Assembly (NCBI RefSeq): GCF_003367905.1
Contig: NZ_CP029462.1
Location: 2,480,001 to 2,544,000 of the forward strand
Source of the DNA: Megasphaera stantonii
GTDB lineage: Bacteria > Bacillota > Negativicutes > Veillonellales > Megasphaeraceae
Direction of reading: 5' to 3'
DNA: 64,000 nt
The notes below the pieces were generated by a model. That model worked only from the letters and a program-made list of their open reading frames with translations, was not told the origin of the DNA and did no database searches. This document shows positions 1-64,000 of the stretch, one piece after another. Each line of letters opens with the position of its first letter. Position 1 is the stretch's first letter. Made by a program: the position numbers and the translations under genes.

Positions 1-1289
1 TCGACGGCGCAAAATTGCTTCAGCGCCTGACAGACGAAGCCGGGGCCGACTACCGTTTCGAATATTCGCCGGAAAGCTTCACCGGCACCGAGCCGGAATA
101 CGCCCTGGAGGTATGCAACGCCGTTCTGGACGTATGGAAGCCCACGGCCGACCGCAAGGCCATCATCAACCTGCCGTCGACGGTGCAGATGTCCATGCCG
201 CACGTTTTCGCCGCCCAGATTGCCTACATGTCGCAGAACCTAAAATACCGCGACAACGTCGTCTTGTCCGTCCATCCGCATAACGACCGAGGCACGGGCG
301 TAGCCGACGCGGAAATGGCCCTCCTGGCCGGGGCGGACCGCGTCGAAGGGACATTGTTCGGTAACGGCGAACGGACGGGCAACGTCGATATCGTCACTGT
401 CGCCATGAACATGTTCGCCTTGGGCGTCGACCCGCAGCTGGATTTTTCCAACATGCCTAAGCTCGTCGACACGTACGAACGAGTGACGCGCATGCATGTC
501 CATCCCAGGCAGCCCTACGCAGGCCAGCTGGTCTTCGCCGCCTTCTCCGGCTCCCATCAGGACGCCATCGCCAAGGGCATGCATTTCCGAGAAGAAGGAA
601 ACGAGCAGTACTGGACCTGTCCGTACCTGTACATCGATCCCCACGACGTGGGCCGTACCTACGACTCCGACGTCATCCGCATCAACAGCCAGTCCGGCAA
701 GGGCGGCGTAGGCTTCATCATGGAGCAGAACTACGGCATCGACATGCCCAAGAAGATGCGCGAAGATTTCAGCTACTTCGTCAAGAGCGTATCGGATCAC
801 AAGCATCAGGAGCTCAAGCCAGCTGAAATCTATGACGTATTCGAGCAGAATTACTTGAACGTAGGCTGGCCCTTGAAGGTAGAAAACTTCTTCGTACAGA
901 AATTCGGCGGCCAGTGGATCGGCAAGATTTTAGTCAAGGCCGACGAAGAAGAGGTCATCCTGGAAGGACGGGGCAACGGCCAGCTCAACGCCATCAGCAA
1001 CGCCATCTGCGAAGCCTACGGCATCGAAATCGACAACCTCGTGTACAGCGAACACGATTTGGACCGCGGCTCCGACTCGCGCGGCATCGCCTACTTCGGC
1101 CTGACAGACAAGCAAGGCCGTACAACCTGGGGCGCCGGCGTCGATACGGATACGATGACCGCTTCGATTTTCGCCTTCATCACGGCGATCAACCGCATGG
1201 AGGGCATGGCCCAGCGCGTCCGCTTCCGCCACCTGACGTCCGACCCGGCGGCAGTCAGCGAATTCAAGGCCATTGCAGGACAACACTAA
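1..1289 (+). CDS. leuA: 2-isopropylmalate synthase, 5' end outside window
   Basis: Condenses acetyl-CoA with 2-oxoisovalerate, the first committed step of leucine synthesis, in the cytoplasm. The frame is open from base 3 (D-G-A-K-L-L), so the N-terminus lies upstream. What is visible is the second part of the TIM barrel, with the metal-binding HPHNDRGTG segment and the GNGERTGNVD motif, then a linker and a C-terminal domain of about 130 residues of the leucine feedback type. With about 428 residues visible, and roughly 550-560 usual for the long LeuA type, about a quarter is missing. leuC follows after 70 bases, and the order leuA-leuC-leuD-leuB on one strand supports the assignment. Any leader or attenuator lies outside the window. 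Confidence 0.95.
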   Translation, partial: DGAKLLQRLTDEAGADYRFEYSPESFTGTEPEYALEVCNAVLDVWKPTADRKAIINLPSTVQMSMPHVFAAQIAYMSQNLKYRDNVVLSVHPHNDRGTGVADAEMALLAGADRVEGTLFGNGERTGNVDIVTVAMNMFALGVDPQLDFSNMPKLVDTYERVTRMHVHPRQPYAGQLVFAAFSGSHQDAIAKGMHFREEGNEQYWTCPYLYIDPHDVGRTYDSDVIRINSQSGKGGVGFIMEQNYGIDMPKKMREDFSYFVKSVSDHKHQELKPAEIYDVFEQNYLNVGWPLKVENFFVQKFGGQWIGKILVKADEEEVILEGRGNGQLNAISNAICEAYGIEIDNLVYSEHDLDRGSDSRGIAYFGLTDKQGRTTWGAGVDTDTMTASIFAFITAINRMEGMAQRVRFRHLTSDPAAVSEFKAIAGQH

Positions 1290-1359
1290 ACCGACAACGC
1301 AGGGGTGCGCCGGCGACGGCGCGCCCAATATATTGATATCAGAGGAGGAATAGACTCAC

Positions 1360-2619
1360 ATGGGAATGACGATGACGCAGAAGATACTGGCAAAGCACGC
1401 CGGCCTTCCTTCTGTCAAAGCAGGAGATTTGATTACGTGCAAGTTAGATATGGTACTGGCCAACGACATTACGGCGCCGCCGGCCATCGCCGAATTCAAT
1501 AAAATCGGCCGGCCCGTTTTCGACAAGGATAAAATCGCCTTGGTACCGGACCACTTTACGCCGAACAAGGACATTAAATCGGCAGGTTTAGCGAAAATCG
1601 TCCGCGATTTTGCCAGGGAACACGAAATTACCCATTACTTTGAAGTGGGCCGCGTCGGCATCGAGCACGTCCTCTTGCCCGAACAGGGCATCGTAGGGCC
1701 GGGCATGCTGACCATAGGCGCTGACTCCCATACCTGTACGTACGGCGCATTAGGCGGCTTTGCCACCGGCGTCGGCTCGACCGACTTGGGCGTGGCCATG
1801 GCGACGGGCGAAGCGTGGTTCAAGGTGCCCGAAGCCATCAACGTCCATCTGACGGGACAAAAGCCCGATGATATTACGGGCAAGGACGTCATGCTGACCC
1901 TCATCGGCATGATCGGCGTCGACGGCGCGCTGTACAAATCGCTGGAATTCACCGGCGAAGGTGTGGCGGCCCTCACCATGACCGACCGCCTGACCATTGC
2001 CAACATGGCTATTGAAGCCGGTGCGAAGAACGGGATTTTCCCCGTCGACGAACAGACGATAGCCTACGAAAAAGGCCGCATCAACTACGAATACGACGTC
2101 GTCACAGCCGATGAAGACGCCGAATACTGCCGGATCGTCGACATCAACCTGTCCGAACTGAAGCCTGTCGTAGCCTTCCCGCATCTGCCGGGCAATACGA
2201 AGGTCATCGGGACCTTCGGCGACATCGCTATCGATCAGGTCGTCATCGGCTCCTGCACGAACGGCCGTCTGGAAGATTTGGAAATCGCCGCGTCGATCCT
2301 GAAGGGACGCAAGGTTCATCCCCGCGTCCGCTGCATCGTCATCCCCGGCAGCCAGCAGGTCTACATGGACGCCATGAAGGCCGGCTATATCGAAACCTTC
2401 ATTACGGCGGGCTGCGCCGTGTCTACGCCGACGTGCGGCCCCTGCCTGGGCGGCTACATGGGCATCCTCGCCGCCGGCGAAAAATGCGTGTCCACGACGA
2501 ACCGCAATTTCCGCGGCCGCATGGGCCACGTCGACAGCGAAGTATATCTGGCAGGGCCGCAGGTCGCCGCTGCCAGCGCAATTCTCGGCAAGATAGCCGC
2601 ACCGAAGGAGGTTCAGTAA
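1360..2619 (+). CDS. leuC: 3-isopropylmalate dehydratase large subunit
   Basis: Iron-sulfur subunit of isopropylmalate isomerase, which converts 2- to 3-isopropylmalate together with LeuD. At 419 residues it belongs to the short LeuC class of anaerobes and archaea, not the roughly 466-residue enterobacterial type. Aconitase-family signatures are visible: [13 protein letters not shown] near residue 125, VIGSCTNGR near 298, and [14 protein letters not shown] near 352-365. The cysteines of the last two motifs are the expected 4Fe-4S ligands. The start at ATG 1360 is preceded by GAGGAGG; two further ATGs within five codons are possible. leuD begins 1 base after the stop, with its ribosome binding site inside the leuC 3' end, so the two subunits are probably translationally coupled. 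Confidence 0.96.
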
Positions 2620-2620
2620 C

Positions 2621-3109
2621 ATGAGTTTAGAAGGAAAGGTTTGGCGCTACGGCGACAACATAGATACGGACGTCATCATCCCGGCCCGGTATTTGAACAG
2701 CTTTGACCCGAAGGAATTGGCGTCGCACTGCATGGTGGACATTGACGAATCCTTTGCAGATAATGTCCGGGAAGGGGATATCATGGTCGGCGGCCACAAC
2801 TTCGGCTGCGGCTCGTCGCGGGAACACGCGCCCATCGCCATTAAGGCCTCCGGCGTGCCCGTCGTCATCGCCGCCAGCTTCGCCCGCATTTTCTACCGCA
2901 ACGCCATCAACGTCGGCCTGCCCGTACTGGAAATCGGCGACGACGTGGAAAAAATCAAGGCCGGCGACGTATTGTCCGTCGACTTGTCCACGGGGAAAAT
3001 CGTCGATAAGACGACGGGAGACGTCTTCCAGGCGCCGCCTCTGCCGGGCTTCATCCAGGATATCGCCAAGGCCGGCGGATTAATCAACTATGTGAAGGAG
3101 TATAAATAA
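2621..3109 (+). CDS. leuD: 3-isopropylmalate dehydratase small subunit
   Basis: Swivel-domain subunit that completes the active site of the LeuCD isomerase. The 162-residue length matches the short LeuD class that pairs with short LeuC. The family segments NIDTDVIIPARYLN near residue 14 and the substrate-binding loop FGCGSSREHAP near 60 are present and intact. The ribosome binding site AAGGAGG lies within the leuC stop region and leuB starts 2 bases after this stop, so leuC, leuD and leuB form a tightly packed unit. Confidence 0.96.
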   Translation: MSLEGKVWRYGDNIDTDVIIPARYLNSFDPKELASHCMVDIDESFADNVREGDIMVGGHNFGCGSSREHAPIAIKASGVPVVIAASFARIFYRNAINVGLPVLEIGDDVEKIKAGDVLSVDLSTGKIVDKTTGDVFQAPPLPGFIQDIAKAGGLINYVKEYK

Positions 3110-3111
3110 GC

Positions 3112-4179
3112 ATGTCTAAGCATATCGTAGTCATTCCCGGCGACGGGATTGGCAAGGAAATTACTGACGCAGCCGTCAAGGTGCTGCAGAAAATAGACGA
3201 CAAATTTCATATCGGCCTGACCTTCGAGACGAAGGACGCCGGCGGCACGGCTTATGACAAATACGGCACGCCCTTGCCTGACGATACGGTCGAAGCGGCG
3301 AAGAAGGCTGACGCCGTCCTCTTCGGAGCCGTCGGCGGCGACCAGTGGGATGACGTCGAACCGTCCCTCCGCCCCGAACGGGCCGTCCTGGGCCTGCGCA
3401 AGGCCTTGGGATTGTACGTCAACCTCCGTCCCGTCAAGGTGTCATCCGTCCTGGCCGAGTATTCGCCCTTGAAGCCGGACATCGTCACCGGCACGGACAT
3501 CGTCATCGTCCGCGAGCTCATCGGCGGCATTTACTTCGGCGATAAATGCGAATCGGAAATCCATGACGGCGTCGAACGGGCCTGGGATCTGGAAAACTAC
3601 AGCGTACCCGAAGTACAGCGCATTACGCGCTTTGCCATGGAAGCGGCGCGGAAACGGCGCGGCAAGGTCACGTCCGTCGATAAATCCAACGTCCTGGCTA
3701 CGTCCCGTCTGTGGCGGCGCACCGTCATAGACGTAGCCAAGGACTATCCCGACATCGTCCTGAATCATTACTACGTCGACAACTGCGCCATGCAGCTGGC
3801 CCTGAACCCGACGCAGTTCGACGTCATCGTCACGGGTAACCTCTTCGGCGACATCCTGAGCGACGAAGCAGCCGTATTGGGCGGCTCCATCGGCATGATG
3901 CCCTCGGCCTCCATCGGCGAGCTCACCAGCCTGTACGAGCCCATCCACGGCTCGGCGCCGGACATTGCCGGCCAGGGCATAGCCAATCCCTGCGCTACCA
4001 TCCTGTCGGCAGCCATGCTCCTGCGCTATTCCTTAGACGAAGACGCCGCTGCCGCTGCTATCGAAGCCGCTGTCGACAAAGCCCTGGCCGACGGCTGGCG
4101 TACAGCCGACCTGTATAAAGAGGGCTTCAAAAAAGCAGATACCCATACGATGACCGACGTCGTATGTCAGTATATCTGA
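3112..4179 (+). CDS. leuB: 3-isopropylmalate dehydrogenase
   Basis: NAD-dependent oxidative decarboxylation of 3-isopropylmalate to 2-oxoisocaproate, the last pathway-specific leucine step. At 355 residues it has the usual length. It starts with the Rossmann-like MSKHIVVIPGDGIGKEI. Also visible are the substrate-binding arginine segment LGLRKALGLYVNLRPV, the catalytic tyrosine region RELIGGIYFG, the metal-binding aspartates around VTGNLFGDILSDE, and the cofactor loop EPIHGSAPDIAGQGIANP. It is the last gene of the operon, and a strong bidirectional terminator follows within 20 bases. Confidence 0.96.
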   Translation: MSKHIVVIPGDGIGKEITDAAVKVLQKIDDKFHIGLTFETKDAGGTAYDKYGTPLPDDTVEAAKKADAVLFGAVGGDQWDDVEPSLRPERAVLGLRKALGLYVNLRPVKVSSVLAEYSPLKPDIVTGTDIVIVRELIGGIYFGDKCESEIHDGVERAWDLENYSVPEVQRITRFAMEAARKRRGKVTSVDKSNVLATSRLWRRTVIDVAKDYPDIVLNHYYVDNCAMQLALNPTQFDVIVTGNLFGDILSDEAAVLGGSIGMMPSASIGELTSLYEPIHGSAPDIAGQGIANPCATILSAAMLLRYSLDEDAAAAAIEAAVDKALADGWRTADLYKEGFKKADTHTMTDVVCQYI

Positions 4180-4196
4180 TATATCATCCCCAGTAG

Positions 4197-4237
4197 ACAA
4201 AAGGGAAACGACCTGTTCGCAGGCGTTTCCCTTTTGT
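4197..4237. terminator. Bidirectional intrinsic terminator between leuB and the LysR gene
   Basis: A 14-base perfect stem (ACAAAAGGGAAACG pairing with CGTTTCCCTTTTGT) around a 13-base loop. The A and T tracts at its ends let it serve leuB on the plus strand and the convergent regulator on the minus strand. Confidence 0.9.
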
Positions 4238-4261
4238 TCTATATACCTTTATATGGGCTTT

Positions 4262-5158
4262 TTAAAACCACTGGTCGTGCTGCTGGCAGGCCTGAATGAC
4301 GGCTTGCAGGGGCGGCGTGATGAATTTGTCCTTGTGGCGGACGACTTTGAAGATGCGCTTGAAGGCGACGCGGTCTACCGGCAGGAGGGCGAGGCGCCCG
4401 GCGGCGATGTCTTCGTCTACGAGGCGGCGCGACAGGATGGTAGCGCCCAGGCCGGCCATGACGACCTTTTTCAGGGCTTCCGTATTGTTGAACGAGCCGG
4501 CAATGTGCACGGCGGCGTGGTGCTGCTCCATGGTCTGGAGAAAGAGGTCCCGCGTGCCGCTTCCTTCCTCGCGCAGGTACATGGTCAAGCTGCACAGCTC
4601 TTGTACCGAAAGGGAGGTGCGCTGGGCCAGGGGACAGGACGGCGGCGCGACGACGACCAACTCGTCGACCATGAAGGGCGAAGACAATAAATAGGGCGAC
4701 GAAATGTCCCCTTCGACCAGGGCCAGGTCGATGTCGTCGCGCAGGAGCATGTGTTCCAGCTCGCTCGTGTTGTGGATTTCCGACAAGATTTCCTGCGCAG
4801 GATGACGGCTTTTTAGCTGTTGGAGCAGCTCGACGAGGAATATTTCGCCGATAGTCACGCTGGCGCCGATGCGGACGGGAGCCGTGCGGCTGAAGGAGTG
4901 GAGGGCCTGTTCGGCCTGGGCTGTCAGCGACAAGATTTGCCGTCCATAGGCCAGGAGGCTCTGTCCAGCCGGCGTGATGTGCAGCCGCCGTCCCAGCCGC
5001 TCGAAGAGGCAGACCTCGTAGGCATCTTCCAATTCCTTGATAGTTTGGCTGACTGAGGGCTGAGTCATGTGCAGCCGCTTGGCCGCGCCGGTCATGCTGT
5101 TTTCCTCGCAGACGGCGAGAAAGACGGATAGATGGCGCAGCGTCATAGAAATATCCAT
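4262..5158 (-). CDS. LysR-family transcriptional regulator, YeiE-like by context
   Basis: A 298-residue LysR-type regulator. The N-terminal winged helix (MTLRHLSVFLAVCEENSMTG, residues 5-65) is followed by a coiled linker and a periplasmic-binding-protein-like effector domain. It is divergent from a YeiH-type exporter with 110 bases between the starts. This is the same pairing as enterobacterial yeiE/yeiH, so it probably controls that gene. The effector is not visible; YeiE and its CysB-like relatives answer to sulfur compounds, and here that is only inferred. The start ATG 5158 was chosen as the most upstream; a second ATG four codons in fits the family equally well. Confidence 0.9.
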   Translation of the reverse strand: MDISMTLRHLSVFLAVCEENSMTGAAKRLHMTQPSVSQTIKELEDAYEVCLFERLGRRLHITPAGQSLLAYGRQILSLTAQAEQALHSFSRTAPVRIGASVTIGEIFLVELLQQLKSRHPAQEILSEIHNTSELEHMLLRDDIDLALVEGDISSPYLLSSPFMVDELVVVAPPSCPLAQRTSLSVQELCSLTMYLREEGSGTRDLFLQTMEQHHAAVHIAGSFNNTEALKKVVMAGLGATILSRRLVDEDIAAGRLALLPVDRVAFKRIFKVVRHKDKFITPPLQAVIQACQQHDQWF

Positions 5159-5215
5159 AATGAATCACCTATTAAAACGATAAAATAATACAATTTTACA
5201 TATACATGATACCAT

Positions 5216-5265
5216 GATACACTTCTTTCATGACGTTTTCAAATACGATATGAAGGAAGTGTATC
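5216..5265. promoter_or_regulatory. 16-base inverted repeat covering the exporter ribosome binding site
   Basis: GATACACTTCTTTCAT (5216-5231) is the reverse complement of 5250-5265 except for one position, with an 18-base spacer. The right arm contains AGGAAG, the likely Shine-Dalgarno of the gene starting at 5269. It could be a LysR operator in DNA, a mRNA hairpin that hides the ribosome binding site, or both. Confidence 0.65.
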
Positions 5266-5268
5266 TGC

Positions 5269-6252
5269 ATGAATGTATGGAAAGGCTTGGCCTTTACCCT
5301 CGTGTTTGCTGTTCCGGCCTATTTTCTGGGCCAGTATTTCCCCATCATCGGTGGGCCCGTATTCGGGATTCTGCTGGGGATGGTCTTCGCCTCTGTCCGG
5401 CGGCCTGCTGTGCTGGAAGAGGGTATTGCCTATACGGGCAAGAAGGTGCTCCAGTATTCGATTATTTTGCTCGGCTTTGAAATGAACTTATACCATGTGC
5501 TGGATACGGGAGCAAAATCGGTGTCGGTAATGGTATGCACCTTGGCAACGGCCTTTCTCGTAGCCATCGTCGTCGGCAAGCTTCTCCACCTGGAATTTAA
5601 GACGACGACCCTCATCGGCGCCGGCACGGCCATCTGCGGCGGTTCGGCTATCGCCGCCGTAGCGCCGGTCATCGAAGCCAAGGAAAAAGACGTGGCCTTT
5701 TCCATTTCGACGATTTTCCTGTTCAACATCGCTGCCGTCTTTATCTTTCCCTTTTTGGGCCACCTCATGGGCATGAGCGACGCCGGCTTCGGCATGTGGG
5801 CCGGCACGGCCATCAACGACACGTCGTCCGTCGTCGCCGCCGGCTATTCCTACAGCGACGCCGCCGGCAGCCTGGCGACCATTACGAAGCTGACCCGGGC
5901 TCTCATGATCGTGCCGGTCTGCCTGGTCATGGCGGTCATCGTGGCCCGCCGCAAACGCGGCGACGCTCAGGGCAGCACGTTCAGCCTGAAAAAAGTATTC
6001 CCGTACTTTATCGCCTGGTTCGTCGTAGCCTCCGTCGTCAATACGACAGGCGTCCTGCCGGCCGACGTATCCCATTTCCTGGGCCAGCTGGGGAAATTCA
6101 TGATTATCGCTGCCATGACGGCCATCGGCCTGCGCACCAACCTGCGCTCCTTAGTCCGAAACGGTATCCGGCCGATATTGCTGGGCCTGGTCTGTTGGTT
6201 CAGCGTGTCGGCCGTCAGCCTTATCGTGCAGTACATGACGGGCCTGATATAG
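5269..6252 (+). CDS. yeiH: YeiH/UPF0324-type membrane exporter
   Basis: A 327-residue inner-membrane protein of the family annotated as putative sulfate exporter (Cons_hypoth698). About ten hydrophobic segments are visible. Family landmarks are GPVFGILLGMVFA, the ILLGFEMNL stretch, the glycine-rich GAGTAICGGSAIAA near residue 120, and AGTAINDTSSVVAAGYSYS near 185, as in YeiH homologues. The substrate is not known with certainty for the family. The start at ATG 5269 follows AGGAAG inside the inverted repeat noted upstream. It is single-cistronic: a hairpin terminator follows 30 bases after the stop. Confidence 0.88.
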   Translation: MNVWKGLAFTLVFAVPAYFLGQYFPIIGGPVFGILLGMVFASVRRPAVLEEGIAYTGKKVLQYSIILLGFEMNLYHVLDTGAKSVSVMVCTLATAFLVAIVVGKLLHLEFKTTTLIGAGTAICGGSAIAAVAPVIEAKEKDVAFSISTIFLFNIAAVFIFPFLGHLMGMSDAGFGMWAGTAINDTSSVVAAGYSYSDAAGSLATITKLTRALMIVPVCLVMAVIVARRKRGDAQGSTFSLKKVFPYFIAWFVVASVVNTTGVLPADVSHFLGQLGKFMIIAAMTAIGLRTNLRSLVRNGIRPILLGLVCWFSVSAVSLIVQYMTGLI

Positions 6253-6282
6253 TCCGCGGCCTCATCGGCAAACACGTCTCAT

Positions 6283-6331
6283 ATATGCTCTTTCTCTGCG
6301 GAATACAGCCTATGGAGAAGGAGCATATTTT
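6283..6331 (+). terminator. Intrinsic terminator after yeiH
   Basis: Arms ATATGCTC-T-TTCTC and GAGAA-G-GAGCATAT pair almost fully and are followed by TTTT. Confidence 0.75.
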
Positions 6332-6406
6332 GCTGCTTCCGGCGTCTGCCTGGGAAAACGGGCGGCTGCACTGCAGACCGTATTTCTATATAGGTATACT
6401 GCGATT

Positions 6407-6453
6407 TTGGCATAGGTAATGCATTGCCAAGGCGTACAGTTGTTTGGTATACT
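6407..6453 (+). promoter_or_regulatory. Promoter of the first Rpn gene with overlapping inverted repeat
   Basis: -35 TTGCCA (6424-6429) and -10 TATACT (6448-6453) with 18-base spacing. TTGGCA (6407-6412) and TGCCAA (6425-6430) form an inverted repeat whose right half overlaps the -35 box, a usual operator position. No regulator gene is adjacent. Confidence 0.6.
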
Positions 6454-6475
6454 ACAAATAGAAGGAGGCGAGGCC

Positions 6476-7297
6476 GTGAAGCGGATCAAGGACTGGGAAG
6501 AACTGACTATACAGGACAATTTCTTATTTCAAAAGGTTATGCGCAATAAGCGCTTGTGTCAGTATTTGATTGAGAAAATACTGCAAATTAAGATAGCCGA
6601 TATTACCTATCCCGATACGGAAAAGGCGATTGATATCCGGCTGGACAGCAAGAGCGTACGCCTGGATGTGTATGTTCAAGACGATACAGGACGGGTATTT
6701 AACATTGAAATGCAGTGTACTGATGAGCAGGACAGCGGATTGGCGAAACGGACGCGCTATTATCAGGCTATGATAGATATGGATATGCTGAAAAAAGGCG
6801 AAGTGTATAATAAGCTCAGGCCGTCTTATATTATATTTATTTGTACCTTTGATGCCTTTGACGCAGGACTGCCTATGTATACATTTAGAAATCGGTGCAT
6901 TGAAACTGAAGGGCTGGAGCTGGGCGACGAGGGAACGAAGATATTCCTGAACAGCAAGGGCGATAGCGATACGCTGGACCCGGATGTACGGGCTTTTCTG
7001 CGGTACGTAGACGGCAAGGCAGCAGAAGGCGCATTTGTAAAGGCCGTAGAAAGAGAAGTAATACGAGTTAAGGAACACAAGGAAACGAGGCGAGAATATA
7101 TGACGCTGGCAATGGAATTAGAGAGACAAAGACAATTTGGCCGGGAAGAGGGCCGGGAAGAAGGCAGAGAAGAAGAACGGTTGCAGATGATATTGGCGAT
7201 GCTGAAAGATGGGGTTGCGAAAGAAACCATAGCAAAATATGCAAGAGTTTCAGTAGAATATATTACAGAACTAGGCAAGAAGAATCATCTGTTATAG
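6476..7297 (+). CDS. Rpn-family PD-(D/E)XK nuclease, locus 1
   Basis: A 273-residue member of the Rpn (recombination-promoting nuclease/putative transposase) family. GTG 6476 was chosen as start because AAGGAGG lies at 6462-6468 and family homology begins at VKRIKDWEELTIQDNFLF. The nuclease core shows the aspartate in SVRLDVYV and the ExQ variant in FNIEMQC, near residues 60-85. A charged C-terminal segment carries three GREE four-residue repeats (7139-7174) and then a small helical tail. An internal ATG at 7100, preceded by GAGG, could give a separate 65-residue C-terminal product, as reported for the short forms of other Rpn proteins. A second copy of the 3' half follows at 7369. Rpn proteins act in recombination and in phage defence in studied cases; activity here is inferred. 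Confidence 0.85.
   Translation: MKRIKDWEELTIQDNFLFQKVMRNKRLCQYLIEKILQIKIADITYPDTEKAIDIRLDSKSVRLDVYVQDDTGRVFNIEMQCTDEQDSGLAKRTRYYQAMIDMDMLKKGEVYNKLRPSYIIFICTFDAFDAGLPMYTFRNRCIETEGLELGDEGTKIFLNSKGDSDTLDPDVRAFLRYVDGKAAEGAFVKAVEREVIRVKEHKETRREYMTLAMELERQRQFGREEGREEGREEERLQMILAMLKDGVAKETIAKYARVSVEYITELGKKNHLL
7100..7297 (+). CDS. Possible in-gene short Rpn product (antitoxin-like), locus 1
   Basis: The same frame as the full gene, starting at ATG 7100 after GAGG at 7087-7090. It would give 65 residues beginning MTLAMELERQRQF, carrying the GREE repeats and the C-terminal helices. The Shine-Dalgarno match is only moderate, so this is weaker than the equivalent at 25826. It is reported because the duplicated fragment at 7501 repeats the same start context. 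Confidence 0.4.
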   Translation: MTLAMELERQRQFGREEGREEGREEERLQMILAMLKDGVAKETIAKYARVSVEYITELGKKNHLL

Positions 7298-7368
7298 TTG
7301 TATAAGGCGTCTGCGCAAGTAGACGTCTTATTTTATAGGCTGACGTATTCTTTTGCTGCGGCGACAGC

Positions 7369-7597
7369 GATACACTGGACCCAGATGTACGGGCTTTTCT
7401 GCGGTATGTAGACGGCAAGGCAGCAGAAGGCGTATTTGTAAAGGCCGTAGAAAGAGAAGTAATACGAGTTAAGGAACCCAAGGAAACGAGGCGAGAATAT
7501 ATGACGCTGGCAATGGAATTAGAGAGACAAAGGCAATTTGGCCGGGAAGAGGGCAGAAAAAAAGGTCGGGAAGAAGGCAGAAAAGAAGGCCGGGAAG
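7369..7597 (+). pseudogene. Duplicated 3' fragment of the Rpn gene, truncated by an IS
   Basis: Starts in the middle of the family sequence (SDTLDPDVRAFLRYVDGKAAEG region) and is nearly identical to 6964-7160 of the intact gene. It lacks the nuclease core. It keeps the internal ATG context (7501) and carries a longer and more varied run of four-residue repeats (GREE, GRKK, GREE, GRKE, GRE from 7540). The reading frame runs into the IS element at 7598 and stops inside it. Before the insertion it could have encoded a stand-alone short C-terminal protein. Confidence 0.75.
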
Positions 7598-7654
7598 TGA
7601 ACTGCCCCCCAAATGTTAGACCAAAAAATCTAACGATTGGAGGTCAGTTTTTTT

Positions 7655-8232
7655 ATGGCGAAACACAGTTACGAATTTAAGAAGCAACTGGTATTAGAAT
7701 ACCTGGACAATCAGGGAAGCTATGCTTCCATTTCACAAAAACATGGCATGCCGGACAGTTACCAGTTAAGAAAATGGGTTGCTGCTTACAAAAAATTGGG
7801 GATACCGGTTTAAAACGATCTCGATCCCGGAAAGAATACTCTTTCGAAGAAAAGCTTTCTGTGGTAGAGTCTTACTTAACAAGCGAACTCTCGTATCAGG
7901 AACTGGCTCTTCAAATGGGAATCAACAATCCGTCGCTACTTGTCAGATGGGTAAATGACTTTAAAATAGCTGGGCCGGATGCGTTAAGACCGCATAGGAA
8001 AGGCAGGAAGAAGACATTGAGTACATCGCAATCAAGAGAAACAGAAGCACAAGTTCAGCATACGGAGGTTGACACCCGCGCAGAGCACGTCAAGGAATTA
8101 GAGGATGAACTTCTCAAGCTCCGTATAGAGAATGCAGTTTTAAAAGAACTGAGGAGACTGCGGTTAGAGGACGAAGCAAAACGGAGAGGGTTGCGAACGT
8201 CATCTTCAGTCTCCGAGGACAATTCAAACTAA
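7655..8232 (+). pseudogene. IS150-like orfA, split by a frameshift
   Basis: Encodes the DNA-binding part of the transposase. The first helix-turn-helix (MAKHSYEFKKQLVLEYLDNQ) is read from ATG 7655 but stops at 7811-7813. The second helix-turn-helix (KEYSFEEKLSVVESYL) and a leucine-zipper-like coiled coil (LEDELLKLRIENAVLKEL) continue in the -1 frame to 8232. The shift can be placed at a run of six A (7790-7795). This may be a disabling indel in the A-run or a slippery site. Normal IS3 frameshifting occurs between orfA and orfB, not inside orfA, so damage is more likely. Confidence 0.7.
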
Positions 8233-8255
8233 AAGATCTCCTCTCCTACACCGGC

Positions 8256-9074
8256 ATGGCAAAGTCAACCTACATGTACTGGCAGAAACGCGTTGGCCGC
8301 GAAAATCCGGACAAAGAATTAGAAGATACCATACAGGAACTTTGCAAACAGCATACCACCTATGGCTATCGGCGAATCACGGGTGAGCTTACCAATCAGG
8401 GATGGTGCGTGAATAAGAAGAAGGTGCAGCGCATCATGCAAAAGCTAAGCCTTCAGGTCACTTGTTTTACGCGAAAGAGTCGCAGATACAGCTCTTACAA
8501 AGGTAAGGTGGGAACCATCGCTCCCAATAGAATACGCCGTCGCTTCCACACGACGGTTCCCCATCAGAAAATCACAACAGATACGACAGAATTTAAATAC
8601 TATGAAGTGGATGCCCAAGGGCATCTGACGCAGCATAAGCTGTATCTGGATCCCTTTATGGATATGTTCAATGGAGAAATCATCAGCTATAGAATAGGGA
8701 ACCGTCCTTCGGCCGAAAATATATTAGAAGCACAGGCGGAAGCGATCCGCATCACGGCGGATTGCCCCTATCGCCGAACCTTCCATTCCGACCAGGGTTG
8801 GGCGTACCAAATGAAGGCATACGTCCGCAAGCTCAAGCAAGAACGGATTTTTCAAAGCATGTCCCGGAAAGGCAACTGTCTGGATAATGCGGTGATGGAG
8901 AACTTCTTCGGCCTACTGAAACAGGAAATGTACTATGGTGTCGTGTACTATAGTTACGAAGAATTGAAATCAGCCATCGAACAGTATATCAAATACTATA
9001 ACGAACAAAGAATCAAAGAAAAACTAGGCTGGAAGAGTCCTGTCAAATACAGGCTGTCCTTGTCCGCGGCATAA
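8256..9074 (+). CDS. IS150-like orfB, integrase-core transposase
   Basis: 272 residues from the first ATG. The frame is open farther upstream (about 8190, VANVIFSLRGQFKLKDLLSY), which matches the true N-terminus when orfB is made by -1 frameshifting from orfA. HTH_21-like region TTYGYRRITGEL, then an rve core with the catalytic triad: D in TTDTTEFKYY, D in HSDQGWAYQ, and E in AVMENFFGLLKQE. The tail ends with YNEQRIKEKLGWKSPVKYR, typical of IS3 transposases. It appears intact, but the orfA break makes the element's activity doubtful. Confidence 0.88.
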   Translation: MAKSTYMYWQKRVGRENPDKELEDTIQELCKQHTTYGYRRITGELTNQGWCVNKKKVQRIMQKLSLQVTCFTRKSRRYSSYKGKVGTIAPNRIRRRFHTTVPHQKITTDTTEFKYYEVDAQGHLTQHKLYLDPFMDMFNGEIISYRIGNRPSAENILEAQAEAIRITADCPYRRTFHSDQGWAYQMKAYVRKLKQERIFQSMSRKGNCLDNAVMENFFGLLKQEMYYGVVYYSYEELKSAIEQYIKYYNEQRIKEKLGWKSPVKYRLSLSAA

Positions 9075-9184
9075 AAAAAGTAACGAGATAGTAAAAACTA
9101 TCTCGTTACTAAAGTCTAACTTTTTGGGGTCACATCACTGCGGGCGTCTGTTTTTATATTATGTTATGCTGCCGAATCGTAGTG

Positions 9185-9240
9185 TACCACGGCAATTTCC
9201 ATTATGATGCTGCCGTTAACATAGGTTATGAATTTCGAGA
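9185..9240 (+). pseudogene. Possible remnant of an outer-membrane beta-barrel C-terminus
   Basis: In one frame this short stretch reads YHGNFHYDAAVNIGYEF, an alternating pattern resembling the last strands of Negativicutes outer-membrane proteins. There is no start, and the IS3 element lies directly upstream. It is too short to assign to a family. Confidence 0.25.
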
Positions 9241-9252
9241 ATCGCTCTTTGT

Positions 9253-9319
9253 GTTGTTTCATCAAAATTGTATATACAGTGAAACAACTTGACTTACACT
9301 TTACTCTAACGAGTATAAT
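9253..9319 (+). promoter_or_regulatory. Promoter region with inverted repeat before the MBL-fold gene
   Basis: -10 TATAAT at 9314-9319. TTGACT at 9289-9294 gives a long 19-base spacing. Directly upstream, GTTGTTTCA (9253-9261) and TGAAACAAC (9280-9288) form a 9-base perfect inverted repeat, a possible operator. Confidence 0.45.
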
Positions 9320-9551
9320 GAAATAAAAACGCAGAAATGGAGTATAGACGATGAACAGACGACAGTTTTTGAAAGCCCTGGGAATCGGCGCAGCCGGCCT
9401 AGCCCTCGGCGGTACATATTATGTAAGCCGACCGGAATTTGGCCGCCTGCCGACGGGGATGCGGCGGGAGCGCATCTTGGCATCGCCCCATTATTACGAC
9501 GGGCAGTTTCAGAACTTGGAGCCTATCGACCAGACTGTCAAAGGGGGAGAA

Positions 9552-9559
9552 GCCAAGGC
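9552..9559. repeat. 8-base target duplication, left copy
   Basis: GCCAAGGC at 9552-9559 is repeated exactly at 11041-11048, directly flanking the IS256-family element. Eight bases is the usual duplication size for this family. Confidence 0.9.
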
Positions 9560-11040
9560 GACTATGTGAAGCTTTTTCTGTAAATAACTGCCAGGTATAG
9601 GTCTTCTATGATACAATCTAAATCATAGGAGGCTTAGTATCATGGCAAGAGAAAAGAAACCGGTACATAAGGTCATTATGACCGAAGGAAAACGCAGCAT
9701 TATTCAACAACTGTTTCAAGAATATGACATTCAATCCGCAGAAGATATTCAGGAAGCACTGAAAGACCTGCTGGGCGGTACCATCAAAGAAATGATGGAA
9801 ACCGAGATGGACGAACACCTTGGCTATCAGAAATCCCAGCGGTCTGACAGCGAGGATTACCGCAATGGGTATAAGAGAAAGCGGGTCAACAGCCGGTATG
9901 GTACCGTAGATATCCAGGTACCGCAGGACCGCAACTCCACGTTCGAACCGCAGGTGGTCCGTAAACGGCAAAAAGATATCTCTTCTATCGACCAGAAAAT
10001 TATCTCCATGTATGCCAAGGGAATGACGACCCGGCAAATTTCAGAAACGTTAGAGGATATCTATGGATTTGAGGCTTCCGAAGGCTTCATTTCCGATGTA
10101 ACCGATAAAATCCTGCCTCAAATTGAAGACTGGCAGAAACGCCCGCTGTCGGAAGTGTATCCTGTCCTCTATATTGATGCCATTCATTATTCTGTCCGGG
10201 ATAACGGAGTGATCCGGAAGCTGGCAGCCTACGTCATTCTGGGAATCAACATAGACGGACAAAAAGAAGTTCTGACGATTCAGGTCGGAGACAATGAGAG
10301 CGCAAAATATTGGCTTTCCGTGCTGAATGAATTGAAAAATCGCGGGGTAAAAGATATCCTGATTCTCTGTGCCGATGGCCTGAGCGGGATCAAAGAAGCC
10401 ATCGCCGCAGCCTATCCTAACACGGAATACCAGCGCTGCATCGTACATCAGGTACGAAACACGCTGAAATATGTAGCAGACAAGGATCGTAAGCCTTTTG
10501 CCAATGATTTAAAGACTATTTATCAGGCTCCGTCTGAAGAACAGGCTTTGGAATCTCTGGAAAGGGTAACCAAAACATGGTCTGTAAAATATCCGAATTC
10601 CATGAAAAGTTGGAAGCAAAACTGGGATGCCATCTGCCCAATTTTCAAGTTTTCCATGAACGTAAGAAAAGTGATTTACACGACCAATGCCATCGAATCC
10701 CTGAATTCCACCTACCGGAAGCTGAACCGTCAGAGAAGCGTATTTCCAAGCGATACAGCGCTTTTAAAAGCCCTGTATCTGGCGACGTTTGAAGCCACCA
10801 AAAAATGGACCATGCCAATCCGAAACTGGGGACAGGTGTATGGGGAACTGAGCATAATGTACGAAGGCCGACTCCCAGAGTAACGCATAGCTGGCAAAAG
10901 CAGGCGAAAATCCTGTCTGTACTTGACATGTTCAGCATGTGTTGTTATATATAAACCATGAGCTGAAAGTTCTCAAATTCGCTTTCAGCTTACCGAGTAT
11001 CATAGAAGATCTATGTTTACAGAGATTTTTTCACAGGCTC
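9560..11040 (+). mobile_element. IS256-family insertion sequence
   Basis: 1481 bases between perfect 8-base target duplications. The ends are related inverted repeats: left GACTATGTGAAG and, reading inward from the right, GAGCCTGTGAAA. Both are followed by TCTGTAAA and later by a shared TCTTCTATGATAC. One full-length transposase gene lies inside. The intact ends and clean duplication suggest a recent insertion. Confidence 0.93.
9642..10883 (+). CDS. IS256/Mutator-type transposase
   Basis: 413 residues, the full length for the family. The start ATG 9642 follows TAGGAGG. Mutator-family catalytic residues are in place: D in VLYIDAIHYS (near residue 177), D in LILCADGLSG (near 243), the CIVHQVRN motif, and E in TTNAIESLNSTYRKLNRQR (near 350). 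No frameshift or stop is seen, so the enzyme is probably functional. Confidence 0.95.
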   Translation: MAREKKPVHKVIMTEGKRSIIQQLFQEYDIQSAEDIQEALKDLLGGTIKEMMETEMDEHLGYQKSQRSDSEDYRNGYKRKRVNSRYGTVDIQVPQDRNSTFEPQVVRKRQKDISSIDQKIISMYAKGMTTRQISETLEDIYGFEASEGFISDVTDKILPQIEDWQKRPLSEVYPVLYIDAIHYSVRDNGVIRKLAAYVILGINIDGQKEVLTIQVGDNESAKYWLSVLNELKNRGVKDILILCADGLSGIKEAIAAAYPNTEYQRCIVHQVRNTLKYVADKDRKPFANDLKTIYQAPSEEQALESLERVTKTWSVKYPNSMKSWKQNWDAICPIFKFSMNVRKVIYTTNAIESLNSTYRKLNRQRSVFPSDTALLKALYLATFEATKKWTMPIRNWGQVYGELSIMYEGRLPE

Positions 11041-11048
11041 GCCAAGGC
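11041..11048. repeat. 8-base target duplication, right copy
   Basis: GCCAAGGC, identical to 9552-9559. Together with the left copy it defines the IS256 borders and the restored reading frame of the interrupted hydrolase. Confidence 0.9.
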
Positions 11049-12043
11049 TATGGCCGAGTTCCTTTTCGGCAGCTCCGAGGGATTGAAGCCCAAAGAACGG
11101 ATGATATCCCGGAAAACGGAGCTGCATTCCCTGCCCCTTGATGAGGACTGTCTTGTCTGGATGGGCCATTCATCGCTGTATTTGCATCTCGGCGGCTGCC
11201 GTATTCTCGTCGACCCGGTGTTCAGCAGCTATGCCTCGCCGGCCTTTTTCATCAACCGGGCCTTTGATGGCAGCAATGTCTATGCGGCTGCCGATATTCC
11301 CCCTGTGGATGTACTGGTTCTGTCTCATGACCACTGGGATCATCTCGATTATCCCAGCGTCATGGCTTTGAAAGACAAGGTGAAGGACATCGTCTGCCCC
11401 TTGGGTGTCGGCGAGTATTTCGAGCAGTGGGGCTTCGACTTGGCTCGCGTCCACGAGGAAGATTGGTATACGGCGATTCCCTTGGCCGACGACCTGACGG
11501 TGCACATCCTGCCGAGCCAGCATTTTTCCGGCCGCCTGCTCAAGCGCAATCAGACCCAGTGGGCCGGTTTTGCCTTCATTACGCCGGGGCGGCGCGTCTA
11601 TGTCAGCGGCGACGGCGGCTATGGGAGCCATTTTCGCCATATCGGCGAGACCTTGGGGCCTTTTGATCTGGCTGTCATGGAAAACGGCCAGTACAACGAA
11701 CGCTGGGCCCGCATTCATCTCATGCCGGAGGAAGCGGCCCGGGCGGCTGTCGACGTCGGCGCGAAGGCCGTCTTATCCGTGCACAACGGTAAATTCGCTC
11801 TGAGCCGTCATCCCTGGGCAGAGCCGTATCAGCGCCTGTCAGCTGTCAGCCTAGGCAAGCCGTACCGTCTCCTGACGCCTGCGATCGGCGAAGCTGTCCG
11901 CATCGGCGACGACAGGCAGACCTTTGCGGCATGGTGGGAGCAGATGACCTGACCGGTGTATGGCTTTCGGCTGGGAGAAGTACTCCGGCCCGAGCAGGGC
12001 TGATATAAATGTATACCATAGGCAAGGTCGGATATTTAGTTCT

Positions 12044-12079
12044 ACAGGCAGTATTCCATTAGGAAGCTGTCTTTTTTTG
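12044..12079 (+). terminator. Likely terminator after the MBL-fold gene
   Basis: GGCAG and CTGTC arms with an inner TTCC/GGAA pair, followed by seven T. It lies about 90 bases after the hydrolase stop. Confidence 0.55.
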
Positions 12080-12304
12080 TACCTTTTTCTGCCTGGCGTG
12101 TGTTGGCATATGCCGGATGCCAAGGCCTATAGTGGTGGCTGCATAACAAAGGAAAATCAAGAAATACAAGGGGAAAATGAAAAAAATTCCTTTATATAAC
12201 GAATTTGCATAGTAATCAACTAAAGTATTCGAAAAATAAATATAACACAAAACGATTATAAATAACCAAATAACTAAGAAAAATGGAAGAATCGTTTCAT
12301 GCAT
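12059..12304 (-). CDS. Possible small membrane protein (81 residues)
   Basis: From ATG 12304 the frame gives MHETILPFFLVIWLFIIVLC and two further hydrophobic stretches, then a basic tail. Two or three membrane segments are predicted by eye. Against it: there is no clear Shine-Dalgarno, the sequence is AT-rich so hydrophobic codons are expected, and its 3' end overlaps the terminator of the neighbouring gene. No family is recognised. Confidence 0.25.
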   Translation of the reverse strand: MHETILPFFLVIWLFIIVLCYIYFSNTLVDYYANSLYKGIFFIFPLYFLIFLCYAATTIGLGIRHMPTHARQKKVQKKTAS

Positions 12305-13006
12305 ACAAGTACTGTAAGAAATATATGAAGAGACAAAAGTCTTGTAATACAAGACAAAAGAGGAAAATTAATATAGAATATAATGACATAAATACAATGG
12401 TTAACTTTATTTATAGGGGTGGGTATAAGATTAGTAAAATGTCTTTTCTGATGCATATAATGAAGATACAGCTATCATAGTCTTGCAATGGATTAGAAAA
12501 ATATTTAATATATCTATCACATAATCTTATTGTATTAAAGAATAGGGGGGATTGCATTTGCTGTTAGAGCGTGATACACTTAAGAACATAAAGAGGAGGT
12601 GAATGGCAGAAGCCTGTCCGTCTCACTGAAGCTACGTTTTACATTATTTTAAATATATGAATGCAGTTCTTTATTTTGGCATAGCTTGTATTTTATTATA
12701 ACCACCCCATGAGAGTATCGTATTAAGACCACCCCTTAATAAATGGACTATACGATGATACATGTATGGAAGAAATACCTATACATGGCCTGAAGAAACA
12801 TGACTATACGATGGCATAAATATACGATATCAGTCTGCAGGGGCTATACGATGCCGCCATGGCGTCATGAACGACAGGAGACGGCAGTCATGCGGAGAAA
12901 GAAGAATTTACCGGCTGCATAGCCGGTATACAGCACGCCGCAGCGTACGGTGCAGGATCTGCGGCAAATGAATACCTGAGGCGGCAGCTATAAGGAGGAG
13001 GACAAC

Positions 13007-13177
13007 ATGATTTCAATTCGGAATCGTTGTCATGATAAGGGAAACCGGAATAACAGGGCGGAGACAATGCTTGATTTGGGGATTCGTTTTAGTGTAATAA
13101 GACCACCCCGAAACTATCCAAAAGGCGGCCTGACGGCAAGACAATATAATACACTGCAAAGCCGGGATTTTCCGTGA
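13007..13177 (+). CDS. Short ORF coupled to the zinc-finger gene (56 residues)
   Basis: ATG 13007 is preceded by the very strong AAGGAGGAGG. The product, MISIRNRCHDKGNRNNRAET and onward, is basic and has no family I recognise. Its stop overlaps the GTG start of the next gene in the arrangement GTGA (13174-13177), which indicates translational coupling. The ACCACCCC motif shared with the upstream zone lies within it, so it may belong to a mobile-element remnant. Confidence 0.45.
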   Translation: MISIRNRCHDKGNRNNRAETMLDLGIRFSVIRPPRNYPKGGLTARQYNTLQSRDFP

Positions 13178-13617
13178 AGCGCGATGCCGTTTGTCCCGTA
13201 TGCGGCACTAAGTTTGTCGCTAACCGGTCAACGCAGAAGTACTGCAGCTCCTTTTGCCGGCAATATGCCCACCGCCATGGCTACAACAACCACGTGCGGC
13301 CCTACGGCAAGCAAGAAACGCTGCGCACCTTCCGCTGCATCAAATGCGGCCGTCTCGTGCGCGTCACCGACCAGACAGACCGGCGGACGAAGTTTTGCTC
13401 ATCCCACTGTGAACGGCTCTACTGGAAGCACCCCAAGAAAGCGAAATCCGCAGTCATTCAGCGGTCCTTTCATTGCCGCCAATGCGGCGAGCTCGTAACC
13501 GTTACAGAGGCGAAAGACAAACGGACCGTCTTCTGCAGCCACGCCTGCCGGGAACGATGGTTTTCCTTACACCGAACAAAGAAAGAAACGACCCATGAAA
13601 GGGAATGTTGTCAATAA
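13174..13617 (+). CDS. Small protein with three treble-clef-like zinc fingers
   Basis: 147 residues, GTG start. It has no good ribosome binding site of its own but overlaps the stop of the 56-residue ORF. Three repeats share the pattern CxxCG, about 15-20 residues, then (Y/F)CSxxC: CPVCGTKF..KYCSSFC, CIKCGRLV..KFCSSHC and CRQCGELV..VFCSHAC. This is an FCS/MYM-like zinc-binding arrangement suited to nucleic acid or protein binding. The C-terminus is basic. Its 3' end overlaps the start of the autotransporter fragment at 13595, suggesting that this segment landed in and truncated that gene. The function is unknown. Confidence 0.6.
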   Translation: MKRDAVCPVCGTKFVANRSTQKYCSSFCRQYAHRHGYNNHVRPYGKQETLRTFRCIKCGRLVRVTDQTDRRTKFCSSHCERLYWKHPKKAKSAVIQRSFHCRQCGELVTVTEAKDKRTVFCSHACRERWFSLHRTKKETTHERECCQ

Positions 13618-14389
13618 TGATATGAGCGTAACAGACGCTATCGGCGCCTTGGATTCGGCTATTGAGCATGCCACTACAGAAGCGGGCAAGCATAGCACGG
13701 TACATGCAGGCAACGGAATTAAGGTTGATCCGACGGATGATCCTGATACAGCAGGTAATGATTATACCGTATCTCTGGATAACGACATTACGTTGACTGG
13801 CGACGATGGTACAAACAGCATCCATATCAATGCGAACGCTGTGGCAGTCGGCGCGTACTATCGTCCTAATGAAGACGTCATGTTCAGCGTCGGCGGCTCC
13901 ATGGGCGGCGGCGAAAACATGGTCAATGCCGGCGTATCCCTCAAGATTGGCGCAGGCAGCAGCAACGTCACCACGTCCCGCGTAGCGATGGCTAAGGAAA
14001 TCAAATCTATGCGCGACATCGTAGCGAAACAGGACGCTCAGATCCAGAAATTGACGGCTATGGTCAACGCCTTGGTCGGCATCCAGTCCGAACCGGATAC
14101 GACGACCATGTTCCCCGACGTACCGGAAAATCACTGGGCTTATGAAGCCGTGGAAGCTATGGCGAAGAGCGGCTTAGTCAAAGGCTATCCTGACGGAGAA
14201 TTCAAGGGCGACCGTACCATGACTCGCTATGAATTTGCCCAGATCGTTTACAACGCTATCCAGGCCGGAGCAGAAGTAGATGCTCGTCTGGTAGAAGAAT
14301 TTAAGCCCGAACTGGAATACTTCCACATCGCCACCGTCGCGAAGGACAAAGACGGCAACCCGACAATCGAACGCGTACGGGCTAATTAA
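13595..14389 (+). pseudogene. C-terminal fragment of a trimeric autotransporter with SLH domain
   Basis: There is no signal peptide. The frame opens at MKGNVVNNDMSVTDAIGALD, runs through a partial stalk, and then joins the last strands of a YadA-type anchor (AVGAYYRPNEDVMFSVGG), so part of the barrel is missing. Next come a coiled coil (SRVAMAKEIKSMRDIVAKQD) and a single SLH domain (FPDVPENHWAYEAV to YEFAQIVYNAI) with a tail. From YRPNED onward it is almost identical to the end of the giant gene (24258-24785), but it keeps the GAA codon where that gene has a stop. It is probably a decayed copy; it could serve as a recombination donor. Confidence 0.8.
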
Positions 14390-14558
14390 TCTTCACATCC
14401 TTGCCTGAGGGTGTTTCTGGCCAGAAATATCATGGTAATACGAACACCCTGTAAGGGAAAGGCAGCCTGATGAAGATATCGTTAGGTTGACACATATGGT
14501 AAACGCGGCGGCTACAACTTAGACGCTGTGTTATATAAAATTTTTCGGCAGTACTTTT

Positions 14559-14614
14559 CGGCGTGCCGTGCCTTGTCAGACGAAACACCGCTTCGTCGGC
14601 AAGGCGCGACGCCG
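14559..14614 (+). other. Long hairpin in the leader of the 593-residue autotransporter gene
   Basis: Three stacked stems: CGGCGT/ACGCCG, GCCTTG/CAAGGC and GACGAA/TTCGTC around an ACACCGC loop. It ends 15 bases before the GGGAGG Shine-Dalgarno. There is no T-run, so it is more likely a leader structure that affects mRNA stability or translation than a terminator. Confidence 0.55.
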
Positions 14615-14646
14615 GAGAGGCTGACCATATGGGAGGAATTATTATT

Positions 14647-16428
14647 ATGAAAATGAAAAAAGCAAGTCGTAAGGTGTTAGCCATGATGGCTGTTACAGCC
14701 CTCATGAGCAGTGTAAGTGTTGTTGGTGCGACTGAGTTGGGAAAGGTTACAGATAAACCGACTTTTGAACAAGGTTTAACCGTAGGTAATCCCAACAACA
14801 ATTACAAATTTAACGCAGACGGTAACTTGAAGGCAAATCAGGTAAACACAACAGCAGATATGAATGCAGGTGGCAATCTTACAGCGGCAAATGATCAGTT
14901 CCAAGTTCATACGGATGGTTCTGTTTCTACTACGGGCACGATTACTACTCAAGGTGACATCACTGGTAAAGGTGGCACATTTAATACTCTCAAGGTAAAC
15001 GGCATGAATGTCGACGAATCGATTACTAATTTAGAGAAGCAAGTAGAAAATGTTGGGCTCGCAGCAGATGCAGCAAATGATCTTGCCACGCAGAATAAGG
15101 ATAAAATAACATCTTTAGATGACCAAATTAATAATGAAACAACTGGTTTAAAACAACAAATTACCAATGTTGGGCTCGCAGCAGATGCAGCAAATGATCT
15201 TGCCACGCAGAATAAGGATAAAATAACATCTTTAGATGACCAGATTAATAATGAAACAACTGGTTTAAAACAACAAATTACCAATGCTGGACTTGCAGCA
15301 GATGCAGCAAATGATCTTGCCTTACAGAATAAGGATAAAATAACATCTTTAGATGACCAGATTAATAATGAAACAACTGGTTTAAAACAACAAATTACCA
15401 ATGCTGGACTTGCAGCAGATGCAGCAAATGATCTTGCCTTACAGAATAAGGATAAAATAACATCTTTAGATGACCAGATTAATAATGAAACAACTGGTTT
15501 AAAACAACAAATTACCAATGCTGGGCTTGCAGCAGATGCAGCAAATGATCTTGCACTAAAGAATCAAGAAGCAATCCAAACTGAACATGACCGGGTAACA
15601 ATGGTTGAAGGCGCTGTATTGGAAGTCAACGGTAAAGTTGATAAGAATACGGCAGCTATTAACACTGTAAATAACATTGTTGGCGATGGTGTATTGAGCA
15701 ATCCGAATGCTTCCAACTTAACAGAAGCTGTGAATCAGAACTATGCTCAGATTAACAACAATACGCAGGCTATCAGCGCATTGGACAACCGTGTAGATGA
15801 CCTCGGCGGTGAAATTGATCAGGTCGGCGCTATCTCCGCTGCGTTGGCAGGCTTGCATCCCCTCGATTATGACGGCACGGGCTCCAAGTTCCAGCTTTCT
15901 GCAGCTATGGGTTCCTATGACAGCACGCAGGCAGCTGCTATCGGCGCATTCTATCACTTCAACCGCGACGTCATGATTTCCTTGGGCGGCGCTACATCCT
16001 TCGATGGCGACCATAAGACAGCCGGCAACTTGGGCGTAACCTTCCGCATTGGTGAAGGCGCTTCCGGTAAAGCCGTATCGGACGACGTCATGGCTCGTCT
16101 TGAAGCAATGGATCAGAAGATCGCAGCTCTCGAACAGGAAAACAAAGACCTGAAGAACGTATTGGGGACTATCGATACGTCCCTGAGCAAGGAATTCCCT
16201 GATGTACCGGCTAACCACTGGGCCTATGAAGCCGTAACGAAGCTGGCTGGCAACGACGTTGTCGCTGGCTATCCTGACGGTGAATTCCACGGCGACCGCA
16301 CCATGACCCGTTATGAAATGGCTGAAATCATCTACAAGGCTATGAACAAAGGCGTACAGGTAGACCAGAAACTGGTAAATGAATTCAAACCGGAAATGGA
16401 ACAGGTAGCTGCAAACGAAAGAGCCTAA
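14647..16428 (+). CDS. Trimeric autotransporter with coiled-coil repeats, YadA anchor and SLH domain
   Basis: 593 residues; ATG 14647 follows GGGAGG. Order: signal peptide MKMKKASRKVLAMMAVTALM ending near VVGA; a short beta-rich head (to about residue 125); four full and one partial 39-residue coiled-coil repeats starting GLAADAANDL (nt about 15052-15590); more stalk; a YadA-type membrane anchor (GAISAALAGLHPLDYDGTGS to LGVTFRIGEG, about residues 395-475); a coiled coil LEAMDQKIAALEQENKDLKN; one SLH domain FPDVPANHWAYEAVTKLAGN; and a short tail. The protein should be exported, form a trimeric barrel in the outer membrane and dock to the wall through the periplasmic SLH part. It lacks the long extended signal seen in the giant neighbour. 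The small exposed part suggests an anchoring or structural role. Confidence 0.88.
   Translation: MKMKKASRKVLAMMAVTALMSSVSVVGATELGKVTDKPTFEQGLTVGNPNNNYKFNADGNLKANQVNTTADMNAGGNLTAANDQFQVHTDGSVSTTGTITTQGDITGKGGTFNTLKVNGMNVDESITNLEKQVENVGLAADAANDLATQNKDKITSLDDQINNETTGLKQQITNVGLAADAANDLATQNKDKITSLDDQINNETTGLKQQITNAGLAADAANDLALQNKDKITSLDDQINNETTGLKQQITNAGLAADAANDLALQNKDKITSLDDQINNETTGLKQQITNAGLAADAANDLALKNQEAIQTEHDRVTMVEGAVLEVNGKVDKNTAAINTVNNIVGDGVLSNPNASNLTEAVNQNYAQINNNTQAISALDNRVDDLGGEIDQVGAISAALAGLHPLDYDGTGSKFQLSAAMGSYDSTQAAAIGAFYHFNRDVMISLGGATSFDGDHKTAGNLGVTFRIGEGASGKAVSDDVMARLEAMDQKIAALEQENKDLKNVLGTIDTSLSKEFPDVPANHWAYEAVTKLAGNDVVAGYPDGEFHGDRTMTRYEMAEIIYKAMNKGVQVDQKLVNEFKPEMEQVAANERA
15052..15590 (+). 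repeat. 117-base tandem repeats (39 residues), four full plus one partial
   Basis: Each unit encodes GLAADAANDLA, then TQNKDKITSLDDQINNETTG, then LKQQITN, a coiled-coil stalk repeat. The units are nearly identical at the DNA level (for example TLATQ/ALALQ variants), so copy number can change in frame by slippage or unequal exchange. Confidence 0.85.
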
Positions 16429-16469
16429 GCCGCTGGAACGACGCAGGTTATAAAAGTTAACAAATAATG

Positions 16470-16499
16470 TGACCTATCCTATGACATTAGGAAAGGTCA
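16470..16499 (+). terminator. Hairpin after the 593-residue autotransporter gene
   Basis: TGACCT-A-TCCTA pairs with TAGGA-A-AGGTCA around TGACAT. There is no T-run directly after, so termination is only possible. A second hairpin with AGCTTGCG (16515-16522) and CGCAAGCT (16557-16564) ends in TTTT. The rest of 16429-16700 shows no gene. Confidence 0.45.
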
Positions 16500-16700
16500 A
16501 TATGTAGAGGCATCAGCTTGCGTATGTGAGATTTGAAGAAGAGATAGGTCTAACTGCGCAAGCTTTTGCCATATACAACATTTACAATATCAAGAAAAAA
16601 GGTTGGCTTTGTCCTGTGAAAGGCACAAAAGGACGAATCTGCCGGCCGATTTTATTCATCTGTAGTCGAACATTCGATAAGATGAAAGGGGAATAGATAT

Positions 16701-19700
16701 ATGAACCGAATTTACAAAGTCATTTGGAGCAAGGTCAAGCACCAGTACGTTGTCGTATCGGAACTGGCTCACAGCTGCACGAAGAGTACGAGCAGCCGTG
16801 TCGGCAGAAGCGCCGCCGCCGTATTGGCTGCCTTGGTGCTGACGACGGGCGTCTGCGCTGTACCGGTGCAGGCCGAAGACCTGACAGATCCGTATGCCCT
16901 GTTGAATGAGAAGGTAGAAAAATCAAAAAATTCGGATCCTATAGTAGAATTGGTCCAAAGCCCGTTGGCTAAGGCTGCGTCTGAAACCACAGCCGAAACG
17001 AATAGCGACAACCAGCCAGCTGACGAAGAAGCTACGACGCCGACACAGCCGGCTGATTCACAAAAACAGCATACCATTATCAATCAAGACGGCATCTATG
17101 CCAGCAACGGCAAAGGTACGTATAATACGCTGAGCAAAGACGGCCTGTGGGTTGGCGGAAGGGATGACGGCGAAGGACTCTATGTCGATAACGACGGCAA
17201 TATGCGCACGACAGGGAACGTCATGGTAGACGGCGCATTTTCGGCTGGCGACGGCAATGCTTATATTGCTAAAGACGGATCGACGAGTATTCAGGTAGGC
17301 GGCTCCCAGTTTATCGTCAATAGTGATATTGCTGGTATGAGTAATGGTAATGCCAGCGTTTCTGTAATGAATAATAGTGCCGAAGTACGAGCAGCAGATA
17401 ATCTGATTGCAGCAGGTATTGACGGTATTACCATGTCGGAACAGACAGGAAACACAACGGTAACGGTTAATCAAGATGGTATGACTGTTGATGGGGATTT
17501 GACTGTTACCGGTGATACGAACTTGAAAGATACAGGCGTAGATGGAACTTTAAATGTATCTGGCAATCAGACTGTTGGCGGGAATTCGACGGTTAAAGGC
17601 AGCCAGGAAGTGTTGCATGACCTGACAGTCGGCGGCAGTTCGACGGTTAAAGGCAGCCAGGAAGTGTTGCACGACTTAACGGTTGGTGGCAGTTCGACGG
17701 TTAAAGGTAGCCAGGAAGTGTTGCATGACCTGACAGTCGGCGGCAGTTCGACGGTTAAAGGCAGCCAGGAAGTGTTGCATGACCTGACAGTCGGCGGCAG
17801 TTCGACGGTTAAAGGCAGCCAGGAAGTGTTGCACGACTTAACGGTTGGTGGCAGTTCGACGGTTAAAGGTAGCCAGGAAGTGTTGCATGACCTGACAGTC
17901 GGCGGCAGTTCGACGGTTAAAGGTAGCCAGGAAGTGTTGCATGACCTGACAGTCGGCGGCAGTTCGACGGTTAAAGGCAGCCAGGAAGTGTTGCACGACT
18001 TAACGGTTGGTGGCAGTTCGACGGTTAAAGGCAGCCAGGAAGTGTTGCATGACCTGACAGTCGGCGGCAGTTCGACGGTTAAAGGCAGCCAGGAAGTGTT
18101 GCATGACCTGACAGTCGGCGGCAGTTCGACGGTTAAAGGCAGCCAGGAAGTGTTGCATGACCTGACAGTCGGCGGCAGTTCGACGGTTAAAGGCAGCCAG
18201 GAAGTGTTGCACGACTTAACGGTTGGTGGCAGTTCGACGGTTAAAGGTAGCCAGGAAGTGTTGCATGACCTGACAGTCGGCGGCAGTTCGACGGTTAAAG
18301 GCAGCCAGGAAGTGTTGCATGACCTGACAGTCGGCGGCAGTTCGACGGTTAAAGGCAGCCAGGAAGTGTTGCATGACCTGACAGTCGGCGGCAGTTCGAC
18401 GGTTAACGGCAGCCAGGAAGTGTTGCATGACCTGACAGTCGGCGGCAGTTCGACGGTTAAAGGCAGCCAGGAAGTGTTGCACGACTTAACGGTTGGTGGC
18501 AGTTCGACGGTTAAAGGTAGCCAGGAAGTGTTGCATGACCTGACAGTCGGCGGCAGTTCGACGGTTAAAGGTAGCCAGGAAGTGTTGCATGACCTGACAG
18601 TCGGCGGCAGTTCGACGGTTAAAGGCAGCCAGGAAGTGTTGCACGACTTAACGGTTGGTGGCAGTTCGACGGTTAAAGGCAGCCAGGAAGTGTTGCATGA
18701 CCTGACAGTCGGCGGCAGTTCGACGGTTAAAGGCAGCCAGGAAGTGTTGCATGACCTGACAGTCGGCGGCAGTTCGACGGTTAAAGGCAGCCAGGAAGTG
18801 TTGCACGACTTAACGGTTGGTGGCAGTTCGACGGTTAAAGGTAGCCAGGAAGTGTTGCATGACCTGATAGTCGGCGGCAGTTCGACGGTTAAAGGCAGCC
18901 AGGAAGTGTTGCACGACTTAACGGTTGGTGGCAGTTCGACGGTTAAAGGTAGCCAGGAAGTGTTGCATGACCTGACAGTCGGCGGCAGTTCGACGGTTAA
19001 AGGCAGCCAGGAAGTGTTGCATGACCTGACAGTCGGCGGCAGTTCGACGGTTAAAGGCAGCCAGGAAGTGTTGCACGACTTAACGGTTGGTGGCAGTTCG
19101 ACGGTTAAAGGTAGCCAGGAAGTGTTGCATGACCTGACAGTCGGCGGCAGTTCGACGGTTAAAGGCAGCCAGGAAGTGTTGCATGACCTGACAGTCGGCG
19201 GCAGTTCGACGGTTAAAGGCAGCCAGGAAGTTTTACACGACCTGACAGTCGGCGGGAATTCGACCGTAAAAGGAAATCAAACAGTAGGTGGCACAATTAC
19301 CGCTAATAAGGGAATTATCGGCGGCGTCATTTTAGAAACGACGGACGATGGCAAGAGCAAGGTCAAAGCAGATAAAGCCGACATCGGCGGTGTTATTATT
19401 AAAGATAAAGGCATTGAAGCTGGTACTGTACAGATTAACAAAGGCAGTGCAACGGATAACCGCGTCTTAGATGTCAATGGCAATTTTGCTGTTTATAATG
19501 ACGGAGCCTTTAAAGCCGCTGGTGAAAACTTTGTCGTTAAAGCCACTGGCGATGTAACGGCTAATTCGTATCGTAACGCTAATGGCACGTTTACAGCTGA
19601 TGAAACTGGCCTTGTAACAGCAACGAAAGCGCAAATAGACAATGTAACGATTGGCGGTGAAGACCCATCTGCTGCTATTAAGGTCAGCGATGATAACTTT

Positions 19701-22700
19701 ATCGTTTATAATGATGGAGCATTCCAAGCGGCAGGACGTAAATTCTTAGTTAATAATCAAGGTGAAATGACTGCTGCAGCGGCAACGGTGGATAATGTTG
19801 TCATTGATAATAACCAAGTGACAGGTCTTTCTAATACAACATGGAATCCTGAAGATCCTGATTCTATAGTAGAAGACAGGGCAGCAACGGAAGGCCAGTT
19901 GATGTATGTCGATGCGCAGGTAAAAGTCAACAGCGATGACCTTGCAGCATATAAAGCCGCTGGTATTGTTGCAGGAAATGAAGTGGGCCAGTACTCTAAC
20001 TCTATTGCGTTAGGAAACAATGCGACTGTCGATAGTACGAACAGCATTGCAATCGGTGCAGGCAGCACTGCAGATGGAGCTCAGGCTACGGCCTTAGGGC
20101 AGAATTCGAATGCCTTAGGTCATGGAGCGGTTTCCTTAGGCGCTAATTCAGAAGCTGTAGGAGAAGGCGCAGTTTCGATTGGTTTTAACAATTCGGCGGA
20201 AGTAGCCGGTTCGGTTGCTATTGGCAACGGTGCCCATGTATATGAAGGCGGTACGAATTCGGTTGCCTTAGGCCAGTGGAGTCAGGCCTCTGACGATAAA
20301 GTCGTTTCCGTAGGGAATGATTGGCTGAAACGCCGGATTACCAATGTAGCCGCAGGCACAGATCCTACCGATGCTGTCAACGTACAACAGCTGACAGATC
20401 GGACTGCCAATATGGTGGAATGGGATGAAAATACGGATGACACAATTCATGGTGTCACCTTGGAAAATGGCATGATTACGGCTGCTGAAGGTAACTTCAA
20501 GGTATATGGTACAGGCGGCATCTATGCTGCTAATGGCAAGTTCCAAGTCAACGGTAATACTGGCGATGTTAGTGCAGAGGGCAATTTGAAGGCCGCTGAC
20601 GGTAAGTTCTTCGTCAATGGTGACAACGGCAGTATCATTGCAGCTGACGGGGATTTCAAAGTTTCCGGTAAGGGCGATGTCACTGCAGCAGGCAGCCTTA
20701 CTGCGGCAGATGAAAAATTCAAGGTTTATGGCGCAAGCGGCGGCTTTATGGCAGCTGATGGAAAAGTAGAAGTCAACGGCTACACTGGAGACATCAGAAC
20801 CGATGGGAAAGTTACGGCCAATGAAATTCATGCAGCTAACGACAACTTCATTGTTTATGAAAGTGGTGTTGTGAAACTCAACGATGGTAATCTTGTGATC
20901 GGTACGAATGGCGACTTGAATTCTAAAGGCACCATCACTGGTAACGTATTGAGTACAGGCGGTTTTGTAGCTAATGCAGATGGAAATGCTGAAGCTAAAG
21001 GTACTGTAATCGCTAATACTTTAAGTACTGGTGCAGATGGATTTATTGCTAACAGCGATGGTGATTTTGAAGCCAGAAATGCTCATATTGATGGCACGCT
21101 TTTGGTTGGTGAAAAATTCAAGGTAACATCCGATGGTGAATTGATTGCCGCAAATAGCGCCTTTAAGGTGGGTGCTGATGGTACGGTGACGGCTGTTAAA
21201 GGCGGAAGTATCGGCGGAGTAGAGCTGAAAGACGGTGAAGTGACTGGCCTGAACAATACGACGTGGGATGCTGGTAATATTGTCGATGACCGTGCGGCTA
21301 CGGAAGGTCAGCTGGCAGTTGTCGATGCAAAGGTAAAAGTCAACAGCGACGACCTTGCAGCGTATAAAGCAGCCGGCGTTGTTCCGGGCGCAGTGCCTGC
21401 TGAAGCAGAAGGAGCAATGGCTCTTGGTGCAGGGGCAGAAGTACGAGGCGATAGCGATAAGGCCATGGCGATTGGCAACGGTGCAGCTGCTACGAATAAA
21501 AACGCTGTAGCTTTGGGCGCAAGCGCAACGGCTAAAGGTGTAGATTCGTTGGCTTTGGGCGCAAATGCCAATACTGATGTCAGCGCGCAGCACGCAGTAG
21601 CCATCGGCGCGTGGGCTGGAGCTACGGAAGACAATGCTATCGCAATCGGTCAGAGCGCTGGCGCTAAAGCCGAAAATGCTGTGGCAGTAGGCATGGAAGC
21701 AAAGGCTGAGGGCGATCATAGCGTAGCATTAGGTGCAAATAGCGGAGTAGCGGAAGACACTACTAACAGCATGGCTCTTGGCAACAACGCGAAGGTTGAA
21801 AATGCAGGCAGTGACAGTGCGTTGGCTATTGGCGATGAAGCAACTGTTACGGCAAGCCATGCCGTAGCTGTAGGTGCAGGTGTAGAAGCTGACGGTGTAC
21901 ATTCGCTGGCTATGGGTTCTGATCTTACTGTAACAGGCGATAATGCTATCGGCATCGGCTACAGTGCAGGCATGGGAACTAAGATCAGCGGTGAAAATGC
22001 GATAGGCATTGGTAAAGCTGTCAATGCGACGGACAAGAATACGATTGCTTTAGGTACGGCTGCTGCTTCGAATGAAGAAAACGCTATTTCTATCGGCACT
22101 AGAGCGACAGTTGACAGCTATAATAGCATTGCTATTGGTGCAGAAAGCGGTGTTGCAGAAGGCAGCCAAGAAGGTATAGCCTTAGGGTATAATGCTAACG
22201 TTAGTACGAATGGCGCTATTGCGATTGGTTCGAATAGCGTTGCGGCAGGAGAAGGCAGCATGGCTTTGGGTTTAGGCGCATCGACAACATTGCAAGCTCC
22301 GCACTCTGTTGCTATTGGTGAAGGCAGTGTTGCTGATGAATCAATGGTTGTTTCCGTTGGTCATGCTGGAGAAAACGGACAGCGCCGCATTATCAACGTA
22401 GCGGCTGGCACGAAAGATACCGATGCCGTAAATGTTTCTCAAATTAAAGGCATGGTAAGATGGGATCAGGATGCTGACGATTCCTATCTGGAAGGGACGC
22501 TGAGAGGCGTAACATTGTCTGATGGTACTATTACGGCAGCTAATGGTAATTTCGTAGTTACAGACGATCCCAAGAGTGGTACGGATTCGATTCTCAATAT
22601 TGGCGAAGATGCGTTTAGAGTCAATGAAAATGGTGGTTTTGTTGCTGGCAATGGAAACTTTAAAGTATTTAGCACTGGCGGCGTTGTAGCGGCTGGCGGA

Positions 22701-24524
22701 GACTTTAAGATTAACAGTGAAACTGGTGCAGTAACTACTACTTCTGTTACGGGACTTACGAACACAGACTGGAATACTACGCATGATTATAGCGATTCTA
22801 CTCTTGCTGCGACAGAAGCGCAGTTGCAGGCTGTAGCCGAAGAAGCAGGCAAGCAAGCGAGTGTAGTGAGTGCTGACGGCAACTTGACGGTGAACGATGC
22901 TACTACTAATGCTAGTGGAGGGACTACGTTCAAAATTGGTCTTAGCGATAAAGTTGTCTTAGACGGCGATAAGGGAACGACGATTACTCTTAATAGTGGC
23001 GAACTGAATGCTGATGATTCTGCTTTTAGTATTACAACGCCAGGATTAGCAACGGGACGTACGCAATCCTTTGATTTTTCGAGTGCGGGTGCTGTTTTCA
23101 AAGAAGCATATGCAGATACGTCGAACTCTACTAAGATTGCTGGCAGCACAATTATATCTGAAAATTATTATCATGATGAGGGTACTGGAGAAAAACGTAC
23201 TGCTACGACTGTAATTGATGGGGGTACCCTTAGAGTAAGTAGCAGTGGCGGGGAATCGGATAAAACCGTTATTAAAGGTGCCGATATTACAGTTGGTACT
23301 ACAACTGGTGGAGCGGCACAAACTCACATTACCGCTAAGGAAATTACAATTGGCGGAGATCTGTTGAATGATGACAAGGCAACTGCACTGCGAATCACAA
23401 ATAACGGCGTAAATGATAGAACTATCACCGGCTTGACTAATATAACGTGGAAGAGTGATGAGGAATGGCAGAAAGCGCATTACGAATCAAGTAGAGCTGC
23501 AACAGAAGGCCAGTTGAAGATAGTAGATGACAAAGTCAATGCGAATGCCGATGCTATTGACAAGCTGAATAAGTTCACTGGTCTTAGTAAAGACACCAAT
23601 GCAAAAGTTTCTGCCTTTGCTGCGAAGACGCAGGGTATCAACTGGGATAATTTGAATACCTTGTCGCAGATTTCACCGATGAATCTGGCTGCGCCGATGA
23701 ATGCAGCCGTACCGACGGCCAATGCGACGAGATTCCCTGACCTTGACGACGAATCTGGCGAAAGCGGAACTACTGGAGATACGGGCAGAGTTCCTGTTGA
23801 AGGATTAACTGTGACGGACGATCAAATTTCGACTGACAGAGACTTCAGCGTCGGCGGAGATCTGAGCGTAAGCGGCGATACGACGCTTGGCGGCAAGCTT
23901 ACGGTTGGCGGCGAAGCTACGTTTAACGACAACGTTAGCATCAAAGGCGACCTGAACATGAACAACAACAAGATCACTGGCGTGGCTGCTGGCGATGTAA
24001 ACGCTACATCGACGGACGCTGTCAACGGCAGCCAGCTCTACGGCGTACAGCAGGATGTTGAAGCTAACGCGAAGAACATCAGCACTCTCGGCGGCGCAGT
24101 CAATAAGCTTGGCAACCGCATTGACGAAGTCGGCGCTGGCGCAGCGGCCTTGGCAGCTCTCCATCCGCTCGATTTCGACCCGGACAACAAGTGGGACTTC
24201 TCGGCAGGCTTCGGTAACTACCGCGGTGAAAGTGCCGTCGCCTTCGGCGCCTTTTACCGTCCGAATGAAGATACCATGTTCAGCGTCGGCGGTACCGTCG
24301 GCAACGATGACAACATGGTCAATGCCGGCGTATCCCTGAAGATTGGCTCGGGCAGCAGCGGCGTCACCACGTCTCGCGTAGCCATGGCTAAGGAAATCAA
24401 AGCCATGCGCGACGTCGTCGCTAAACAGGACGCCCAGATCCAGAAGCTGACGGCTATGGTCAATGCCTTGGTCGGCGTGCAGACGGAACCGGATACGACG
24501 ACGATGTTCCCGGATGTACCGTAA
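16701..24524 (+). CDS. Giant YadA-like trimeric autotransporter adhesin, stopped inside its SLH domain
   Basis: 2607 residues. The N-terminus MNRIYKVIWSKVKHQYVVVS is an extended signal peptide region of type V secretion, followed by a hydrophobic core and likely cleavage after VPVQA. Next come a beta-rich segment, 31 tandem 18-residue repeats (about residues 293-850), and beta-solenoid segments. There are two YadA-type heads rich in SxAIGxxA motifs (about 1097-1227 and 1567-1914), each ended by a neck motif RRI(T/I)NVAAGTxxTDAVNV. Then follow more stalk, a last neck GDVNATSTDAVNGSQLYGVQ, a YadA anchor (about 2460-2553) and a coiled coil. The frame stops at TAA 24522-24524, just after FPDVP, and without this stop it would continue to 24785. 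Ribosome binding site AAAGGGG. It is probably a cell-surface adhesin; wall docking through SLH is lost unless the stop is read through. Confidence 0.88.
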   Translation: MNRIYKVIWSKVKHQYVVVSELAHSCTKSTSSRVGRSAAAVLAALVLTTGVCAVPVQAEDLTDPYALLNEKVEKSKNSDPIVELVQSPLAKAASETTAETNSDNQPADEEATTPTQPADSQKQHTIINQDGIYASNGKGTYNTLSKDGLWVGGRDDGEGLYVDNDGNMRTTGNVMVDGAFSAGDGNAYIAKDGSTSIQVGGSQFIVNSDIAGMSNGNASVSVMNNSAEVRAADNLIAAGIDGITMSEQTGNTTVTVNQDGMTVDGDLTVTGDTNLKDTGVDGTLNVSGNQTVGGNSTVKGSQEVLHDLTVGGSSTVKGSQEVLHDLTVGGSSTVKGSQEVLHDLTVGGSSTVKGSQEVLHDLTVGGSSTVKGSQEVLHDLTVGGSSTVKGSQEVLHDLTVGGSSTVKGSQEVLHDLTVGGSSTVKGSQEVLHDLTVGGSSTVKGSQEVLHDLTVGGSSTVKGSQEVLHDLTVGGSSTVKGSQEVLHDLTVGGSSTVKGSQEVLHDLTVGGSSTVKGSQEVLHDLTVGGSSTVKGSQEVLHDLTVGGSSTVKGSQEVLHDLTVGGSSTVNGSQEVLHDLTVGGSSTVKGSQEVLHDLTVGGSSTVKGSQEVLHDLTVGGSSTVKGSQEVLHDLTVGGSSTVKGSQEVLHDLTVGGSSTVKGSQEVLHDLTVGGSSTVKGSQEVLHDLTVGGSSTVKGSQEVLHDLTVGGSSTVKGSQEVLHDLIVGGSSTVKGSQEVLHDLTVGGSSTVKGSQEVLHDLTVGGSSTVKGSQEVLHDLTVGGSSTVKGSQEVLHDLTVGGSSTVKGSQEVLHDLTVGGSSTVKGSQEVLHDLTVGGSSTVKGSQEVLHDLTVGGNSTVKGNQTVGGTITANKGIIGGVILETTDDGKSKVKADKADIGGVIIKDKGIEAGTVQINKGSATDNRVLDVNGNFAVYNDGAFKAAGENFVVKATGDVTANSYRNANGTFTADETGLVTATKAQIDNVTIGGEDPSAAIKVSDDNFIVYNDGAFQAAGRKFLVNNQGEMTAAAATVDNVVIDNNQVTGLSNTTWNPEDPDSIVEDRAATEGQLMYVDAQVKVNSDDLAAYKAAGIVAGNEVGQYSNSIALGNNATVDSTNSIAIGAGSTADGAQATALGQNSNALGHGAVSLGANSEAVGEGAVSIGFNNSAEVAGSVAIGNGAHVYEGGTNSVALGQWSQASDDKVVSVGNDWLKRRITNVAAGTDPTDAVNVQQLTDRTANMVEWDENTDDTIHGVTLENGMITAAEGNFKVYGTGGIYAANGKFQVNGNTGDVSAEGNLKAADGKFFVNGDNGSIIAADGDFKVSGKGDVTAAGSLTAADEKFKVYGASGGFMAADGKVEVNGYTGDIRTDGKVTANEIHAANDNFIVYESGVVKLNDGNLVIGTNGDLNSKGTITGNVLSTGGFVANADGNAEAKGTVIANTLSTGADGFIANSDGDFEARNAHIDGTLLVGEKFKVTSDGELIAANSAFKVGADGTVTAVKGGSIGGVELKDGEVTGLNNTTWDAGNIVDDRAATEGQLAVVDAKVKVNSDDLAAYKAAGVVPGAVPAEAEGAMALGAGAEVRGDSDKAMAIGNGAAATNKNAVALGASATAKGVDSLALGANANTDVSAQHAVAIGAWAGATEDNAIAIGQSAGAKAENAVAVGMEAKAEGDHSVALGANSGVAEDTTNSMALGNNAKVENAGSDSALAIGDEATVTASHAVAVGAGVEADGVHSLAMGSDLTVTGDNAIGIGYSAGMGTKISGENAIGIGKAVNATDKNTIALGTAAASNEENAISIGTRATVDSYNSIAIGAESGVAEGSQEGIALGYNANVSTNGAIAIGSNSVAAGEGSMALGLGASTTLQAPHSVAIGEGSVADESMVVSVGHAGENGQRRIINVAAGTKDTDAVNVSQIKGMVRWDQDADDSYLEGTLRGVTLSDGTITAANGNFVVTDDPKSGTDSILNIGEDAFRVNENGGFVAGNGNFKVFSTGGVVAAGGDFKINSETGAVTTTSVTGLTNTDWNTTHDYSDSTLAATEAQLQAVAEEAGKQASVVSADGNLTVNDATTNASGGTTFKIGLSDKVVLDGDKGTTITLNSGELNADDSAFSITTPGLATGRTQSFDFSSAGAVFKEAYADTSNSTKIAGSTIISENYYHDEGTGEKRTATTVIDGGTLRVSSSGGESDKTVIKGADITVGTTTGGAAQTHITAKEITIGGDLLNDDKATALRITNNGVNDRTITGLTNITWKSDEEWQKAHYESSRAATEGQLKIVDDKVNANADAIDKLNKFTGLSKDTNAKVSAFAAKTQGINWDNLNTLSQISPMNLAAPMNAAVPTANATRFPDLDDESGESGTTGDTGRVPVEGLTVTDDQISTDRDFSVGGDLSVSGDTTLGGKLTVGGEATFNDNVSIKGDLNMNNNKITGVAAGDVNATSTDAVNGSQLYGVQQDVEANAKNISTLGGAVNKLGNRIDEVGAGAAALAALHPLDFDPDNKWDFSAGFGNYRGESAVAFGAFYRPNEDTMFSVGGTVGNDDNMVNAGVSLKIGSGSSGVTTSRVAMAKEIKAMRDVVAKQDAQIQKLTAMVNALVGVQTEPDTTTMFPDVP
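17577..19250 (+). repeat. 31 tandem copies of a 54-base coding repeat
   Basis: The span of 1674 bases is exactly 31 units of GGSSTVKGSQEVLHDLTV (first unit GGNS, one unit with N for K, one with I for T). Two synonymous DNA variants alternate: most units have CATGACCTGACAGTC, others CACGACTTAACGGTT. The second type occurs at about 17670, 17832, 17994, 18210, 18480, 18642, 18804, 18912 and 19074, mostly 162 bases (three units) apart, which shows a higher-order repeat. Changes in copy number keep the frame. Confidence 0.95.
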
Positions 24525-24785
24525 AACCACTGGGCTTATGAAGCTGTCGCTGCGATGGCTAGAAGCGGCTTAGTGAAGGGCTATCCTGACGGCGAATTCA
24601 AGGGCGACCGCACCATGACCCGTTATGAATTTGCTCAGATCATCCAAAATGCGATTCAGGCCGGAGCGGAAGTAGATTCCCGTCTGGTAGAAGAATTCAA
24701 GCCGGAGCTGGAATATTTCCACATCGCCACGGTCGCGAAGGATAAGGATGGCAACCCGACGATCGAACGCGTACGGGCTAACTAA
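24525..24785 (+). pseudogene. Untranslated SLH end of the giant autotransporter
   Basis: In the same frame as 16701-24524 and starting directly after the TAA. It encodes NHWAYEAVAAMARSGLVKGY and the rest of an intact SLH domain and tail, nearly identical to 14120-14389. The fragment at 13595 has GAA at the place of the TAA, so one G-to-T change explains the break. The only in-frame ATG (24555) has no Shine-Dalgarno. Confidence 0.85.
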
Positions 24786-24837
24786 CTTCATACGGAAAGG
24801 CTTTGTGAATAGCTTATAGCTGACACAAGGCAAGAGA

Positions 24838-24870
24838 AACGAGTCGGGGGAAACCTCGGCTCGTTTTTCT
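24838..24870 (+). terminator. Intrinsic terminator after the autotransporter cluster
   Basis: ACGAGTCGGGG pairs with CCTCGGCTCGT (one G-U in the lower part) around GAAA and is followed by TTTTTCT. Confidence 0.88.
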
Positions 24871-24895
24871 GAGTTCATTAAACTGCATACATGCG

Positions 24896-24941
24896 AAAAA
24901 CAGCGTCCTGAAGGCCTATATGCTTCATGACGCTGTTTTAT
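24896..24941. terminator. Bidirectional hairpin, paralogue of the one at 26519
   Basis: AACAGCGTC and GACGCTGTT form a stem with A and T tracts outside. The inner bases (CTGAAGGC..TATGCTTCAT) match the terminator at 26519-26562, which shows that both belong to a duplicated block. Confidence 0.7.
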
Positions 24942-24962
24942 GTTATGTCGTATTCAATTTCC

Positions 24963-25130
24963 TTAGAACGAAGGTGTCTCCAAGGCAGGATGGGTGCAGG
25001 GATTCAGGGGCAAGGAGGCGACGAGGTAGATTGATTCTTCCAAGGTGACGTCTTCCTTTGCTCTGACTTTGCTGCCGGGCAGGCAGATGGATTCTCTTGT
25101 TTCGCTGTCGCCGAAGATGATGACGGCCAT
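24963..25130 (-). pseudogene. Shortened copy of the 76-residue small protein gene
   Basis: From ATG 25130 it reads MAVIIFGDSETRESICLPGS, then KVRAKEDVTLEESIYLVASL and PLNPCTHPALETPSF. This parallels the protein at 26577-26807 (IIFGDAETGEYIYLPGGEVG .. CAHPALGRRSF) but lacks about 12 central residues and the normal N-terminus. No ribosome binding site is evident. It is probably a decayed duplicate. Confidence 0.5.
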
Positions 25131-25188
25131 GGTAAGGACGAATGGCGTAAACGGCATGGCTGCCGTCTGGGAGACGACGGCCGGCGTA

Positions 25189-25232
25189 TGGTATAATAAG
25201 GTAAAGATACCATTGCGCGAAGTCATTGCGCA
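25189..25232 (+). promoter_or_regulatory. Extended -10 promoter and short repeats before the second Rpn gene
   Basis: TGG followed by TATAAT (25192-25197) is an extended -10; no good -35 is seen. GGTAT/ATACC (25191-25195, 25208-25212) is an inverted repeat across the start region, and CATTGCGC occurs twice in direct orientation (25211 and 25224). Confidence 0.45.
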
Positions 25233-25249
25233 GATAAAGGAAGTGACCT

Positions 25250-26080
25250 ATGTATACGACAGAAATCAATCGGCTGAACGACTTTTATTTTAAGTATTTA
25301 CTGGGAAATGAAAAACGGAAAAACCTGACGATTCATTTCCTCAACGCCGTGTTGTATGGCGACGAGACGCCTCATATTACGGACGTGTCATTTATCGACA
25401 AAGACAAGGAGCCGAAACAGGCCGACGGCAAGATGGTAAAGTTGGATATTTTGGCTCGGACTGATGCGGGCATGCTCATCGATATTGAAGTACAAATACA
25501 GCGCCACCCACATCTGGCCGAGCGGTTTTTGTATTACTGGGCCGAGATGTACGGCGGACAGCTCAAACGGGGCGATGAATACAGCGCTTTGAAACCGGCT
25601 GTTTCCATCGTGCTGATGGACTTTGAATATTTACCTGAGGAAAGCTGGCATAATATATATCATATTTGCAATGACGTGTCGAAACAGGTGCTGACCCATC
25701 ATTTCGCCATGCATTTTATTGAACTGAAGAAATTTACGTATAGTGATATTAAGTCGCTGCACCGATTGGGAAAATGGACGGCCTATTTTTCCAATTGCAG
25801 CGCCGAAGAAACGGAGGAATTAGCCATGAGCGACCCGATCATGAAAGAAGTCGTCAACGCCGAAATGGCCTTTACAGAGGACGAAATCATGCGGCGGCAG
25901 TATACGCAGCGGGAAAAAGCCCTGCGGGATTACCGCAGCGACATGGCCGAGGCCCGGCGCGAAGAAAAATCTTTCATAGCCGTTAATATGCTGCGCATGG
26001 GTATGGATATCTCCTTAATTGCTAAGGCGACAGGCTTGTCTGAAGAAGCGGTTGAGCTGCTGAAGAAGAAACTGCCTTAA
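25250..26080 (+). CDS. Rpn-family PD-(D/E)XK nuclease, locus 2
   Basis: 276 residues, ATG 25250 after AAGGAAG. N-terminal MYTTEINRLNDFYFKYLLGN is typical of Rpn/PDDEXK_2 proteins. The catalytic region MVKLDILARTDAGMLIDIEV followed by Q shows D and an ExQ variant near residues 63-85. An internal ATG at 25826 sits 8 bases after a perfect GGAGG (25813-25817), so the last 84 residues can be translated separately. In studied Rpn systems the long form is a toxic DNase active against phage, and the C-terminal short form, translated from inside the gene, blocks it. The sequence here fits that plan, but activity is inferred. The C-terminal part is duplicated immediately downstream. Confidence 0.87.
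   Translation: MYTTEINRLNDFYFKYLLGNEKRKNLTIHFLNAVLYGDETPHITDVSFIDKDKEPKQADGKMVKLDILARTDAGMLIDIEVQIQRHPHLAERFLYYWAEMYGGQLKRGDEYSALKPAVSIVLMDFEYLPEESWHNIYHICNDVSKQVLTHHFAMHFIELKKFTYSDIKSLHRLGKWTAYFSNCSAEETEELAMSDPIMKEVVNAEMAFTEDEIMRRQYTQREKALRDYRSDMAEARREEKSFIAVNMLRMGMDISLIAKATGLSEEAVELLKKKLP
25826..26080 (+). CDS. In-gene short Rpn product (candidate antitoxin), locus 2
   Basis: 84 residues in the frame of the full gene, MSDPIMKEVVNAEMAFTEDE to ATGLSEEAVELLKKKLP. The start is supported by GGAGG with 8-base spacing, better than the signal of the full-length gene. The same GGAGG-AATTAGCC-ATG block is retained in the duplicate at 26118-26133, where it is the only sensible start. This version has no four-residue repeat expansion between AEARRE and EKSF. 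Confidence 0.65.
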   Translation: MSDPIMKEVVNAEMAFTEDEIMRRQYTQREKALRDYRSDMAEARREEKSFIAVNMLRMGMDISLIAKATGLSEEAVELLKKKLP

Positions 26081-26130
26081 TGGCAGGTCTTGGTATCAGC
26101 AGCGACGCCGAAGAAACGGAGGAATTAGCC

Positions 26131-26457
26131 ATGAGCGACCCGATCATGAAGGAAGTCGTCAATGCCGAAATGGCCTTTACAGAAGACGAAATCATGCGGC
26201 GGCAGTATACGCAGCGGGAAAAAGCCCTGCGGGATTACCGCAGCGATATGGCCGAGGCCCGGCGTGAAGGAGAGCAGAAAGGAAGACGTGAGGGAGAGCA
26301 AAAAGGAAGACGTGAAGGAGAACAGAAAGGGCGACGTGAAGAAAAGGTTTCTATTGCTGTCAACATGCTGCGGCTGGGTATAGATGTGTCTCACATTGCC
26401 GCGGCAACGGGCTTGTCTATTGCTGATGTGGAGCTGCTGAAGGCGAAATTGACTTGA
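26131..26457 (+). CDS. Duplicated stand-alone Rpn C-terminal protein with repeat expansion
   Basis: 108 residues from ATG 26131, preceded by GGAGG (26118-26122). The frame also opens at 26080 (MAGLGISSDAEETEELA), where the ATG overlaps the stop of the upstream gene, but that start has no comparable Shine-Dalgarno. The protein repeats the short form of locus 2 and carries three REGEQKGR units (26263-26334) where the upstream copy has none, then EKVSIAVNMLRLGIDVSHIA. There is no nuclease core, so it cannot be a nuclease. It is a plausible extra antitoxin or dimerisation partner. A further short remnant of the unit (TCAGCAGCGATGCCGA) lies at about 26473. Confidence 0.65.
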   Translation: MSDPIMKEVVNAEMAFTEDEIMRRQYTQREKALRDYRSDMAEARREGEQKGRREGEQKGRREGEQKGRREEKVSIAVNMLRLGIDVSHIAAATGLSIADVELLKAKLT

Positions 26458-26518
26458 CACAGGCGTTGTTGTCAGCAGCGATGCCGACAGCTGTGGAAGA
26501 AAGTTTTGTAACATACGA

Positions 26519-26562
26519 AAACCCAGCGTCATGAAAGGTGTATGCGCTTCATGACGCTGGGT
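26519..26562. terminator. Bidirectional terminator between the Rpn locus and the small gene
   Basis: AACCCAGCGTCATGA pairs perfectly with TCATGACGCTGGGTT. A-rich sequence before it and TTTATATTTTTT after it allow use on both strands. Confidence 0.88.
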
Positions 26563-26576
26563 TTATATTTTTTGTA

Positions 26577-26807
26577 TTAAAACGACCGCCTTCCCAAGGC
26601 GGGATGGGCGCAGGGTTTCAGGGTCAGGTGGTCGACGAGATAGCCTGCTTCTTCCAGGGTGACGTCTTCCTTCGTGCCGTCGTGCTCGAAGACGCAAAGG
26701 GGATTGTCTGCGCCGACTTCGCCGCCGGGCAGGTAGATGTATTCTCCCGTTTCGGCGTCGCCGAAGATAATGCCGGCCAGGAGGTGTTTCTGGGCGATTT
26801 GGCTCAT
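26577..26807 (-). CDS. Small protein of unknown function coupled to a metallophosphoesterase
   Basis: 76 residues, MSQIAQKHLLAGIIFGDAET to CAHPALGRRSF. No family is recognised; it looks like a small beta-rich protein. Its ATG overlaps the stop of the upstream gene (ATGA at 26804-26807), so both are made from one transcript and probably act together. A shortened paralogue lies at 24963-25130, on the other side of the Rpn locus. Confidence 0.6.
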   Translation of the reverse strand: MSQIAQKHLLAGIIFGDAETGEYIYLPGGEVGADNPLCVFEHDGTKEDVTLEEAGYLVDHLTLKPCAHPALGRRSF

Positions 26808-27529
26808 ACTTTTTCCTCCTCTTCAAAGGTGATTTCCAAGAGCTTGCAGTCCCGATAGTCTGCCGATACGAGGTGGAGCAGGGTGCCGTTGTAACGGCGG
26901 GGGAACATCGTATTGGGCTGCATGCCGTGGAGGTGGCCGAAGATGCACAGGGGCACCTTGTATTTTTCCAGGAGCTCCGTAAAGCCGCTGGGCTTGGTCA
27001 GGTCGCAGACCGGCGGATAGTGGAGGAGCAGGATGGTGTGCTCGCAGCCGAGCTTTTCCGCTTCCTGCAGGGTCCGCTCGACACGCAGGAGCTCGCGGCG
27101 GTAAGGCTTGGCGTCCCGCTCTTCCTTGTAGTGGATGTCGCCGGGGCAGACCCAGCCGTGGGTGCCGCAGACGGCGATGCGCCCTTCGTCGAGGGTGACT
27201 GTCGTGCCGTAGAGGTACTGCATGTTATTCTCGGCGTCCATGCGGTTGAGCTTGCCGGCGCTTTCCCACCAGAAGTCGTGGTTGCCGCGGATGATGAGCT
27301 TCCGGCCCGGCAGGGCGCGGATTTCGTCCAGGTCTTCCTGGGCGTCCTTGAGGTGCATAGCCCACGACGTGTCGCCGGCGATGAGTACTGTGTCGTCGTC
27401 GGTGACGCGGCTGTTCCAGTCTTCCTGGATGCGGCTCCAGTGGTCTTTCCAGCGGGGGCCGAATATTTCCATTGGCTTTTTAGGCGGATGGCCTGATAAG
27501 TGTAAGTCTCCGATTGCAAATAAACGCAT
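26804..27529 (-). CDS. Calcineurin-like metallophosphoesterase
   Basis: 241 residues with the full set of metallophosphoesterase motifs: GDLHLSG (residues 7-13), GDTSWAM (near 52), RGNHDFWW (near 81), HYPP (near 171), and GHLHG (near 198). There is no signal peptide, so it is cytoplasmic. The substrate cannot be told from sequence; relatives act on phosphoproteins, nucleotides or cyclic nucleotides. It is the first gene of a two-gene unit with the 76-residue protein. The start is ATG 27529. Confidence 0.9.
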   Translation of the reverse strand: MRLFAIGDLHLSGHPPKKPMEIFGPRWKDHWSRIQEDWNSRVTDDDTVLIAGDTSWAMHLKDAQEDLDEIRALPGRKLIIRGNHDFWWESAGKLNRMDAENNMQYLYGTTVTLDEGRIAVCGTHGWVCPGDIHYKEERDAKPYRRELLRVERTLQEAEKLGCEHTILLLHYPPVCDLTKPSGFTELLEKYKVPLCIFGHLHGMQPNTMFPRRYNGTLLHLVSADYRDCKLLEITFEEEEKV

Positions 27530-27560
27530 GTATCTGTCCTTTCTGTATTGGGATTTGGCG

Positions 27561-28358
27561 TCAAACAGGCTGCGTCAGCTGCTGTTTCAGGGCTTCTATG
27601 AACCGTTCCCGGTGTCCCGGATTGGATATTTGGGGAATCATGTAGCCGACGAACAGGGGGTTGGTCAGGAAGCGGGGCATGATCTTGACGTACAGCTTGT
27701 CGTCGCCGGGGAAGTCGTAGAAGAAGATGTTGTAACTGTCGTTGCTGCGGATGAATTTGAACATGAAGTAGTCTGCCGTGCGCTGCATATAGCGTACGAA
27801 CTGGGGAAGCTTTTTCTCGTCGGAGAGGATGAGGTTGATTTCATAAAATCCGATGATAGGCCGCAGGGACAGGTTGACTTCTATGCCTTCTTCGCAGAGG
27901 ATGGGCGTACCGGAGAAGTGGCAGGACTGAATGTCGTCGTGGTAGTCGTAGTGCTCGAAGCCGACGATCTGCGAGTGGGGATGGTGAATCGTCCCGCCCG
28001 ACATGTAGCCGTGGTTGCGGTAGAATACGACAGAGCCGCGGCGGAAGCGTTCCATGGCCTTGACCTGACGCCATTTTTCCAGTCCGAAGCGGATGAGGTC
28101 GACGGCGTAGGCGGCGTCGTAGGTGGAAAAGTCGCCGTCGCAGTCGTCCGTTTCGATAATCAGGGTCTGCCAGGAGTTCTTCAGGACGGGGTAGGCGTTT
28201 TCCAGCCAAATCATATGACCTCTGGTATCCATGATGTTCTTCAAATGGGCTACGTCGCAGAAGGGGCAGTACGATTCGTCGCGGTGGACCGTATCGGGCT
28301 TCGTTTTCCCTATGTCTAAATTGTATTCAAGAATATGGTGCAATGGATTCTGTTCCAT
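27561..28358 (-). CDS. GalT/HIT-superfamily protein (DUF4931-like)
   Basis: 265 residues from ATG 28358, chosen because AAGGAG lies 8 bases upstream; the longer open frame upstream has no start signal. Visible are a CPFCD pair (SYCPFCDVAH near residue 31, likely metal-binding), GHMIWLENAYPVLKNSWQTL, and the HIT-like HHPHSQIVGFEHY near residue 125. These resemble galactose-1-phosphate uridylyltransferase-type proteins. Without leloir genes nearby, a true GalT role is unlikely; a nucleotidyl transfer or hydrolysis role is inferred. Confidence 0.7.
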   Translation of the reverse strand: MEQNPLHHILEYNLDIGKTKPDTVHRDESYCPFCDVAHLKNIMDTRGHMIWLENAYPVLKNSWQTLIIETDDCDGDFSTYDAAYAVDLIRFGLEKWRQVKAMERFRRGSVVFYRNHGYMSGGTIHHPHSQIVGFEHYDYHDDIQSCHFSGTPILCEEGIEVNLSLRPIIGFYEINLILSDEKKLPQFVRYMQRTADYFMFKFIRSNDSYNIFFYDFPGDDKLYVKIMPRFLTNPLFVGYMIPQISNPGHRERFIEALKQQLTQPV

Positions 28359-28484
28359 AGTGTGTGCTCCTTTTTTATTCATTATATATTGTAGCATACG
28401 GACTGCCTTTTTTAAACATGATGCGATATAATTATAGATACAGCTTTTCCGGCGACGGGGAAGCTGCGAAAGGATGGTAGATAT

Positions 28485-29546
28485 ATGAAGGATAACGATA
28501 TGAAGGATGGGGCCTTGTGGTCGCCGGTGCTGCTGCAATGGTTCGACGCCTACGGGCGGGACCTGCCGTGGCGGCGCGACGTGCCGCGGGACCCGTATAA
28601 GGTATGGGTGTCGGAAATCATGCTGCAGCAGACGAAGGTCGAAGCGGTGCGGCCCTATTACGACAGCTGGATGGACCGCTTTCCCGATATTCCCACGCTG
28701 GCGGCGGCCTCGCAGGACGACGTGCTGCGCCAATGGCAGGGGTTGGGGTACTACTCGCGGGCCCGCAATCTCCACGAGGCCGTGCGCGAGGTTGCAGCAG
28801 CCTACGGCGGCAAGGTGCCGAAGAATAAGAAGGATATACTGGCCTTGAAGGGCGTAGGAGACTACACGGCCGGGGCGATCCTGAGCATCGCCTACGGCGA
28901 GGCTGAGGCCGCCGTAGACGGCAATGTCCTGCGGGTCTTCGCCCGACTATACAATATAGACGGCAACATCTTGTCGGGGCCGGTGAAAAAGGAAATTACG
29001 GCCTTGGTGCAGGCTCAGATTCCCCAAGGCCGGGCCGGGGCGTTCAACGAAGCGCTGATGGATTTCGGGGCCATGATCTGCATTCCCAAGCATCCCCGCT
29101 GCGGCGAATGCCCCTTGGCCGATATATGCATGGCGAAGCGGGCCGGCCGGGAGCAGGAGCTGCCCGTGCGCATCGTAAAGAAAAAGGTGCCGACAGAGCC
29201 GGTGACGGTCGTCGTCGTAGAGGACAATGGACGCTGGCTCATCCACCGCCGGCCGCCGCAGGGCTTGCTGGCGTCGATGTGGGAGTTTCCCAACGGGACG
29301 GACGGCTTGGACGGCGTACGGCAGCTGACGGCCAGTGCAGGCGTCATGATTGACGTCGATGACCAGCCGGTAGGAACGCTGAAGCATGTGTTTTCTCATA
29401 AAATATGGCAGATGACCATATACGAAGGCCGCCAGATCGGCGGAGAGATTGCAGAAAAGGAGGATTGGCAGTGGCTGCCGCGGCGCGACGTGACGTCGGT
29501 CCCCTGGGCGGGGCCTCACGGTAAAATCACTGCGATGGCGAGATGA
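28485..29546 (+). CDS. mutY: A/G-specific adenine DNA glycosylase
   Basis: Removes adenine mispaired with 8-oxoguanine. 353 residues. The helix-hairpin-helix glycosylase domain has the catalytic glutamate in VSEIMLQQT (near 44), LKGVGDYTAGAI (near 126), and the catalytic aspartate in AVDGNVLRV (near 147). The 4Fe-4S loop CIPKHPRCGECPLADIC (C-x6-C-x2-C-x5-C) is complete. A C-terminal Nudix-like domain for 8-oxoG recognition follows from about residue 238. The stop overlaps the ATG of the next gene, so the pair is probably cotranscribed. Confidence 0.95.
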   Translation: MKDNDMKDGALWSPVLLQWFDAYGRDLPWRRDVPRDPYKVWVSEIMLQQTKVEAVRPYYDSWMDRFPDIPTLAAASQDDVLRQWQGLGYYSRARNLHEAVREVAAAYGGKVPKNKKDILALKGVGDYTAGAILSIAYGEAEAAVDGNVLRVFARLYNIDGNILSGPVKKEITALVQAQIPQGRAGAFNEALMDFGAMICIPKHPRCGECPLADICMAKRAGREQELPVRIVKKKVPTEPVTVVVVEDNGRWLIHRRPPQGLLASMWEFPNGTDGLDGVRQLTASAGVMIDVDDQPVGTLKHVFSHKIWQMTIYEGRQIGGEIAEKEDWQWLPRRDVTSVPWAGPHGKITAMAR

Positions 29547-30805
29547 AGGGACCCTTTTTTATCAATTTCATGATCATCATGTCGTGCATCTGCGTATGCT
29601 CCGCCGTGCTGTGGAACTACATCTACCGCCGCAGCCGCTGGCTGGCGCTGGTCGTCTTCGTGGCGGCAGCGACGGTTATTGCCGGCGCAGGCCTGTCTTA
29701 CTACGGGCGAGTGTTTCCGGCTGTGCAGGGAACTGTCGAGGGGATGCTCCTCATGTACGGATCCTTGGGGGCTATCAGCTGGTTTTTCCTGTTTTTCCTG
29801 GCCTTTCCCGTCTTGGTCGTCGCCTCTGCCGCTGTCTTTATCGAGCGGCGTCTGCGGCGGTGGAAGCAGAAACGGCGCGGCGTGACGACTATGCCGCCTG
29901 TACCGCCGGAGAAGGGGCGGGGGATTACGCGGCGTTCCTTCCTGCGCGGCGTCGCGGCGGTCATCCCCGTGGCGGCGGCCGGCACGAGCGTATTGGGGAA
30001 TTTCGTTGGCGAGAGCTATCTGGCCGTAACACGTCACGACTTGCACTATCCTGACCTGCCGGACTACCTCGACGGCTATAAAATCGGCCAGATTTCCGAC
30101 GTTCACCTGGGGCTGTTCGTCAGTCCCGAGCGGCTCCGCGAGGCTTTGGAGGCGCTGGCGGCGGAGGGGGTAAGCCGCGTGGAAATTACGGGCGACCTTA
30201 TCGATGAGCTGTCTCTCCTGCCGCAGTGCGGCGACGTGCTGCGGGAGATGGCGGCGAAATTTCCCGACGGCATAGATTACTGCTACGGCAATCACGAGTA
30301 TTACCGCGGCCTTGAGGCGATTACGGCCTTGCTGGAAACGACACCGGTACGCATTTTGCGCAACAGCGCCGTAGAGGCGTCGGCCGGGCGGGGAGAGGGC
30401 TTGGCCGAACGGTCCGGCCAGGATGCCGCTCCCTTTTACGTTGCCGGCGTAGACTACAGCTTTGCCCGCGGCGACGAAGCCTTTACGGCCCAGCGGCGGG
30501 AGTACGTGGCTCAGGCTTTGGACGGCGTGCCCGAGTCGGCCTTCGTCGTCATGCTGGCGCATCATTCCGATTTCATCGACGAAGGCTTTGAACGGCGCAT
30601 TCCCTTGACGATGTGCGGCCACACCCACGGCGCCCAGTTCGCCCTTATCGGGCCTGTCGTCGAGTCCGTCGGCTTCAAGTACCTGCGCGGCATGTACCGC
30701 CAGGGCGGCTCATACGGCTACGTCAACCGCGGCACGGGCCATTGGCTGCCCTTCCGGGTATTCTGCTCCCGCGAGGCGACGGTCTTTACCCTGCATAAAG
30801 GATAA
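29543..30805 (+). CDS. Membrane-anchored metallophosphoesterase, YkuE/YaeI-like
   Basis: 420 residues; ATG overlaps the mutY stop (ATGA). Three hydrophobic segments fill the first 100 residues (for example FINFMIIMSCICVCSAVLW). They are followed by a basic stretch and a twin-arginine-like ITRRSFLRGVAAVIPVAAAG near residue 130. The phosphoesterase core has QISDVHLG, TGDLIDE, YGNHEYY, LAHHSD and GHTHGAQF in order, all metal-binding residues present. The YkuE/YaeI group includes UDP-2,3-diacylglucosamine pyrophosphatase-type enzymes. A membrane substrate is plausible. Confidence 0.85.
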   Translation: MKGPFFINFMIIMSCICVCSAVLWNYIYRRSRWLALVVFVAAATVIAGAGLSYYGRVFPAVQGTVEGMLLMYGSLGAISWFFLFFLAFPVLVVASAAVFIERRLRRWKQKRRGVTTMPPVPPEKGRGITRRSFLRGVAAVIPVAAAGTSVLGNFVGESYLAVTRHDLHYPDLPDYLDGYKIGQISDVHLGLFVSPERLREALEALAAEGVSRVEITGDLIDELSLLPQCGDVLREMAAKFPDGIDYCYGNHEYYRGLEAITALLETTPVRILRNSAVEASAGRGEGLAERSGQDAAPFYVAGVDYSFARGDEAFTAQRREYVAQALDGVPESAFVVMLAHHSDFIDEGFERRIPLTMCGHTHGAQFALIGPVVESVGFKYLRGMYRQGGSYGYVNRGTGHWLPFRVFCSREATVFTLHKG

Positions 30806-30828
30806 ACAGGAGGAAACAACAGATACGT

Positions 30829-31830
30829 ATGATGATACAAAAAGCGATTTTACATATATTGGATTTCAATACGAACATGTGCATCTTGTCGCAGAAGGAC
30901 CTCGATTTCAGCAGCGACGTCGTGTACGAATACGTGGACAAGCGCATGAACCGCATCCTGCAGGACGCAGGCCAGCAGACGGGCGTATTTTACGCGACGA
31001 GTAATTATCAGGCCCTGCTGCAGCAGCTCATCGGTGGAGAAATCAGCTTCGACGAGTTCGCCTCGCAGACGGCGCGGCAGCTCTACGACATCTTGTCGCA
31101 CTGCGACGGGCCGTCGTCGCTGGACGTCCTCGTCGTCGATTTCAATGACGACGCCGATGTGCGCTGCATCGGCGTGCTCCTGCTGGACAACAAGACGGCC
31201 TACACCCATCAGATATTGGACGACGACGGGGCGGTGTACAACAAGCTTATCAAGCATTACGCTATCCTGCCCGGCGCGTCTCAGAAGATAGAGGCCTACG
31301 CTCTCATACACTGCGGCGATTTCTCCATCCGCTTTGTCGACAAGAAGCGGCAGATGGACGGGGAAGACATCTATATCCTGCCGGAACGGCTCCTGCAGTG
31401 TACGTCGGTCATTTCGGCCAAGGACGCCGTCAAGCTGGTCAGCAAGATTGCTGCCAAGGTCGCCGAGGATCACGGCGGAAATACGGTAGAAGTCTTGTCG
31501 AAGGCTAAGAATTACCTTGTCGAAAACGCCGAGACGGCCGAAGCCTTTTCGCCGCAGGACTTGGGGGCAGAGGTATTCGCCGGTTCGCAGGCCATGCGGA
31601 ATGAATTTGCCGCCCAGCTGGAAGAAGCCAAGCTGCCTGCCGACGTGCCTATCGCCAAGGCCTTTGCCGAACGGGCCGGCCGCAGCCACAAGATCAAGAC
31701 CGACACGGGCATTGAAATCATTTTCCCGTCGGAATACATCGAAAACACGGACTATATCCAGTTTATCAATAATCCCGACGGCACCATTTCCATCGAATTG
31801 AAGAATATCGGAAAGATCATCAATAAATAA
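30829..31830 (+). CDS. Nucleoid-associated protein, NA37/YejK family
   Basis: 333 residues. The start MIQKAILHILDFNTNMCILS and the run of alpha/beta segments through VDFNDDADVRCIGVLLLDNK and KTAYTHQI match the 37-kDa nucleoid-associated family (YejK/NdpA). The exact molecular role in this family is poorly defined; it binds the nucleoid in enterobacteria. An AGGAGG site precedes ATG 30829 (a second ATG follows at once). A terminator lies directly downstream. Confidence 0.82.
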   Translation: MMIQKAILHILDFNTNMCILSQKDLDFSSDVVYEYVDKRMNRILQDAGQQTGVFYATSNYQALLQQLIGGEISFDEFASQTARQLYDILSHCDGPSSLDVLVVDFNDDADVRCIGVLLLDNKTAYTHQILDDDGAVYNKLIKHYAILPGASQKIEAYALIHCGDFSIRFVDKKRQMDGEDIYILPERLLQCTSVISAKDAVKLVSKIAAKVAEDHGGNTVEVLSKAKNYLVENAETAEAFSPQDLGAEVFAGSQAMRNEFAAQLEEAKLPADVPIAKAFAERAGRSHKIKTDTGIEIIFPSEYIENTDYIQFINNPDGTISIELKNIGKIINK

Positions 31831-31837
31831 ACGAGAG

Positions 31838-31872
31838 AGGGCTTTTTCCCGCAGAGGAGAAGGCCCTTTTTC
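31838..31872 (+). terminator. Intrinsic terminator after the nucleoid-associated gene
   Basis: AGGGCTT pairs with GAGGCCCT-type right arm (31861-31867), followed by TTTTT. Confidence 0.75.
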
Positions 31873-31983
31873 CTTGCAGCAGCTCCAAGATTGAATTTTA
31901 TGGGGAAAAATGATACGATTACGTATATATTTTAAGAATGGCCTTCAAGGTTCGAGGGATGTTTGCCGAAAGGGGAATGGGAC

Positions 31984-32883
31984 ATGGAACTGCGCGTGCT
32001 GAAGTATTTTTTAGTCGTTGCCAGAGAAGAGAATATTACGAAGGCGGCCAAGATGCTGCACATCACGCAGCCTACCTTGTCGCGCCAGCTCATGCAGATG
32101 GAGGAAGAGTTCGGCGTGTCCCTGTTCAAGCGCAGCAAGCACAGCATCATACTGACTGAGGAGGGCATGATACTGCGCCGCCGGGCCCAGGAGCTCGTCG
32201 ACCTGGCCGAAAAGACGGCGAAGGAAGTGTCGCGGCAGGACGAGGTCATTTCCGGCGAAATCGCCATCGGCTGCGGCGAGACGAAGAATCTGGAGCCTAT
32301 GGCCAAGGTCATGGCGGCCTTTCAGCAGGCCTATGGAGAGGTGCAGTTTACCTTGTATACGGGCATTGCCGACGACGTGAAGGAGCGCATCGAGCAGGGA
32401 ACCCTCGATTTCGGACTACTCATTGAGCCCGTAGACGTGAGCAAGTACAGCTACCTGCGCATGCCTCTCAAGGACCGCTGGACCGTGCTGATGCGGCAGG
32501 ATCATCCCATGGCGGCGAAGGAGGCCGTCGAGCCGCAGGATCTGGCGGGGCAGCGCCTCATCATGCCGGCCCGCTTGTCCGTAAAAAATCAGGTCGAAGC
32601 CTGGCTGGGGCGATGGCAGTCCGACGTGCGCCTGGCCGTGTACATGAATCTGTCGGCATACAACAAGATGGTCCTGACGGACAACGGCGTCGGCCTGGCC
32701 TTGGGGCTGGACTTCGACACGGTCTTGCCGGGCTTGTGCATGCGCCCTATGAAGCCGTTCATCGAAAACGGCAGCTACATGGTCTGGAAAAAGAACCAGT
32801 TCTTGTCGCCGCTGCTGGAACGGTTCATCGAGTTTACGGAAGTATATCTGCAGGAGCACTATGGAGCGCAGCGCGGTGAATAG
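31984..32883 (+). CDS. LysR-family transcriptional regulator
   Basis: 299 residues from ATG 31984, preceded by AAAGGGGAATGGG. The frame is open 21 bases farther upstream, but family homology starts at MELRVLKYFLVVAREENITK. The N-terminal winged helix is followed by an effector-binding domain (SGEIAIGCGETKNLEPMAKV onward). No target is evident: the next gene downstream has its own riboswitch-controlled leader, and no divergent partner is near. The ligand is unknown. Confidence 0.88.
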   Translation: MELRVLKYFLVVAREENITKAAKMLHITQPTLSRQLMQMEEEFGVSLFKRSKHSIILTEEGMILRRRAQELVDLAEKTAKEVSRQDEVISGEIAIGCGETKNLEPMAKVMAAFQQAYGEVQFTLYTGIADDVKERIEQGTLDFGLLIEPVDVSKYSYLRMPLKDRWTVLMRQDHPMAAKEAVEPQDLAGQRLIMPARLSVKNQVEAWLGRWQSDVRLAVYMNLSAYNKMVLTDNGVGLALGLDFDTVLPGLCMRPMKPFIENGSYMVWKKNQFLSPLLERFIEFTEVYLQEHYGAQRGE

Positions 32884-32898
32884 GGCACCGGCGTCTGG

Positions 32899-32937
32899 AC
32901 AAAGGCGTTTCACCGGGCGGGCTTTGCTTTTGCCGTC
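32899..32937 (+). terminator. Weak candidate terminator after the LysR gene
   Basis: CAAAG and CTTTG arms with a GC-rich interior, followed by CTTTTGCC. The T-run is short and interrupted. Confidence 0.35.
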
Positions 32938-33016
32938 GTCTTACTTGTTTTTTCCATTCCATCGTAGTATGATATATATGTAAAAAATACATAATATATT
33001 TACATTAATATATTTA

Positions 33017-33145
33017 GTCTTTGAGGCAAGGTGAGAAAGGGAAATCCTTTCAGAGTCCTGACCGGCGGTGATAGTCCGCAACCTCCTGAGGGAGCTGACC
33101 CGGCGAAATTCCGGGACCGACAGTATAGTCTGGATGAGAAAAGAC
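33017..33145 (+). ncRNA. FMN riboswitch (RFN element)
   Basis: Contains the conserved RFN core in order: AAGGTGA, GACCGGCGGTGATAGTCCGC, the GAGGGAGCTGACCCGG arm with GAAATTCCGG, and GACCGACAGTATAGTCTGGA. The closing stem is GTCTTT (33017-33022) with AAAGAC (33140-33145). It binds flavin mononucleotide and normally shuts off riboflavin synthesis or uptake genes when FMN is plentiful. The only gene downstream in the same transcript direction is an FGGY sugar kinase, which is unusual. Confidence 0.95.
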
Positions 33146-33191
33146 TTCGGGCGCGGCACAGGTGTGTTTGCCGTGCCGTTCTCAAGTGCGA

Positions 33192-33220
33192 AAAGGCTGG
33201 ATGTATTCCGGCCTTTTTTT
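33192..33220 (+). terminator. Terminator of the FMN riboswitch expression platform
   Basis: AAGGCTGG pairs with CCGGCCTT around ATGTATT and is followed by seven T. It lies between the aptamer and the kinase start, as expected for transcription attenuation. A second hairpin (GGCAC/GTGCC, about 33156-33178) lies in between. Confidence 0.88.
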
Positions 33221-33248
33221 GATTTGCCGCAAGATAGAAGGGCAGGTA

Positions 33249-34790
33249 ATGGATATGGAAAAGAAATATTATTTGGGATTTGACGCCGGGACGCAGAGCG
33301 TAAAGGTCGCCGTGTACAGCGAGGACATGGAATGCGTAGCTATGGATACGGCCAAGACGACGCTGTATTATCCTCACCCCGGCTGGGTGCAGATGGACGT
33401 AGACGAATATTACCGCCTCATCAAGCAGTGCATGGCGTCGTGCAGCCGCCAGCTGGAAGAGAAGGGGATTTCCCCAGCGGCAGTGCGGGCCATTATGGGC
33501 GACGGCATCATCTGCGGCATCGCCGGCGTCGACGCCGAAGGGAACGCCGTGACGCCGTACGTCAACTATCTGGACAGCCGCACGGCCGACGACGTAGAAG
33601 CGCTGAAAGAACTCAAGCTGGATATCTGGGCGGCCGAAACGGGCAACGCCGAGCCGAACGTCATGTTCCCGGCCATGTTTGCCCGCTGGTTCATGAAGCA
33701 TATTCCGGCCTTTAACGAAAGGGGCGTCAAGTTCGTCCACAACTGCCCGTACGTCCTCATGCATCTGGCCGGATTGAAGGGCGAAGACGCCTTTATCGAC
33801 TGGGGCGCCATGTCCGGCTGGGGCCTGGGCTACAACGTCGTGACCAAGGAGTGGTCGGACGAACAGCTGCGCATCCTGGGCATCGACAAGAAATACATGC
33901 CGCGCATCGTCAAGCCCTGGGATATTATTGGCCGTCTCTGCGAAGACGATGCTCTGGAAACGGGCTTCCCTGCCGGTATTCCCATCTGCGCCGGCGCCGG
34001 CGATACGATGGAATCCATGATGGGCAGCGGCATTCTGGAAGCGGGCAAGGCCGTCGACGTAGCCGGCACGTGCGCTATGTTCTGCGCCGCCACGGACGGC
34101 ATCATTCCTGAATTGTCCGTACCGGGCAGCGGCCTCATCTTCAATTCGGGCACCTTGCCGGGAACGTATTTCTACTGGGGAATGGTGCGGACCGGCGGAC
34201 TGGCCCTGCGCTGGTTCAAGGATTCGATTTGCCGCCGCGAAGACGACGACTACTATGCCGAGCTGGACGTGCTGGCAGCACGCCATCCGGCCGGCTGCGA
34301 CGGGGCGATGTTCATCCCGTATCTGACAGGCGGCAACGGTGATTTCCCCCACGTGCGCGGGACCTTCACGGGCCTGACCCTCGACTCGGACCAGGGAGCG
34401 ATGTGGCGCTGCGTCCTCGAAGGCATCGGCTACGACTACATGGAAGTTACCGACCGGTACCGGGCGGCAGGCATCGACTTGACGACCTTGACGATTACGG
34501 AAGGGGGCAGCCGCGACGATTTGTGGAACCAGATCAAGGCTGACATGCTGGACACGCAGGTATCAACGCTGCGCGTCGCCGGCGGCGCCGTGCCGACGAA
34601 CTGCATTGTAGCGGCCTATGGAGCCGGCGACATTGCCGACCTCAAGCAGGCCCTCCAGCGGCAGCTCGCTGTCCACAAGACCTTTGGGCCGAACAAGGAC
34701 AACACGGCCATGTACCGGCGGCAATACGAACAAAGACGCCGTATCTTGCAGGCCTTAAACGTCGGCGAAGGGCAAAAAAATGAATTGTGA
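33249..34790 (+). CDS. FGGY-family carbohydrate kinase under FMN riboswitch
   Basis: 513 residues; ATG 33249 lies six bases after AAGGG, and a second ATG at 33255 is possible. The N-terminal ATPase half begins YYLGFDAGTQSVKVAVYS (phosphate-binding GFDAGTQS) and includes the WVQMDVDEYY segment of xylulokinase-like kinases. The second half has AGAGDTMESMMGSG, the VAGTCAMFC stretch and the adenine-binding TEGGSRDDLWNQIKADML. FGGY kinases phosphorylate sugars or sugar alcohols such as xylulose, ribulose, ribitol or glycerol. The true substrate is not visible; an FMN riboswitch points to a flavin or ribityl link, which is inference. No transporter or isomerase is adjacent. Confidence 0.88.
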   Translation: MDMEKKYYLGFDAGTQSVKVAVYSEDMECVAMDTAKTTLYYPHPGWVQMDVDEYYRLIKQCMASCSRQLEEKGISPAAVRAIMGDGIICGIAGVDAEGNAVTPYVNYLDSRTADDVEALKELKLDIWAAETGNAEPNVMFPAMFARWFMKHIPAFNERGVKFVHNCPYVLMHLAGLKGEDAFIDWGAMSGWGLGYNVVTKEWSDEQLRILGIDKKYMPRIVKPWDIIGRLCEDDALETGFPAGIPICAGAGDTMESMMGSGILEAGKAVDVAGTCAMFCAATDGIIPELSVPGSGLIFNSGTLPGTYFYWGMVRTGGLALRWFKDSICRREDDDYYAELDVLAARHPAGCDGAMFIPYLTGGNGDFPHVRGTFTGLTLDSDQGAMWRCVLEGIGYDYMEVTDRYRAAGIDLTTLTITEGGSRDDLWNQIKADMLDTQVSTLRVAGGAVPTNCIVAAYGAGDIADLKQALQRQLAVHKTFGPNKDNTAMYRRQYEQRRRILQALNVGEGQKNEL

Positions 34791-34968
34791 AAAATTACAT
34801 AATCTGGTATGACCAACGTTCATAATATAACGTAGTAAACGGCGCTTTTGGTATCGAATGATGAAATAAAAGTATTGGACATGGTTTATGTATTAAAAAA
34901 ACGTATACATAATATGCAGTTTTTTGGAAAAATCGCGTTTTTTCGGTAGATTTTTTTGGAAAACGTGA

Positions 34969-34974
34969 TATACT
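34969..34974 (+). promoter_or_regulatory. Possible -10 box of the hbd promoter
   Basis: TATACT, in the 278-base AT-rich gap between the kinase and hbd. Only a weak -35 (TAGATT, 34947) is at proper distance. The rest of the gap shows no gene. Confidence 0.35.
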
Positions 34975-35068
34975 ATGAGTGTAAGCAGTGAAACTTATTT
35001 TAATATCGCGCGTGAGTTTTTGAAAAGAACTCGTGAAAAAAATCACGCGAAATAAGGAGGAGTTTAAC

Positions 35069-35929
35069 ATGTTTTGTAAAAAGGTAATGGTTATTGGCGC
35101 AGGCACCATGGGTTCCGGTATCGCTCAGGTATTTGCTGTTAACGGTTGCGAAGTCGTTTTGAATGATATTAAAGACGAATTCATCGCCGGCGGCAAAGCT
35201 AAAATTGATAAAGCCTTGACGAAATTGGTCAGCAAGGAAAAAATGACGCAGGAAGAAAAAGACGCCGTAATGGGCCGCATTTCCGGTTTCGTTACCCGCA
35301 CGGCCGACAACATGAAAGACATCGACCTCGTTGTTGAAGCTGCTATCGAAGATTTGAAAATCAAATCGGCTATCTTCAAAGAATTAGACGAACTCTGCCC
35401 GGAACACACGATCCTGGCCAGCAACACGTCCTCTTTGTCCATCACGCAGATCGGCGCAGCTACAAAACGTCCGGACAAAGTTATCGGCATGCACTTCTTC
35501 AACCCGGCTCCGGTCATGAAATTGATCGAACTCATCAACGGCATCGCTACTTCTGAAGATACGTTCGCAAAAATCAAAGAAGTATCCGAAGAAATCGGCA
35601 AATCCCCGGTTAAAGTTGCAGACTTCCCGGGCTTCGTAGGCAACCGCGTCGTTATCCCCATGATCAACGAAGCTATCCAGGCTTTGATGGAAGGCGTAGC
35701 ATCCAAAGAAGATATCGACTCCGTATGCAAACTGGGCTTCAACCATCCGATGGGCCCCTTGGCTTTGAGCGACTTGATCGGCAACGACGTTGTCCTTCAC
35801 ATCATGGAAGTTCTCTATGAAGGCTTCGGCGATCCGAAATATCGTCCGTGCCCGCTCCTCAAAACGTACGTCAACGCTGGTTACCTCGGCCGCAAGACGG
35901 GCAAAGGCTTCTACGACTACACGAAATAA
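35069..35929 (+). CDS. hbd: 3-hydroxybutyryl-CoA dehydrogenase
   Basis: Reduces acetoacetyl-CoA to 3-hydroxybutyryl-CoA with NAD(P)H in butyrate and longer-chain formation. 286 residues from ATG 35069, with AAGGAGG before it. Rossmann motif [18 protein letters not shown] (residues 6-23), catalytic histidine region [17 protein letters not shown] (near 140) and FPGFVGNRV (near 188) are complete. Codon use is strongly biased (AAA, GAA, GGC, CGT), unlike the GC-rich neighbours, as expected for a highly expressed central enzyme. crt follows after 143 bases. Confidence 0.95.
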
Positions 35930-36001
35930 TAGGCGAGCAGTACAAACACAACTCTATAAGCAAGCAATGTAAACTCAAGCGATTTATATTTGTCAGGCAG
36001 T

Positions 36002-36021
36002 GGGCGTGAGTATTCACGCCC
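36002..36021 (+). other. Perfect hairpin in the hbd-crt gap
   Basis: GGGCGTGAGTATTCACGCCC is a self-complementary 8-base stem with a GTAT loop, 50 bases before the crt start. No T-run follows. It may be a processing or stability element that sets the crt level. Confidence 0.5.
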
Positions 36022-36072
36022 CTTGTTTGCACGTCCTACGTGTGAATATATTATTTTGGGAGGGTTCTAATT

Positions 36073-36855
36073 ATGGACTACAAAAACATTCTTTACTCGG
36101 CAGAAAACGGTATTGCAACGATTACGATCAATCGTCCGAAAGCTCTGAACGCCCTGAACACGGAAACGGTTTCGGAATTAAGAGACCTCGTCGGCAAAAT
36201 CGCCGCTGATTCCGAAATTAAAGTCGTCGTTATCACGGGTTCCGGCAGCAAATCCTTCGTAGCCGGCGCAGATATCGTTGAAATGTCCACGAAGAATGCA
36301 GTTGAAGGTCGCGCATTCGGCAAAATCGGTCAGGATACGTTTACGGAAATCGAAAACATGCCGCAGCCGGTTATCGCTGCTATTAACGGCTTCGCTTTGG
36401 GCGGCGGCTGCGAACTGTCCTGCGCTTGCGACATCCGTTATGCTTCTGAAAACGCTAAATTCGGTCAGCCCGAAGTTGGCCTCGGCATTACGCCGGGCTT
36501 CGGCGGCACGCAGCGTCTGCCCCGTGTCGTTGGCCGCGGCTACGGCAAAGAACTGATTTTCACGGCTGGCATGATCGACGCTCAGGAAGCATATCGTATC
36601 GGCCTCGTAAACAAAGTTGTTCCTCAGGAAGAACTGATGGATACCGTATATGCATTGGCTAAGAAGATCGCGAAAAACGCTCCGATCGCCGTACAGCTCT
36701 CCAAAGCAGCTATCAACCGCGGTATCAACTGCGACGTTATCACTGGTATTGCTTATGAAGACGAAGTATTCGGCCTTTGCTTCGCTACGGAAGACCAGAA
36801 AGAAGGCATGGGCGCTTTCGTTGAAAAACGTAAAGCTACGTTCACAGGCAAATAA
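36073..36855 (+). CDS. crt: 3-hydroxybutyryl-CoA dehydratase (crotonase)
   Basis: Dehydrates 3-hydroxybutyryl-CoA to crotonyl-CoA, the step after Hbd. 260 residues; GGGAGG precedes ATG 36073. Enoyl-CoA hydratase motifs: SFVAGADIVEM (oxyanion hole side, near 58-68), NGFALGGGCELSCACDIRYA (near 105-124), and catalytic glutamates in PEVGLGITPGFGGTQRLPR (near 133-150). It has the same strong codon bias as hbd. bcd/etf and thiolase genes are not in the window. A strong terminator follows. Confidence 0.94.
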   Translation: MDYKNILYSAENGIATITINRPKALNALNTETVSELRDLVGKIAADSEIKVVVITGSGSKSFVAGADIVEMSTKNAVEGRAFGKIGQDTFTEIENMPQPVIAAINGFALGGGCELSCACDIRYASENAKFGQPEVGLGITPGFGGTQRLPRVVGRGYGKELIFTAGMIDAQEAYRIGLVNKVVPQEELMDTVYALAKKIAKNAPIAVQLSKAAINRGINCDVITGIAYEDEVFGLCFATEDQKEGMGAFVEKRKATFTGK

Positions 36856-36882
36856 TATCCTTGATATTGCCATATGAATAAG

Positions 36883-36920
36883 AAAAAACCGTATCCTCGT
36901 CAGAGGGTACGGTTTTTTTG
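36883..36920. terminator. Bidirectional terminator between crt and the DEAD-box gene
   Basis: AAAAAACCGTATCCT pairs with AGAGGGTACGGTTTTTTT around CGTC. It serves the convergent genes on both sides. Confidence 0.92.
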
Positions 36921-36929
36921 ATAGGCGAA

Positions 36930-38519
36930 TTAGTCTTTAAAATAGGGCTTGAACACGGAGCGGTTCGGCTCCTTACGGACCTTCTTTTCGCCGCTGCGGC
37001 GGAACGTTCCCGACGCGTTGTCGTTTTGCTTCCGCGGCGCGAAGTGACGGCGTTTCGTATTGCCGCTTCGATAGTCTCCGCTGCGTTCGCTTCGGTCGTT
37101 TCGTTCGGAACGGTCGTTCCGGTCGCTGCGGTCGTGACGATAGTCGCGGCGGCGGTTTTTGTCGCCGTAGGGACGGCGGGAGCGGTGGACGCGCAGGGGC
37201 GCTTCTTCCGTAATGTTGACCGGCGTCGTGTCCGGCTCCTTCGTGAGCAGCTTGATGGCTGCCGACAAGAGGGCGACGGAGTCGAAGTGGGTGAGAAGCT
37301 CTTCGGCGTTGGCCCGGTAGATGCTGTAGTTGTCGTCTTCTGTCGCGGCGACGAGACGGCGGATAGCCGCCTGCTGGGCTCCTTCCAGGGCTTCCGAGAA
37401 GGTCGGGGCCTTGCGGCGGGCGATGCGCCGTTTGATGAGCCGTTCGATGGCCCGCAGGTGGTCGATTTCGCGGGGAATGACGAAGGTCGTCGCTTCGCCG
37501 CTCTGGCCGGCCCGGCCTGTACGGCCGACACGGTGGACATAGCTTTCCGGGTCCTGGGGCAAATCGTAGTTGAATACGTGGGTGACGCCGCTGATGTCGA
37601 GGCCGCGGGCGGCGACGTCGGTGGCGACGAGGATATCGATGGTCTTTTCCCGGAACTGGCGGATGACCGTGTCCCGTTTAGCTTGGGTCAGGTCGCCGTG
37701 AATGCCTTCGGCGGAATAGCCGCGCTTTTTCAGGGCTTCGGACAGCTCGTCGACGCGGCGCTTGGTGCGGACGAAGATGATGGCCAAATCCGGCTCCTGC
37801 AGGTCGAGAAGGCGGCAGAGGATGTCGAACTTCTGGCGGTCCGGCACTTCGATGTAGGACTGCTCGATGAGGTCGATAGTTACTTCCTTGGCCTTCATGC
37901 GGACGATCTGCGGGTCGTGGAGGAAGGTTTCCGCCAGCTGCTGAATGGGCTTGGGCATGGTAGCCGAGAACAGCAGGGTCTGACGGGTGCTGGGCGTGGC
38001 GGCCATGATGAGGTTGATGTCTTCGATGAAGCCCATGTCCAGCATTTCGTCGGCTTCGTCAAGGACGATCGTCGAAATATGGCTCAGGCTGATGGTGCCG
38101 CGCTTCATGTGGTCGATGAGGCGGCCCGGCGTGGCGACGACGATCTGCGGCGATTTGCGCAGGCGGCGCAGCTGCCGTTCCATATCCTGACCGCCGTAAA
38201 TCGGCAGGGCCTGGATGTGGGTGAACTGGGCCAGGTGGTTGAGCTCTTCGGCGACCTGCATGGCCAGCTCGCGCGTCGGCGACAGGACGACGGCCTGTAT
38301 TTCCTTCGACGGCTCGGACGCTAATATTTTTTCTAATACGGGAATGCCGTAGGCTGCCGTTTTGCCCGTGCCGGTCTGTGCCTGGCCGATCATATCGCAG
38401 CCCGACATGGCGACGGGGATGGCGTTTGCCTGAATCGGCGTCGGTTCTTCAAAGCCCATTTCGTTTAAGGCGTTGAGAATGACGTCGCTAATTTGTAAGG
38501 TTTGAAATTTTTCTAACAT
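36930..38519 (-). CDS. DEAD-box ATP-dependent RNA helicase, CshA-like
   Basis: 529 residues. Q motif FEEPTPIQANAIP, motif I AQTGTGKT (near 46), PTRELA, TPGR, motif II LDEADEML (near 155), SATMP, then helicase C with ATDVAARGLDI and HRVGRTGRAG. The C-terminal 90 residues are very basic and low-complexity (DRSDRNDRSERNDRSERS), an RNA-binding tail as in CshA/DeaD proteins that act in ribosome assembly and mRNA decay. It is divergent from the UvrD-like gene. No partner gene is adjacent. Confidence 0.92.
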   Translation of the reverse strand: MLEKFQTLQISDVILNALNEMGFEEPTPIQANAIPVAMSGCDMIGQAQTGTGKTAAYGIPVLEKILASEPSKEIQAVVLSPTRELAMQVAEELNHLAQFTHIQALPIYGGQDMERQLRRLRKSPQIVVATPGRLIDHMKRGTISLSHISTIVLDEADEMLDMGFIEDINLIMAATPSTRQTLLFSATMPKPIQQLAETFLHDPQIVRMKAKEVTIDLIEQSYIEVPDRQKFDILCRLLDLQEPDLAIIFVRTKRRVDELSEALKKRGYSAEGIHGDLTQAKRDTVIRQFREKTIDILVATDVAARGLDISGVTHVFNYDLPQDPESYVHRVGRTGRAGQSGEATTFVIPREIDHLRAIERLIKRRIARRKAPTFSEALEGAQQAAIRRLVAATEDDNYSIYRANAEELLTHFDSVALLSAAIKLLTKEPDTTPVNITEEAPLRVHRSRRPYGDKNRRRDYRHDRSDRNDRSERNDRSERSGDYRSGNTKRRHFAPRKQNDNASGTFRRSGEKKVRKEPNRSVFKPYFKD

Positions 38520-38621
38520 GTATGCCTCCTTTTGTATAACTTATTTATTATATCATTAGATAGATTAAAAGAATAGAGGGGGGCTGCGTTTTTGCGGCAG
38601 GAGAAATGGCTGGATTTCGTA

Positions 38622-38650
38622 TTGAGCGGCGGCGGAATTCCTGTTATAAT
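38622..38650 (+). promoter_or_regulatory. Promoter of the UvrD-like helicase gene
   Basis: TTGAGC (38622-38627) and TATAAT (38645-38650) with 17-base spacing, 35 bases before the start codon. Confidence 0.75.
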
Positions 38651-38685
38651 GAAAGAAACGAATGTTCGCAGAAAGGGAGGATACG

Positions 38686-40839
38686 ATGATGGATTTGCTG
38701 CAGGGGCTGAACGACGCCCAGCGTCAGGCCGTGACGACGACGGAGGGCTGCGTGCGGGTCATCGCCGGCGCCGGCTCGGGCAAGACGCGGGCCTTGTCGT
38801 ACCGGTTTGCCTTTTTAGTCAACGAGCTGGGCATCGTGCCGGGCCACATCCTCTGCGTCACCTTTACCAACAAGTCGGCGGCGGAAATGCGCCGGCGCAT
38901 CCACAACCTGACAGGCGACAACGACACGGGCTACGTCAATACGTTCCACGGCTTCTGCGTATCGGTCCTGCAGGAAGACTGCCACGCCGTCCAGTATCCC
39001 AAGAATTTTCTCGTCCTCGATAATGCCGATATCGACGCCATGCTCCAGATGATTTACGAGGAACGGGGGCTCACGCTGCGCAATATGACCTTTTCCGCTG
39101 CCCGGGATATGATAGAAATGCGTAAGCTCGTCCATGAGCCGGAGTATTACGCTGACATGATTACGATGTCCCTGGAGCGGCTGAAACGGAAGTACGACGA
39201 AGCCGCGTCGGCTGCGGATATCATCTTCTACGGCTACTTGTACCAGGAAAAGAAATGCTTCGGCCTCGATTACAACGACCTCATCAAGTTTTCCCTGTAT
39301 ATTTTCAAGGAACACGACGACATCCGGCTGAAATGGCAGCGGCGGCTGGAGTACATCATGATCGATGAATTTCAGGATATCGACCTGCTCCAATACGAGC
39401 TCATGAGCGTATTGTGGGGCTATCACAAGAATTTGTTCATCGTCGGCGACCCGGACCAGACGATTTATACGTGGCGCGGCGCCAACGTGAAGTATCTCCT
39501 CGAGTTTGACAAAGCTTTCCCAGGGACGAAGACCATCGTAATGATGGATAATTACCGCTCGACGCCTCAGATTTTGGCGGCGGCCAACGCCCTCATCGAC
39601 AACAACGTGTGCCGCATGGCCAAGTCTCTCAGGCCGACCTTGCCTGACGGCGACGCCGTGGTCTGTCATTTTGCCGAAAGCCCCCAGGCCGAAGGGCTGT
39701 GGATGGCTGGGCGCATGAAGGCCTTGCGCGAACGAGGCGTGCCTTACAAGGACATGGCCGTCCTGTACCGGGCCCATTACGTGACGCGGACTGTGGAGGA
39801 AGCGCTGTTGAAGGAACACATACCCTACGTCATATACAGCGGCGTCCAGTTTTTTAGCCGCAAGGAAATCAAGGATGCTCTCAGCTATTTGCGCATCATC
39901 GCCTATAAAGACGACCTGTCTTTCCGGCGGATCGCCAACGTGCCGAAGCGCAATCTGGGCAAGCGGCGCATGGCCTTTCTGCAGGAATACGCCGACACCC
40001 GCGGCTGCTCCCTGTACGAAGCGCTGGTCGAAACGATGGACGACGGCCTGTTTAAGGGGACGAAGGCCCGCCAGTTCGCAGCGCTCGTCGAGTCCTTTGC
40101 CGCCGAGTACGAGGGCCGGCCCGTGTCGGAGGTCCTGTCGGCAATCCTTGATACCAGCGGCTACGAGAAAGTCCTTCGTACCGAAGGCAGCCAGGAGCGG
40201 CTGGACAACCTGGCCGAACTCAAGCAGGCCGTGTACGAGTATGAAACGACGTGCGGCGAGGAAGTCACGCTGGAGCATTATTTGTCCCACGTGGCCTTGC
40301 TTACCAACGCCGACGCCGCGCCGGATGACGACAAGGTCAAGCTCATGACGGTTCACGCCGCCAAGGGGCTGGAATTTCCCTACGTATTCCTGTGCGGTCT
40401 GAACGAAGGCATTTTCCCGTCGCGGAAGGTGCGGACGATGCAAGCCATGGAAGAAGAACGGCGGCTGGCCTTCGTAGCCCTGACGCGGGCCGAAAGGGGC
40501 TTATATTTGTCCGAAGCAGACGGGCAGCACTTCGACGGCGCAGTCCGCTATCCGTCGCGGTTTATCCTGGATATGGGCCCGGATGTGCTGGCGTATGACA
40601 ATCCGCCGCCGGACAGCCTCGTCCGGGCGACTCGGGACTACATCGAGTACAGCAGCAAATACTGGCCTGACCGGGAGGGCGAAAGGACCTTTGCGTCAGG
40701 ACAGCGGGTACGGCACGCCGTCTTCGGCGAGGGGACCGTCATCGACGCCGATATGGACCGGCAAGCCTACGTCGTGCAGTTCGATGCCATGGACACGGCG
40801 CGGATGATTTCGTTCCGCGTGAAGCTGAAAGCCCTGTAA
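38686..40839 (+). CDS. UvrD/PcrA-type ATP-dependent DNA helicase
   Basis: 717 residues from ATG 38686 after AAAGGGAGG; the frame is open farther upstream, but the promoter lies there. Superfamily 1A motifs: LNDAQRQAV (Q motif), AGAGSGKTRALSYR (near 28), TFTNKSAAEMRRRI, DEFQDIDLLQYEL (near 226), GDPDQTIYTWRGAN (near 254), MTVHAAKGLEFPYVFL (near 555), and VALTRAERGLYLSEA. The C-terminus (QRVRHAVFGEGTVIDADMD) is the tudor-like polymerase-interaction end of PcrA-like proteins. It probably acts in repair or in clearing replication obstacles. Whether this is the main PcrA of the cell or a paralogue cannot be told. Confidence 0.9.
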   Translation: MMDLLQGLNDAQRQAVTTTEGCVRVIAGAGSGKTRALSYRFAFLVNELGIVPGHILCVTFTNKSAAEMRRRIHNLTGDNDTGYVNTFHGFCVSVLQEDCHAVQYPKNFLVLDNADIDAMLQMIYEERGLTLRNMTFSAARDMIEMRKLVHEPEYYADMITMSLERLKRKYDEAASAADIIFYGYLYQEKKCFGLDYNDLIKFSLYIFKEHDDIRLKWQRRLEYIMIDEFQDIDLLQYELMSVLWGYHKNLFIVGDPDQTIYTWRGANVKYLLEFDKAFPGTKTIVMMDNYRSTPQILAAANALIDNNVCRMAKSLRPTLPDGDAVVCHFAESPQAEGLWMAGRMKALRERGVPYKDMAVLYRAHYVTRTVEEALLKEHIPYVIYSGVQFFSRKEIKDALSYLRIIAYKDDLSFRRIANVPKRNLGKRRMAFLQEYADTRGCSLYEALVETMDDGLFKGTKARQFAALVESFAAEYEGRPVSEVLSAILDTSGYEKVLRTEGSQERLDNLAELKQAVYEYETTCGEEVTLEHYLSHVALLTNADAAPDDDKVKLMTVHAAKGLEFPYVFLCGLNEGIFPSRKVRTMQAMEEERRLAFVALTRAERGLYLSEADGQHFDGAVRYPSRFILDMGPDVLAYDNPPPDSLVRATRDYIEYSSKYWPDREGERTFASGQRVRHAVFGEGTVIDADMDRQAYVVQFDAMDTARMISFRVKLKAL

Positions 40840-40881
40840 CGCAGGGAAAGGGTTGTTGCAGAAGAAAGAAGGAATACGCCT

Positions 40882-41505
40882 ATGAACCCGGAGAAAATCT
40901 ATCCCCGTACGGGAGATAGGGAGACTGTCTACTTAAAGCCTGTCGTAACGAATCCCAACATACAAATCGGTGAGTACACGATGTATAACGATTTCGTTCG
41001 CGATCCGAGGCAGTTTGAAAAGAACAACGTCTTATATCACTATCCGATAAACAGAGATTCGCTGCGGATAGGCAAGTTTTGTTCTATTGCCTGCGGCGCC
41101 AAGTTTTTATTTGCCAGCGCCAACCATACGCAGGCGTCTGTATCTACGTATCCTTTTCCCATCTTTTTTGAAGAATGGGATTTGGATATAGGCGATGTGA
41201 CGTCGGCCTGGGACTATAAGGGAGACATCGTCATAGGAAATGACGTGTGGATTGGCTACGAGGCCGTCGTCATGGCCGGCGTGACGATTGGCGACGGCGC
41301 GATTATCGGCGCGCGGGCTGTCGTGACGAAGGACGTGCCGCCGTATACGATTGTCGGCGGCGTTCCGGCTAGGGAAATTCGCCGGCGGTTTTCGGATGAT
41401 GTGATTGCCCGGCTGCTGGAACTCAAATGGTGTGACTGGCCGGCAGAGCGGATTCAACGAAATATAAAGAATATACAAGCCGGTCGGTTGAACTTGCTGC
41501 TGTAA
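40882..41505 (+). CDS. CatB/Vat-like acetyltransferase (left-handed beta-helix)
   Basis: 207 residues. N-terminal extension NIQIGEYTMYNDFVRDPRQF, the catalytic histidine segment FASANHTQASVSTYPF (near 80), then hexapeptide repeats IVIGNDVWIGYEAVVMAGVT and IGDGAIIGARAVVTKDVPPY. This is the xenobiotic acetyltransferase group that contains chloramphenicol (CatB) and streptogramin (Vat) enzymes as well as many of unknown substrate. Drug resistance cannot be claimed from sequence alone. A terminator follows within 35 bases. Confidence 0.85.
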   Translation: MNPEKIYPRTGDRETVYLKPVVTNPNIQIGEYTMYNDFVRDPRQFEKNNVLYHYPINRDSLRIGKFCSIACGAKFLFASANHTQASVSTYPFPIFFEEWDLDIGDVTSAWDYKGDIVIGNDVWIGYEAVVMAGVTIGDGAIIGARAVVTKDVPPYTIVGGVPAREIRRRFSDDVIARLLELKWCDWPAERIQRNIKNIQAGRLNLLL

Positions 41506-41539
41506 ATACGGCATGCAAACCTTTCTATTGCAAGAGATG

Positions 41540-41587
41540 AAAAAAGCTGCTGGGAAACGCAAGTATTGCGTCTTCCAGCAGCTTTTT
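41540..41587. terminator. Bidirectional terminator between acetyltransferase and flavodoxin genes
   Basis: AAAAAGCTGCTGG pairs with CCAGCAGCTTTTT, with an inner ACGCAA/TTGCGT stem. It is placed between convergent genes. Confidence 0.92.
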
Positions 41588-41629
41588 GGCATTTTATGTC
41601 GTGCCTGTCTTTGTGAGCGGCTCGGGAAA

Positions 41630-42121
41630 TCAGGCTCCGAATAATTCGACGGCCTTAGCCGCCATGCGTTCGCCGTAGGTCAGGAAGGTTTCCCGGCTGC
41701 CATCCAGATCCTTGCTCAGGGCTACAGGCCCCAGGTGAATGACCGGCGCGCCGCAGGAGCCGCCGCCGGAATAGGTCATCATGCCGTGGACCATCATGTG
41801 GTCGAGGATGAGGCGGATGCCCAGGTCGCCGCCGCCGTGGAGATAATCCATCGTCGCGAAGGCTCCGCCCAGCTTGCCGGCGAGCTGGCATTTCTTGCAT
41901 GGCCCTTCGAGCCAGGACTTGACGTCGGCGCAGACGCTGGCGAAATAAATAGGCGAGCCCAGGACGATGCATTTGCTTTCGGCAGCCCACGCTTCGTCCA
42001 AATCGTCGATAGAGCAGGCTTTGGCCTGGACGCCCTGTACCCGTTCCATGCCCTGGGCGATGATTTCGGCCATCTTCTGCGTGTGGCCCGTTTTAGAGTA
42101 ATACAGTACCATTGCTTTCAT
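41630..42121 (-). CDS. Flavodoxin-family protein
   Basis: 163 residues with the FMN phosphate-binding loop YYSKTGHTQKMAEII at the N-terminus, VLGSPIYFASVCADVKSWLE near 55-75, and SGGGSCGAPVIHLGP near 120. It resembles flavodoxin-like NAD(P)H:quinone reductases (WrbA/NADPH-dependent FMN reductase group). It is a cytoplasmic electron carrier or reductase; the partner is unknown. It lies downstream of metI on the same strand with a 133-base gap and is probably separate. Confidence 0.85.
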   Translation of the reverse strand: MKAMVLYYSKTGHTQKMAEIIAQGMERVQGVQAKACSIDDLDEAWAAESKCIVLGSPIYFASVCADVKSWLEGPCKKCQLAGKLGGAFATMDYLHGGGDLGIRLILDHMMVHGMMTYSGGGSCGAPVIHLGPVALSKDLDGSRETFLTYGERMAAKAVELFGA

Positions 42122-42254
42122 ACTTCATGCCTCCTTGTTGCATACGTATATATACATCTTACTCATACGGCCCTTTCTTTGTCAAATCCGGCGCTGTATA
42201 ACATAACCCAGACCATGGCAGGTTCTGCTGCGGTCTGGGTTATATCGTATCTAC

Positions 42255-42908
42255 TTATTTTTTATTTTTCTTGCGCGAGGCGAAGTCGCCGCAGGCCTGG
42301 ATGAGGTTGACGCCTACGATGAGGATGATGATCGTCGCCAGCATGACGTCGGCGCGGAAGCGCTGGTAGCCGTAGCGGATAGCGATGTCGCCGAGGCCGC
42401 CGCCGCCGATTGCGCCGGCCATGGCCGAAGCGCCGATGAGGTTGACGATGAGGACCGTAATGTTGTTGATGATCGTCGGCAGGGCTTCGGGAATGAGGAC
42501 CTTGCGGATGATCTGGAAGGGCGTGGCGCCCATGGATTCCGCGGCTTCGACGAGGCCGAAGTCGACGTCGCGGATAGACGTTTCAACGAGGCGGCTCAAA
42601 AAGGGAATGGCCACGATGGTCAGGGGCACGCAGGCCGCCGTCGTGCCGATGGACGTGCCGGCGATGATGCGGGTCAGAGGAATGATGGCGACCATGAGGA
42701 TGATAAAGGGAATCGAGCGGATGATGTTGACGATGGTGCCCAGTATCTGATTGATAAAGCGGTTTTCCAGAATATGGCCCCGGCTGGTCGTGACCAGCGT
42801 AATGCCGAGGGGAATACCGATGATAGCGGCGATGATCGTCGCGACGGCGACCATGAAAACAGTTTCCTGAATGCCTTGGAGCATTAAATTAATGATTTCT
42901 TGGGACAT
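42255..42908 (-). CDS. metI: Methionine ABC transporter permease
   Basis: 217 residues, five or six membrane segments, with the ABC permease EAA loop VEAAESMGATPFQIIRKVLI near residue 125. The start overlaps the 3' end of metN by 20 bases, so the two are translationally linked. It forms the channel of the MetNI importer for methionine. The usual third gene, metQ, is not downstream, so the binding lipoprotein must be elsewhere. Confidence 0.92.
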   Translation of the reverse strand: MSQEIINLMLQGIQETVFMVAVATIIAAIIGIPLGITLVTTSRGHILENRFINQILGTIVNIIRSIPFIILMVAIIPLTRIIAGTSIGTTAACVPLTIVAIPFLSRLVETSIRDVDFGLVEAAESMGATPFQIIRKVLIPEALPTIINNITVLIVNLIGASAMAGAIGGGGLGDIAIRYGYQRFRADVMLATIIILIVGVNLIQACGDFASRKKNKK

Positions 42909-43932
42909 ATCCTAAAACCTCGCTTCCAATAGGTAATTCTTTAATATATTCAAATGCTTTTGCCTGTTGTTCCATAGAACCCATGATGACGACGATGAGA
43001 TAGCCGAAAGGTTCGTCCTGAATGTAGTCGATGTTGCCGTAGAGGACGCTGACGTAGGTGTGGAAGCGTTGTACGACCGATGCGACGACAGGTTCGTTCG
43101 TAGCGGCTCCCTTGAAGCGCAGGCGGACGAGCATATCGTAGCCCGGCGCAGGCTGGTCCGTAATGCCCATCTTGGCGATGCCGGCGGGCAGCTCCATGTT
43201 GATAACCGATTTGACGAAGTCCTTCATCGTCTGGGACTGGGGATTGGTAAAGACGTCGACGACGCGGCCTGCTTCCTTGATGACGCCGCCTTCGATGACG
43301 GCGACGCGGTTGCAGATTTCTTTGATAACCGCCATTTCGTGGGTAATGATGACGATGGTAATGCCAAGGCGCTGGTTAATGTCCTTGAGCAGCTCGAGGA
43401 TGGATTTCGTCGTCTGCGGGTCCAGGGCCGACGTGGCTTCGTCGCACAGGAGGATGTTCGGGTCGCTGGCCAGGGCCCGGGCGATGCCGACGCGCTGCTT
43501 CTGGCCGCCCGACAGCTGGGCCGGGTAGTTGAACTGCCGGTCCGTCAGTCCGACTAATTCCAAAAGGTCGGCGACTTTTTTCTGGATGGCTTCCTTCGAT
43601 GCGCCGATGAGCTCCAGGGGGAAGGCGATGTTGTCGAAGACCGTCCGCGACGAGAGCAGGTTGAAATGCTGAAATATCATGCCGATATGCTTGCGTTCCG
43701 CCCGCAGCTGGGCGTCGGTCATGTTCGTCAGGTTCTTTTCGTCGATGATGACGTTGCCGCTCGTCGGCCGTTCGAGCATGTTGATGCAGCGGACGAGGGT
43801 CGATTTGCCGGCGCCGCTCTTGCCGATAATGCCGAAGATTTCGCCGTCTTCAATGGTCAGGTTGACGCCTTTGAGGGCGTGGACCTGGGCCTTGCCGTCG
43901 TAGGTTTTGGTAATGTTTTCCAGTTTTATCAC
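42889..43932 (-). CDS. metN: Methionine ABC transporter ATP-binding protein
   Basis: 347 residues from GTG 43932, chosen because AAGGAG lies 8 bases upstream and family homology starts at VIKLENITKTYDGKAQ; an in-frame ATG 48 bases farther upstream lies in the leader. Walker A GKSGAGKST (near 40), signature LSGGQKQRVGIARAL (near 142), Walker B LLCDEATSALD, and the H-loop ITHEMAV. The C-terminal NIL domain (from about 265) is the regulatory methionine-sensing domain of this transporter type. It is controlled by the SAM riboswitch upstream. Confidence 0.94.
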   Translation of the reverse strand: MIKLENITKTYDGKAQVHALKGVNLTIEDGEIFGIIGKSGAGKSTLVRCINMLERPTSGNVIIDEKNLTNMTDAQLRAERKHIGMIFQHFNLLSSRTVFDNIAFPLELIGASKEAIQKKVADLLELVGLTDRQFNYPAQLSGGQKQRVGIARALASDPNILLCDEATSALDPQTTKSILELLKDINQRLGITIVIITHEMAVIKEICNRVAVIEGGVIKEAGRVVDVFTNPQSQTMKDFVKSVINMELPAGIAKMGITDQPAPGYDMLVRLRFKGAATNEPVVASVVQRFHTYVSVLYGNIDYIQDEPFGYLIVVIMGSMEQQAKAFEYIKELPIGSEVLGYVPRNH

Positions 43933-43982
43933 AATATCAACTCCTTGATTCAGTACGAGTTCAACCCGGTGGCAGTACAACT

Positions 43983-44010
43983 AAAAAAGCCGTCAAACAG
44001 ATGACGGCTC
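43983..44010 (-). terminator. Terminator of the SAM riboswitch
   Basis: Read on the minus strand: AGCCGTCATCTGT then TTGACGGCTTTTTT, a stable stem with six T, between aptamer and metN. Confidence 0.9.
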
Positions 44011-44029
44011 GGTATTTCGTGTATGTCGC

Positions 44030-44122
44030 TTCATCTGCCGGAATACTCCGTTGGAATTGGCACCTTCCCTGACGGGGGTTGCCGCAGCGTCATGGGGCCA
44101 GTCCCTCAGCTGCTCTGGATGA
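44030..44122 (-). ncRNA. SAM-I (S-box) riboswitch
   Basis: Minus-strand order matches the class: TTCATC closing arm, CAGAGCAGCTGAGGGACTGG, CCCCATGACGC, GCGGCAACCCCC, GGTGCCAATTCC, closing arm GATGAA. It represses metN-metI when S-adenosylmethionine is abundant. Confidence 0.95.
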
Positions 44123-44397
44123 ACTTGTATATTTGGTTGTTGCTTAACATATTATCACTAAGGGACGGGTGTTGTCAAATACAAGAGGTATCTCGCCGTG
44201 TAAAATATAAGAAAACAAAAGAAATAGGTGCGGCCTGCAAACCGGGAATTTCGTAAAAATGCAATATAAAAATCGGGGAAAAGAGATATTTTTTTGAAAT
44301 AATGTGCCTGCATATTAAAGATGTTAAGGAAAACGGTTCATGTACTCTGCCGTAGAAAAGACAGGCCAGGGAGGTTTTATGAAGAATTTTTCCTTCG

Positions 44398-44429
44398 TTT
44401 AATTTTTGTTTATCTTTTCCGCATACACT
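44398..44429 (+). promoter_or_regulatory. Direct-repeat operator and -10 of the two-component operon
   Basis: TTTAATTTTTGTTTAT (44398-44413) is a direct repeat with 11-base period. Ten bases after it comes TACACT (44424-44429), a likely -10. There is no -35 box. The same layout, with the same 10-base gap, precedes the epimerase gene at 47222-47286. The interval 44123-44397 shows no gene. Confidence 0.6.
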
Positions 44430-44530
44430 GCAATAAGTATAACTATGCGAACGTATCAAGATATCTGCGGCGGCGTGGTATAATAGAAGGCAAGGCGCGT
44501 CATGCGGCAGGAAAGCGGGGAGAAGGACAG

Positions 44531-46039
44531 ATGAACCTGAGAGATATACCTATTGGAAAACGATTGCTGTTGTCTAACTTTGTTATGATAGCCATTCCCG
44601 TGGCCTTTACTCTCGTCGTCAGCATCGCTATTTTTTTAGGCCTTCATTTCGGCAACATCAACAGGGCGGCGGCCATTTCCTTTCTCTGGCCGGAGAGCAA
44701 CGGCCCGACCTTATCGGTGCAGTTTGAGCTGAGCCGCCTCTGCGTCCGCGCCGACTGGTATAACGGAGGAATGGGCCGGCTCATGCAGACGAGCGACCAT
44801 TTGGAAGATCAGGGCCTTACGGTAGCGATTTCCCAGCAAGGACGAATCCTGTATGCGACGGAACATACGGACCCGTGGGCGACGATCGGCGAAGCGTACC
44901 GGCGCAGCCCGGGCAGCGGCGCGGCTCTCAACTGGTCGGACGAGGGCATCGCCTTCCATTATACGTCGCCTGAGACGGGCGTAGCCGTAGCCGTCGTCGG
45001 GCCGGTACAGCTGCGTAAGCACGGCGGCATTTGGGACCTCAGCTCGAAGAATATCGTAAAGGTTGCCTTTGTCGTCTTAGCCGTATTAGCAGTCCTCGTG
45101 ACGATTGCCGTAGGTCTTTTCTTATCGCGCCTGCTGGCCCGGCAAATCGTCCGGCCTGTAGAGGAAATGCGGAACATCGCCGAAGACATCAGCCGGGGCA
45201 ATCTGGATCACCCCGTCGTCGCCGACGGAAACGACGAAATCAGCCAGACCTGCCGGGCCTTTGAAACGATGCGCAAAGAACTGAAGGCGTCGCGGGAAAT
45301 GAGGGACGCCTACGACAAGAACCGCAAGGAGCTCATCGCCGGCATTTCCCACGACCTGGCGACGCCCCTGACCCGCATCGAAGGCTATGCCAGCGGCTTG
45401 AAGGACGGCATTGCCGATACGGCGGAAAAGCGCCGCCATTACGTCGCCATGATTTTGGATACGTCGAAGATGATGACCCGCCTGGTGCGGACGCTGTTCC
45501 TCTTTTCCAAGTTTGATTTGGGACAGGTGGAATTCTGCTGGGAAAACGTAGACCTGTGCGGCTATTTGGAAGACTATACGGGCGAGCAGGCCGAGCATTT
45601 CCGCCATCAGGGACTGGACATTTCTTATAAGGCCTCTGTAGACGAGGCTGTCGTGGCTATGGACCGGACCCACTTCCAGCGTGTCGTGGAAAATATCATC
45701 GGCAACAGCGTAAAATATAAAGACGGCGACGAAGGCCATTTATCCATATCCCTGGACGCTGCCGGAGACGGCGCCGTACGGCTGACCTTTGCCGACGACG
45801 GCCGCGGCGTAGGCGAAAACGACCTGCCTAAGCTGTTCGATTCGTTTTATAGGACCGACAAGGCCCGCAGCAACGTGGCTAAAGGAAGCGGCCTGGGCCT
45901 GGCCGTAGCCAAGCAGATCATCGACGAAATGAAAGGGAAGATTTGGGCCGATCAGACCCAGCCCAAGGGACTGACGATCTGCATCGAGCTGCCTGTACAA
46001 AAGGAAGGAAACCATCATGAAGCATATACTGATCATTGA
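44531..46039 (+). CDS. Sensor histidine kinase
   Basis: 502 residues from ATG 44531 after GGAGAAGG; the frame is open upstream, but that part contains the promoter. TM1 about 15-40, a periplasmic sensor of about 130 residues, TM2 about 175-200, HAMP to about 250, and the DHp domain with phosphoacceptor His274 in ELIAGISHDLATPLTRIEGY. The HATPase domain has the N box VENIIGNSVKYKDG, G1 DDGRGVG and G2 GSGLGLAVAKQI. The response regulator overlaps its 3' end by 23 bases. The signal is unknown; the shared promoter box with a lipid/sugar modification operon points to envelope stress or cationic peptides, as in PmrB-like systems, by analogy only. Confidence 0.93.
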   Translation: MNLRDIPIGKRLLLSNFVMIAIPVAFTLVVSIAIFLGLHFGNINRAAAISFLWPESNGPTLSVQFELSRLCVRADWYNGGMGRLMQTSDHLEDQGLTVAISQQGRILYATEHTDPWATIGEAYRRSPGSGAALNWSDEGIAFHYTSPETGVAVAVVGPVQLRKHGGIWDLSSKNIVKVAFVVLAVLAVLVTIAVGLFLSRLLARQIVRPVEEMRNIAEDISRGNLDHPVVADGNDEISQTCRAFETMRKELKASREMRDAYDKNRKELIAGISHDLATPLTRIEGYASGLKDGIADTAEKRRHYVAMILDTSKMMTRLVRTLFLFSKFDLGQVEFCWENVDLCGYLEDYTGEQAEHFRHQGLDISYKASVDEAVVAMDRTHFQRVVENIIGNSVKYKDGDEGHLSISLDAAGDGAVRLTFADDGRGVGENDLPKLFDSFYRTDKARSNVAKGSGLGLAVAKQIIDEMKGKIWADQTQPKGLTICIELPVQKEGNHHEAYTDH

Positions 46040-46706
46040 AGACGATAAAGGCATTGCCGAATTGGAAAAGGACTATCTGGAAGCCAACGGCTTCGCCGTG
46101 TCCATTGAAGTGGACGGCATCAAGGGGCAGGAGCAGGCGCTGCGGCAGCCCTTCGATTTGATTTTGCTGGACATCATGCTGCCCGGCCAGGACGGCTTCC
46201 AGATTTGCCGCCATATTCGCGAACATAAAAATATCCCCGTCCTCCTCGTGTCGGCCAAGCAGGAAGATATCGACAAGATACGGGGCTTGGGACTGGGCGC
46301 AGACGACTACATCGTAAAGCCCTTCAGCCCCAACGAGCTCGTCGCCCGCGTCAAGGCCCACCTGGCCCGCTATGACAGGCTGACGGCCCGGGAGACGTCG
46401 AAGAGCGTCCTCCAGTACGGCGACCTGGAAATCGACGAGTCGGCGCGGCGGGTTTTCATCGCCGGCAAGGAAATAGCGCTGGCCAATAAGGAGTTTGAGC
46501 TCCTCTTGTTCCTGGCGAAAAATCCCGACATGGTATTCAGCAAGGAGACGCTCTTTGACCGCGTCTGGGGCACCGAATCCCTGGGCGAAACGGCGACCGT
46601 ATCGGTCCACGTCAACCGCATTCGCGACAAGATAGAAACAGATTCGGCTAAGCCGAAGTATATCGAAACGGTGTGGGGCGCAGGCTATCGGTTCCGCTCG
46701 CGATAA
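46017..46706 (+). CDS. OmpR-family response regulator
   Basis: 229 residues. Receiver domain with IEDD acidic pocket, phosphoacceptor Asp52 in LILLDIMLPGQDG, Thr/Ser position LLVSAKQ, and Lys in DDYIVKPF. The C-terminal winged helix (about 130-228) ends KPKYIETVWGAGYRF. The start ATG 46017 lies inside the kinase gene, preceded by AAGGAAGG, so translation is coupled. OmpR-family regulators bind direct repeats with about 11-base spacing, which fits the boxes at 44398 and 47222. Confidence 0.95.
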   Translation: MKHILIIEDDKGIAELEKDYLEANGFAVSIEVDGIKGQEQALRQPFDLILLDIMLPGQDGFQICRHIREHKNIPVLLVSAKQEDIDKIRGLGLGADDYIVKPFSPNELVARVKAHLARYDRLTARETSKSVLQYGDLEIDESARRVFIAGKEIALANKEFELLLFLAKNPDMVFSKETLFDRVWGTESLGETATVSVHVNRIRDKIETDSAKPKYIETVWGAGYRFRSR

Positions 46707-46734
46707 GGTATAACAGAAAGGGAGATGAAGTACT

Positions 46735-47148
46735 ATGTGGGCGCTGTTAGCCCTAGGGTCGGCTGTGTTTGCGGCTCTGACGACGATCCTGGCAAAAATC
46801 GGCATCGAAGGTGTAAATTCCCATGTGGCGACGGCTATTCGGACGGCCGTGGCCTTAGTCATGGCCTTCGGCATGGTCTCCTTGACGGGAAACTGGGACG
46901 GTTTCGGCGGCATCAGCCGGAAGGGCTGGCTCTTTCTCATCCTGTCGGGCCTGGCGACGGGGGCGTCGTGGCTTTGTTATTACAAGGCGTTGCAGCTGGG
47001 CGACGTGTCCAAGGTCGTGCCCATCGACAAGCTGAGCGTCGTCATTACCCTGCTCCTGGCCTTTATCCTGTTTCACGAAATGGCGTCGCTAAAAGTCGTC
47101 GTCGGCGCAGTCCTCATCACCATAGGGACGCTGCTCATGGTACTATAA
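46735..47148 (+). CDS. Small EamA/DMT-type membrane transporter
   Basis: 137 residues with about five hydrophobic segments: MWALLALGSAVFAALTTILA, VATAIRTAVALVMAFGMVSL, a segment near 62-85, and two at the end (VVITLLLAFILFH; VVVGAVLITIGTLLMVL). It is half the size of a full ten-segment EamA protein, so it should dimerise. Short proteins of this group lie near ArnE/ArnF-like flippases, and the following operon handles undecaprenyl-linked sugars, so a flippase role is possible. It follows the response regulator by 28 bases and is probably part of that operon. A terminator follows. Confidence 0.8.
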   Translation: MWALLALGSAVFAALTTILAKIGIEGVNSHVATAIRTAVALVMAFGMVSLTGNWDGFGGISRKGWLFLILSGLATGASWLCYYKALQLGDVSKVVPIDKLSVVITLLLAFILFHEMASLKVVVGAVLITIGTLLMVL

Positions 47149-47167
47149 CTGCATATGGCGTATGCGA

Positions 47168-47199
47168 GAACTGTCGCGCTTCGGCGCGGCAGTTTTTTG
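47168..47199 (+). terminator. Intrinsic terminator after the EamA gene
   Basis: AACTGTCGCGC-TTCG-GCGCGGCAGTT, one mismatch, followed by TTTT. It separates the two-component operon from the envelope operon. Confidence 0.9.
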
Positions 47200-47221
47200 C
47201 GTTTATGTTCCGGAAAATTTC

Positions 47222-47286
47222 TTTACCCTCTGTTTATGCTTTCGTAGCTATTCGTTCAAACTTTGTTTAATTTTTCTCCCTATACT
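47222..47286 (+). promoter_or_regulatory. Two direct-repeat boxes and -10 of the envelope operon
   Basis: Box 1 TTTACCCTCTGTTTAT (47222-47237) and box 2 TTCAAACTTTGTTTAA (47255-47270). Each is a direct repeat with 11-base period, and the boxes are 33 bases apart, so on the same DNA face. The -10 TATACT (47281-47286) lies 10 bases after box 2. There is no -35, which suggests an activator-dependent promoter. Confidence 0.6.
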
Positions 47287-47333
47287 TGGGTTAAATGATA
47301 AAGACTTAAACATTAGGGGAAAGAGGGAGCATT

Positions 47334-48266
47334 ATGAACATACTCGTTACCGGCGGCGCCGGATTTATTGGTTCGCATCTCGTACGCAAGCTGCTGTCTA
47401 TGGGACACGACGTCCTCGTCGTCGACGATCTGCGCGGCGGCCTGCGGACGAACGTGCCCGAAGGAGCCGGCTTCGTCTGCCTGGATATCAACAGCCCGAT
47501 GCTGCTCGACGTCATGGACCGAGGGCGGTTTCAAGCTGTCGTCCATCTGGCGGCCCAGACCCGCGTCGACGTGTCCATCAAGGATCCCTACGGCGATACG
47601 AGGGACAACGTCATGGGCACGGTCAACGTATTGGAATGCGCCCGCAAGACCGGCGTGCAGCGCGTCGTCTTCGCTTCGTCGGCAGCCGTATACGGCGACC
47701 CGCCGGAAACAGACTTGCCCTTGTCGGAAGACTATCGGCTGTCGCCCTTGTCCTTTTACGGCCTGAGCAAGGCGACGATCGAATCGTACCTGCGCCTGTA
47801 TCATAAGTGGTACGGACTGGAATACGTCGTCCTGCGCTTTGCCAACGTCTACGGCGAACGGGCCGAAGTCGGCGGCGAAGGCGGCGTCGTCAACGTATTC
47901 GCCAAACGGGCGGCCTGCGACCTGGACATTACGGTATACGGCGACGGCAGCCAGTCGCGGGATTACATCTACGTCGGCGATATTGCCAACGGCATCGTCT
48001 GCGCCTTGACGACGGAGCAGGCTGACGAAGTATACCACCTGAGCACGGGACGGGAAGCGTCGCTCCTGGACGTGCTGGCCGAGCTGCGCCGGGCTTCGGG
48101 TAAAGAGCTGACGCCGAATTTTGCCAGGACGCGGAGCGGCGATATATACCGCTCCGTATTATCGAATGAAAAAGCCCGCCGCCTTCTGGGCTGGGAGCCG
48201 TACATGAAACTGAAAGACGGCATTATCCTGACATATCAGTATGCTGCGGGACAAGGGGGACGATGA
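47334..48266 (+). CDS. NAD-dependent nucleotide-sugar epimerase/dehydratase
   Basis: 310 residues of the extended short-chain dehydrogenase type. NAD-binding VTGGAGFIGSHLV (residues 5-17), the HLAAQ motif near 80, catalytic SSAAVYGD near 124 and YGLSKATIE (YxxxK) near 150. The C-terminus DYIYVGDIANGIV and YHLSTGREASLLDVLAEL is typical of UDP-glucose 4-epimerase-like enzymes. It likely supplies a modified UDP-sugar for the glycosyltransferase that follows. The ribosome binding site AAGAGGGAG precedes ATG 47334. Confidence 0.88.
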   Translation: MNILVTGGAGFIGSHLVRKLLSMGHDVLVVDDLRGGLRTNVPEGAGFVCLDINSPMLLDVMDRGRFQAVVHLAAQTRVDVSIKDPYGDTRDNVMGTVNVLECARKTGVQRVVFASSAAVYGDPPETDLPLSEDYRLSPLSFYGLSKATIESYLRLYHKWYGLEYVVLRFANVYGERAEVGGEGGVVNVFAKRAACDLDITVYGDGSQSRDYIYVGDIANGIVCALTTEQADEVYHLSTGREASLLDVLAELRRASGKELTPNFARTRSGDIYRSVLSNEKARRLLGWEPYMKLKDGIILTYQYAAGQGGR

Positions 48267-48267
48267 G

Positions 48268-49833
48268 ATGGAATGCTTACATCGCAGTGAAGAACGCTTG
48301 CTGAACGCTGCGCCGGCTGTTGCGCCGAACCTGCTGCAGCGGCTGCTGGACGACATAGGATATGTTCCGATCCTGCTGGCTGCGGCCGTCCTCGTCTGCT
48401 TTACAGGCAACGCCCTGATCAAAATTACCGACCCTGTCGAATCGAACTATGCCCTGACGGCGATGGAAATGCTGCAGGCAGGCGATTACGTTTCGCCGCG
48501 CATTTTCGGCAATTACTGGTACGACAAGCCCGTCTTGTTTTACTGGGAGCTCATGGCCGCTTTTTCCTTGTTCGGCACGACGGAATTTGCCGCCCGCTTT
48601 TTCTCGTCAGTCTTCGGTCTCATCGGCGTCGTCATGGCCTATGGCTTCGCGTCGCGCCTGTACGACAAAAAGACGGGCTTCGTCGCGGCTTTGGTCCTCG
48701 TGACATCGCTGGAATACTTTTACCTTTCCCACGCCGTCATTACGGATATGACCTTGTTCGTCTTCTTTTCGGCGACGCTCATGCTGTTTTATCTCGCCTA
48801 CAGTGAAGGGCGGCCGCGCCTGTATTATGGAGCCTATGCCTGCGCCGCTCTGGCCGTCCTGACGAAAGGGCCTGTAGGCCTCGTTCTGCCGGGGCTGATT
48901 ATCGTCCTGTTTTTACTGTGGCGGAGAGATTTCAAATCTGTTTTCCTGCACATCAAGCTGGGATCGGGGCTGCTGCTGTTCTTCGTCATCGCCGGCCTGT
49001 GGTACGTACCCATGTACATGATGCACGGCGGCGATTTCATCAGCCAGTTCATCGGCGTCCACAACGTCCTGCGGGCTACCGTGTCGGAACATCCCAAGGA
49101 CAACGTGTGGTATTACTATACGGTAGTGTTCCTGTTAGGCTTCTTTCCCTGGGTATTTACGCTGCCTTTGGCCGCAAAGAAATATAAACCAGTTCACAAG
49201 CTGAGAGCTTGTTTGAGAACGGGAGGCCTTGCCGGCCTGCGCCGTATGGCAGATTCCCTGTCCATGAAGGAACAATTCCTCGTGACCTGGGCCGTCGTCG
49301 TCTTCGTGTTTTACCAGTGCATGGCTACGAAATACATGACCTATACGTTCCCGTACATGATTCCCGTTGCCATCGCCTTTGCTGCGTACCTGCGCCATCA
49401 TGAGCGCCTCGTCGCCGTCCTGACGACGGTTGGCGTCGCCTTCTACCTGATCGTGACCCTCTTCGTCGCCGTACCCCTGTGCCGGGAGGCGTCGGCTTAT
49501 GATGCTGCCCAGGCCGTACAGCGCATGGCCGACGGCCGTACCTGCGTCGCCGTCTACGGCGGGCGCTATCCCGTATCGCTGGCCTATTATTCCGGCTATG
49601 ACGCCAAGCGGCTGAAATGGGCCGATGAAATAGAAGACTCCCTGCCCGGCGGCATCAACTGGAACGCCAAGAACATCATGCCCTTCATGGCAATCGAAGA
49701 CTTGGCGCAGCACGACCACGTAGTGCTTCTGGTCCATGAAAACGAAGACGCCAACTTCCACAAAGCCGGCATTCCCGGCGACTGGGTCGGTGTGAAAAAG
49801 GCCGGCCGCTGGCTCATCTATGAAAACCAATAA
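48268..49833 (+). CDS. GT39/ArnT-like lipid-linked-sugar glycosyltransferase
   Basis: 521 residues from ATG 48268, which follows AAGGGGG and starts 1 base after the epimerase stop; an upstream in-frame ATG (48241) overlaps the epimerase more deeply. About eleven membrane segments. The first loop has ITDPVESNYALTAMEMLQAG and the YWYDKPVLFYW segment of PMT/ArnT proteins, and a soluble C-terminal part follows (about 420-521). ArnT-type enzymes move a sugar from undecaprenyl phosphate to lipid A or another envelope acceptor. The enzyme that charges undecaprenyl phosphate (ArnC-type) is not in this operon. Confidence 0.85.
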   Translation: MECLHRSEERLLNAAPAVAPNLLQRLLDDIGYVPILLAAAVLVCFTGNALIKITDPVESNYALTAMEMLQAGDYVSPRIFGNYWYDKPVLFYWELMAAFSLFGTTEFAARFFSSVFGLIGVVMAYGFASRLYDKKTGFVAALVLVTSLEYFYLSHAVITDMTLFVFFSATLMLFYLAYSEGRPRLYYGAYACAALAVLTKGPVGLVLPGLIIVLFLLWRRDFKSVFLHIKLGSGLLLFFVIAGLWYVPMYMMHGGDFISQFIGVHNVLRATVSEHPKDNVWYYYTVVFLLGFFPWVFTLPLAAKKYKPVHKLRACLRTGGLAGLRRMADSLSMKEQFLVTWAVVVFVFYQCMATKYMTYTFPYMIPVAIAFAAYLRHHERLVAVLTTVGVAFYLIVTLFVAVPLCREASAYDAAQAVQRMADGRTCVAVYGGRYPVSLAYYSGYDAKRLKWADEIEDSLPGGINWNAKNIMPFMAIEDLAQHDHVVLLVHENEDANFHKAGIPGDWVGVKKAGRWLIYENQ

Positions 49834-49860
49834 TATCGGACAGAAAAGAGGGGACTCATC

Positions 49861-50685
49861 GTGTATGATTATATTATCGCCGTCGTCCTGGGCATCGTCG
49901 AAGGGGCAACGGAATTCCTGCCCGTATCGTCGACGGGGCATATGATTCTCGTCGGCTATCTGATGGGCTATGACGGCCAGCAGGCCGGCGTATTCGAAGT
50001 CTTTATCCAGCTGGGGGCTATCATGGCCGTGGCGGTCATATATAAGGAAAAAATCCTGACCATGCTGCATTTTAATGGCTGGCGGCTCTTGCTGCGGCGG
50101 GAAAACTGGCGGCGCTCCGATACGGGCCTGACGCTGGTTCACATTGCCGCCGGCGCAGTCCCCGTCCTGCCCGTCGGGTATTTGCTCCATCACTTCATCA
50201 AGACCTATTTGTTTTCCGTAGAAACGGTCCTCGTCGGCCTCGTTGCCGGCGGCGTATTCATGATGGCAGCTGAAAAAGCCCATCGAAAAACGCTGTGCGA
50301 CGACGTGGATAAGCTTACCGTCGCCCAGTCCTTTGGCATCGGCCTGTTTCAGATCCTCGCCCTGTGGCCGGGCTTTTCCCGCTCCGGCTCGACCATCGCC
50401 GGCGGCCTCTTCCTCGGCGTCGGCCGCAAGGCGGCGGCAGACTTTTCCTTTATCATGGCCGTGCCGGTCATGCTGGCCGCCTGCTTTTACGACTTGCTGA
50501 ACAACATGTACATCCTGACGGACAACGACTTCGACATGATTACCATCGGCTTCTTCGTCGCCTTCGCCGTGTCCTACGCGTCGGTCTACTGGTTCCTGAA
50601 CTTCCTGAACCGCTCGACGCTAACCACCTTCGCCGTCTACCGCTTTATCATCGCCGCCTTGACCGTCGTGTATTTCTTTGGGTGA
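49861..50685 (+). CDS. uppP: Undecaprenyl-diphosphatase
   Basis: 274 residues, GTG start after AGAGGGG. Hydrolyses undecaprenyl pyrophosphate to the monophosphate carrier at the membrane. The catalytic motifs are intact: EGATEFLPVSSTGHMIL (residues 14-30) and WPGFSRSGSTIAGGLFLGVG (near 167). About eight membrane segments. As the last gene of the epimerase-GT39 unit it would raise supply of the lipid carrier used by the transferase; overproduction of this enzyme is known to give bacitracin tolerance. Confidence 0.94.
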   Translation: MYDYIIAVVLGIVEGATEFLPVSSTGHMILVGYLMGYDGQQAGVFEVFIQLGAIMAVAVIYKEKILTMLHFNGWRLLLRRENWRRSDTGLTLVHIAAGAVPVLPVGYLLHHFIKTYLFSVETVLVGLVAGGVFMMAAEKAHRKTLCDDVDKLTVAQSFGIGLFQILALWPGFSRSGSTIAGGLFLGVGRKAAADFSFIMAVPVMLAACFYDLLNNMYILTDNDFDMITIGFFVAFAVSYASVYWFLNFLNRSTLTTFAVYRFIIAALTVVYFFG

Positions 50686-50744
50686 TACGATACGGCAGAT
50701 ACATAAAAGAACGCAAATCAACGCGAATCAAATAGAGAAAAATT

Positions 50745-50783
50745 GCAAGGCCGTGCTCGCGAGGGCAAGGTCTTGTTTTTTTT
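50745..50783 (+). terminator. Intrinsic terminator after uppP
   Basis: CAAGGCC and GGTCTTG arms followed by eight T. Confidence 0.82.
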
Positions 50784-50799
50784 GCAATTAGAATGGGGA

Positions 50800-50836
50800 T
50801 GACGCAGAAGAAGAAGAACAATCTTCTTCTGCGTCA
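50800..50836. repeat. 14-base perfect inverted repeat near the recombinase gene
   Basis: TGACGCAGAAGAAG (50800-50813) and its exact reverse complement (50823-50836) with a 9-base spacer. It could be a terminator for the minus-strand recombinase (no T-run) or a border of the mobile locus. Confidence 0.5.
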
Positions 50837-50896
50837 GCTCTTGATTTATGATTCAATCAGATACTATTTCAGCCTACAAACCTAGTTTATTGTAGG

Positions 50897-51841
50897 CTAA
50901 CTTAATAAGCTGGATAACGAACGCATAATCAAATCAATATCTTTACTTTCTAATTCCCGTATGATATGAAGATACGTACGCTGCGTCGTGTTAATGCTGG
51001 AGTGGCCTAAACGTCGCGCGACACTGGCGACGGACACGTCGGAAAATAATAAGAGAGACGCATGGGTATGACGCAAGCCATGCATGGAAATAATGGGAAT
51101 GTCGGCTTTAATGCAGTGCCGTTCCAAAATATCGTTGACTGTTGAATTGTATATTTTCTTTTTCGGCGGTACAAAAATAGGTTTTTGAGGAGGTAAATTT
51201 TTTATTAACGTGAAAAATTGGATGACCGTTTGCCAGTCTAATTTGATTTTGCGAATAGACGAACGGTTTTTAGTTGGCAGAAATCCTCCTTCGCCTTTAT
51301 AATTCCAAGTTTTATCAATCGATAAGGTTTGGTGGAGAAAATCAAAATCTTTCGGCGTGACGGCTAGGGCTTCGGAAAAGCGCAGTCCCGTTTTGGCAAC
51401 AAGCAAAATAAGCCAATCCATAGTCAGCTGTTCAGTCAATTTGAGTTGCGCCAATAATTTTTGCAATTCATACCGGCTTAAATATTTTGCTTTTTTCTGG
51501 GAGGGAGGTTTGCCTTTAATGATAACTTTGCGTGTGGGATCCCGGTCGATTAAGCCTTCGTCTAAGGCGTCGATAATGGCTCCTTTTAATTGATGATGAA
51601 AATCCATCGTTGTTTGCCGTTCGTGATTTTCTGCATAATCGTTGATTAATTTTTGGTAAGCAATGCGGTCTAAATCGACGATGCGCAGATCGGGAGCCAG
51701 TTTTTTTAGCCACGATTCGGTAAGACGATACTTTTTCATCGTAACGTCCCGGATAGAGCCTTCCTTGTAAATAATCAACCAATTTGAATAATACTGATGG
51801 AATAAATCGGTTCTTTTTGTTGTGATGAAAGTCGTTGTCAT
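50897..51841 (-). CDS. Tyrosine recombinase of the type I RM locus
   Basis: 314 residues. N-terminal SAM-like core-binding domain (to about 120), then the catalytic domain with Arg in TGLRFSEALAV (near 155), HGLRHTHASLLL (near 250), RRLGHSS and Tyr in TTQRTYLHI (near 285). It resembles phage-type integrases found beside invertible hsdS genes. Its ATG overlaps the stop of the silent hsdS cassette (ATGA, 51838-51841), and its Shine-Dalgarno AAAGGAGG lies inside that cassette. Its expression therefore follows transcription of the cassette. It probably recombines the inverted repeats shared by the two hsdS copies. Confidence 0.88.
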   Translation of the reverse strand: MTTTFITTKRTDLFHQYYSNWLIIYKEGSIRDVTMKKYRLTESWLKKLAPDLRIVDLDRIAYQKLINDYAENHERQTTMDFHHQLKGAIIDALDEGLIDRDPTRKVIIKGKPPSQKKAKYLSRYELQKLLAQLKLTEQLTMDWLILLVAKTGLRFSEALAVTPKDFDFLHQTLSIDKTWNYKGEGGFLPTKNRSSIRKIKLDWQTVIQFFTLIKNLPPQKPIFVPPKKKIYNSTVNDILERHCIKADIPIISMHGLRHTHASLLLFSDVSVASVARRLGHSSINTTQRTYLHIIRELESKDIDLIMRSLSSLLS

Positions 51842-52333
51842 AATAAGCCTCCTTTCAAATTTTCATGCTGATGAAGGGTGATGAGATTGTCTAGTTTGTA
51901 AAAAAATTTTCCAATCATTTGTTGTTCATTAACAGATGGAAGTTTTATTTCTGTATTCAAAATATTGTCATTATATAATCTCTTTATTGTACTCCCTTCA
52001 ATTCCAGACCACTTAACAATAGCATAAAAAGCTTTTAAAAATGTATTGTCCAATTTGTCATCATGGCTTAGCCACACTATATTAGAATCCTGAAAATATT
52101 CATCTTTTCCTGTATATTCAACAGTTCTGCCAATACTACCTGATGCTGAAATAAGAATATCTCCGATTTTGGGATATGGATATTTTGACTTATACTCTTC
52201 AAAAAGATTTCTTGAAATAAAAGCATCTGGTACTCCTCCAAATGTACCGATTTTGTAAAACGGTACATCACCCGTTGCGGTAGTTTGTTCTTTAAATATT
52301 CTACGATTCATTGAAACGGAACCAAGTTCTCCC

Positions 52334-52352
52334 AACTTACGCTGTTCCCAAG
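52334..52352 (-). repeat. Inverted repeat (TRD2 entry), silent copy
   Basis: CTTGGGAACAGCGTAAGTT on the minus strand, matching 55870-55888 and 55279-55297 on the plus strand exactly. Confidence 0.85.
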
Positions 52353-52440
52353 AATTTGTAAATTGCCTATATATCTCATGGGATAGTGTTGAGAAAAATT
52401 TTAATAATGCTATTTTTTTGATATTCATAGCGTTAAAATA

Positions 52441-52472
52441 CTTACGCTGATGAAGGGTGATGAGGTTGTCAA
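52441..52472 (-). repeat. 32-base perfect inverted repeat, silent copy
   Basis: The minus strand equals plus-strand 55738-55769 over all 32 bases (encodes DNLITLHQRK). It is the longest exact match between the two hsdS copies and a likely exchange site. Confidence 0.9.
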
Positions 52473-52924
52473 TTTTTTGAAAATACCTACCTATTTTTAG
52501 TTGCTCATCTTTTACTGGCAAAAATACTTTAGCTTCAATTATTATATCTGGAGTTACTCTCTTCTGACTATTTGAAGAGCCAGATGAACAATCTTCTAAA
52601 TAATTCGTAAATGAATCCCTTGAAACTACATAGTTCAAAAAAAGCAAATCTATATCATCTGAATATAACGGAATAAATTCGGCAGAACAAACAGCATTTT
52701 TTGTTGGATTTTTTATATACCAAATACGTTTTTTTCTTACATTCAATTTATTAATGAGTAAACAGGATTCATTTACAATTTTCCTGGTACTATTCATCGT
52801 AAACCCATAGACTATATTTGGCTTCATACCAGAATCATATGCAGGCATACTGTATTCAACAAAAAGCTCATTAGGTCTAGTTTGGGGATTAATCGCCCCC
52901 GTTAATTGGTTGCACACATCCCCT

Positions 52925-52943
52925 AACTTATGCTGTTCCCAAG
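52925..52943 (-). repeat. Inverted repeat (TRD1 entry), silent copy
   Basis: CTTGGGAACAGCATAAGTT on the minus strand; one mismatch to 55279-55297. Exchange here would give the silent cassette the N-terminus and promoter of the expressed gene. Confidence 0.85.
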
Positions 52944-52978
52944 AAATTACTTGATTGAAGTAATTGAAATGAATTACA

Positions 52979-53007
52979 TTGACGATTTGGTGAATATATG
53001 ATACGAT
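52979..53007 (+). promoter_or_regulatory. Promoter of the type I RM operon
   Basis: TTGACG (52979-52984) and TACGAT (53002-53007) at 17-base spacing, 50 bases before the half-size hsdS gene. It lies inside the segment bracketed by the inverted repeats. Confidence 0.6.
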
Positions 53008-53057
53008 TTACGTGTAATTTAGTTCAAGTACTTAGATAAAGATAGGGGAGGAGGCTT

Positions 53058-53630
53058 ATGAAGGTAAGTGATGTTGTACAGCTTTTATCAGGGCCGAATG
53101 CGTCGCGTATAAAAAAGAAGTATGATAACGGTTTACTATATACTGTTGCCGATATAGAATTGGATTTATCGCAGATGGGAACGAAAAAAAAGGTAAAAAA
53201 AAGAGACATGCCTGATTTTTTTACCCAAACAGGCGACGTAGTGATTAGCCTAATGAAGCAGCAGGCGGCTATTGTCACGCCGATGAATGCAGGGAAAATT
53301 TTAACTTCAAATTTTGTGAAATGCCAGTTTGATGAGAAGCTGCTTGACGCTTGGTATTTTTGCTATTGGATCAATGAATCGGGCGAAGTAAAACGGCAAA
53401 ATTACAGAAATGTAAGTTTATCGGTGTATACGCCCCGCTTTGTCGACGAGTTAGAAATGCGGCTGCCGCCTATAGAAATGCAGCGGCAAATAGGGAAACT
53501 GTATAAAAATCTCAAACATATGCAGGGGCTAATGGATAAACAGAAAGACGATTGGACTCACTTTACGCTGCAAATCATTCGCAATACAACTAGGGAGGTC
53601 ATGGAATATGGCGATAACGGAAAACAGTAA
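53058..53630 (+). CDS. Half-size HsdS-like protein at the head of the RM operon
   Basis: 190 residues; GGGGAGGAGG precedes ATG 53058. It has a single recognition-domain-like half (GLLYTVADIELDLSQMGTKK; FTQTGDVVISLMKQQAAIV; LDAWYFCYWINES) followed by one conserved helix (RLPPIEMQRQIGKLYKNLKH). It is weakly related to HsdS but lacks the second half and the inverted-repeat sequences. Its stop overlaps the hsdM start by 23 bases, so both are cotranslated. It may form a symmetric dimer as an alternative specificity subunit, or modulate assembly of HsdM/HsdS. The function is not known. Confidence 0.7.
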   Translation: MKVSDVVQLLSGPNASRIKKKYDNGLLYTVADIELDLSQMGTKKKVKKRDMPDFFTQTGDVVISLMKQQAAIVTPMNAGKILTSNFVKCQFDEKLLDAWYFCYWINESGEVKRQNYRNVSLSVYTPRFVDELEMRLPPIEMQRQIGKLYKNLKHMQGLMDKQKDDWTHFTLQIIRNTTREVMEYGDNGKQ

Positions 53631-55215
53631 GGAGTTACGACAGATATTATGGGCTGGAGCCGATATTTTGCGCTCGAAAATGGATGCTAATGAATATAAA
53701 GACTATCTATTGGGGTTTGTATTTTATAAATATTTATCAGATAAATTGCTTATGGAAGCTTATGATTTATACGAAGGCGGCAAGCCGCATACGATGGCCG
53801 AAGCGCAGCGTGTGTATGAAGAAGCTCATGACGACGCTGTATTTTTGCAGGAATTGCGTGAAAAAATACGATACAGTATTCAGCCTGACGTGACCTATAC
53901 GAAGTTAGCGGACAAAGCGGAAAATAATACGTTTCAGCGCGAAGATCTGCAAAGAGGCTTTAATGAAATCCAAGAATCGGATCCTATATTTGATAAGCTG
54001 TTTGCTGATGTCGATTTATATTCACCGAGACTGGGGACGGGCGACTTGAAACAAAGCCAGACTGTCGCCGAGCTGCTGAAAAAGATCAACGAGGCGAATC
54101 TCATGGATTATTCAGGCGACGTATTAGGCGACGCATACGAATACATGATCGGTCAATTCGCATCGGAAACGGGGAAGAAGGCAGGGGAGTTCTATACGCC
54201 AAAAGCCGTATCGGAGATTCTAGCGAAAATCACGATTAGCAGCCAGGAAAATGTAACGGGACTTACCGTATACGACCCGGCAATGGGGTCGGCGTCGCTC
54301 TTGCTGAGCTTGAAACAATATTCAAAATATCCTGATTTTATACAGTATTATGGGCAAGAATTGATGACTTCGACCTATAATTTGGCTCGTATGAATATGT
54401 TCCTCCACGGCATCAATCCGAGTAACCAGCACCTCCGCAACGGTGATACGCTCGATAAAGATTGGCCGACTGACGAGGAAACAATGTTTCACTGCGTCGT
54501 TATGAATCCGCCCTATTCGCAAAAATGGACGGCTAATCCTGGCTTTTTGACTGATTCGCGATTCAGTGATTACGGCGTATTACCGCCAAAATCCAAGGCA
54601 GATTACGCATTTTTGCTTCACGGCTACTATCATTTAAAAAATACGGGTACCATGGCCATCGTACTGCCTCACGGCGTATTGTTCCGCGGCGCGGCCGAAG
54701 GGAAGATTCGGCGGAAGCTGTTGGAACTGGGCGCGATTTACGCTGTCATTGGCCTTCCGGCTAACTTGTTTTATAATACGTCTATACCGACGACGATTGT
54801 CGTATTGAAAAAAAGCCGCGGCGAAGATATGAGCCGGGACGTCTTATTTATCGATGCGTCGAAGGAATTTGAACGGGGAAAGAAGCAGAATACGCTGACG
54901 GAAGAACATATCAACGCCATCGTAGATATGTATCATAACCGAAAAGACGTGGATAAACATGCTCATGTGGCGACGTTTGAAGAAATCGAGCAAAACGATT
55001 TCAATTTGAATATTCCCCGTTACGTCGATACCTTTGAAGAAGAACCGGAAATAGATCTGGGTGCCGCAGCGGCAGAGATCATTCAAACAGATAAGGAAAT
55101 TGCCGAAGCAGAATCTGAATTATTGAAAGGATTGCGCGAATTGACGGCTTCTACGCCGGAAGGGCAGGCAGGATTAGAACAATTATTGGCATTATTTTCC
55201 AAGGAGGCAGAATGA
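53608..55215 (+). CDS. hsdM: Type I restriction-modification methyltransferase subunit
   Basis: 535 residues. N-terminal HsdM domain (SKELRQILWAGADILRSKMD), then an N6-adenine methyltransferase core: GEFYTPKAVSEILAKI, the SAM-binding VYDPAMGSASLLLSL (near 215), and catalytic NPPYSQKW (near 301). Transfers methyl groups to adenine in the site chosen by HsdS. The stop overlaps the hsdS start (ATGA). Ribosome binding site GGGAGG at proper spacing. Confidence 0.95.
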   Translation: MAITENSKELRQILWAGADILRSKMDANEYKDYLLGFVFYKYLSDKLLMEAYDLYEGGKPHTMAEAQRVYEEAHDDAVFLQELREKIRYSIQPDVTYTKLADKAENNTFQREDLQRGFNEIQESDPIFDKLFADVDLYSPRLGTGDLKQSQTVAELLKKINEANLMDYSGDVLGDAYEYMIGQFASETGKKAGEFYTPKAVSEILAKITISSQENVTGLTVYDPAMGSASLLLSLKQYSKYPDFIQYYGQELMTSTYNLARMNMFLHGINPSNQHLRNGDTLDKDWPTDEETMFHCVVMNPPYSQKWTANPGFLTDSRFSDYGVLPPKSKADYAFLLHGYYHLKNTGTMAIVLPHGVLFRGAAEGKIRRKLLELGAIYAVIGLPANLFYNTSIPTTIVVLKKSRGEDMSRDVLFIDASKEFERGKKQNTLTEEHINAIVDMYHNRKDVDKHAHVATFEEIEQNDFNLNIPRYVDTFEEEPEIDLGAAAAEIIQTDKEIAEAESELLKGLRELTASTPEGQAGLEQLLALFSKEAE

Positions 55216-56420
55216 TGGGGGAGGAAATGCACGAAAAAAAGCGCGTACCGGCTATCCGATTTGCCGGATTTACGGAACCTTGGGAACAGCGTAAGTTAGA
55301 AAATCTTGCTGTTTTTAATCCTAAAGAAAATCTTCCTGACGAGTTTGAATATGTTGATCTTGAATCAGTAGTTGAAACGGAAATGCTTTCTCATAGAACA
55401 GAAAAAAAGGCGACAGCACCTTCCAGAGCACAACGACTTGCCCGCTTAGGAGATGTATTTTATCAAACGGTCAGACCCTATCAGAAGAATAATTATCTTT
55501 TTGAAAAGACTGATAAATATTATGTTTTTTCGACTGGATATGCTCAACTGCGGCCTTATAACGATGGGTATTTTTTATTTAGTCTTGTGCAATGTGAGTC
55601 GTTTGTTAAAGTAGTTTTAGATCATTGTACAGGAACAAGTTATCCAGCTATTAACTCAAATGATTTAGCAAAAATAAATGTTTTTGCACCAATAAATGCA
55701 CATGAGCATAAAAAAATCGGAAAAATTTTCCGTAATCTTGACAACCTCATCACCCTTCATCAGCGTAAGTGCGACGCACTCAAAAAAGTGAAAAAAAGTC
55801 TGCTGCAAAAAATGTTCCCAAAAGAAGGTTCGGTTGTTCCAGAGATCAGATTTGCTGGATTTACGGAAGCTTGGGAACAGCGTAAGTTTGGAGACTTATA
55901 TGAACGAGTAACAGAGAAAAACGATCTTACTTATGGAATCGATAAAAGTATCACAGTCGCTTCAATGCAATACAAGAAAGATGGTTGCATTACTAATGAA
56001 GATTATTTAAGAACGTACACAATATGTTTATTAGGAGATATAGTATTTGAAGGTCATCAAAGCAAGCAATTTCGTTTTGGTCGTTTTGTTGAAAACGATT
56101 TAGGAAATGGCATAGTATCTCATATTTTTATGGTTTTTCGACCGAAAACAGATTATGACTTATATTTTTGGAAATATGCGATTAATAATGAGCAATTAAT
56201 GAGAAAAATTCTTTCTCATTGTACAAAAGCATCAAGAATGATGAATGATTTAGTCATACAAGATTTCTTTAAAGAAAGTATGCCTGTTCCAACTATTAAT
56301 GAACAACAAATGATTGGACATTTTTTTTATAAACTCGATCAGCTCATCACCCTTCATCAGCGTAAGCTGGATCAACTTAAAACGATTAAAAAATCACTGC
56401 TGCAACAGATGTTTGTATAG
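55212..56420 (+). CDS. hsdS: Type I RM specificity subunit, expressed copy
   Basis: 402 residues, ATG 55212 overlapping the hsdM stop. Two target-recognition domains, each entered by WEQRK and ended by a (D/Q)NLITLHQRK-type conserved helix: TRD1 about residues 25-175 and TRD2 about 220-375. Sequence RFAGFTE occurs before both domains. The conserved stretches match the silent cassette at 51838-52945 in inverted orientation, so recombination can exchange one or both recognition domains and change the DNA target. Confidence 0.93.
   Translation: MMGEEMHEKKRVPAIRFAGFTEPWEQRKLENLAVFNPKENLPDEFEYVDLESVVETEMLSHRTEKKATAPSRAQRLARLGDVFYQTVRPYQKNNYLFEKTDKYYVFSTGYAQLRPYNDGYFLFSLVQCESFVKVVLDHCTGTSYPAINSNDLAKINVFAPINAHEHKKIGKIFRNLDNLITLHQRKCDALKKVKKSLLQKMFPKEGSVVPEIRFAGFTEAWEQRKFGDLYERVTEKNDLTYGIDKSITVASMQYKKDGCITNEDYLRTYTICLLGDIVFEGHQSKQFRFGRFVENDLGNGIVSHIFMVFRPKTDYDLYFWKYAINNEQLMRKILSHCTKASRMMNDLVIQDFFKESMPVPTINEQQMIGHFFYKLDQLITLHQRKLDQLKTIKKSLLQQMFV
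55279..55297 (+). repeat. Inverted repeat (TRD1 entry), expressed copy
   Basis: CTTGGGAACAGCGTAAGTT; partner of 52925-52943 (one mismatch) and also identical to 52334-52352. Confidence 0.85.
55738..55769 (+). repeat. 32-base perfect inverted repeat, expressed copy
   Basis: Exact partner of 52441-52472. A shorter 19-base relative, CTCATCACCCTTCATCAGC, recurs at 56343-56361 and inverted at 51867-51885. Confidence 0.9.
55870..55888 (+). repeat. Inverted repeat (TRD2 entry), expressed copy
   Basis: CTTGGGAACAGCGTAAGTT; exact partner of 52334-52352. Confidence 0.85.
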
Positions 56421-56437
56421 CGCAAGGAGGCGTTATC

Positions 56438-59400
56438 ATGCCTGAATTAGAACGTACATTAGAAACGAAGCTTATCGAACAACTGACGCAAGGCGTCTCG
56501 CAATGGACGTATTGCCCCGAACTCAATACGGAAGAAAAACTTTGGGCTAACCTGCGCCAAATTATCGAATCTAATAATCGAGATAAACTGCGCGAAACGC
56601 CCTTATCCAATCAGGAGTTTGAACAGGTAAAGAACCAGCTGAGTTTTTCTTCTTTTTACAACGCCGCCGAATGGATTGTCGGGGAAAACGGCAAAGCCTA
56701 TGTTCACGTGCAGCGAGGCAATGAAACGCTGCATCTATTGGTATTGAATCGCGCTCATGTTACTGGCGGAACGAGCGTATATCAGGTTATTAACCAATGC
56801 CAGACTTTTAAAGATGAAGAAAATCCGACGGAATCCAGAGCCAGACGATTCGACGTGACGCTCCTTATCAACGGCCTGCCCTTGATTCATATCGAATTGA
56901 AAAATCGGCAGCACTCGTATAAAGAAGCGTTTCGGCAAATTGTGAAGTATGCCAAGGAAGGGCAGTTTACAGGGATTTTTTCTACCATACAGATGTTTGT
57001 CGTCAGCAATGACGTCGATACGAAGTACATCGCTGCGGCGAGAAGCGACGAGCTGAACGATAAATTTCTATCTGGCTGGGTCGATGCGGAGAATAAAGCG
57101 GTACCGGGCCTGTTTGATTTCGCGAAAACGGTGCTGCGGATTCCGGAAGCGCACGAAATGATTACGCAGTATACTGTACTGGACAAAGAAAAAGAAAGGA
57201 TCATTTTACTGCGGCCATATCAGATTCATGCTATCGAAGCTATACGGGCAGCGTCGAAGCGGGGCGTATCCGGCTTCGTTTGGCATACAACCGGTTCGGG
57301 GAAGACGCTTACATCGTATAAAGCGGCGCGGAATTTGCTGCAAGATATACCGAGCATTGAGAAGACGATTTTCCTGATTGACCGACAAGATTTAGATCAG
57401 CAGACGACGAGCGCTTTTCAATCGTATGCGGAAAATGACGTCGTCGACGTCGACGATACGGAAAATGTCAAGGAGTTAATCAAAAAGCTGCAAGATCCTA
57501 CGAAGGAAATGATTGTTACGACGCGGCAAAAAATCCAGCACATGATACTACGGTGGCTAGAAAAGAAACCTGATTCGGCCGTTTATAAACGTATTATGAA
57601 TCTGCGCGTAGCCTTTGTTGTCGACGAGTGCCATCGCGCCGTTTCGCCGGAAACGAAGCGGAAAATGGAACAGTTTTTCCGGCAGAGTTTGTGGTATGGG
57701 TTTACGGGAACGCCTCGCTTCGGCGAGAATGCCTATGAAAAGAAGGGCGATTTGCCGCGGACGACAAAAGAATTGTATGGCGATATCCTTCATGCCTATA
57801 CGGTCAAAGAAGCAATTCACGACGGAGCCGTGCTGGGTTTTCAAGTAGAACATCTGGGGCCGAAAGGTTTGGAAGAAGACGAGTACGGCAACACCATTCA
57901 TGAAGATATGCGGGTGTATACAAGCAAAGACCATATGTATAATGTTATCGACACGATGGTCAATAAGTCGTATGAAAAATTAGGATTTCAAAACGGCGGC
58001 GGCAAGACCTATGAAGGCATTTTAACGGTCGGCTCTATTCCTATCGCTCAAGCGTATTACGACTTGTTCCGACAGGTTAAAGAAGGAAACGGCGACGTAA
58101 AAATACGAGAAGATATCCGTCGAGTTCTTCCTGATTTCCCTAAGGTAGCCATTACCTATTCATTGAGCGAAAATGAAGAGAAATCTATGGTCAATCAAGA
58201 GGCGATGCAGCGTTCTTTGGACGATTATAATGCCATGTTTGGGACGGCGTACGGTCTGGATCAAATCGGTGCGTATAATGCGAATTTAAACGACCGCTTG
58301 GCTCGAAAACAGAAAAAATATCAAACGAGGACGGAACAACTTGATTTTGTTATCGTCGTCGATAGATTGCTGACCGGGTTTGACGCGCCGTGTTTGTCGA
58401 CGTTGTATATCGACAGGCAGCCCATGCAGCTGCATAATATCATACAGGCTTTTTCCCGAACGAACCGCATTTTCGATGCTGGCAAAACGTATGGACAAAT
58501 CTTGACGTTCCAATCGCCGGGAACGTTTAAGAACAAAGTTGATGAAGCGCTGTGTCTGTTTTCGCAAGGCGGAGAAGATGTAGTGCTAGCGCCGGACTGG
58601 GAAGGCGCGGAGGCGCATTTTATAGAAACGCTGGAAGAATTGCGCGTCCTGGTTCCCGATCCTGCGGCAATTCCGGCGATGACGAAAAAGGAAAAAAGAG
58701 TCTTTGCCAAGGTTTTTCAGCGATTCGATTCGGCGTTGAAACAGTTGAAGGCTTTTACTAATTTCCAAGATAAAAACTTAGAACGGGACTACGGGCTGAC
58801 AGACGACGAAAACAGCGCATACAAAGGGCATTATGTCAACGTCATAGAAGAATTGCGAAAGGATGAGCCATCTGATGATGGAGCTGGCGGGGAAGAAACG
58901 GGTCTTGATTTCGAATACACGCTGCAATCTTATGGCGGTGAGATTATTGATTACGAATATATCGTAGCGCTTATGCAGGATTTCGTATCGAAAGACGACG
59001 TGACGTCTCATCCTGAAAAATATGAAAAACAGCGCGATGAAATTACAAAGTATATCCAGGAAATCCAACATAGAAATAATAAGCTGGGCGACATCATGAT
59101 GGACTTGTGGATCAATGCCCTGCGCAGTCCAGAAGAATACAGGGAAAAACAGCTTATTACGATTCTCGAACAAACGAAACGGGAAAGCATACGGAAAATA
59201 GTTCATGACCTATGCCAGACTTGGGGGCTTGACGAACAAATTGTCCTCCTTGCAGCTCATCGGTATGAAGCGGGAGATGAGCATAATCCATATATTGAAA
59301 AGAGCATTGAAAGCGGAGATTATAATGCTTTTGCGGCTAAACACGGCACATCGCTGCGAAAATACCAATACCGCAAGGCCGTACGAGACGCGTTGCAGCA

Positions 59401-59563
59401 AACTTTTGAGGCGGATATCGTGCCGCTTCGTGAGGGAACCGTCGTAATAAAAGACGACGATACGGACGATATTTCCAAGGAGAAGTCGCCTAAGGTGATC
59501 GTGTATCCAGAAAGTGGACCGAAGAAAACGTTGGTTGCGGAGAAACCATCTTTTCATTCTTAG
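56438..59563 (+). CDS. hsdR: Type I restriction endonuclease subunit
   Basis: 1041 residues. The N-terminal nuclease domain has the PD-(D/E)XK core RRFDVTLLINGLPLIHIELK (about 137-156). Motor domain: RPYQIHAIEAIR, Walker A HTTGSGKT (near 283), VVDECHRAV (near 394), TGTPRFG, and helicase C ending with VDRLLTGFDAPCLSTLYID. The C-terminal helical part binds the methyltransferase core. AAGGAGG precedes ATG 56438. Spacing to hsdS is 17 bases with no promoter in between, so expression depends on the upstream operon. The hsdR start context (AAGGAGGCGTTATCATG) resembles that of the recombinase (AAGGAGGCTTATTATG). Confidence 0.95.
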   Translation: MPELERTLETKLIEQLTQGVSQWTYCPELNTEEKLWANLRQIIESNNRDKLRETPLSNQEFEQVKNQLSFSSFYNAAEWIVGENGKAYVHVQRGNETLHLLVLNRAHVTGGTSVYQVINQCQTFKDEENPTESRARRFDVTLLINGLPLIHIELKNRQHSYKEAFRQIVKYAKEGQFTGIFSTIQMFVVSNDVDTKYIAAARSDELNDKFLSGWVDAENKAVPGLFDFAKTVLRIPEAHEMITQYTVLDKEKERIILLRPYQIHAIEAIRAASKRGVSGFVWHTTGSGKTLTSYKAARNLLQDIPSIEKTIFLIDRQDLDQQTTSAFQSYAENDVVDVDDTENVKELIKKLQDPTKEMIVTTRQKIQHMILRWLEKKPDSAVYKRIMNLRVAFVVDECHRAVSPETKRKMEQFFRQSLWYGFTGTPRFGENAYEKKGDLPRTTKELYGDILHAYTVKEAIHDGAVLGFQVEHLGPKGLEEDEYGNTIHEDMRVYTSKDHMYNVIDTMVNKSYEKLGFQNGGGKTYEGILTVGSIPIAQAYYDLFRQVKEGNGDVKIREDIRRVLPDFPKVAITYSLSENEEKSMVNQEAMQRSLDDYNAMFGTAYGLDQIGAYNANLNDRLARKQKKYQTRTEQLDFVIVVDRLLTGFDAPCLSTLYIDRQPMQLHNIIQAFSRTNRIFDAGKTYGQILTFQSPGTFKNKVDEALCLFSQGGEDVVLAPDWEGAEAHFIETLEELRVLVPDPAAIPAMTKKEKRVFAKVFQRFDSALKQLKAFTNFQDKNLERDYGLTDDENSAYKGHYVNVIEELRKDEPSDDGAGGEETGLDFEYTLQSYGGEIIDYEYIVALMQDFVSKDDVTSHPEKYEKQRDEITKYIQEIQHRNNKLGDIMMDLWINALRSPEEYREKQLITILEQTKRESIRKIVHDLCQTWGLDEQIVLLAAHRYEAGDEHNPYIEKSIESGDYNAFAAKHGTSLRKYQYRKAVRDALQQTFEADIVPLREGTVVIKDDDTDDISKEKSPKVIVYPESGPKKTLVAEKPSFHS

Positions 59564-59625
59564 CATAGCATAGGAATGGGACGCGGGATAGTCCGCATTA
59601 TGTTCATAATTTTCCGCCAAAAATC

Positions 59626-59654
59626 TTTACACTTCTCCTGCCATATAGTATAAT
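59626..59654 (+). promoter_or_regulatory. Promoter of rpsO
   Basis: TTTACA (59626-59631) and TATAAT (59649-59654), 17-base spacing. The 93-base leader that follows contains TCAGTGAA and TTCACTTAGC arms and may be the S15 autoregulatory structure. Confidence 0.8.
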
Positions 59655-59747
59655 AGTCATTGTCGTACGGGCGCTCAGTGAATCGAAGACTCCGACGTTC
59701 ACTTAGCGGTTTGCGAATAGATTATAGTCACAAATGGAGGAAGACAG

Positions 59748-60014
59748 ATGTTAACAGTTGATCAGAAAAAAGAAATCATTGCTAAATTTGGCGCTAACGA
59801 AAACGATACGGGTTCGCCGGAAGTACAGATCGCGCTGCTCACGAGCCGCATCGTGTATTTGACGGAACATCTCCGCAGCCACAAAAAGGACCATGCGTCC
59901 CGCCGCGGCTTGCTGAAATTGGTCGGCCAGCGCCGCAACTTGCTGGCATACTTGCAGAAACACGACCTCGAACGGTATCGTGCGATTCTCGAAAAATTAG
60001 GTTTGCGTAAATAA
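59748..60014 (+). CDS. rpsO: 30S ribosomal protein S15
   Basis: 88 residues, full length, binds the central domain of 16S rRNA. Typical segments [39 protein letters not shown] and [21 protein letters not shown] precedes ATG 59748. The rpsO-pnp order is conserved in many bacteria. A terminator follows, so pnp may depend on read-through or its own promoter. Confidence 0.98.
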
Positions 60015-60024
60015 TTGCATAGTT

Positions 60025-60056
60025 GAGGCTGATGTACATGCATCAGCCTCTTTTTT
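60025..60056 (+). terminator. Intrinsic terminator between rpsO and pnp
   Basis: GAGGCTGATG-TACATG-CATCAGCCTC followed by six T; a perfect 10-base stem. Confidence 0.93.
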
Positions 60057-60063
60057 AAGGAAG

Positions 60064-60127
60064 CGCAGGGTGGTAGGTTGTAGCGCGCGGACAGGGGCTG
60101 TCCGTACGCTAGTGCCTATCACCTGCG
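60064..60127 (+). promoter_or_regulatory. Long hairpin in the pnp leader
   Basis: An outer stem CGCAGG..TGGTAGG with CCTATCA..CCTGCG, a middle TAGCG/CGCTA and an inner CGGACAG-GGG-CTGTCCG make one long, nearly continuous double strand ending 10 bases before AAGGAGG. In enterobacteria a similar pnp leader helix is cut by RNase III and used for autoregulation; the same is inferred here. Confidence 0.7.
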
Positions 60128-60150
60128 GGTATGATGAAGGAGGTACACGA

Positions 60151-62289
60151 ATGGAAGAAAAGAAATTCCAAATGGATTTTGCCGGCCGCCCGCTGATTAT
60201 CGAAGTCGGCAAATTGGCGAAACAGGCCAGCGGTGCTGCACTGGTACGCTACGGCGACACGGCTGTATTCGTTACGGCGACGGGCTCGAAGGAAGCGCGC
60301 GAAGACGCAGACTTTTTCCCGCTCACTGTCGATTATGAAGAAAAAATGTATTCTGTCGGGAAGATTCCCGGCGGCTTTATTAAACGGGAAGGTAAGCCGC
60401 CTGAATCGGCGACGCTCTTTGCCCGCCTCATCGACCGGCCCATTCGGCCGTTGTTCCCGAAGACCTATCGTCACGACGTGCACGTCGTCGCCTACGATTT
60501 CTGCGTAGACCACGATAACGCCCCGGAAATCGCCGCCATGATCGGCGCATCCGTATCGCTGTGCATGTCCCATATTCCCTTTGCCGGCCCGATTGCCGGC
60601 GTCCGCGTAGGCCGCGTAGACGGGCAGTATATCATCAACCCGACCGTAGCCCAGAGCGAACAGAGCGATATGGATATCGTCGTCGCCGGCACGAAGGACG
60701 CCATCCTCATGGTTGAAGGCGGCGCTAAGCAGGTTCCGGAAGAAAACATCCTCGACGCCATCATGTTCGCTCATGAAGAAATCAAGAAAGTCGTCGAATT
60801 CCAGCTCAGCTTCCTCGACGAAATCAGCGTTCCCAAGCAGGAATTCGTAGAAAAAGAACCGCCGGCCGACATCGTCGAAGCTGTCCACGCCTATGGCGAA
60901 GAAGCCATGAAAGCCGCTATTTTCACGGCTGACAAGATGGAACGGGAAGAAAAGATGAACGCCGTCGAAAGCGATATTTATGAGCATTTCGCAGACATCT
61001 ATCCGGAAGACGGCGACGTCGTCGCGGAAATCACCCAGAAGATGATCAAGGAAATTGTCCGTCATATGATCGCCGTCGACAAGATTCGTCCCGACGGCCG
61101 CCGCGTCGACGAAGTGCGCCCTGTCAGCTGCGAAGTCGGCTTGTTCAAACGCACTCACGGCACGGGCCTCTTTACCCGCGGCCAGACGCAGATCATGAGC
61201 TTTGCCACTTTGGCTCCTCTTTCCGAATCCCAGCATATCGACGGCGTAGGCCTTGAAACGGACCGCCGCTACATGCATCACTATAATTTCCCGTCCTTCA
61301 GCGTCGGCGAAACGAAATCGTCCCGCGGACCGGGACGCCGCGAAATCGGCCACGGCAAGCTGGCTGAACGGGCGCTGGTACAGGTATTGCCGAAGGAAGA
61401 AGATTTCCCCTATGCGATCCGCGTCGTGTCGGAAGTCCTCGAATCGAACGGCTCTAGCTCCATGGGCAGCGTATGCGGCAGCACCCTGGCGCTCATGGAT
61501 GCCGGCGTTCCCATCGAAGCTCCCGTAGCCGGCGTGGCTATGGGCCTGGTTACGAAGGGCGACGACTTCACGATTCTGACGGACATTCAGGGCATGGAAG
61601 ACGCTCTCGGCGACATGGACTTCAAGGTCGCCGGTACGATGAAGGGCGTTACGGCCATCCAGATGGATATTAAAATCAAAGGCCTCAGCCGCGAAATCCT
61701 GGCGCAGGCCTTGAAGCAGGCTCATGAAGGCCGCATCCACATCATGGGCAAGATGCTCCAGGCCATCAGCGAACCGCGGAAGGAGCTGTCTCCCTATGCG
61801 CCGCGCATCATTACCATGCAGATCGACCCCGATAAGATTCGCGACGTCATCGGGCCGGGCGGCAAGATAATCAAGCAGATTACGGAAGAAACGGGCGCTA
61901 AAATCGACATCGAAGATTCGGGCCTCGTATACATCGCCTCTGTCGACGCTGCCGGCGGCGAAAAGGCAAAGGAATGGATTGAAACGCTGACGAAGGACGT
62001 CGAAGTAGGCGAAACGTACGTCGGCAAGGTTACGCGCATCATGAACTTCGGCGCCTTCGTAGAAGTGCTGCCCGGCAAGGAAGGCTTGGTCCATATTTCC
62101 CAGCTGGCTAAGGAACGGGTAGAAAAGGTCGAAGACGTCGTCAGCATTGGCGATGAAATCATGGTCAAATGCGTGGAAATCGACAGCCAGGGCCGCGTCA
62201 ACCTGTCCCGCAAGGCATTGCTCGGCGGCGGCAGCCCGGCTCCGTCCCATCGCGGCGGCGGCCGTCGTGGTCCCCGCGACAAGAAATAA
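60151..62289 (+). CDS. pnp: Polyribonucleotide nucleotidyltransferase (PNPase)
   Basis: 712 residues from ATG 60151, chosen by AAGGAGG at 60137-60143 and by homology; the open frame upstream runs through the leader hairpin. Two RNase PH domains (about 10-145 and 310-450; phosphate-site [19 protein letters not shown] near 434), an all-helical linker, KH domain ([19 protein letters not shown] near 570), S1 domain ([20 protein letters not shown] near 625) and a glycine/arginine-rich tail. Degrades RNA 3' to 5' using phosphate, usually with RNase E/Y and DEAD-box partners. Confidence 0.97.
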
Positions 62290-62298
62290 GGTGCGTAT

Positions 62299-62748
62299 AT
62301 GACTGGCAGAGGATTTGAAATCGTAACGGCTTATCGTGATAAAGGCCTGACGCTCCCGGTCCGCAAGACGGCCGGAAGCGCCGGCTACGACCTGGCGGCG
62401 GCAGAGACTGTCGTACTGCAGCCTCACGCCGTGACCGTCGTGCCGACGGGGCTGAAGGCATATATGGAAAAGGACGAATACCTGTCCATTTTCATCCGCT
62501 CCAGCCTGGCCTTCAAAAAGGGCCTGATGCTGGCCAACAGCACGGGTATTGTAGACAGCGATTACTACAATAATCAGGACAACGAAGGCCACATCATGAT
62601 AGCCTACTATAATACAAATGATGCGCCCTATACAATTGAAAAAGGCGAACGTATCGGTCAGGGCATCTTTATGAAATATTTGACTGTCCATGACGACGCT
62701 GCGGAAGCTGTCCGCACCGGCGGCATCGGCAGCACGGGAAATAAATAA
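62299..62748 (+). CDS. dut: dUTP diphosphatase
   Basis: 149 residues, trimeric type. Motif 1 AGSAGYDLAA, motif 2 IRSSLAFKKGL, motif 3 with GIVDSDYYNNQDNEGHIMI, motif 4 GERIGQGIF and the C-terminal P-loop-like GGIGSTG. Hydrolyses dUTP to dUMP, keeping uracil out of DNA and feeding thymidylate synthesis. It starts 9 bases after pnp. The Shine-Dalgarno is weak (AAGGTG). Confidence 0.93.
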   Translation: MTGRGFEIVTAYRDKGLTLPVRKTAGSAGYDLAAAETVVLQPHAVTVVPTGLKAYMEKDEYLSIFIRSSLAFKKGLMLANSTGIVDSDYYNNQDNEGHIMIAYYNTNDAPYTIEKGERIGQGIFMKYLTVHDDAAEAVRTGGIGSTGNK

Positions 62749-62758
62749 GGTATGCAGA

Positions 62759-62802
62759 AGGGCGCTTGCAGGCAGGGATATCCTGCCCTGGCGTCCTTTT
62801 TG
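62759..62802 (+). terminator. Intrinsic terminator after dut
   Basis: AGGGCGC/GCGTCCT outer stem with one G-U, inner GGCAGG/CCTGCC, followed by TTTTT. Confidence 0.82.
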
Positions 62803-62821
62803 CGTTGAGGAGGAACGCGTT

Positions 62822-63379
62822 ATGAGCATCAGCACGGAAACATTAGTATCTCGACAGGAAATCATGAAGGGGAAGGTTCTCCACGTCACGGTAGATACGG
62901 TTGAAATCGACGACGGCCAGGGCGGTGAAAAGAAGACGGCCGTCCGCGAAGCCGTATGGCACTTCGGCGCCTGTGCTATCCTGCCGGTAACGGACGACGG
63001 CAAGATTATCCTCGTCCGCCAGTACCGCTATGCAGCAGGCGAACCGATGCTGGAAGTCCCGGCAGGGAAAATCGAGCACAACGGCGAGTCGCCGGATATC
63101 TGCGCGGCTCGGGAGCTGGAAGAAGAAGCGGCCGTTACGGCAGGAGAATTGATTCCCCTGGGATACGTCTACACGTCGCCGGGCTTCTGCGACGAACGCA
63201 TTTATTTGTATCTGGCCCGCAAGCTCCACAAGGGGGCTCAGCATCTGGACGACGACGAATTTATGAATATTGAGCGTTACACGCCGCAAGAAGTGGAAGA
63301 ATTGATTGCGGACAATAAAATCGTCGACGCCAAGACGATTGCTGCCTTTGAAAAATCGCGCAAATATTTAAGGATATAA
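62822..63379 (+). CDS. nudF: ADP-ribose pyrophosphatase (Nudix)
   Basis: 185 residues from ATG 62822 after GAGGAGG. The Nudix box is GESPDICAARELEEEAAVTA (near 90-110), preceded by RQYRYAAGEPMLEVPAGKIE, which is typical of ADP-ribose hydrolases. Cleaves ADP-ribose to AMP and ribose 5-phosphate. The following deoB makes ribose 5-phosphate from ribose 1-phosphate, so the two fit a ribose salvage theme. Confidence 0.92.
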   Translation: MSISTETLVSRQEIMKGKVLHVTVDTVEIDDGQGGEKKTAVREAVWHFGACAILPVTDDGKIILVRQYRYAAGEPMLEVPAGKIEHNGESPDICAARELEEEAAVTAGELIPLGYVYTSPGFCDERIYLYLARKLHKGAQHLDDDEFMNIERYTPQEVEELIADNKIVDAKTIAAFEKSRKYLRI

Positions 63380-63411
63380 TCACAGGAATTTGCTGCAAGG
63401 AGGGATGAACC

Positions 63412-64000
63412 ATGAAATTCAATCGGATTATCGTCATCGTAATGGACAGCGTCGGCGCCGGCGGTGCGCCGGACGCGGCAAAATTCGGCGACGCCGGGGC
63501 AGACACGTACGGCCATATTGACGCCGCCGTACCGCTGGCCGTGCCGAACCTGCGCCGCCTCGGCTTAGGAAAGGTCGCTCATATACACGATGTACCGACG
63601 GATGTCGTCGGCGCGTACGGCCTCATGCAGGAAATTTCCGCAGGAAAGGACACGACGAGCGGCCATTGGGAATTCATGGGAAATCCCGTAGACAACCCGT
63701 TCCCGACCTTTCCCGACGCGTTTCCCAAAGAGCTGATGGACTTGTTCACGGCCAAGACAGGGTACGGCTATATCGGCAATGAAATCGCTTCGGGCACGGA
63801 AATCATCGAACGCCTCGGGCCGGATCATTTCCGTACGAAGCAGCCCATCGTCTACACGTCGGCAGACAGCGTATTTCAGATTGCCGCCCACAACGACGTC
63901 ATTCCGCTGGAAGAGCTGTACCGTATCTGCGACATTACGCGTCGCGAAGTCTGTGTCGGCCCTTACGAAGTGGGGCGTATCATTGCCCGGCCCTTCGTCG
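63412..64000 (+). CDS. deoB: Phosphopentomutase, 3' end outside window
   Basis: 196 codons visible of about 390. Interconverts (deoxy)ribose 1- and 5-phosphates in nucleoside salvage. The alkaline-phosphatase-type core starts MKFNRIIVIVMDSVGAGGAP, with the metal-binding Asp12. The phosphorylated threonine lies in SAGKDTTSGHWEFMG near residue 82. AAGGAGGG precedes ATG 63412. It is 32 bases downstream of nudF and probably cotranscribed. Confidence 0.95.
   Translation, partial: MKFNRIIVIVMDSVGAGGAPDAAKFGDAGADTYGHIDAAVPLAVPNLRRLGLGKVAHIHDVPTDVVGAYGLMQEISAGKDTTSGHWEFMGNPVDNPFPTFPDAFPKELMDLFTAKTGYGYIGNEIASGTEIIERLGPDHFRTKQPIVYTSADSVFQIAAHNDVIPLEELYRICDITRREVCVGPYEVGRIIARPFV

What the first reader, a model, noticed from the sequence alone, without database searches (positions are those of the whole stretch)
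25250..26457. Rpn nuclease with in-gene start and a duplicated, repeat-expanded stand-alone C-terminal protein
Seen: inside the Rpn gene a perfect GGAGG (25813-25817) lies 8 bases before an in-frame ATG (25826), which would release an 84-residue C-terminal protein. The whole 3' segment, including this ribosome site, is repeated downstream (ATG 26131) without any nuclease core and with three added REGEQKGR units; a third short remnant follows at about 26473. Known: for Rpn proteins a short form translated from inside the gene acts as antitoxin to the full-length nuclease in phage defence, and the number of four-residue repeats in it varies. Inference: the cell has duplicated the antitoxin part as a separate gene, perhaps to neutralise other Rpn toxins or to shift the toxin/antitoxin balance. 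I know of no description of such tandem antitoxin copies.
Basis: partly seen in the sequence, partly recalled or inferred. Interest (0 to 1): 0.85.

Follow-up and report, generated by a model that had tools for sequence, protein, structure and literature searches.

The report
Rpn toxin with spare antitoxin copy
A bacterial DNA-cutting toxin gene carries its antitoxin inside itself and is followed by a second, altered stand-alone copy of that antitoxin, an arrangement already reported in E. coli; comparison suggests that the spare copy does not fit its neighbour and may be a reserve specificity.

Summary
In detail: an Rpn nuclease (25250-26080) has an internal GGAGG-8-ATG start (25826), and its 3' end is repeated as a stand-alone gene (26080-26457) with three added REGEQKGR units. 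The "third remnant" is repeated post-stop spacer. The claim that such copies are undescribed is wrong: Zhong et al. 2023 report stand-alone RpnS genes downstream of E. coli rpnE (ypaA) and rpnC. Added here: internal starts are enriched in Negativicutes rpn genes (84 of 134; 20-31 in shuffles). Stand-alone copies recur, also at four more rpn loci of this genome. They look protein-constrained (pooled dN/dS 0.19, ten young pairs). In 17 of 18 intact pairs the copy differs from its neighbour in repeat-helix length, as in 19 of 19 E. coli genomes with pairs read. If the published one-repeat rule is general, such copies should not neutralise their neighbour; but ordinary homologues differ about as often, so selection for mismatch is not shown. 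In 6 of 9 single-copy E. coli loci read, the nuclease carries the stand-alone-type tail, so tails can switch. Best reading: a translated, non-cognate spare RpnS and possible tail donor.

The parts
25250..26080 (+). rpn gene (RpnL), PD-(D/E)XK nuclease, 276 aa
   Evidence: PF12784 E 1.8e-55; TIGR01784 161.4 bits, cut-off 52.1
25813..25817 (+). internal Shine-Dalgarno GGAGG
25826..26080 (+). intragenic RpnS frame, 84 aa
   Evidence: internal-start enrichment
26080..26457 (+). stand-alone rpnS copy, 125 aa open frame; its ATG overlaps the rpn stop
   Evidence: TIGR01784 positions 183-271, E 5.1e-12, 46.2 bits, below the cut-off of 52.1
26118..26122 (+). duplicated Shine-Dalgarno GGAGG of the stand-alone copy
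26131..26457 (+). 108-aa form of the stand-alone RpnS
   Evidence: fold model
26263..26341 (+). three 24-nt units coding REGEQKGR, absent from the rpn gene
26084..26111 (+). spacer/junction after the rpn stop, start of the duplicated unit
   Evidence: family D7
   Evidence: 82% to 26084-26111
24911..25226 (-). left flanking direct repeat with a degenerate small ORF
26535..26807 (-). right flanking direct repeat with the intact small gene

Best explanation
An Rpn gene-within-gene toxin-antitoxin unit (RpnL nuclease plus intragenic RpnS) is followed by a stand-alone rpnS that arose by tandem duplication of the tail-coding segment together with its internal ribosome site. The stand-alone protein is probably made (own SD and ATG; its upstream ATG overlaps the rpn stop and could be translationally coupled) and kept. 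Its 24-residue longer helix and different C-terminal end make it a non-cognate RpnS: unlikely to block its neighbour, more likely a spare specificity. It would act as antitoxin for Rpn proteins of that tail length and type, and as a tail that recombination at the shared 5' block can put onto the nuclease. Shown here: anatomy, internal-start enrichment, coding constraint, length mismatch, and E. coli alleles in which the nuclease carries the stand-alone-type tail. Inferred: translation, non-cognacy, use as donor, the duplication route, and the direction of the E. coli change.
For: Internal SD-start enrichment. Five synonymous and no other differences in 46 codons; pooled dN/dS 0.19, bootstrap 0.15-0.24, in 10 pairs of at least 85% nucleotide identity, 0.24 in all 18; an SD-like in-frame start in 14 of 18 copies. 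Length mismatch in 17 of 18 pairs, in 11 of 11 E. coli genomes with an rpnE pair and 8 of 8 with an rpnC pair. One extra repeat abolishes inhibition (PMC10327210). Tail switch: rpnE single-copy genomes carry the stand-alone-type tail in 5 of 5 read, rpnC in 1 of 4. Mosaic copies in this genome.
Against: Mismatch is not commoner than between ordinary homologues (74 of 99 pairs at 90% identity or more, 149 of 179 at 80-90%; Fisher p 0.07 and 0.32); with E. coli rpnE, 21% of shuffled pairings had no match either. Tail discordance of copies (5 of 8) does not differ from full-length homologues (39 of 103; p 0.26). The one-repeat rule was tested with RpnC only. Low dN/dS could be inherited from already diverged alleles. 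The E. coli direction was not polarised (one search failed). One pair (first L009 copy) has equal length.
Confidence: 0.5

Rival explanations
1. Dosage: the stand-alone copy is simply extra antitoxin for the neighbouring RpnL and works despite its longer helix.
For: Identical first 46 codons at the protein level; same operon with overlapping stop and start; YpaA is made in E. coli.
Against: Length differs in 17 of 18 pairs and one extra repeat abolished inhibition for RpnC; a cognate copy should be held in register.
Confidence: 0.17
2. Debris: the copy is a chance tandem duplication without function that has not yet decayed.
For: Repeat number drifts as between ordinary homologues; fragments and broken copies exist (L031, L044, L097, G054, G179, G125:C32, G125:C14); tandem duplication needs only short repeats.
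Against: Pooled dN/dS 0.19 in ten young pairs; intact frame with a kept ribosome site here and in 14 of 18 copies.
Confidence: 0.18
3. Modulator: the stand-alone protein forms mixed dimers with RpnS or the RpnL tail and lowers, rather than adds to, the inhibition.
For: RpnA_S dimerises through the repeat helix (PMC10327210); the copy is modelled as one long helix 20-81 with two short C-terminal helices.
Against: No direct evidence; unequal helix length should also disfavour mixed dimers (inference).
Confidence: 0.1

Closest known systems
E. coli rpnE with downstream stand-alone rpnE_S (ypaA)
   Same: Rpn gene with internal start, followed directly by a second tail copy with its own SD and ATG, nearly identical 5' part, different 3' end and different repeat number (described in PMC10327210)
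   Different: Other Rpn subfamily; +4 residues in K-12 against +24 here; here the copy's upstream ATG overlaps the rpn stop
E. coli rpnC with downstream stand-alone rpnC_S in some strains
   Same: Second tail copy downstream, unequal repeat region in 8 of 8 genomes read (PMC10327210)
   Different: The copy has a different 5' end and lies 68 or 98 nt after the gene
Silent-cassette systems such as pilin pilS (recalled, no call)
   Same: Works like, as an idea only: tail copies beside an expressed gene share a 5' block and differ in the 3' part
   Different: The copies keep their own start and are probably translated; no recombination was observed

Membership tests
Rpn family (TIGR01784 / PF12784) | Significant match of the full-length protein to the family profiles | tested here: met
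   PF12784 188.6 bits, cut-off 27.4; TIGR01784 161.4 bits, cut-off 52.1
Rpn family (TIGR01784 / PF12784) | PD-(D/E)XK catalytic residues and nuclease activity | tested here: inconclusive
   D66, E80 and Q82 are invariant in five aligned sequences of this genome; that these are the catalytic ones is recalled; no activity test
RpnL/RpnS gene-within-gene toxin-antitoxin | Internal translation start that releases the C-terminal domain | tested here: met
   Sequence level only: GGAGG-8-ATG, class-wide enrichment 84 of 134 against 20-31 in shuffles; translation not tested
RpnL/RpnS gene-within-gene toxin-antitoxin | Four-residue repeats of variable number in the tail helix | tested here: met
   REGEQKGR is two units with G at every fourth place; the copy differs by 24 residues
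RpnL/RpnS gene-within-gene toxin-antitoxin | RpnS three-helix fold as in PDB 7TH0 | tested here: inconclusive
   Model: helix 20-81 plus two short helices, also helix 4-18; Foldseek found only weak HTH matches and 7TH0 was not among the 50 listed; no PDB sequence relative
RpnL/RpnS gene-within-gene toxin-antitoxin | RpnS neutralises RpnL; phage defence | not testable with these tools
   No PADLOC model matched the nuclease at E 0.1 or better
Stand-alone RpnS gene (ypaA-like) | Separate downstream gene with the tail, without nuclease core, with its own start | tested here: met
   26080-26457, TIGR01784 positions 183-271 only, SD-ATG
Stand-alone RpnS gene annotated as DUF4351 (PF14261) | Match to DUF4351, the label that some stand-alone RpnS carry | tested here: not met
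   PF14261 is not among the Pfam matches at E 1 or better; DUF2802 and PDDEXK_2 match weakly; the copy is not filed as DUF4351

The most novel reading that the evidence does not exclude
Rpn loci are tail-switching systems: stand-alone RpnS copies are translated spare specificities, out of register with the resident nuclease, that both supply a new toxin/antitoxin tail by recombination at the shared start block and make the antitoxin for the switched toxin in advance, so that the switch is survivable.
Probability: 0.3. Interest if true: 0.78.

Novelty: new member of a known kind. Interest (0 to 1): 0.45.

Why it matters
Stand-alone RpnS genes are reported in E. coli, but in the text that I read I saw no explanation of what they do. 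The length mismatch predicts that they do not neutralise their neighbour, and the E. coli alleles suggest that they can be tail donors. Both predictions can be tested directly in laboratory E. coli with rpnE and ypaA. If right, a toxin-antitoxin defence system changes toxin and antitoxin specificity in one recombination step.

Tried and rejected
Dosage antitoxin for the neighbour: disfavoured by the length mismatch, not excluded. Selection for mismatch: not shown; homologues differ about as often. 'Third antitoxin remnant': rejected, it is post-stop spacer. Viral origin: no relative found in viral contigs (3 pattern matches, none confirmed); phage records hold 7 distant relatives at 26-30% identity; plasmids hold 1 record, Megamonas funiformis. 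Promoter scan: one promoter-like site, on the minus strand, fewer than in shuffles (mean 2.1); the 6 terminator-like sites were all on the minus strand. PDB sequence search: only a designed repeat protein at E 0.08. Fold search: no match at E 0.001.

Rows dropped before the 18-pair counts: L031, G054, G179, G125:C32, G125:C14 (fragments or stops) and G191 (different end, register unclear). In two of the 18 pairs (L002, G151) the neighbouring nuclease reading frame is itself broken or short. K-12 rpnE/ypaA is counted both among the 18 and among the 11 rpnE genomes. Two of 142 fetched hits gave no usable reading frame. The homologue pairs are not independent. The frames that I gave for the two L009 copies were wrong and were corrected. 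The automatic net values for ypaA, G081, G156 and G202:C74 (5, -2, 7, 6) include gaps outside the repeat; the values that I report (4, -4, 16, 4) are read by hand from the alignments. In one search every locus shows a 19-residue self match caused by my 60-nt overlap; I ignored it.

Full report
What is there. The window lies in a 2.65 Mb, one-contig genome at 2,480,001-2,544,000. The class is Negativicutes by inference: genome G118, listed as same class, has a 46,189-base contig, the length of a Megamonas funiformis plasmid in which the search found a match at the place where G118 has its copy. The copies are 97% identical over the first 164 nt and 70% over the last 124 nt. In the 46 codons from the internal ATG the five differences are all synonymous. 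The 'third remnant' is the spacer after the stop. Spacer and gene share GCAGCG and GCCGA, so the duplication may have arisen by recombination between such short sites, one upstream of the internal ribosome site and one after the stop (inference).

What is known. Zhong et al. 2023 (PMC10327210; I read parts 1 to 3 of 4 of its text; not part 4 or the supplements) show that RpnS is translated from inside rpn genes, blocks RpnL, and dimerises through a helix with four-residue repeats, and that one added repeat in RpnC_S or RpnC_L abolishes inhibition unless both carry it. They also report stand-alone RpnS genes downstream of rpnE (ypaA, protein detected) and, in some strains, of rpnC, and their loss by deletion or fusion. 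The arrangement in the window is thus a new member of a described kind. Four searches of the held library listed no other paper on stand-alone RpnS (20 of 96 papers listed; 20 of 501; 25 of 29; 4 of 4). A 2025 review, seen in two passages, names rpn as a toxin-antitoxin system. Most subscription papers are not held; the PNAS version was seen only as a reference.

Internal start. Of 134 Negativicutes rpn genes (133 fetched plus the window's), 84 have a strong SD with an in-frame start 60-125 codons before the stop; ten synonymous-codon shuffles gave 20-31. The control stretch had 1, shuffles 2-13. This supports internal initiation as a kept feature in this class.

How common the copies are. In a class sample 77 of 200 genomes had a TIGR01784 match (its list of matches was cut). 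I fetched the 142 listed hits outside this genome that I took up. 140 gave a reading frame; 14 of these had a tail-only copy or fragment within 2.8 kb downstream, and 9 more had other matches (mostly full-length tandem genes). Of 80 loci from named genomes (the best 80 of 291), 7 had a tail copy or fragment just downstream (L028, L031, L035, L044, L048, L066, L097); L025, L036, L068, L095 and L098 had matches further away or upstream that I did not classify. In this genome four more rpn loci have copies: L002, L009 (two copies and a remnant), L010 (core with a shortened tail, separate intact copy) and L011 (copy cut off beside transposase-like frames).

Are the copies kept as proteins. Of 24 candidate pairs 18 were intact enough to compare. 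In the 10 with at least 85% nucleotide identity pooled dN/dS is 0.19 (bootstrap 95% 0.15-0.24), in the 18 it is 0.24. If the copies were free to decay, about half of the substitutions would be unconstrained and the ratio should approach 0.5 or more (inference). An earlier, cruder split gave 0.29 and 0.25 for the 5' and 3' blocks. Copies made from two already diverged alleles would inherit a low ratio, which I cannot exclude. In 14 of 18 an in-frame start with an SD-like site is found (a loose set of SD words).

Do they fit their neighbour. In 17 of 18 pairs the repeat region differs in length: window +24, L002 +16, second L009 copy -8, L028 -4, L035 +4, L048 -4, L066 +12, ypaA +4, G118 +4, G162 +12, G090 +20, G125:C12 +4, G202:C102 -4, G151 +4, G081 -4, G156 +16, G202:C74 +4; only the first L009 copy is equal (ypaA, G081, G156 and G202:C74 read by hand). 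In E. coli 11 of 11 genomes with an rpnE pair (8 distinct pairs) and 8 of 8 with an rpnC pair (7 distinct) differ; the rpnC differences run from -6 to -24 and are not always multiples of four. These genomes came from evenly spread lists but I chose among them for varied match patterns, so they are not a random sample. By the published one-repeat rule, if general, these copies should not block their neighbours. The control speaks against more: full-length homologues differ about as often, 74 of 99 pairs at 90% identity or more and 149 of 179 at 80-90% (Fisher p 0.07 and 0.32), and 21% of shuffled rpnE pairings had no match either. Register is not held between copy and neighbour; selection for mismatch is not shown.

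Tail switching. The rpnE locus has a match in 5,371 of 5,426 E. coli genomes, 4,748 with at least 80% coverage. In the 11 pair genomes read the nuclease ends in tail A and the copy in tail B. In the 5 genomes read without the copy the nuclease itself ends in tail B. At rpnC 1 of 4 single-copy genomes read has the copy-type ending on the nuclease. In this genome the L009 gene and its two copies are 97-99% identical in the 5' block, yet the 3' part of copy 1 is 87% identical to the copy at L010 and 74% to its own gene, while the gene's 3' part is closest to that of L011 (83%). Among full-length homologues 39 of 103 pairs with a 5' block identity of at least 95% have tails under 75% identical; for the copies it is 5 of 8, no significant difference. 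Tails therefore behave as modules. That the stand-alone copies are the donors is suggested by E. coli and not proven; the direction was not polarised.

Structure. The 108-aa copy is predicted with mean pLDDT 86.7 (first 20 residues about 65) as a long helix (20-81) that holds the repeats, followed by two short helices. Foldseek returned HTH domains at weak E-values and nothing significant. This agrees with, but does not test, the RpnA_S fold.

Setting. The rpn locus lies between two copies of a segment with a small minus-strand ORF (left 24911-25226 degenerate, right 26535-26807 intact). The small gene is found in 15 of 15 genomes of the genus, this one included. Of its 14 relatives I looked at the 11 loci returned; none holds a match to this rpn within 1.5 kb. 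The rpn unit is therefore probably a local insertion, in line with the horizontal mobility reported for rpn.

Verdict. The useful outcome is a testable statement: the stand-alone antitoxin is not the antitoxin of its neighbour but a spare tail. I put 0.5 on the translated, non-cognate spare-tail reading, 0.17 on dosage, 0.18 on debris and 0.1 on a modulator.

Noticed in passing
24911-25226 and 26535-26807: The rpn locus is flanked by a direct repeat of a small minus-strand ORF (left copy degenerate; blocks of 70-83% identity). The small gene is in 15 of 15 genus genomes; 11 of 11 relatives' loci examined have no rpn beside it.
   Followed up: partly
about 6419-7600: A second Rpn gene of another subfamily (L011) in the window, followed by a tail copy that breaks off beside transposase-like frames (the label is by recall).
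   Followed up: partly
L009 1429-3272: An rpn gene followed by two tail copies and a remnant, each with a hairpin-like end by eye; 5' blocks 97-99% alike, 3' parts mosaic with other loci.
   Followed up: partly
L002 1470-2620: The closest paralogue (66%) seems frameshifted near its N-terminus (two matches in different frames), while its tail and the stand-alone copy behind it are intact.
   Followed up: partly
16701-24524: Large ORF (2607 aa) with about thirty near-identical VGGSSTVKGSQEVLHDLT-type units, looks like a YadA-type trimeric autotransporter (label by recall).
   Followed up: no
G076:C2:214908-215726 against G179:C1:1226801, 1686925 and 755804: Rpn genes of two Negativicutes genomes, 96-97% identical in the aligned part but with different tails, possible natural tail exchange.
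   Followed up: no
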